A DNA stretch of 20,934 nt from a virus. The stretch spans positions 1 through 20,934 of the IMG/VR virus record IMGVR_UViG_3300042301_002631; one strand, written 5' to 3'. Position 1 is the first letter of the stretch; the number at the start of each line of letters is the position of its first letter. Below the pieces are notes generated by a model, which worked only from the letters and a program-made list of their open reading frames with translations, was not told where the DNA came from and ran no database searches. Made by a program: the position numbers and the translations under genes. Shown piece by piece: positions 1 through 20,934 of the stretch.

Positions 1-2
1 AA

Positions 3-353
3 TTTAGTGAAGTGGCTTTCAATACTGCCAGAAATGAGAAACCCGTTTATTTAAATTTCGCGGCGAGTAAAATGAGTCAGGCAGTTAAACCTAATTCAAT
101 AGTAGAATTTAAAGACTTTATGGGTCGTTCGCATAAAGTAGTATGTAAGAACAATACCGAAATTAAAAAGGCGATGGCTTTCTTTAGTGAATTGAAAAAA
201 GAGTCTTTAGCTATTACGCGTATTATCGCACAATATCCAATGAGTTACGGACAAGTAACAAAGAAATTTATTCCTGAAGTTAGACGTGAGTTGAAAGGTA
301 TTGGGTTAAATAACAAAAGTATTGAAAAGGTCCTTATTATGTATTGGGCCTAG
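3..353 (+). CDS. Unknown protein, 5' end outside window
   Basis: The reading frame is open from base 3 with no stop before the window edge, so the true start may lie upstream; a GTG at 12 is the first possible internal start. The visible protein is about 116 residues, mixed charge, with Lys/Arg-rich helices in the C-terminal half (around KKFIPEVRRELKGIGLNNKS) and a short hydrophobic end (MYWA). I do not recognise a family. The C-terminal half looks alpha-helical and basic, which would fit nucleic-acid or protein binding, but that is only inference. No signal peptide or membrane segment is visible. It precedes a run of small unknown genes on the same strand. Confidence 0.6.
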   Translation, partial: FSEVAFNTARNEKPVYLNFAASKMSQAVKPNSIVEFKDFMGRSHKVVCKNNTEIKKAMAFFSELKKESLAITRIIAQYPMSYGQVTKKFIPEVRRELKGIGLNNKSIEKVLIMYWA

Positions 354-383
354 TTCTTTGACATTTTGGTTTTTCTTTTTTTC

Positions 384-404
384 ACAAATTAAATTTTTTA
401 TATG
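384..404 (+). repeat. AT-rich gene leader, copy 1 (see 2600-2624)
   Basis: ACAAATTAAAT followed by a T run, TAT and an ATG occurs here directly before the membrane mini-gene, and again at 2600-2624 before another ATG, differing only by two extra T and an extra AT. Such A/T-rich unstructured leaders fit Bacteroidetes translation initiation, which rarely uses Shine-Dalgarno pairing. Confidence 0.4.
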
Positions 405-497
405 ATTACAATTTTAGAGTTTATGATTATCGCGGTTAGTACAATTTTTGTATACGCATTTATTAAGACAGTAGTAGAAACAATTAAAAGCAAATAG
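402..497 (+). CDS. 31-residue single-pass membrane peptide
   Basis: ATG at 402 follows an AT-rich leader and is followed by 31 codons and TAG. Residues about 3-21 are almost entirely hydrophobic (Ile, Leu, Phe, Val, Ala, Met) and form one plausible transmembrane helix; the C-terminus is basic (KTVVETIKSK), giving a likely cytoplasmic tail. It sits 4 bases before the next gene. Phages often carry such mini membrane proteins, but function cannot be inferred. The leader is nearly duplicated at 2600-2624, which slightly supports this being an expressed start. Alternative: a chance ORF in AT-rich DNA. Confidence 0.5.
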   Translation: MITILEFMIIAVSTIFVYAFIKTVVETIKSK

Positions 498-501
498 TAG
501 T

Positions 502-819
502 ATGAATAGGAAAAAACGAATTGATAGAAATCATATCATATACGAATTAACTAACACAATCAACGGCAAACAATATTTAGGTATTACTCAAGCAATAGGT
601 AGAAGGTTTAACTATTCAGTTTTACGAAGATTTCAAAAACACGTTAGTAGAGCAAAGCAAGAAGATTGGGGCTGGGCGTTGTATAAGGATATGAGAAAAT
701 TTGGACCTGATGTTTATGATGTTTGTTTGATTGAAGTAGTGAGAGGTAAAGCAGAAGCACATAAAATAGAAACGGAATTATTACAACGATACGAATACAA
801 ATTAAATTCAACACACTAA
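502..819 (+). CDS. GIY-YIG endonuclease-like protein
   Basis: The 105-residue protein opens its domain with IIYELTNTINGKQYLGIT (about residues 12-30), the GIY-YIG signature with the tyrosine pair; a conserved basic helix follows (RRFQKHVSRA, including the expected Arg), then RKFGPDVYDV and finally KIETELLQRY with the expected catalytic Glu, and YKLN. This is the complete minimal catalytic fold without an extra DNA-recognition domain. Members cut DNA as homing, repair or exclusion nucleases; here it is free-standing, in no visible intron. It could be a homing endonuclease spreading within the phage genome or a nuclease acting on host or rival DNA. Family assignment is fairly sure, role is inference. 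Confidence 0.75.
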   Translation: MNRKKRIDRNHIIYELTNTINGKQYLGITQAIGRRFNYSVLRRFQKHVSRAKQEDWGWALYKDMRKFGPDVYDVCLIEVVRGKAEAHKIETELLQRYEYKLNSTH

Positions 820-830
820 AAAATAAAACA

Positions 831-1118
831 ATGAGTAAAAACGAATTAACAAACGAAGAACAAATAGCAATGCAATTATTTAGCGTAGTATGTGCAGTGT
901 TACAAAGCAACCACACGCCACTAATAACAACGGCGGCAACAATGCAAACTTTAGAAAAGATTTTCAATGAAGAAGATGGTCCCTTTATGGCAAATGAAAA
1001 TTCACGACAAATGACTGTAGCAATGATTGATATAGCTAATGGCATTATAAGAAAGAAAGAAAAGGAATTAAGGGCAGAAGAAGGAGCGGATATTTTAGGT
1101 AACATTAACTGGAACTAA
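831..1118 (+). CDS. Unknown 95-residue protein
   Basis: A small, largely alpha-helical protein starting 12 bases after the GIY-YIG gene behind an A-rich leader (AAAAAATAAAACA). The first half contains a hydrophobic helix (about residues 12-26, MQLFSVVCAVLQ); the second half has a charged helix (IIRKKEKELRAEE). No family recognised and no catalytic motif visible. The gene is followed after 3 bases by the shared AGGACCGGTAACAA element, so it may be in the same regulatory set as the next two genes. Confidence 0.65.
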   Translation: MSKNELTNEEQIAMQLFSVVCAVLQSNHTPLITTAATMQTLEKIFNEEDGPFMANENSRQMTVAMIDIANGIIRKKEKELRAEEGADILGNINWN

Positions 1119-1121
1119 TAA

Positions 1122-1135
1122 AGGACCGGTAACAA
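1122..1135 (+). promoter_or_regulatory. Intergenic AGGACCGGTAACAA element, copy 1
   Basis: A 14-base sequence identical to one at 1603-1616. It contains the palindrome ACCGGT and lies just after a stop codon and 30-40 bases before the next ATG in both places. GC-rich against its AT-rich surroundings. Could be an operator, an mRNA-processing or translation-control site; not a Shine-Dalgarno site because it is too far from the start. Confidence 0.5.
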
Positions 1136-1163
1136 TAAACAAAAAACAATAAAACATAAACAA

Positions 1164-1604
1164 ATGAGTACAAAATTAAACAAAGTAAATTTCTATTTCG
1201 GACAAGCTAATAATGGTCGTAATGCAAATGATGTATCGTTAAAACAAAGTGATATTAAACATTTTCAACCTGGTACGATTGTAGTAGAATTATATAAAGA
1301 TAATGTATCGGATGAATGGTACACTAATAAAATATTTGAAGTTAGTGGCAATGTATATAAAACAAATACAGCTGTGAATACCGGTACGACTGCCGATTAT
1401 TGTTATTCGGTACCTGTAAGGACTGTAATGGAATCTAAAAATAAAATCTATATTAAACAAATTGCTAAATCAACTGGTAATCGCAATTGGTCTGGCTTAT
1501 GTTATGGTAATACTTTATTAAATTTAAATAACGATAAAACGTCAAAAGATTTAATGTATAAAATGTATGAACGCATTGTAGGTCTAATGCTTAGAAACAA
1601 ATAG
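1164..1604 (+). CDS. Unknown 146-residue protein
   Basis: Starts at ATG 1164 behind an A-rich leader and ends in TAG inside the second AGGACCGGTAACAA element. The sequence is rich in Asn, Lys, Thr, Tyr and Val and reads as mostly beta-strand in the first two thirds (GTIVVELYKDNV, IFEVSGNVYKTN, YSVPVRTVME) with a C-terminal helix (KDLMYKMYERIVGLMLRNK). No membrane segment or signal peptide. I do not recognise a family. Position between two identical regulatory elements suggests co-regulation with its neighbours. Confidence 0.65.
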   Translation: MSTKLNKVNFYFGQANNGRNANDVSLKQSDIKHFQPGTIVVELYKDNVSDEWYTNKIFEVSGNVYKTNTAVNTGTTADYCYSVPVRTVMESKNKIYIKQIAKSTGNRNWSGLCYGNTLLNLNNDKTSKDLMYKMYERIVGLMLRNK

Positions 1605-1616
1605 GACCGGTAACAA
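1603..1616 (+). promoter_or_regulatory. Intergenic AGGACCGGTAACAA element, copy 2
   Basis: Identical to 1122-1135 over 14 bases; here the element overlaps the TAG stop of the upstream gene. The conserved block sits 33 bases before the next ATG, compared with 29 bases in copy 1, so spacing to the start is similar. See copy 1 for possible roles. Confidence 0.5.
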
Positions 1617-1648
1617 AAATAAATTCTTTAAAAAATAAATAACACAAT

Positions 1649-2224
1649 ATGAAATTAACAGCACAACAATTTAGATCATTCAAAGGTATGACAAATGCAA
1701 ACGGATTAGATACAGCAATCGCAGTATACATAAACCACGCACATAAACAAAAGATAGCAGATATGGTCGCATCATTTGGTATTAATACAATAAACCAATT
1801 TTGTAAATTTAATTTTGAAGAATACGAAATGAGCTTCGGTAAGTTAATAGCATTGACAGATTTGCAAACAGCATTAAAAAAGCATATGAAAAAGAAAGTA
1901 ACAAAAGTAGTAGCAAAGCGTAAAGCAACAACAGCAAAGGTTGCAAAGAAGGCGGTAGCTAAGAAAGTAACAAAGAAACAAAGTATAAAAGAAAAACTAT
2001 TTAACCAATATAAGGTAGTGACACAATATAGTGAAAACTTAATGCAAGATATCTATTCAGTAGTATATAGAACAAAGGAACTAAAAAGATTTGTAAACAC
2101 TAACCTAGCTAATAAGTACATAGAGCAAGAGGTCCTATTGAAGATGAACGAACACGCAGTGAAAGAGCCTAAGAAAATAAAAGGCATTACAAAAGAATTG
2201 AAAGAAGAATTTGAAACACTATAA
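1649..2224 (+). CDS. Lys-rich, histone H1-like DNA-binding protein (putative)
   Basis: 191 residues with an N-terminal helical region (1-75), a central Lys/Ala/Val/Thr-rich linker (about 78-120, with repeats such as KKVTKVVAKRK, KVAKKAVAKKVTKK) and a charged helical C-terminus (120-191). The linker resembles the tails of bacterial H1-like proteins and other nonspecific nucleic-acid binders; the composition is seen directly, the DNA-binding role is inferred. It could condense phage or host DNA, or bind RNA. It is the last gene before a 490-base noncoding stretch, and its transcript would run into the candidate structured RNA and terminator at 2225-2456. Confidence 0.65.
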   Translation: MKLTAQQFRSFKGMTNANGLDTAIAVYINHAHKQKIADMVASFGINTINQFCKFNFEEYEMSFGKLIALTDLQTALKKHMKKKVTKVVAKRKATTAKVAKKAVAKKVTKKQSIKEKLFNQYKVVTQYSENLMQDIYSVVYRTKELKRFVNTNLANKYIEQEVLLKMNEHAVKEPKKIKGITKELKEEFETL

Positions 2225-2426
2225 AAAAATATTTGGCAAGGTATTGTAGCAGATTAACTACTCGAAGGCAGTATGCGAGAGTGAAGACTGGCCATAGTAT
2301 TAGAAGATAAAAGGTTACCCTTGAACTAAACCATGTTTTTGAACCTTATCTAATATGATTATATAGTGAGCTACTACGAAGGACATATCACTAATGGCAT
2401 AGTAAAAACGCAAGAAAAATAATTTT
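2225..2426 (+). ncRNA. Candidate structured RNA with three-way junction
   Basis: No ORF is supported here, but complementary arms fit one fold. Outer stem GCCAT (2291-2295) pairs with ATGGC (2394-2398). Inside it, helix 1 pairs TATTAG, ATAA, GGTT (2298-2316, with AAG and AA bulges) with AACC, TTAT, CTAATA (2342-2355); helix 2 pairs TAGTGA (2364-2369) with TCACTA (2388-2393) and abuts the outer stem. Upstream, GTAG/CTAC (2246-2249, 2258-2261) and CTCG/CGAG (2261-2264, 2276-2279) form small hairpins sharing one base. The run ends at a strong terminator. It may be a standalone phage small RNA or the 3' untranslated region of the Lys-rich gene. No T-loop, acceptor stem or tag reading frame was seen, so tRNA and tmRNA are unlikely. 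Confidence 0.5.
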
Positions 2427-2456
2427 AACCGGGATGTTTCTACATTCCGGTTTTTT
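2427..2456 (+). terminator. Strong intrinsic terminator
   Basis: AACCGGGATG (2427-2436) pairs with CATTCCGGTT (2443-2452) as a 10-pair stem with one G-U pair, loop TTTCTA, followed by a T run to 2456. This is a clear rho-independent terminator closing the 1-2426 transcription unit. Confidence 0.85.
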
Positions 2457-2475
2457 CATGTCCTCTCAAAACCAA

Positions 2476-2586
2476 TCATAGCAAGGGTCCTATCCAATCA
2501 CACACAAAGCAATGCCAGCAAGGGTTTCATCGATTCGCCGCAAACGTAGTGCCAGCAAGGGTTTGGTGAGAGTGGAGATTCTCCAT
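2476..2586 (+). repeat. Three imperfect repeats with 37-base period
   Basis: AGCAAGGGT occurs at 2480, 2517 and 2554, exactly 37 bases apart each time. Copies 2 and 3 share TGCCAGCAAGGGTTT (2513-2527 and 2550-2564); copy 1 is diverged (CATAGCAAGGGTCC). The intervening 22 bases are only weakly similar. The block is richer in GC than its surroundings, follows a terminator, and is followed by a small hairpin TGGAG-ATT-CTCCA. Possible roles: iterons for replication or protein binding, or repeated RNA elements. Too short and too few for a CRISPR array. Confidence 0.55.
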
Positions 2587-2599
2587 TTCTTGTAAGTCG

Positions 2600-2675
2600 A
2601 CAAATTAAATTTTTTTTATATATGAACCAGGTACACACATATTGTTGGGTAAAAATTTTCACTCTAGGGAAATGA
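2600..2675 (+). repeat. AT-rich leader copy 2 with 17-codon ORF
   Basis: ACAAATTAAAT plus T run and ATG (2600-2624) repeats the leader at 384-404. The ATG at 2622 opens a 17-codon frame ending TGA at 2675 (begins MNQVHTYCW). The mini-ORF may be a leader peptide, a remnant of a duplicated leader plus gene start, or chance; its protein does not resemble the peptide at 402-497. Confidence 0.3.
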
Positions 2676-2685
2676 TATATTTATA
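2676..2685 (+). promoter_or_regulatory. TATATTTATA box, possible promoter
   Basis: TATATTTATA lies 30 bases before the ATG at 2715; TATATTTAT also occurs before the genes at 7616 (7583-7591) and 9272 (9244-9252). It resembles the Bacteroidetes -7 box (TAnnTTTG), but no TTTG or TTGG stands 19 bases upstream here. It may be a phage-specific promoter box. Confidence 0.3.
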
Positions 2686-2714
2686 AAGGTAGTACCTTAT
2701 TTAACAATGTTATA

Positions 2715-3890
2715 ATGAAGAAAATAAATCTTTATCAAGATAGTAAAGAGTGCCTGTTTTGGACTCGTAGTGAATTTGAAGAATTAGAAAAGAAGTATCC
2801 TAAGAAATTTGAATTAGATAAAGAACAACCATTTGTGTTTGAACATGGTGGGTATGAGTTTAGACAATATATTCGTAACACATTTATTAGGGAAGATACT
2901 GGGTTAGACCCAACGATAGAACTGGGTGATATTAATATATTTGTACTGACGGGTACTTTCCCACTATATAAAGTGATGAACTTACTAAATGAGTTTGAAA
3001 AAAATCCAGAAAAAAAATTCATCCTTATAGATAAACATCCTGAAGATTATTGGTTATGTATAGAAGCTATGAATAGTAATGAGTTATACGAAAGGATAGC
3101 TGGTATGAATAATGTGAGTGTGTTTTGGGATAATTTGGCTAAGTTTAACAATTTCCATTTCCTACCTAAGATGATGATGCATAGTTATCATAATGTACAT
3201 CAGTTCAATGGTTTCTTTTTCTTTAATGGATATGAAATCTTTAAACACCATCCAAAGGACAAGAGGATTGGAATCCATATAAACAAACATATGATTGATA
3301 AGATTAGGTATTATCTATATACTAACTTTAAACATAATACACATAATAAGTTATTCTTTACTAACAGGAAGGAATATAAACACAGCGTATTTGAATTAAA
3401 CTTTATCGATTCTAATAATGCTGGTACTGAAAGAGAATGGTTCAATTTACAATTCTTAGACCAAACATTGAAATCAGATATAGAAATAGTATACGAAACC
3501 TTTTCCATACAAGCCCGTAGAGATACATCCCTTAAGTGGAATGAAAAGAGTATTAAACACCTTTTCTTAGGTAAACCATTTATACATAGTGACCCAACGG
3601 CACATTCCCTATTTAAAGTATATGGATTAGAACCGTATAGAAGTTTGTATACGGATGAGTTATGGGAACTATACTCTAATTGGGATATGAGGGATTTTTT
3701 AGTATTGAAAGATGGGTGGGATAGTTATCTACCTCTATTACAACGAAATATAGAGTGGTTGTTAGATATGGAGGATAGTGAGTGGAAAGAAAGGTTAGAG
3801 CTTGCCAATACCCTTGCTATGAAGAACAAAGAGGTAGTAAACAATTTAGTGTATAATCATTCTCTATTACCTTACTTAGATATTTATTGA
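2715..3890 (+). CDS. Glycosyltransferase-like protein
   Basis: A 391-residue soluble protein. The C-terminal third has the layout seen in phage and exostosin-type glycosyltransferase-like proteins: a signature around residues 270-300 (KWNEKSIKHLFLGKPFIHSD, where an E-K-[ST] is followed by a hydrophobic GKPF strand), then GLEPYRSLYTDELWELYSNWD and a long helix of short acidic residues. The protein encoded at 6195-7340 shows the same order (ITEKTLRAIYYKNIFLVLQ then GFKTFEDIFYLNDDWD), so the two appear to be distant paralogues. The N-terminal two thirds is not recognisable by eye. Role inferred: sugar transfer to a virion or host glycan. First gene after the noncoding stretch; 1 base separates it from the SGNH gene. 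Confidence 0.5.
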   Translation: MKKINLYQDSKECLFWTRSEFEELEKKYPKKFELDKEQPFVFEHGGYEFRQYIRNTFIREDTGLDPTIELGDINIFVLTGTFPLYKVMNLLNEFEKNPEKKFILIDKHPEDYWLCIEAMNSNELYERIAGMNNVSVFWDNLAKFNNFHFLPKMMMHSYHNVHQFNGFFFFNGYEIFKHHPKDKRIGIHINKHMIDKIRYYLYTNFKHNTHNKLFFTNRKEYKHSVFELNFIDSNNAGTEREWFNLQFLDQTLKSDIEIVYETFSIQARRDTSLKWNEKSIKHLFLGKPFIHSDPTAHSLFKVYGLEPYRSLYTDELWELYSNWDMRDFLVLKDGWDSYLPLLQRNIEWLLDMEDSEWKERLELANTLAMKNKEVVNNLVYNHSLLPYLDIY

Positions 3891-3891
3891 T

Positions 3892-4569
3892 ATGGAAAAT
3901 AAACAAACACTATGGATATTTGGAGATTCTTTTTCTACTCCATTTAATGATAACACATTAGGTACTTGGGATGGAGATTATTGTAAATGGAAAGGATATG
4001 TTCCTAAATACTTTGGTGATATTATAGCAAAAGAATTAGAAGTAAATATACAACACTTTGGATATGGTGGCTCGGATAACGATACTATATTTGAAAGTAT
4101 AATAAAACAAGCTCCTAAAATTAATAAAGGAGATTTAGTTATCATTGGTTGGTCCTCCATAGGTAGATTTAGATTAGTAAATAGGGAAAATAAATTCCAA
4201 ACCGTTATACCTAGTTTTATTGATAAGTCATTGACCTGGTTTGATACCATTTCTAAATCTACAATAGAAGAGATATTAGTAAATAGAGATCATTATTTGT
4301 ATAAAAAAGAATTATATACAAAACTAGAGTTTTTAAATTTTTTATTTAATGATATGAAGTTAATACAATGGACTCCATTTAATTATGATGGAACTAAGAT
4401 ATTAGGATTTAAAGATATAAATACTATAATGATAGAAACTAATGGAGAATTAAAGGATGGACACTATTCCGAAATTGGACATATAGAGGTTTCTAAAAAG
4501 TTTATCACTATGTTTAATGATGATAAATTGAGAAATGATTCTAATAGATTATATATGCACTTAATCTAA
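3892..4569 (+). CDS. SGNH/GDSL-family hydrolase (paralogue 1)
   Basis: 225 residues with the SGNH blocks in order: block I FGDSFS (nucleophile Ser13), block II GYGGSDND (57-64), block III region VIIGWSS (83-89), and the C-terminal DGHYSEIGH (189-197) carrying the Asp/His pair. Such enzymes hydrolyse or transfer esters, often O-acetyl groups of sugars; substrate here is unknown. There is no signal peptide, so it acts in the cytoplasm or in the virion. The protein ends in RLYMHLI, one of the ten related C-terminal tails in this window, although separated from the main cluster by 6 kb. It lies 1 base after a glycosyltransferase-like gene, which suits a shared glycan target. Confidence 0.8.
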   Translation: MENKQTLWIFGDSFSTPFNDNTLGTWDGDYCKWKGYVPKYFGDIIAKELEVNIQHFGYGGSDNDTIFESIIKQAPKINKGDLVIIGWSSIGRFRLVNRENKFQTVIPSFIDKSLTWFDTISKSTIEEILVNRDHYLYKKELYTKLEFLNFLFNDMKLIQWTPFNYDGTKILGFKDINTIMIETNGELKDGHYSEIGHIEVSKKFITMFNDDKLRNDSNRLYMHLI

Positions 4570-4611
4570 TATTGCCGTTATTTCATCCCACTCTCTTTTC
4601 CCCTATATTAT

Positions 4612-4642
4612 TTTTTTATTTCAGTTTATTATCGTATATTAG
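4612..4642 (+). promoter_or_regulatory. Putative Bacteroidetes-type promoter
   Basis: TATATTAG (4635-4642), preceded by TCG as in the boxes at 15750 and 18548, lies 20 bases before the ATG at 4662; 19 bases upstream is TTTT, a weak -33 match. The preceding bases 4579-4606 are strongly pyrimidine-rich, which could also be a Rho loading site after the SGNH gene. Confidence 0.4.
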
Positions 4643-4661
4643 TAGTATAAACTTAAACGAT

Positions 4662-5399
4662 ATGAATATAAAGGAATTCTCTCAGCCAACAATTCTTAAA
4701 GGTACTCAATACGGAATAACCGTTACAATCGAATTAAACCATAGTGATACTTCTATTGACGAAGTTATGGATGGTATGTTAACGATTGTAAAAGGTTTAG
4801 GGTATTTAGATACTACCGTTAATGAATGGATTAAACAAAAGGCTAAGGATGTATATGATGATGAACACCAAATCGTTAAGGATGCTTTCGCTGAAGATTG
4901 GTTTGATGTGTTTAACGATGATGAAGATTACCCCGGACAATTTAAGGATTGGGAAAATGAAACACCTACCGAAGAAGAACTACCGACGGAATGTTGGTGT
5001 GGTAGTACCGATAGATGTGATTGTATAAGTGACCCTAATGATAATGATGAGTATGATGATTTTGTAGATTCTAATTGGGATGAAGAAAGAATTGATATCA
5101 TTGGTCAAAATGGTAATGAAGGTACACATTATGGTTTGGCTACCGATGAAGATATTGAAGAATGTGAATTGAACGATAAACCACACTTTGATTGGAATGA
5201 TGATGTAGATATCATTTGGTTTGATGAAGATGAGTTTGATGATTATGGAATGAGAAAAATACCAAATGATAAACTCAAAGCCGCCGCACAACGATATAGT
5301 GACGAGGTGAAGGCAAAACATAAACCCGTTAAATTAGATAAGAGCAAGGTAGTAAGAGGAAAGATTAAAGACTTGAAAAATGGAAAAACCAAAGATTAA
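4662..5399 (+). CDS. Very acidic protein with CWCGSTDRCDC motif
   Basis: The frame opens at 4572, but I place the start at ATG 4662: the upstream codons cover a pyrimidine-rich region and a promoter-like box, and the protein then begins sensibly MNIKEFSQPT. The 245-residue product has a basic/neutral N-terminal part (1-75), a very Asp/Glu-rich middle and late region (about 75-205), and a Lys-rich C-terminus. A Cys cluster CWCGSTDRCDC sits around residues 107-117 and could bind a metal. No family recognised. Highly acidic phage proteins can be DNA mimics or molecular decoys; that is speculation. Its 3' end overlaps the next gene by 20 bases. Confidence 0.6.
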   Translation: MNIKEFSQPTILKGTQYGITVTIELNHSDTSIDEVMDGMLTIVKGLGYLDTTVNEWIKQKAKDVYDDEHQIVKDAFAEDWFDVFNDDEDYPGQFKDWENETPTEEELPTECWCGSTDRCDCISDPNDNDEYDDFVDSNWDEERIDIIGQNGNEGTHYGLATDEDIEECELNDKPHFDWNDDVDIIWFDEDEFDDYGMRKIPNDKLKAAAQRYSDEVKAKHKPVKLDKSKVVRGKIKDLKNGKTKD

Positions 5400-5874
5400 A
5401 AAAACTAAACAACAATTATTAAACGAACAATACATAATACCTACTTTATCTAATTATTGGATGAATGGATATGGTTCACTACAATATAGAGATAAAAATG
5501 GAAAAACTCAATATTGTAAAAAGGTAGATGGTAAAAGTGGATTTGTTTGGATATATAAAGATGGTGAAAGAAAAGAATTTAATGTTCACCAATGGGCCGT
5601 TCAATTAATAGAAGGATTTTCCGAAGTAGCCGTTAAAAGGGATGTAAAGAATATACTTACATCTATTTACGATACTAATGTAGATGGTAGTGATAAGAGA
5701 AGAAAAGATGGAGTAGATAAAGGAGTAATGTCATCATTTAAATCACCCATTTTGGAAACAAAACCATTATCCGAATTACTAAATAAGAAAAAAGAAGAAG
5801 AAAAAAGATTGGCTGAATTAGAAGCTAAGTTAGTTTTTAAACCTAAAAATAAAAAAAGCAAAACACGACATTAA
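5380..5874 (+). CDS. Unknown basic 164-residue protein
   Basis: Starts inside the 3' end of the acidic gene (20-base overlap), suggesting translational coupling. The N-terminal half holds a compact beta-rich segment with aromatic residues (YWMNGYGSLQYRDKNGKTQY, SGFVWIYKDGERKEFNVHQW), recalling a small nucleic-acid or single-strand binding fold but not identifiable. The C-terminus is a charged helix (LLNKKKEEEKRLAELEAKL) followed by a Lys-rich tail. Opposite net charge to its overlapping neighbour is notable and could mean the two proteins pair; this is inference only. Confidence 0.6.
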   Translation: MEKPKIKKTKQQLLNEQYIIPTLSNYWMNGYGSLQYRDKNGKTQYCKKVDGKSGFVWIYKDGERKEFNVHQWAVQLIEGFSEVAVKRDVKNILTSIYDTNVDGSDKRRKDGVDKGVMSSFKSPILETKPLSELLNKKKEEEKRLAELEAKLVFKPKNKKSKTRH

Positions 5875-5875
5875 T

Positions 5876-5901
5876 CCCCCCTAATTCCGCCCCATCCCCC
5901 C
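5876..5901 (+). other. C-rich intergenic tract
   Basis: Two CCCCCC runs (5876-5881, 5896-5901) flank CCGCCCC within a 26-base stretch between genes, in an otherwise AT-rich genome. The - strand has four G runs and could form a G-quadruplex; the + strand RNA is C-rich and G-poor, as expected of a Rho-utilisation site. Function unknown. Confidence 0.5.
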
Positions 5902-5917
5902 TTAAATTAAAATAGTT

Positions 5918-6193
5918 ATGTTTGGAAATTTAATACCAACCCCACCACCAATTAGTAAACCAACATTAACATATTTACTACCTAAGCCAATCTTTGTGAT
6001 GAGGTTTAGAAATTCTATGAGTGATGGTGAGTTTAGATATACACAAGAACAAATACACAAATCGGATATGGCAAAGGAGTATCATATCATTGTGATTAAA
6101 AATGATAAAGATAAGGATGAGTTTGAAATGTTTAATACAGAGAAGGTAGAGAGACAGGAATGGAATAAGTTAATAAATAAAATAATTAAATAG
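5918..6193 (+). CDS. Unknown 91-residue protein
   Basis: Begins with a Pro-rich stretch (PTPPPISKPTLTYLLPKP) and continues into a small mixed alpha/beta region (YHIIVIKNDKDKDEFEMFN) ending in a Lys/Ile helix. The start follows the C-rich tract by 16 bases. No motif or family recognised. It ends 1 base before the TTG start of the glycosyltransferase-like gene and is probably in the same transcript. Similar in size and style to phage genes of unknown function. Confidence 0.6.
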   Translation: MFGNLIPTPPPISKPTLTYLLPKPIFVMRFRNSMSDGEFRYTQEQIHKSDMAKEYHIIVIKNDKDKDEFEMFNTEKVERQEWNKLINKIIK

Positions 6194-6194
6194 T

Positions 6195-7340
6195 TTGAAT
6201 AAGATATTTGTACAATCATCGGATACTTTAGATTTTACTCTATTGGGTGAATACTTTGATATTATTCCTTGCTACGAATATACTAACCCATATACACCCT
6301 TTATTGAGTTTGGTATAGATAATGGTGATGTTCTATTTCTGCACCAAGCATCCATAGAATCTGTCTATCCTTACATACCTAAAGATAAAGTGATAACTAT
6401 CTATTGTTTTGAGTTTCATGAGATAATCTATCCCCACGTTAAAGAAAGGTTTAAAGAGTTATATTCCGATACACTAGCCCAATTATTTTTTATATCTACC
6501 GATTTGGAGATGGGTAAGTATGATTTAGGGTTTAAGTATACACTACCTGCATTTAGAAACTTGTTTAACATTCAACCTACACATAATACCGAAAGAAGTG
6601 TTAAGTATACCTTATTTAACCAAAGTGTAAATTTTCGTAGGTTAAAGGTATTTGAATTACTTAAACGGTCTAACTTTGTAAAATCAATAGATTCAGCGGT
6701 TTCATTTGGTATGGTGTATATGAGTGTTCAGTTTGATGAAGTAAAGGGAATTAGAGATTACCTTGCAGCAAGAATAGATCAATTGAAATTTAAGGTTAAA
6801 GGAGTTGATATTGATATTGATTACATAGAATCGTTTTCAAATGAATTTAACTTATTTGGATTTAATAGAGATACCATAAAAGAAGATATACAACATGGTG
6901 AACCAATTTATCTACAATTAGATTCAGTAAATAAAATATCAAATGATTCATACATATCTTTTATTATTGAGAGTTGTGATGGTTCGTTTATAGATACGAG
7001 AATTACCGAAAAAACTTTAAGAGCTATTTATTATAAGAATATATTTTTAGTTTTACAAAATGATAATATACACTCTCTTTTAAGAGATATTGGATTTAAA
7101 ACATTTGAGGATATATTTTATCTTAATGATGATTGGGATAAAATAAATGAAAATTATAAAATAGGTACATTTACCAAATGGATAAATTATATAAATGAAT
7201 TATCAATTGAAAAGGTAAACGAACTTTATAATAGAGAGGATGTTCAACAAAGATTAGAACACAATTATAATTTATTATGTGAATTATTTAAAACACATAA
7301 TTTAACAAATAAAATAATATTAACAAATAAAACAAAATAA
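6195..7340 (+). CDS. Glycosyltransferase-like protein, TTG start
   Basis: 381 residues. No ATG lies between the in-frame stop at 6183-6185 and the conserved-looking N-terminus NKIFVQSSDTLDF, so TTG at 6195 is the likely start. The C-terminal part contains FIIES (about residue 255), then ITEKTLRAIYYKNIFLVLQN, then IHSLLRDIGFKTFEDIFYLN, the typical run of a family of phage proteins related to glycosyltransferases/exostosin-like enzymes, where a Glu-Lys-Thr precedes a strand and a GFKTF motif. The gene at 2715 has the same order and is probably a distant paralogue. Sugar donor and acceptor are unknown. The final 20 residues are Asn/Thr/Lys/Ile-rich and end NKTK, without the Ile/Leu tail. Confidence 0.55.
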   Translation: MNKIFVQSSDTLDFTLLGEYFDIIPCYEYTNPYTPFIEFGIDNGDVLFLHQASIESVYPYIPKDKVITIYCFEFHEIIYPHVKERFKELYSDTLAQLFFISTDLEMGKYDLGFKYTLPAFRNLFNIQPTHNTERSVKYTLFNQSVNFRRLKVFELLKRSNFVKSIDSAVSFGMVYMSVQFDEVKGIRDYLAARIDQLKFKVKGVDIDIDYIESFSNEFNLFGFNRDTIKEDIQHGEPIYLQLDSVNKISNDSYISFIIESCDGSFIDTRITEKTLRAIYYKNIFLVLQNDNIHSLLRDIGFKTFEDIFYLNDDWDKINENYKIGTFTKWINYINELSIEKVNELYNREDVQQRLEHNYNLLCELFKTHNLTNKIILTNKTK

Positions 7341-7341
7341 A

Positions 7342-7572
7342 ATGGCAAAGAAACAAGTTACACAAGAAGTAGAAGAAACACAAATTCAAGAACCACAATT
7401 TGAAGCTACACGTGTTAATTGGTATGAGTTTGATTGGGATAACAAAATTAATTCATTAGATGATATTAAGGTTATCTTTAAATCTTTAAGAATGACAGTA
7501 AGTGATAAGGCAGAAGACTTTGATACACTTAAAAAATACTTAAAAGAGGAAGTAGCTTACCAAACCAATTAA
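7342..7572 (+). CDS. Unknown acidic 76-residue protein
   Basis: Starts 1 base after the glycosyltransferase-like gene. An N-terminal Gln/Glu/Thr-rich disordered stretch (KQVTQEVEETQIQEPQ) precedes a small helical domain (NWYEFDWDNKINSLDDIKVIFKSL, AEDFDTLKKYLKEE). No family recognised; no membrane segment. Small acidic phage proteins of this kind are common and mostly uncharacterised. Confidence 0.6.
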   Translation: MAKKQVTQEVEETQIQEPQFEATRVNWYEFDWDNKINSLDDIKVIFKSLRMTVSDKAEDFDTLKKYLKEEVAYQTN

Positions 7573-7615
7573 TACTTTTCCATATATTTATTCCTAAACA
7601 AAGGAGTAACAATTT

Positions 7616-7741
7616 ATGGCAAAGAAAGGTTCATTAACATCAACAAAGGTTTCATTCGGTTCCCGTAAAACAGGGTCAGCAAAGAAATCGTACAACAAAC
7701 ACAGTCCAAAGCCAAAAGCTTATAGAGGACAAGGAAGATAA
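7616..7741 (+). CDS. 41-residue basic protein with strong RBS
   Basis: ATG at 7616 is preceded by AAGGAG (7601-7606) at 9-base spacing, a clear Shine-Dalgarno site, which is unusual for this window and for Bacteroidetes. The 41-residue product is very basic, rich in Lys, Ser and Gly (MAKKGSLTSTKVSFGSRK ... KPKAYRGQGR), and probably disordered. Its TAA overlaps the next ATG (TAATG at 7739-7743), so the pair is coupled. Small basic proteins of this sort occur in large marine phages and could bind nucleic acid or be packaged in the virion, but I cannot assign a function. Confidence 0.7.
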   Translation: MAKKGSLTSTKVSFGSRKTGSAKKSYNKHSPKPKAYRGQGR

Positions 7742-8547
7742 TGTTTAGTAGAGAAATTACAAATGATTACGGCTCTTATTCAAAAGAAGGAGAACAAACG
7801 GTCTTATTAAAGGGAACGTTTGATTCTAACTTTATTGAAATAGCCGTAATCAACCCTACTATTCCAGCTTACAAAGTATTTGATTCGGAAACAATTAATT
7901 TTGGTGTTGTTATTGGTAATTCTACATACATACCATCTCATTTGTTTGAGCAACTTAAAACAGCGTTTGAAGAAGGTAATCCGTATTTTACACCAGATGA
8001 TTTAATTACAATTCAATTAAATTTAGAAAATACTTTAAACTATATTAACTCAAAATACTATGAACAAACTATAACTAGTAAAGTTGATTATAAAGGAGTA
8101 GGTAGAGTAGAACAATTAACAAATACTAATACCTCAACTGCAACTATTACAACTAGGAGTGGTTCTGTGAATGTATCACAACCAGCTACTATTACACTTA
8201 ATACACCAGAACAAAAAGAAGTAGTGGATATTCAAGCAAATTTTACATCAACATTTAAAAGTAGATTAGAAGTAGCAGGAGTAGATGATATTTCATATGA
8301 ATTTTTTATTGATAATAATCCTGATACATTAAATGATAATAATATAATCGAATATATACGATTTGTATTTGAAGAAAAAAATTCAATAAGACCACGGGGT
8401 TCATTTAGGATTCAACAATACGAATTACCGAATGGTGAAGTAATTCAGGCAAATTTACCAGCTGAAACTAGAATAGTGGCTCCAGTAAGAGATAGAGTAA
8501 CTAATGTTGATGATTATCTAAGAGATGTAAATAGAGAAGGCTTGTAA
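7741..8547 (+). CDS. Unknown 268-residue protein, possibly structural
   Basis: Coupled by TAATG to the small basic gene upstream. Residues 1-110 are mixed alpha/beta; a Thr/Ser/Val-rich segment at about 125-165 (NTNTSTATITTRSGSVNVSQPATITLNTP) resembles linkers or beta regions of virion proteins; the C-terminal part has further strands and ends RDVNREGL. No signal peptide or membrane helix. The composition and position next to other small phage genes hint at a virion component, but no homologue is recognised. Confidence 0.6.
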   Translation: MFSREITNDYGSYSKEGEQTVLLKGTFDSNFIEIAVINPTIPAYKVFDSETINFGVVIGNSTYIPSHLFEQLKTAFEEGNPYFTPDDLITIQLNLENTLNYINSKYYEQTITSKVDYKGVGRVEQLTNTNTSTATITTRSGSVNVSQPATITLNTPEQKEVVDIQANFTSTFKSRLEVAGVDDISYEFFIDNNPDTLNDNNIIEYIRFVFEEKNSIRPRGSFRIQQYELPNGEVIQANLPAETRIVAPVRDRVTNVDDYLRDVNREGL

Positions 8548-8556
8548 TATAATGTT

Positions 8557-8934
8557 ATGGATATTAACAAATTATTAAAACTAACTAATATGTACGCTAA
8601 AACCGATTGGAAAAAGTATTTTCACGAGGAATCCTCACCGGCGGTAAAGGAATATATAGAAACCAATGCAGATAGAATTTATCCATGGATACTAACTATA
8701 ATTAAACAAGCGGTAGATGAAAAATTAGATGAAGTTGCTATTATAAAGTTTACTGATACTAAAATGTTTGCTACAATACAACGAAATGAATACACCGATT
8801 TGTTAAATAAAATAATGGAACATTTTATAGAAAAAGAGGAATATGAGCAATGTGCACATATTAGAGATTTAATTACAACATTATCTATCCCACACATAAA
8901 ACCAAAAAGAAAATATACTAAGAGGGAAAGATAA
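8557..8934 (+). CDS. Unknown protein with UVR-like helix
   Basis: 125 residues, largely alpha-helical. Residues 90-106 (FIEKEEYEQCAHIRDLI) resemble the UVR motif, a short helical hairpin found in UvrB, UvrC and related partners, where an E-x-Y-E-x-C/A-A-x-x-R-D pattern is typical. The C-terminus is Lys/Arg-rich (KPKRKYTKRER) and may bind nucleic acid. The match is short and could reflect a generic coiled coil, so I only suggest a protein- or DNA-interacting role. It lies 9 bases downstream of the previous gene and 6 bases before the Cys-cluster gene. Confidence 0.55.
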   Translation: MDINKLLKLTNMYAKTDWKKYFHEESSPAVKEYIETNADRIYPWILTIIKQAVDEKLDEVAIIKFTDTKMFATIQRNEYTDLLNKIMEHFIEKEEYEQCAHIRDLITTLSIPHIKPKRKYTKRER

Positions 8935-8940
8935 ATTACT

Positions 8941-9225
8941 ATGAATAAAATAAGAGAAATAATAGGTGCATGGGTAATATCATTTAATCCTTCGCCTGAA
9001 CAAAAAGAATTAGCAGAAAAACGATATGAGATATGTTTAGGATGTGAACATTATGGAAAAAAGAGACGAATTACACAAGATGAATATTGTAAACAATGTT
9101 TATGTTCTATTCAAAAAAAAGTATTTACAGAAAAAACAAAAGAATCATGTCCATTAAATAAATGGTCTGACATAGATAGTACATATATAGACACTATAAA
9201 TAAAAAATCAAAATCAATAATTTAG
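8941..9225 (+). CDS. Small Cys-cluster (zinc-ribbon-like) protein
   Basis: 94 residues. Six Cys lie in the middle: CLGC (about 33-36), CKQCLC (about 50-55) and a later C-P-L-N-K-W (about residue 71). The pattern, with a helix EKRYEICLGCEHYGKK before it, matches small phage proteins with a zinc- or iron-binding knuckle. The C-terminal 20 residues are Lys/Ser/Asp-rich and end KKSKSII, the same kind of tail as on the SGNH, oxygenase, sulfotransferase and radical SAM proteins; no gene overlaps this stop codon. It may be a metal-bearing partner of those enzymes, which is inference from the tail only. Confidence 0.65.
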   Translation: MNKIREIIGAWVISFNPSPEQKELAEKRYEICLGCEHYGKKRRITQDEYCKQCLCSIQKKVFTEKTKESCPLNKWSDIDSTYIDTINKKSKSII

Positions 9226-9251
9226 TATTATTTAGTAAATACGTATATTTA
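9221..9251 (+). promoter_or_regulatory. Putative Bacteroidetes-type promoter
   Basis: TTTA (9221-9224), 19 bases, then TATATTTA (9244-9251), close to the TTTG-N19-TAnnTTTG consensus. It lies 20 bases before the ATG at 9272 and its -33 box overlaps the previous stop codon. Confidence 0.4.
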
Positions 9252-9271
9252 TATAAAAGAAATAAAAAACT

Positions 9272-10798
9272 ATGAAGGCACTTATACTTGGAACCGATTT
9301 CTTAAAAGATTCGGAAGGAAACTTAAAAATAATTGAAACAAATACCAATGTTGATGTTCATAATCAAATTACAGAAGAACTTGATTGGGTTACATTTAAA
9401 CAATTTTTAATAGATAATTCTATTAATAATTTACATTTCATTTACACAGAGGGTAATTTCATTATAAATGAGAATATAGTTGATCGTAAAAATCCTGAAT
9501 TTCCAAAGACTTCTTTAAAAGATAAAATGTCGGAAATCATGGAGGAGTTAAACGGAACATTCCAAATCCATATGCTTCCGAACGGTTCTGTTACCGTTCC
9601 ACTTATTGAGGATAATGATAATACTTTAATAATTAGAACATCGTATGATGCTACCGCAATTGTAGATGAAGAATATACTAAAGATAAGGTTAATTTTCAT
9701 AGATTGATATCTAATGAAACATATTCTACAAATTTTTATTATAGTTCATCTACTGATACAGAATTAAATATTGATAGACTAACCGATTTACATACAACAA
9801 CCGGAAACGCTCCCAATTATATTGTAAAAACAAGATTACCACATAATGGGTATAATGTATATCCAAAATTTTACAAAATAGAATCTTTAGAAGATTTAGC
9901 AACATTGAAAAATTCGGTTACCGATTTGGAATTTATTGAAGAATATCATCTAAATTCTGAAAATTTTGTAAATGAGAAAATTGGGGTAATTAGAAGTTTA
10001 GATATTTTATATGGTGGTAATTTAAGTTGTTTACATTTGGGCTCATATACGATGACTGCCGGTATTAAAAATAATCAATTTGAAACCACATATGATGAAA
10101 CTGGTTTAATGAATGCAGAAGGTAGAATTTTATGGATGACTAAGAATACAGATAGTATGTTATATTCAAAAAATTATATATTAGATGATGATACACCATT
10201 GTTATATCCTGATAATGTACTAAAATCACCAAATGAAATTTTGGTAGGAGACACAATAAAAACTATCAAATTTGATTGGATTCCTGAAGATGAGGGTACA
10301 ATTGATAACCCAACATATCAGCCAAATGTTAACTCAGGTAGTTACAACACAGATTTAACAACATTCACAACCGGGTCAACTGAGGTGGTACATATAAGTG
10401 ATACAATCAGAAATACTGTAATGATTAGAGTTACATTAGAAAATGGTATAGTATATGAAGATTTACCAACATCTGTTATGTATATTGAAGAACATGATAC
10501 ATTAAGAACTACTTTTTCAGATACAAATAGATTTAGAGTAAATGACTCAATTGTATTTTATGATAGTAATAATACACTTATTAAATCTAAAATTACAAAT
10601 TTAGAAATTGTTTACGTTAATAGAAAAGTTTATGATTTAAACGTAGAACCAAGTGATATATATTTGAGTTTAGCCGATTCTACATTAGGATTATTTTTTG
10701 TACAACACAACGCATGTTCTGCATTTTGTTATGGTGGATGCTTCCCCGCATACTATTGTGGTGGTTGTCCAAACTGTGAACAAGGATTTAAACTATAA
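9272..10798 (+). CDS. ATP-grasp-like enzyme fused to degenerate Hint domain
   Basis: 508 residues. The first part has ATP-grasp features in permuted order: D9 with GNLKIIETNTN (metal-binding Asp/Glu/Asn, 16-26), then YIVKTR (K186), GYNVYPKFYKIESLEDLA (193-210) and FIEEYH (221-226). Residues about 295-480 look like a Hint (intein-like) domain: ILVGDTIKTI, VMIRVTLENG, VYDLNVE, and the terminal LFFVQHN with His479-Asn480. The block A Cys and block B His are not evident, so self-splicing is doubtful, though Asn cyclisation/cleavage could persist. After the HN comes a 28-residue tail with six Cys (482, 486, 490, 496, 499, 502). ATP-grasp ligases join carboxylates to amines; substrate unknown. Both domain calls are by eye. 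Confidence 0.6.
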   Translation: MKALILGTDFLKDSEGNLKIIETNTNVDVHNQITEELDWVTFKQFLIDNSINNLHFIYTEGNFIINENIVDRKNPEFPKTSLKDKMSEIMEELNGTFQIHMLPNGSVTVPLIEDNDNTLIIRTSYDATAIVDEEYTKDKVNFHRLISNETYSTNFYYSSSTDTELNIDRLTDLHTTTGNAPNYIVKTRLPHNGYNVYPKFYKIESLEDLATLKNSVTDLEFIEEYHLNSENFVNEKIGVIRSLDILYGGNLSCLHLGSYTMTAGIKNNQFETTYDETGLMNAEGRILWMTKNTDSMLYSKNYILDDDTPLLYPDNVLKSPNEILVGDTIKTIKFDWIPEDEGTIDNPTYQPNVNSGSYNTDLTTFTTGSTEVVHISDTIRNTVMIRVTLENGIVYEDLPTSVMYIEEHDTLRTTFSDTNRFRVNDSIVFYDSNNTLIKSKITNLEIVYVNRKVYDLNVEPSDIYLSLADSTLGLFFVQHNACSAFCYGGCFPAYYCGGCPNCEQGFKL

Positions 10799-10825
10799 TT
10801 AAATAATTTATTTAAAAATAAAAAT

Positions 10826-10942
10826 ATGAAACCAAGAATAATTAAAAGTGAAATTGTTATAACTAACACAACCACAGACACAAACATAGCAACTATTATG
10901 CAAGAAGTTGCAAATCTTATATATGTAGATGTAACACAATAA
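10826..10942 (+). CDS. Unknown 38-residue protein
   Basis: ATG at 10826 after an A/T-rich leader, 38 codons, TAA at 10940-10942, 4 bases before the SGNH gene. The product (begins MKPRIIKSEIVITNTTTD) has a short strand, a Thr-rich turn and a helix (NIATIMQEVANLIY). No family recognised. Position between two genes on the same strand with little spare sequence supports it being real. Confidence 0.5.
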   Translation: MKPRIIKSEIVITNTTTDTNIATIMQEVANLIYVDVTQ

Positions 10943-10946
10943 TATT

Positions 10947-11771
10947 ATGAAACTATTTACCTTTGGTGATAGTTGGACGGAAGGTGTGGGTGGAAATCTA
11001 ACCGAAGAATATGTTACGGATATACCAGAAGAAAGAACAATAATACGACAAAAATATTGTTGGCCAAAACACTTATCAGAGTTATTGAAGTGTGAAGTGC
11101 AAAATTATGGAGTGGGTGCTTTTTCAAATAATACAATATTTAATTCAATCTGTCACCAATTAAAAAATGAAATCATCACTAAAGATGATTTTGTTGTTAT
11201 TATGTGGAGTTCATCTTTGAGAGACAATTTACCATTTTTCCCAAACGAAGATTCTTTTCATATCTGGGGGGAGCGATATAAAAGTAAACAACATCTAATT
11301 AAATATATTTTTGATGGTATTACTAGTAATAATATAAACTATAATAGAGCAGAAAAAGATTTTAGAGAATATTATATAACTAATTTGTTTAGTGATTCCT
11401 ACTATAATATTATAAATCAAAACTATATATTACATTTACAATTTATATTTAAACAAATGGGAATACAATATCTTTTTTGTGATGCATTTGATAATATGAT
11501 TGGTAAAACTGTAATTAGTGAAATTGATAATAGTAATTTAATTGATAATAGTAGATATTGGGGATTCAAAGAAAAAACATTTGCAGACTTTTTGATTGAT
11601 TTAAAAAGGAGAGATGTTTGGGAAGATAATAATTATTGGAGTCAATCGACATCTGGTAAACACCCAAGTAATAATGGATATCAGTTAATTGCGGAAGAAT
11701 TATATAAATTTATATTAAATTCAAATTTACTGAAAAACGTTATGTGTAAAGATAAAAATTATTTAATATGA
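10947..11771 (+). CDS. SGNH/GDSL-family hydrolase (paralogue 2)
   Basis: 274 residues: block I FTFGDSWTEG (Ser9 nucleophile), block II NYGVGAFSNNTI (about 52-63), block III region VVIMWSSSLRDN, and C-terminal SGKHPSNNGYQLIAEELY carrying the catalytic His. Longer than paralogue 1 by about 50 residues in the middle. First gene of a seven-gene run of modification enzymes; its stop overlaps the next start by 4 bases (ATGA). The end is KDKNYLI, one of the shared Ile/Leu tails. Probable ester hydrolase or acyltransferase on a sugar or lipid; no signal peptide. Confidence 0.8.
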   Translation: MKLFTFGDSWTEGVGGNLTEEYVTDIPEERTIIRQKYCWPKHLSELLKCEVQNYGVGAFSNNTIFNSICHQLKNEIITKDDFVVIMWSSSLRDNLPFFPNEDSFHIWGERYKSKQHLIKYIFDGITSNNINYNRAEKDFREYYITNLFSDSYYNIINQNYILHLQFIFKQMGIQYLFCDAFDNMIGKTVISEIDNSNLIDNSRYWGFKEKTFADFLIDLKRRDVWEDNNYWSQSTSGKHPSNNGYQLIAEELYKFILNSNLLKNVMCKDKNYLI

Positions 11772-12316
11772 TGGAATTTTCTATAAACAATTTTTTTTCA
11801 AAAGAAGAATGTAAATCTATTATAGAAATTGCCGATGCCATTGGTGTTAAATTTTCATATAATCCAAATGAAGTATGGGATTGTAAACGAATTTATGATG
11901 ACAAATTCAAAGAAAATATTTTAAATAAACTAAAAACGAATTACCAAAATAATAATTTTAAATTGTGGTTTGATTTGAATGAATTTAAAATAAATGATGT
12001 TAATATTAGTTTGACCAAATATTATGATAATAGATGGTTAGATTTACATTTAGATAGGATGTCTCAATTAACAACAGTTATAGTCCTTTCCGATGAATTT
12101 GATGACGGTAGATTTGTATTATCTCCCAATAATGGTGATATTAATACAGCCGAAAAATATAATTTGCAAATTGGAGATGGTATTTCGTTTGATGGTAGTA
12201 AAGTATATCATGGTGTATTACCTGTTCATACAGGTATAAGATATGCTTTAAATATATGGATGACAAATACCGATTTTGAATATAAACCTTTAAAAATCAA
12301 TAAAAGCATAATATAA
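11768..12316 (+). CDS. 2OG-Fe(II) oxygenase, prolyl-hydroxylase type
   Basis: 182 residues, the size of minimal P4H-like dioxygenases. N-terminal FFSKEECKSIIEIA (9-22) is the usual helix; the iron triad is His94-x-Asp96 (LHLDRMSQ) and His148 (YHGVLPV), and Arg158 (GIRYALNIWM) fits the 2-oxoglutarate carboxylate. Such enzymes hydroxylate proteins, sugars, lipids or nucleobases using 2OG and O2. Two adjacent ATGs (11768, 11771) could both serve as start. The protein ends KINKSII; its stop does not overlap the next gene (9-base gap), so the tail is not forced by a start codon. Confidence 0.8.
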   Translation: MMEFSINNFFSKEECKSIIEIADAIGVKFSYNPNEVWDCKRIYDDKFKENILNKLKTNYQNNNFKLWFDLNEFKINDVNISLTKYYDNRWLDLHLDRMSQLTTVIVLSDEFDDGRFVLSPNNGDINTAEKYNLQIGDGISFDGSKVYHGVLPVHTGIRYALNIWMTNTDFEYKPLKINKSII

Positions 12317-12325
12317 AATATCACA

Positions 12326-12949
12326 ATGAAACCAAACATTTATATATGTGGAGATAGTTTTGTAGATTGGGATTTACCCGAAGTACATTGGACAGATTAT
12401 TTATCTAATCATTATAATGTTATTAAATTAGGAAAGTTTGGTTCGGATAATCATTCTATAATTTATCAAACGGGAAATATTCCAAACTATATAGATGGTG
12501 ATAGACTTATAATTGTATTTACGGCACCTGGTAGATTTCCAAGAAGATATTTTGGTGAACGTGATATAAATCATAATATAAAATATTTAAATTGGGAATG
12601 GTATAAAGATAAATCTTTTGCAAAAAAACTATTAGATTTAAGAATATCAGAAACACAAAATTGGTTAGATGGAAATAGAGATAATGAAATATTATTTATT
12701 AAAAAATTAAAATATTTTTATGAAAATTATGAACCAATATTTGTAACATGGAATGATGATTTTTATGAAAAAACAAAAGAGTTTGTAGAATTAATAAAAG
12801 TAACTTCTATATCAGATGAAGGTGGTGACCCGATAGATTGGCATCCTGGACGGGTTGGGTGTTATGATTTTTATCTTAAACTACATAAATTTCTAAACAT
12901 AGAAGAATCAATTATAGAATTTGAAAATAAAAAAAATAAACTTATATGA
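12326..12949 (+). CDS. SGNH/GDSL-family hydrolase (paralogue 3)
   Basis: 207 residues: ICGDSFVDW (Ser11), LGKFGSDNHSII (block II Gly region), LIIVFTAPGRF (block III region, Asn not obvious), and DWHPGRVGCYDFYLKLHKFL with the Asp-x-His pair. The shortest of the four SGNH proteins. It lies between two 2OG oxygenases and overlaps the next by 4 bases. The end is KKNKLI, matching the shared tail. The missing canonical block III Asn may mean altered catalysis; the family call itself is confident. Confidence 0.75.
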   Translation: MKPNIYICGDSFVDWDLPEVHWTDYLSNHYNVIKLGKFGSDNHSIIYQTGNIPNYIDGDRLIIVFTAPGRFPRRYFGERDINHNIKYLNWEWYKDKSFAKKLLDLRISETQNWLDGNRDNEILFIKKLKYFYENYEPIFVTWNDDFYEKTKEFVELIKVTSISDEGGDPIDWHPGRVGCYDFYLKLHKFLNIEESIIEFENKKNKLI

Positions 12950-13464
12950 AATTATCAATAGAAGATTTGATTTTTTTAAAATCCGAATTAAGTGTTACTA
13001 GAATAATGAATGAGGAAGACTTGGCGTATATAAAAGCATCTCACCCTCAATTATATTTTGCAACCCATCTTAAAAAAGATGAAGGGGTCTCTCTTTTTCC
13101 AAATAATAGTTGGGTTTATACTTTGGAAAATAAAAATTTAAATGAATTTATTTGTAATAAATTTGAAGAACCTATTGATAATTTATACATAATACATAGA
13201 TTAATATATGGTGAAAATGGTTATGCTAAAAAACATAAAGATAGATTTACAACACATAAAACAATTAGTATTTTATTATCATCCGATTTTACCGGTGGGG
13301 AAATGTATATAAATGATGAAGATGTGTCATTAACAAATGAAGGAGATTATGTTGTATTTAATGGTGGGAATGAATCACATGAAGTAAAAAAGATAATTAG
13401 TGGGGAGCGAGATGTATTGATAATATGGTTTTCCAAAAAGAAAGCAAAATTTAGTATTATATGA
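12946..13464 (+). CDS. 2OG-Fe(II) oxygenase (second)
   Basis: 172 residues. Iron ligands His97-x-Asp99 (KKHKDRFTTH), His145 (ESHEVKKI) and 2OG-binding Arg155 (SGERDVLIIWF). The GGEMYI after the second strand and YVVFNGG before the distal His are typical of this fold. Closer in the distal motif (HEV..I..GER..L.WF) to the third oxygenase at 15187 than to the first. Starts and stops overlap its neighbours by 4 bases each, so translation is coupled. Ends AKFSII, the shared tail. Confidence 0.8.
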   Translation: MKLSIEDLIFLKSELSVTRIMNEEDLAYIKASHPQLYFATHLKKDEGVSLFPNNSWVYTLENKNLNEFICNKFEEPIDNLYIIHRLIYGENGYAKKHKDRFTTHKTISILLSSDFTGGEMYINDEDVSLTNEGDYVVFNGGNESHEVKKIISGERDVLIIWFSKKKAKFSII

Positions 13465-14123
13465 GAATTGCAATAGTGTGTAATGGTAGGAGTGGTTCCA
13501 CATCAACGTTTTATTATTTAAAGTGTTGTTTAGCTAGAGAACGTAAAAAATATGATTCTTTCTTTGAACCATTTAATTTTATAAATCCAGATAGAGAGGA
13601 TACATACAACCAACTAAAAACAATTGATGAAATAATAAATAAAAAAAACATATTAATAAAAACATTTATAGATAGTGATAATTACCCATATGAATCTTTT
13701 AAAAGTGTAGAAGATTATTGGGAATGGTTTTATTCATTTTTTGATAAAATAATAGTATTAGAAAGAAAAAATAAAAGATTACAAGCCGAATCACTGGCCT
13801 ATCATATTAGAATATCTAAAAATAAAACACCTTTACAAACTTGGCATACACAAAAATATTATGAATTAACAGAGGATGATGAGGATGCTGTAATAAAACT
13901 AACACATCATTTAGAATCAGAATCATTAGTGTTAAAATTTATTTCAGATAAAGGGTATCCACTATTTTATTATGAGGATATATTTGTTAATAAAGATATT
14001 GAAACGATAAAACGTTTAAACGAATATTGTGAAATAGCATATAGTCAAATATGTATTGATGAGTGGATAAATTCTCCATATAAAAAAGTAAGAATAGAAG
14101 AAAAGTCAACTAAATTAATATAA
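13461..14123 (+). CDS. Sulfotransferase-like protein
   Basis: 220 residues. N-terminal strand and P-loop-like motif IAIVCNGRSGSTSTFYYL (4-20) is the 5'-phosphosulfate loop of PAPS-dependent sulfotransferases; IIVLERKNKRLQAESLAY (97-114) supplies the 3'-phosphate-binding Arg102 and Ser111; LFYYEDIF (168-175) matches the conserved YED region of Stf0-like enzymes. It would transfer sulfate from PAPS to a sugar, lipid or protein hydroxyl, possibly one made by the neighbouring oxygenases. Overlaps upstream gene by 4 bases and downstream by 1. Ends KSTKLI. Confidence 0.7.
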   Translation: MRIAIVCNGRSGSTSTFYYLKCCLARERKKYDSFFEPFNFINPDREDTYNQLKTIDEIINKKNILIKTFIDSDNYPYESFKSVEDYWEWFYSFFDKIIVLERKNKRLQAESLAYHIRISKNKTPLQTWHTQKYYELTEDDEDAVIKLTHHLESESLVLKFISDKGYPLFYYEDIFVNKDIETIKRLNEYCEIAYSQICIDEWINSPYKKVRIEEKSTKLI

Positions 14124-15187
14124 TGATAGATTTAAAACAATATGTTTGTACGGTTCCGTTTGAGGCATTAGAAATACATGAAAATAAAAATTTTATGTGT
14201 TGTGCAAGTTGGTTAAAAAAAGAATTACCCAATGGGGTTCCCATAAAAGAATTATGGAATTCAGATGAAGCAATTGAAATACGAAAATCTGTAATGGATG
14301 GTTCTTATCGTTATTGTGATAAAACACAATGTCCATTTTTAGCTAGATTAATATCATTAAATAAAAGTATTTCCGGGCCAGTTATCCACATAGATAATTT
14401 GAGTGATGAAATGAAAACAAATTACGATAGACAAACTGGTATAATTCCAAATGGACCTAAAATAATTCAAATGTCATTCGATAGAACTTGTAATTATAAA
14501 TGTCCATCATGTAGGGTTAATATGATTGTTGCAAATAGTGATAAAATAAAAAGTGTAAATCTTACAATAGAAGAAATAGAAAATGCATACTCCGATTCAA
14601 TTGAAACAATTTATTGTTCTGGAACAGCTGATCCATTTGCATCTGTTTCATATAGAAATTTTTTAAGAAATTTTAATCCAAAAAAATATCCAAATTTAAA
14701 ATCAATCCATCTACATACAAACGCCAGTTTGTGGAATGAAGAAATGTGGGATAGTATGCCAAATATACATAAATATGTTCACAGTTGTGAAATTAGTATT
14801 GATGCTGGTACTCAATATACTTACGAAAATGTAACAAGGTTGGGAGGCAATTGGGATAATCTGATCTCAAATTTAAATTTTATTTCAACTATAAAATCTT
14901 TACATAGTGTTAAATGTTCTTTTGTCGCCCAACAATCAAATTATAATGAAATGGAAACATTTTTAAATTTAATATATTCTATATTCAAAAATAAAACTAA
15001 AGTCTTTTTTGGTAGGATAACAAATTGGGGAACATTTAGTGATGGTCAATTTAAATTAATTGATGTTGGTAATGATACACATCCAGAACATAAATTATTT
15101 TTAAAACAATTTAAAAAAGTTGCAACCAATCCATATGTTTTTCATAATATGTATGAATTAATTGATATGAAAAAAACATTACTATAA
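14123..15187 (+). CDS. Radical SAM protein with N-terminal Cys-rich domain
   Basis: 354 residues. The radical SAM cluster motif is Cys123-x3-Cys127-x2-Cys130 (FDRTCNYKCPSCRVN), followed by the usual partial TIM-barrel (YCSGTADPFAS as the GGEP-like region at about 166, LHTNASLW, CEISIDAGT). Before it lies a Cys-rich region (9, 26, 27, 65, 70) with LWNSDEAIEIRKSVMDG, which resembles a SPASM/twitch auxiliary-cluster domain placed N-terminally rather than C-terminally. Such enzymes modify peptides or sugars through radical chemistry. It overlaps both neighbours by 1 base (TAATG) and ends DMKKTLL, a shared tail. Confidence 0.75.
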   Translation: MIDLKQYVCTVPFEALEIHENKNFMCCASWLKKELPNGVPIKELWNSDEAIEIRKSVMDGSYRYCDKTQCPFLARLISLNKSISGPVIHIDNLSDEMKTNYDRQTGIIPNGPKIIQMSFDRTCNYKCPSCRVNMIVANSDKIKSVNLTIEEIENAYSDSIETIYCSGTADPFASVSYRNFLRNFNPKKYPNLKSIHLHTNASLWNEEMWDSMPNIHKYVHSCEISIDAGTQYTYENVTRLGGNWDNLISNLNFISTIKSLHSVKCSFVAQQSNYNEMETFLNLIYSIFKNKTKVFFGRITNWGTFSDGQFKLIDVGNDTHPEHKLFLKQFKKVATNPYVFHNMYELIDMKKTLL

Positions 15188-15684
15188 TGGTGATTACACA
15201 AAATGTTTTATTTACAAAATTAGAATGTGATTCTATAATTTGGCAAAATACAGATGTAACAAATTGGAATAAAAATGATAGAAAATATAAATCAATTTTA
15301 TTAGAGTATTCAGATGATACTGAATGGATCTTTTTAAAATTGAAAAATTTTGTTGAAGAATCAACAAATATAAAAATTACTAATTTAAAAAAGGTAATAC
15401 ATTTTCATAAATTTAATGAGATGGATTGGTTTGATAAACATAATGATGATAAAGATAATAGAATTTATGCAGTTGGTGTTTTGTTAAATAATGACTTTAA
15501 AGGTGGTGATTTTAAATTATATAATCCAGATGAAATAATATTAGATAAAGTTATTGGTAACACTTATACATTTGATGTAAGAATTGAACACGAAATAACA
15601 CCTATACTTAAAGGAGAGCGATATTCATTACTTTGGTTTTTACAAAAAGAACATATTAAATTTAATACAAATAAATTATTATAA
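15187..15684 (+). CDS. 2OG-Fe(II) oxygenase (third)
   Basis: 165 residues, last gene of the enzyme run. Iron ligands His85-x-Asp87 (DKHNDDKDNR) and His135 (RIEHEITPI); Arg145 (KGERYSLLWFLQ) for 2-oxoglutarate. Strand VGVLLNNDFKGGDFKLY between them is typical. Only 165 residues, so no extra domains. Ends NTNKLL before TAA with no gene overlapping; a promoter-containing gap follows, so the run probably ends here. Could hydroxylate a protein side chain, sugar or lipid. Confidence 0.8.
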   Translation: MVITQNVLFTKLECDSIIWQNTDVTNWNKNDRKYKSILLEYSDDTEWIFLKLKNFVEESTNIKITNLKKVIHFHKFNEMDWFDKHNDDKDNRIYAVGVLLNNDFKGGDFKLYNPDEIILDKVIGNTYTFDVRIEHEITPILKGERYSLLWFLQKEHIKFNTNKLL

Positions 15685-15726
15685 CTAATTGATAATCAAC
15701 AAGTTAGGAAAAATACCCCAAAATAG

Positions 15727-15757
15727 TTGGTAAATTGAGAAAAAAGTCGTATCTTTA
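15727..15757 (+). promoter_or_regulatory. Bacteroidetes-type promoter
   Basis: TTGG (15727-15730), exactly 19 bases, TATCTTTA (15750-15757), preceded by TCG. The same boxes and spacing recur at 18525-18555. It lies 24 bases before the lipoprotein ATG, giving that gene its own host-sigma promoter. Confidence 0.65.
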
Positions 15758-15781
15758 AGTATAAACATTAAACTCTAAGAT

Positions 15782-16402
15782 ATGAAATTTTTATCCTTTT
15801 TAGGTATAATTCTAATACTTTCTAGTTGTGAAAAAAACGTAAGTGTTCCACCTACATTCACTCAACCCACATTTTCTTTTTCAATTGATTCGGCGTTAGT
15901 TGGTAATGGTACAAAGGCATTATCCAAAGATAAAAACGGATATTATCATTTACTAGTAGATACTAATTTATTACAAACATTCTCAAGAGTTACAGGTAAA
16001 GTTTTAGTAAATGGTAAACCAAACCCATTAGCACCCACTTTAGTTGAAAATGTTAGAGTAGAATGGAAAAGTTCACATTATTGGATATTGAATGTAGGAC
16101 AACAAACTATAAGTGTATATAAAACATATTTCAACAAATATCAGGCAAAACTAAAAACCGTATTATTAGGTATTATGGTTGCACAACGAAGTGAGATTAT
16201 TCCGACAGTAAATCCAACATCATATCCATCAACTGAAACGGGTGAAGTAAATACCATAGTTGCACCAATTACTCTAATGAAAGGTGATACACTAATAATT
16301 ACCGGCAAAGCATTTTTCTCATATGCAGTTCCTAAAGATAAACTTTTTAGTACACCTAAATTAGATTCGATAGAAAAATCGATTCAAATAATTTGTGATT
16401 AG
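15782..16402 (+). CDS. Phage-encoded lipoprotein
   Basis: 206 residues with a short type II signal peptide: MKFLSFLGIILILSSC, lipobox LSSC with Cys16, followed by EKNVSVPPTF. This is the typical Bacteroidetes lipoprotein start. The mature part is about 190 residues, rich in beta strands and Thr/Val/Pro, with no known motif; it ends IQIICD. It would be lipidated and anchored in the inner or outer membrane. With its own host-type promoter it looks like a moron gene, perhaps for superinfection exclusion or surface change in the infected cell; that role is inferred. Confidence 0.75.
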   Translation: MKFLSFLGIILILSSCEKNVSVPPTFTQPTFSFSIDSALVGNGTKALSKDKNGYYHLLVDTNLLQTFSRVTGKVLVNGKPNPLAPTLVENVRVEWKSSHYWILNVGQQTISVYKTYFNKYQAKLKTVLLGIMVAQRSEIIPTVNPTSYPSTETGEVNTIVAPITLMKGDTLIITGKAFFSYAVPKDKLFSTPKLDSIEKSIQIICD

Positions 16403-16422
16403 GAAAAAAAGTTGTATATTTG
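16392..16422 (+). promoter_or_regulatory. Consensus Bacteroidetes promoter
   Basis: TTTG (16392-16395), 19 bases, TATATTTG (16415-16422): a full match to the Bacteroidetes primary sigma consensus. The -33 box lies inside the lipoprotein coding end. The first ATG is only 5 bases after the -7 box, so the transcript would be leaderless or nearly so. Confidence 0.7.
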
Positions 16423-16426
16423 ATTT

Positions 16427-16726
16427 ATGATAACAATGCCACAAACACCTATTACGGATTACTCATTTAAAAAGTGGGGAGCTATAAAGATAGAAGAAAC
16501 GGATGAAATTGAACCATATTATTATTGGATTTTACCAATACCAATTGATGAGAATATACCCGATAGACCTACCTTAATATCTACTACGAATGATGAGTGG
16601 AAGATAATGGAAATTAAAAAAGGTCAATATTTGGTAACACTATTTGATACTTTACCAATGTTAGAAACAGAAGAAGAAATTGAACTTTTATATAAAATAT
16701 TAACTAAAGAAAATTTAACGAAATGA
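16427..16726 (+). CDS. Unknown acidic 99-residue protein
   Basis: Two in-frame starts are possible: ATG 16427 and ATG 16436. Because the consensus promoter ends at 16422, RNA probably begins close to 16427-16431, which favours leaderless translation from 16427 or a very short leader with the start at 16436. The product has Pro- and Tyr-rich segments (EPYYYWILPIPIDENIPDRP) and a C-terminal acidic helix (EEEIELLYKILTKE). No family recognised. Overlaps the methyltransferase start by 4 bases, so probably an accessory partner of it by position only. Confidence 0.6.
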   Translation: MITMPQTPITDYSFKKWGAIKIEETDEIEPYYYWILPIPIDENIPDRPTLISTTNDEWKIMEIKKGQYLVTLFDTLPMLETEEEIELLYKILTKENLTK

Positions 16727-17364
16727 TTTACAACGAAGATTGTTTAGATACACTTAATCGTAACTTAGAATACGATTACATTATAACATCACCACCTGAT
16801 TTTGATGAGATTGGTGCAGATACTAAAAACATACAACCCTATATTTCTTTCTTAAAAGAAAGATTTAGTTTATTTAATCCTAAAAATAATGTAGTAACTA
16901 TATTTGTTTCGGATAGAAAGGCAGAAGGAACGGTCATTCAAAAACATAATATTATTTGTAGTATTATGAGTGATAATGGTTGGGTACTTAAATCACAAAA
17001 AATATGGGTAAAAAAGGAAGATACAATTGATATGTTCAGACATGGATATACATTTATTTTAACGTTTGGTAGAAATAATTCAAAACACCCATTATTACCC
17101 GATGTATTTAGTGAAAAATTTGTACCTGCTACACCTGAATATACTTATAATTTTTCACCTAATATTGTAAAACAATTTATTGAAAAATATACAAATAAAA
17201 ATGAAATTGTGTTTGACCCGTTTATGGGTAGTGGAACTACGGCAATTGTATGTGTAGAACATAATAGAAAATATGTAGGTAGTGAAATTATTGAGGTAAC
17301 CTGTAAGATTGCAGAAAATAGAATAAGTAAAATAAATAACGCAGATAAATTTTTTAAACTATAA
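16723..17364 (+). CDS. DNA methyltransferase, beta-class order, variant motif IV
   Basis: 213 residues. Motif IV-like YIITSPPDFDEIG (19-31) precedes motif I FDPFMGSGTTAIVC (164-177), the beta-class order of N4-C/N6-A methyltransferases; NRKYVGSEI follows as motif II. The catalytic tetrad is SPPD, not SPP[YFW]: the base-stacking aromatic is replaced by Asp with Phe next to it. That may alter target or activity. The target-recognition region between the motifs is short (about 130 residues). No restriction partner is nearby, so it is an orphan enzyme likely protecting phage DNA. Starts within an ATGA overlap with the 99-residue gene. Confidence 0.75.
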   Translation: MIYNEDCLDTLNRNLEYDYIITSPPDFDEIGADTKNIQPYISFLKERFSLFNPKNNVVTIFVSDRKAEGTVIQKHNIICSIMSDNGWVLKSQKIWVKKEDTIDMFRHGYTFILTFGRNNSKHPLLPDVFSEKFVPATPEYTYNFSPNIVKQFIEKYTNKNEIVFDPFMGSGTTAIVCVEHNRKYVGSEIIEVTCKIAENRISKINNADKFFKL

Positions 17365-17367
17365 ATT

Positions 17368-18075
17368 ATGACACAAAGAAAAAAGACAGCAGAAGAAATT
17401 AAAGCAAATTACGATAAGTTTATTGCTATACTTAAAAAGTATTTTAAAGGAGACAGATTGGATAAATTACTTCATATGTATTCGGAAAACGAATTAGGTA
17501 TGAATTTAGCAATGTCTCCGGCAAGTGGTAGATTATTATATCACAATTGTTATGATGGGGGATATATTGACCATATTTTTAATGTATGTAAGAATGCATT
17601 GAAGATGAAAGAATTATTTGTAGCACAGGGTGGTACAATTGATTTTGAAGATGAAGAATTAATGTTTTCGGCATTACATCACGATTTAGGTAAATTAGGT
17701 ATTAAAGGACAAGTACATTATGTACCTAATACAAATAAATGGGAAATAGATAATAGAATGGATTACTATAAAAGAAATGATGAAATACCATTTATGACGA
17801 TTACCGATAGAACTTTCTTTACATTGAACCATTATGGAATTCAATATACAGAAAACGAATACTTTGGTATTAAACTTACCGATGGGTTATATGATGAAGA
17901 TAATGAAAAATATTTAAAGACATTTAATGTTAAGAATACATTACGTTCATCTATTCAATATATTTTACATTGGGGAGATTTTATGAGTACAATTATAGAA
18001 AGACAAGAAGAATTGAAACTACAAGATAAGTCACAAAAAACTGACACGTTTTCACTTAATTTGGGTAAATTCTAA
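17368..18075 (+). CDS. HD-domain phosphohydrolase
   Basis: 235 residues with the full HD quartet: His69 (GGYIDHIFNV), His105-Asp106 (ALHHDLGKLG) and Asp204 (HWGDFMST); His155 (LNHYGI) may add a ligand. The first 50 residues form a helical lead-in (ILKKYFKGDRLDKLLHMYS). HD enzymes cleave phosphoesters, often (d)NMP/dNTP, ppGpp or cyclic nucleotides; in phages they serve nucleotide salvage or counter-defence. Substrate not predictable. Its stop codon sits inside the loop of a 10-base inverted repeat. Confidence 0.75.
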   Translation: MTQRKKTAEEIKANYDKFIAILKKYFKGDRLDKLLHMYSENELGMNLAMSPASGRLLYHNCYDGGYIDHIFNVCKNALKMKELFVAQGGTIDFEDEELMFSALHHDLGKLGIKGQVHYVPNTNKWEIDNRMDYYKRNDEIPFMTITDRTFFTLNHYGIQYTENEYFGIKLTDGLYDEDNEKYLKTFNVKNTLRSSIQYILHWGDFMSTIIERQEELKLQDKSQKTDTFSLNLGKF

Positions 18076-18089
18076 CAAAGTGTCAGTTT
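18038..18089 (+). other. 10-bp inverted repeat spanning stop codon, nested hairpin
   Basis: AAACTGACAC (18038-18047) and GTGTCAGTTT (18080-18089) are perfect complements; inside, AATTT-GGGT-AAATT (18058-18071) forms a second hairpin. The structure covers the last codons and stop of the HD gene. There is no T run after it, so it is not a standard terminator; it may protect the mRNA end or bind a protein. Confidence 0.55.
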
Positions 18090-18151
18090 AACCATAATGG
18101 TATAGTATTTGAACTATATAGAATATTATTAACAAAACAAAACATTAAATT

Positions 18152-18532
18152 ATGTATTTAGTAGATTACAGCAAATTATTTGAAGATTTTTTTGAAACCC
18201 CAAAAACAAGAGCAGCTAGTTCAACTCACAAACAAGTAGTAGTTGATGTAAACGAAGATATTTTACGAATTGGATTGGCGGTTCCTGGTCAAACAAAAGA
18301 AACATTAGAAATTACAATTGAGGAAAACTTTATTAAAGTAAAATCAATAGAAAAAGAAACCGATGATAAAATTTGGAATGCAATTGCACTTCCGGTTGAT
18401 GAATCGTTAAACATTGGAACTAATTGGGACCTTAGTGCTACATTAGCAACCGTAAAGGATGGTATATTACATATCTCCTTACCTAAGAAAGAAGAAAAGA
18501 AGCCAAAAAAAGTATCCATTAAAGTTGGATAG
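18152..18532 (+). CDS. hsp20: Small heat-shock protein (Hsp20/alpha-crystallin)
   Basis: 126 residues. A short N-terminal arm (1-25, YSKLFEDFFETP) leads into the alpha-crystallin domain (about 27-112): LRIGLAVPGQTKETLEITIEE, IKVKS, and the conserved DGILHISLPKKE (103-114), followed by a short C-terminal extension with an I-x-V (SIKVG). ATP-independent chaperone holding unfolding proteins; Hsp20 genes are common in T4-like marine phages, where virion-assembly roles have been proposed. The upstream gap is AT-rich with no clear promoter; the gene is followed by an intrinsic terminator. Confidence 0.8.
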   Translation: MYLVDYSKLFEDFFETPKTRAASSTHKQVVVDVNEDILRIGLAVPGQTKETLEITIEENFIKVKSIEKETDDKIWNAIALPVDESLNIGTNWDLSATLATVKDGILHISLPKKEEKKPKKVSIKVG

Positions 18533-18555
18533 TTCAGTTATATTTCGTATCTTTA
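18525..18555 (+). promoter_or_regulatory. Bacteroidetes-type promoter overlapping a terminator
   Basis: TTGG (18525-18528), 19 bases, TATCTTTA (18548-18555), the same boxes as at 15727-15757. The -33 box lies in the last codons of hsp20, and the expected start site (about 18560) falls inside the left arm of the following terminator stem. Drives the methyltransferase at 18589. Confidence 0.6.
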
Positions 18556-18585
18556 AGGGTAGTCACAAAAGACTACCCTTTTTTT
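18555..18585 (+). terminator. Intrinsic terminator after hsp20
   Basis: AAGGGTAGTC (18555-18564), loop ACAAAA, GACTACCCTT (18571-18580), then five more T to 18585: a 10-pair stem with T tract. Ends transcripts arriving from hsp20. RNA starting at the overlapping promoter would lack much of the left arm and escape it. Confidence 0.85.
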
Positions 18586-18588
18586 ATT

Positions 18589-19491
18589 ATGGCAGAATAC
18601 TCACAAATATTACCTCTTAGAACCGATATAAAGGTAGTAGACCAATTTGGATTCTTACCCCTATCAATTAATAGACCTACCAAAGAATCGAAGCTAAAGT
18701 GGCACGATGCATACCTTAATGATGGTTTAGATGAACAACGTCGTAGTGACACATCCGAATATTTACCTGGTTATACATTCTCCGAATTCCACGCTGGATT
18801 GGCAGAACAAGTATATAGGTTTTGGAGTATGCAAGGTAGTAAGATAGTTGACCCATTTGCGGGTAGAGTAACAAGAGGATTTGTTGCAACTAAATTAGGT
18901 AGAGATTATACTGGATTCGAAATTTCACCAAAGACATGGGAAAGAACACATAAACATTTTGATGCACATAATGTTCATCCACACATAATTAATAGTGATG
19001 GAACTTTAATGGAGGAAATTTCAGATAAAACCGCAGATTTAGTTTTTACTTGTCCACCTTACTTTAATTTAGAAAAATACGAATCAGTTCCTGGTCAATT
19101 AAGTGATGAGAATAGATATGAATCATTTATGAGTAAGATTGATGTTTGTATTTCAAATTGTTATAGAGTTCTTAAAAGTGGAGCATTTGCATGTTGGGTT
19201 GTAGGTGATTTAAGGACTGGTGGTGAGTTTCAAAACTTTCATGGTGATGTAATCAATTCGTTTAAGAAGCATGGCTTTAATCAGCACGATATAGTTATAC
19301 TAGAAAATATCTCACCATTTGCAGCATTACAAATTGGAAAAACCGCAGCTAAACGATACACATCAAAAGTACATGAATACCTTTTAGTATTCCGAAAACC
19401 AGGTGATTATGAAATACCAAAATATTGTTCACCGGATGTAATGGAGCAAGAAAACAAATTAGCAGAATTCTTTAATTATGATAGAAAATAA
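18589..19491 (+). CDS. DNA methyltransferase, motif I before IV
   Basis: 300 residues. Motif I IVDPFAGRVTRGFVATKLG (86-104) with GFEISP as motif II, then motif IV LVFTCPPYFNLEKY (151-164) and a long C-terminal half ending in a strand (VHEYLLVFRKPGDY). The N-terminal 85 residues (RTDIKVVDQFGFLPLSINRP) are typical of phage and ParB-linked N6-A/N4-C methylases. The order I-IV differs from the enzyme at 16723, so the two are not recent duplicates and probably have different targets. Own promoter at 18525-18555. Orphan; no restriction gene nearby. The stop overlaps the next gene by 14 bases. Confidence 0.75.
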   Translation: MAEYSQILPLRTDIKVVDQFGFLPLSINRPTKESKLKWHDAYLNDGLDEQRRSDTSEYLPGYTFSEFHAGLAEQVYRFWSMQGSKIVDPFAGRVTRGFVATKLGRDYTGFEISPKTWERTHKHFDAHNVHPHIINSDGTLMEEISDKTADLVFTCPPYFNLEKYESVPGQLSDENRYESFMSKIDVCISNCYRVLKSGAFACWVVGDLRTGGEFQNFHGDVINSFKKHGFNQHDIVILENISPFAALQIGKTAAKRYTSKVHEYLLVFRKPGDYEIPKYCSPDVMEQENKLAEFFNYDRK

Positions 19492-20368
19492 ATTTCATAC
19501 AATTCATTTTACAGGATGTTCTTTTACCGAAGGTGGTGGATTTGAAGATGGAAAACAACAATTAAAATCCGAATATAAAAAGAAATATGGATTTTTATAC
19601 AAAAATGAAAAGGATGTTTCATATCCTTCACTTTTACAATCAAAACTTAATTTAAAGATTATAAACGATGCTAAGAGTGGTAGTGGTATAGAAAGAACTA
19701 TTCGTAAAATATGGGAATATATAAGAAAGCATAAATTAGAGCATGTTAAAAAAACTTTATTTATATTAGAAATGGCAGAAGCTGTTTCTAGATTAGAAGT
19801 GTTCTCAAATAAATACAATAAATATTTAGTAGCAAATGTAGTATACGATTATAAAACAGGTAAAATCACCGATACACAAACTACATTAAATTGGATATAC
19901 GGACCACAAATGGATGAAGAATATAGAGATAATACACGAGAAGTTATTAGAGAATATTCAACATTGTTTGTAAATCCATATGAATACGATAAGAAAATAC
20001 AAAATGAAATATTAGGATTATTTAGTTTTTTTAAGATGCATGATATACATTTCTATTATAGTGGAAATGTTAGTTTCGTTGATAATTTTGCAAAAAGAAT
20101 ATACAATGATATTGAGGAAACTAATCGATTAAACTTAATAATAAATGGAAAACCATATTTTAATTTTTATGAATTAGCACATTCAAATTTAATAAGAATA
20201 TCGGATGAAGTTGGATTAGATATATCTACTGATGGACATCCTGGTGTTCAGGCACATCAAATGTGGGCAGAAGGAATTTACAATTTTTTACAAAATAAGT
20301 ATTTAGATGATACTTATGAATTAGATTATAGACAAAACAAAATTATTTCAACAAAAAATATAATATGA
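19478..20368 (+). CDS. SGNH/GDSL-like protein (paralogue 4), GCSF variant
   Basis: 296 residues, the longest of the four. Block I is FTGCSFTEGGG (12-22), with Cys14 in place of the usual Asp before the nucleophile Ser15; block II NDAKSGSGIERT; TLFILEMAEAVSRLEVF as block III region; and ISTDGHPGVQAHQMWAEGIYNFL with the Asp-x-His pair near the C-terminus. GCS variants are seen in phage relatives and may still be active. Overlaps the methyltransferase by 14 bases and the next gene by 4. The end is ISTKNII, the shared tail, 4 kb from the main cluster. Confidence 0.7.
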   Translation: MIENKFHTIHFTGCSFTEGGGFEDGKQQLKSEYKKKYGFLYKNEKDVSYPSLLQSKLNLKIINDAKSGSGIERTIRKIWEYIRKHKLEHVKKTLFILEMAEAVSRLEVFSNKYNKYLVANVVYDYKTGKITDTQTTLNWIYGPQMDEEYRDNTREVIREYSTLFVNPYEYDKKIQNEILGLFSFFKMHDIHFYYSGNVSFVDNFAKRIYNDIEETNRLNLIINGKPYFNFYELAHSNLIRISDEVGLDISTDGHPGVQAHQMWAEGIYNFLQNKYLDDTYELDYRQNKIISTKNII

Positions 20369-20550
20369 GATACAAAGTACAAATTAGACAAAACTTAGAA
20401 GCAATCGAAATTAGAACAAATTACTTAAAACAAGCAACGGAAGGTAGTAAACCAATTACTCCGAAAGATGCAATTAAGATGATTGATGAAATTTTATTCG
20501 CATTGGGAAAAGTTAATGATTTAATTGATTTAGAAAGAGAAGGTAATTAA
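20365..20550 (+). CDS. Unknown 61-residue helical protein
   Basis: Starts in an ATGA overlap with the SGNH gene. The product is predicted mainly helical: a basic N-terminal strand (MRYKVQIRQN), then helix (LEAIEIRTNYLKQATEG) and a second helix (TPKDAIKMIDEILFALGKVNDLIDLE). No family named; small helical proteins like this are common in T4-like marine phages next to the membrane protein that follows. Ends 1 base before the next ATG. Confidence 0.6.
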   Translation: MRYKVQIRQNLEAIEIRTNYLKQATEGSKPITPKDAIKMIDEILFALGKVNDLIDLEREGN

Positions 20551-20551
20551 T

Positions 20552-20934
20552 ATGAATTGGTTAAAGTTCTTAGTTGGATTTTCAGCCCTAATTATTGCCG
20601 GATGTGCAGCATTCTTTTCGGTAACTGGGTTGGGTGTACTCTTTAGTGGAGCATCAACGGCAGTAATGGTGATGGCAGGCTCATTAGAGTTTGCTAAATT
20701 AGTGGCCGCAACCTACCTAAAACAGACTTGGGATGAGATTAAGGGGTTTAATAAGTGGTATTTAACGATTTCTGTGGGTATTCTTATGATGATTACTTCT
20801 GCCGGTATTTTTGGTTACCTCTCTAACGCTTTTCAGGCACAATCTTTACAATTACAGCAAGTAGATAGGGAAGTTTTAGTATTTTCTACTAAAATTGAGC
20901 AAAATACGGCTCAAATTACTCAACTTAACACACA
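20552..20934 (+). CDS. Phage membrane protein with coiled coil (3' end outside window)
   Basis: Opens at ATG 20552 and stays open to the window edge. Residues about 5-25 (FLVGFSALIIAGCAAFFSV) and 26-52 form hydrophobic helices, a third lies at about 75-95 (LTISVGILMMITSAGIFGYL), followed by a Gln-rich coiled-coil stretch (FQAQSLQLQQVDREVLVFSTKIEQ, in part). The arrangement, with GASTAVMVMAGSLEFAKLVAA, is familiar from membrane proteins of unknown function in large marine myoviruses. Base composition is clearly more GC-rich than the enzyme run. Likely inserts in the host inner membrane; function unknown. Confidence 0.7.
   Translation, partial: MNWLKFLVGFSALIIAGCAAFFSVTGLGVLFSGASTAVMVMAGSLEFAKLVAATYLKQTWDEIKGFNKWYLTISVGILMMITSAGIFGYLSNAFQAQSLQLQQVDREVLVFSTKIEQNTAQITQLNT

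Follow-up and report, generated by a model that had tools for sequence, protein, structure and literature searches.

A phage protein family combining a predicted permuted ATP-grasp enzyme, a one-sided Hint domain and a cysteine-rich tail as a possible RiPP-like precursor

The open reading frame P0001 (9272-10798, 508 aa) was found in a 20,934-nt virus record of IMG/VR (IMGVR_UViG_3300042301_002631), the whole of which is called the window hereafter; P0001, its parts and the tagged window genes given below lie on the plus strand. According to structural models the protein is composed of three parts, namely a permuted ATP-grasp enzyme, a Hint/intein fold and a 28-residue tail with six cysteines. 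Its family is virus-only and belongs to large T4-like phages, a group that is widespread but uncultured. We give an even chance to the reading that P0001 is a RiPP-like precursor, in which enzyme and Hint domain form the leader of a Cys-rich core, the core is modified by enzymes addressed through a common tag, and cyclisation of an asparagine releases it.

Results

Searched as a single protein against Pfam, PHROGs, NCBIfam, PADLOC and the PDB, P0001 returned no significant match, and since no library model matched by sequence, the assignment of its domains required structure. The AlphaFold2 (AF2) model of P0001, built with 78 relatives, has a mean pLDDT of 83.9 and a pTM of 0.81; all structures discussed here are predictions, and the open reading frames were called mechanically. 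The sequence details from which the original prediction started, the LFFVQHN string and the Cys spacing, are all present in the reading frame, and the structure prediction which it had proposed as a check returned both a Hint and an ATP-grasp fold (AF2, Foldseek, VIA).

Relatives were collected from IMG/VR by patterns in the N-terminal enzyme part (ATP-grasp motifs), because the single-protein library searches had found nothing significant. The scans reported 233-260 encoding stretches each, the best 80 of each were taken, and 145 unique proteins were analysed; with this selection of the best 80, very divergent forms may be missing. No family member was found in GTDB contigs, nor any relative in 50,697 phage records searched with three divergent queries. 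The closest cultivated capsids are those of a Microcystis phage (55%) and of Flavobacterium phages (51%). At locus L361 (G001:C1:95809-97233), a gp23-type capsid match contains one internal TAA, possibly due to an intron, a frameshift or an assembly error. The 211-kb IMG/VR contig 3300042892_005961 carries two copies of the family gene (L292 and L332), about 38 kb apart.

The first part of P0001, residues 1-298 (9272..10165), is a predicted permuted ATP-grasp of the glutathione synthetase/GspS/YgiC type. Modelled by itself it reaches a pLDDT of 88.7 (AF2), and in VIA residues 1-294 match YgiC (7uk8, 94-378) with a Z of 10.1, yeast glutathione synthase (1m0w, 122-484) with a Z of 10.0, and GspS with a Z of 9.0; at an rmsd of 3.9-4.8 Å, the likeness to YgiC and the yeast enzyme is at fold level only. 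All three alignments start at model residue 1 or 2, follow the chain order and end at 292-294; the "permuted order" noticed in P0001 is therefore genuine and is the one seen in GspS and in glutathione synthetases of the eukaryotic type, long described rather than new (known since 1999, Polekhina et al., as reported in PMC2845819). The ATP-grasp domain, which had been placed in the N-terminal 250 residues, is thus borne out by the structural match, with its extent corrected to about residue 294.

Eight residues (D9, E22, N24, R122, D126, D132, K186 and R241) are invariant across 144 family sequences, and K139 is kept in 140 of them. In the GspS alignment chain residue 311 pairs with model residue 2, thus bringing D9, E22 and N24 near the metal ligands; by this offset they would presumably correspond to D318, E330 and N332, which we take to be the ligands of GspS. 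Glutathione synthetase, GspS (the glutathionylspermidine synthetase of E. coli) and YgiC/YjfC are C-N ligases, and P0001 shares their fold and order (Z 9-10), the D..ExN metal-site motif close to the N-terminus and an Arg and a Lys, all of these residues being invariant in the family. Unlike them, its enzyme part measures about 300 residues (370-600 in the known enzymes), has no significant sequence match and is joined to a Hint domain and a Cys tail. Profiles of the ATP-grasp part in native and permuted order found no sequence match in Pfam or the PDB, and re-ordering it canonically before the search brought no gain (best 1ulz, E 1). None of the R2K Pfam models matched P0001, and the R2K paper describes no permutation.

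The second part, residues 300-480 (10169..10711), is a Hint/intein-like domain without Cys1 and block B. Residues 300-483 match hedgehog 1at0 (Foldseek, E 1e-7) and the BIL2 domain 6y75 (VIA Z 15.7, 2.3 Å, 143 residues), in agreement with the earlier reading of LFFVQHN as the end of a Hint domain, and a family profile matches the KlbA intein 2jmz by sequence (E 1.2e-5); nanobody rows in the PDB search with this profile were due to chance. QHN occupies residues 478-480, and LFFVQHN ends at His479-Asn480 (10706..10711), the predicted site of Asn cyclisation, with the putative scissile bond after base 10711. All 145 unique members, some as distant as about 25% identity, keep His-Asn (a script counted 144; its motif did not cover L359, where THN occupies that place). 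This is the reverse of homologues losing HN and keeping the rest, the outcome that the original prediction had named as evidence against itself. Neither this conservation nor that of the tail cysteines is a search artefact, because the scans for members used ATP-grasp motifs.

The absence of a Cys nucleophile and of a block B TxxH, predicted for P0001, extends to every member analysed. P0001 has Ile303 at the Cys1 position and no TxxH at the expected block B; among 144 sequences the Cys1 position holds H (71), L (49), I (17), V (6) or K (1), never C or S, and the aligned block B positions have no conserved Thr or His. F:4 is also lost (by eye, alignment A2). Where inteins have the block F His (F:13), 132 of the 144 sequences carry either D (92) or H (40). 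In inteins, the C-terminal step depends on His-G6, Asn-G7 and F:13, and the N-terminal step on Cys1, B:7, B:10 and F:4 (PMC4031507); as judged from aligned residues, the family Hint keeps the first set and has lost the second. With inteins and type A BIL domains it shares the Hint fold (Z up to 15.7), the C-terminal His-Asn, the block F residue and the dispensability of a +1 nucleophile; unlike them, it lacks Cys1/Ser1, the block B Thr/His and F:4, and splicing is therefore impossible and C-terminal cleavage the most that it could perform. Behind the Asn480 position the relatives carry S, G, A, P, V, Y or other residues, and there is thus no requirement for a splicing nucleophile. The dN/dS of the Hint (0.14) equals that of the ATP-grasp (0.14), which means that the domain is not decaying and rules it out as a relic: it is "degenerate", as it had been called, in its N-terminal chemistry, and purifying selection on it is as strong as on the enzyme.

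The third part, residues 481-508 (10712..10795), is the proposed core peptide. Its sequence, ACSAFCYGGCFPAYYCGGCPNCEQGFKL, is 28 residues long and follows C-x3-C-x3-C-x5-C-x2-C-x2-C exactly, as originally described; the final 27 residues of P0001 have a pLDDT below 50 (AF2) and are predicted to be disordered. Of 143 relatives, 97 have a tail with six cysteines and 35 one with eight, an even number (6 or 8) in 132. Cys makes up 21% of the tail residues, Gly 13%, and Tyr, Pro and Trp 8-9% each. When relatives are compared in 43 independent pairs, identity is 87% in the body and 62% in the tail without its cysteines, the tail being the less conserved in 40 pairs, and 271 of 278 tail cysteines are kept; the dN/dS of non-Cys tail codons is 0.43. 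In these comparisons the tail behaves like a scaffold of cysteines from which variable loops extend. A scan for the six-Cys pattern beyond the family returned frame artefacts and unrelated reading frames only.

In five relatives (L035, L036, L218, L219 and L220) a second complete Hint stands directly behind the Cys peptide and carries Cys1, TxGHP and HN; in L035 and L036 it matches Pfam Intein_splicing (E 1e-10 to 1e-12). The peptide thus lies exactly between the potential cuts of a first Hint able to cut only at its back and a second able to cut at its front. SICLOPPS is an engineered arrangement of intein C, peptide and intein N, and the five relatives resemble it in placing a peptide behind a C-cleaving Hint and in front of an N-cleaving one. 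Unlike SICLOPPS, they are natural, employ two separate full-size domains and have Pro at +1, and therefore cyclisation is not implied. The same phages encode other Hint proteins, long reading frames with complete-looking TxxHP and HNKG (L214 7851-9509, L211 6878-8635, L213 5853-7109), two of them resembling LamG by eye; they are of the more usual phage Hint type.

The genes around P0001 form an island of enzymes, including the radical SAM protein and oxygenases that had been noted beside it. Upstream lies a 94-aa Cys protein (8941..9225, phrog_13558, ending SII). Downstream follow an SGNH/GDSL-like protein (10947..11771, ending YLI; Pfam DUF6071 E 3e-7, Lipase_GDSL E 2e-4), a 2OG-Fe(II) oxygenase (11768..12316, ending SII; phrog_61 E 1e-14), a 207-aa protein with a GDSF start and no family match, SGNH-like by eye only (12326..12949, ending KLI), a second 2OG-Fe(II) oxygenase (12946..13464, ending SII; PF13640 E 1.6e-6), a P-loop sulfotransferase-like protein, so assigned by its RSGST motif only and without Pfam match (13461..14123, ending KLI), a radical SAM protein (14123..15187, ending TLL; PF04055 E 1e-4, and NF033640 N_Twi_rSAM E 3.6e-14, below the cut-off of that model), and a protein joined by BLAST to the 2OG oxygenase cluster (cluster 0), with no Pfam match of its own (15187..15684, ending KLL). 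Two proteins of the SGNH cluster (cluster 6) are encoded further away, at 3892..4569 (HLI) and 19478..20368 (NII). Probable DNA methyltransferase genes (16723-17364 and 18589-19491, PPY-type motifs by eye) lie outside the island.

Within about 6 kb of the family gene, 2OG-Fe(II) oxygenases occur in 70 of 79 loci (136 genes), the 94-aa Cys protein, often tagged itself (cluster 3), in 65, SGNH proteins in 41, Trp halogenases in 40 and radical SAM proteins in 25; two sulfotransferase-like families, assigned from the P-loop motif only, are found in 67 and 57, the latter being that of the window gene. A variable core and adjoining modifying enzymes, by which a RiPP precursor is recognised, are both found in the P0001 family. 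Neither a transporter nor a separate protease was identified among the neighbours, which counts against the RiPP-like reading.

Mutually unrelated island enzymes end alike. The C-terminus [K/N][S/T/K][L/I][I/L]-COOH is found in 424 of 469 unique proteins, as against 3 of 133 control neighbours, and in its longer form reads roughly K-x-x-K-[S/T]-[L/I]-[I/L]-COOH, the stretch before it being Lys-rich. In three large contigs, its enrichment near the family gene is significant (Fisher p 9e-11, 1e-5 and 5e-9), and the tag is also seen in the most divergent clade. As 196 of 217 island genes separated from the next gene by more than 3 nt carry the tag, and as it is encoded by several synonymous codons, it is a feature of the proteins; a chance origin from overlapping start and stop codons is ruled out on the same grounds. 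In Flavobacterium phage immuto, which has a related capsid, 9 of 207 genes end in [LI][LI] and 1 of 207 in the strict form, which likewise speaks against chance. In Pelagibacter phage HTVC008M neither the halogenase nor the oxygenases carry the tag, and P0001 is likewise without it. Tagged genes of the window are those at 3892-4569 and 8941-9225, within 10947-15684 and at 19478-20368, and the tag is seen at all relative loci. No description of it was found in literature searches that were not aimed specifically at such a tag, and it is apparently undescribed.

Among the relatives, L144 encodes a 413-aa Trp-halogenase-type protein (L144:1314-2552; PF04820 E 1e-87, PrnA E 1e-54), a phage type shorter than bacterial PrnA, whose best cultivated-phage match is in HTVC008M (35% identity). 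No halogenase was found in the window, and the P0001 tail has no Trp. A halogenase is present in 51 of 143 loci, and all 51 tails encoded there contain Trp; Trp occurs in 52 and is missing in 40 of the 92 tails with no halogenase nearby, an association which is suggestive only, because phylogeny ties the clades together and the flanks cover 5-6 kb only, and this confounding counts against the RiPP-like reading.

Discussion

A RiPP-like pathway is the simplest account of the folds, the residues, the selection, the neighbours and the tag taken together. In such a pathway, an active-looking enzyme and the Hint would serve as leader, the core (481-508) would be presented as a flexible tail of P0001, and the neighbouring enzymes would be recruited or grouped through the common C-terminal tag K/N-S/T/K-L/I-I/L-COOH before modifying it. 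Modifications may include hydroxylation by the 2OG-Fe(II) enzymes, probably sulfation, and radical SAM chemistry, with halogenation of Trp in the relatives that bear a halogenase. The Hint, devoid of its N-terminal nucleophile, would cyclise Asn480 with the help of His479 and the block F residue, and the cut after Asn480 would release the peptide. The ATP-grasp may use ATP to form an amide bond; its most likely target is the peptide, one end of which would be capped or joined. We infer the cleavage, every modification, the substrate of the ligase and the role of the product; the release of a modified peptide, already suggested in the original prediction, is now better supported by the neighbours, the evolution of the tail and the five double-Hint relatives. 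More tentatively, and with less than even confidence, the family may represent a new RiPP-type class of uncultured T4-like phages, with a peptide ligase and a one-sided intein as leader, a core rich in Cys, Trp and Tyr that this intein frees, a second intein in some members for excision at both ends and a [K/N][S/T][L/I][I/L] docking tag addressing all modifiers.

Flavin halogenation of Trp in ribosomal peptides has precedent (PMC10858898, PMC10286304). The proteusin, lanthipeptide and chlorolassin pathways with brominases or chlorinases share with P0001 an encoded, fast-varying C-terminal core and a combination of halogenase, 2OG oxygenase and radical SAM partners. Unlike these, P0001 has a 480-aa enzyme and Hint as leader, with no separate protease identified, its system is encoded by T4-like phages, and the enzymes have a C-terminal tag in common.

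Three other explanations have to be weighed. The protein could be a component of the virion, a tail or head decoration displaying its Cys-rich tip as an adhesin, with a Hint serving maturation and island enzymes which decorate the tip or the fibres, and with no free peptide. L060 and L359 carry an extra C-terminal module, which in L060 matches a family of virion structural proteins (phrog_6121, E 4e-6); it is a chaperone-like module of such proteins, which fits better with a displayed structural protein and counts against a free peptide. Fibre-like genes (cluster 14) near the family gene at some loci, structural-looking domains on the other Hint proteins of these phages and a fast-varying tail, suited to a host-contact surface, point the same way. 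The module occurs in only 2 of 145 members, however, fibre repeats or a trimerisation region are absent elsewhere, and full conservation of the ATP-grasp active site is difficult to explain for a decoration protein; we regard a virion role as rather unlikely. That ligation is the main function, with the enzyme acting on its own tail or Hint end, which is cleaved and ligated onto a host or phage protein or a small amine with no free diffusible product, agrees with the GspS family providing the best structural matches, with invariant active-site residues, and with the ability of GspS-type ATP-grasps to join peptide carboxylates to amines in amide bonds. By itself it leaves the diverse modifying enzymes and the fast variation of the tail unexplained, and we consider it improbable.

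Slightly less probable again is an inactive Hint kept as a linker, with a tail that is a structural metal or disulfide knot and an island that modifies polysaccharides. The loss of Cys1, block B and F:4 agrees with it, and the Asn with its penultimate His could in principle be retained for folding, which counts against the RiPP-like reading; glycosyltransferases and SGNH proteins are also among the neighbours. Its precedent is the cyanophage islands of oxygenases and halogenases, interpreted as pathways for polysaccharides, small metabolites or secondary metabolites (PMC7824862), an analogy that likewise counts against a RiPP-like pathway and stays a rival to it. The S-SSM6a cluster (PMC7824862, a review of jumbo phages) and the viral halogenase VirX1 (PMC8407142) do share a phage Trp-halogenase-type enzyme and several 2OG oxygenases with the P0001 islands; unlike these, the S-SSM6a cluster has been described with carbamoyl transferases and without a Hint/ATP-grasp precursor. 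Against a mere linker stand HN in 145 of 145 members at a Hint dN/dS of 0.14, the second complete Hint placed precisely across the tail in five relatives, and the presence of Trp in all tails of halogenase-bearing loci.

Conclusions

A tag common to unrelated enzymes is a candidate addressing signal, and one that can be tested. The one-sided Hints and their double-Hint relatives could become tools for peptide release. A review lists no natural product for the phage flavin halogenases akin to VirX1, and the RiPP-like reading offers a concrete hypothesis on their substrate. If it is true, lytic-type phages would possess a RiPP-like pathway in which a self-releasing enzyme leader replaces the protease.
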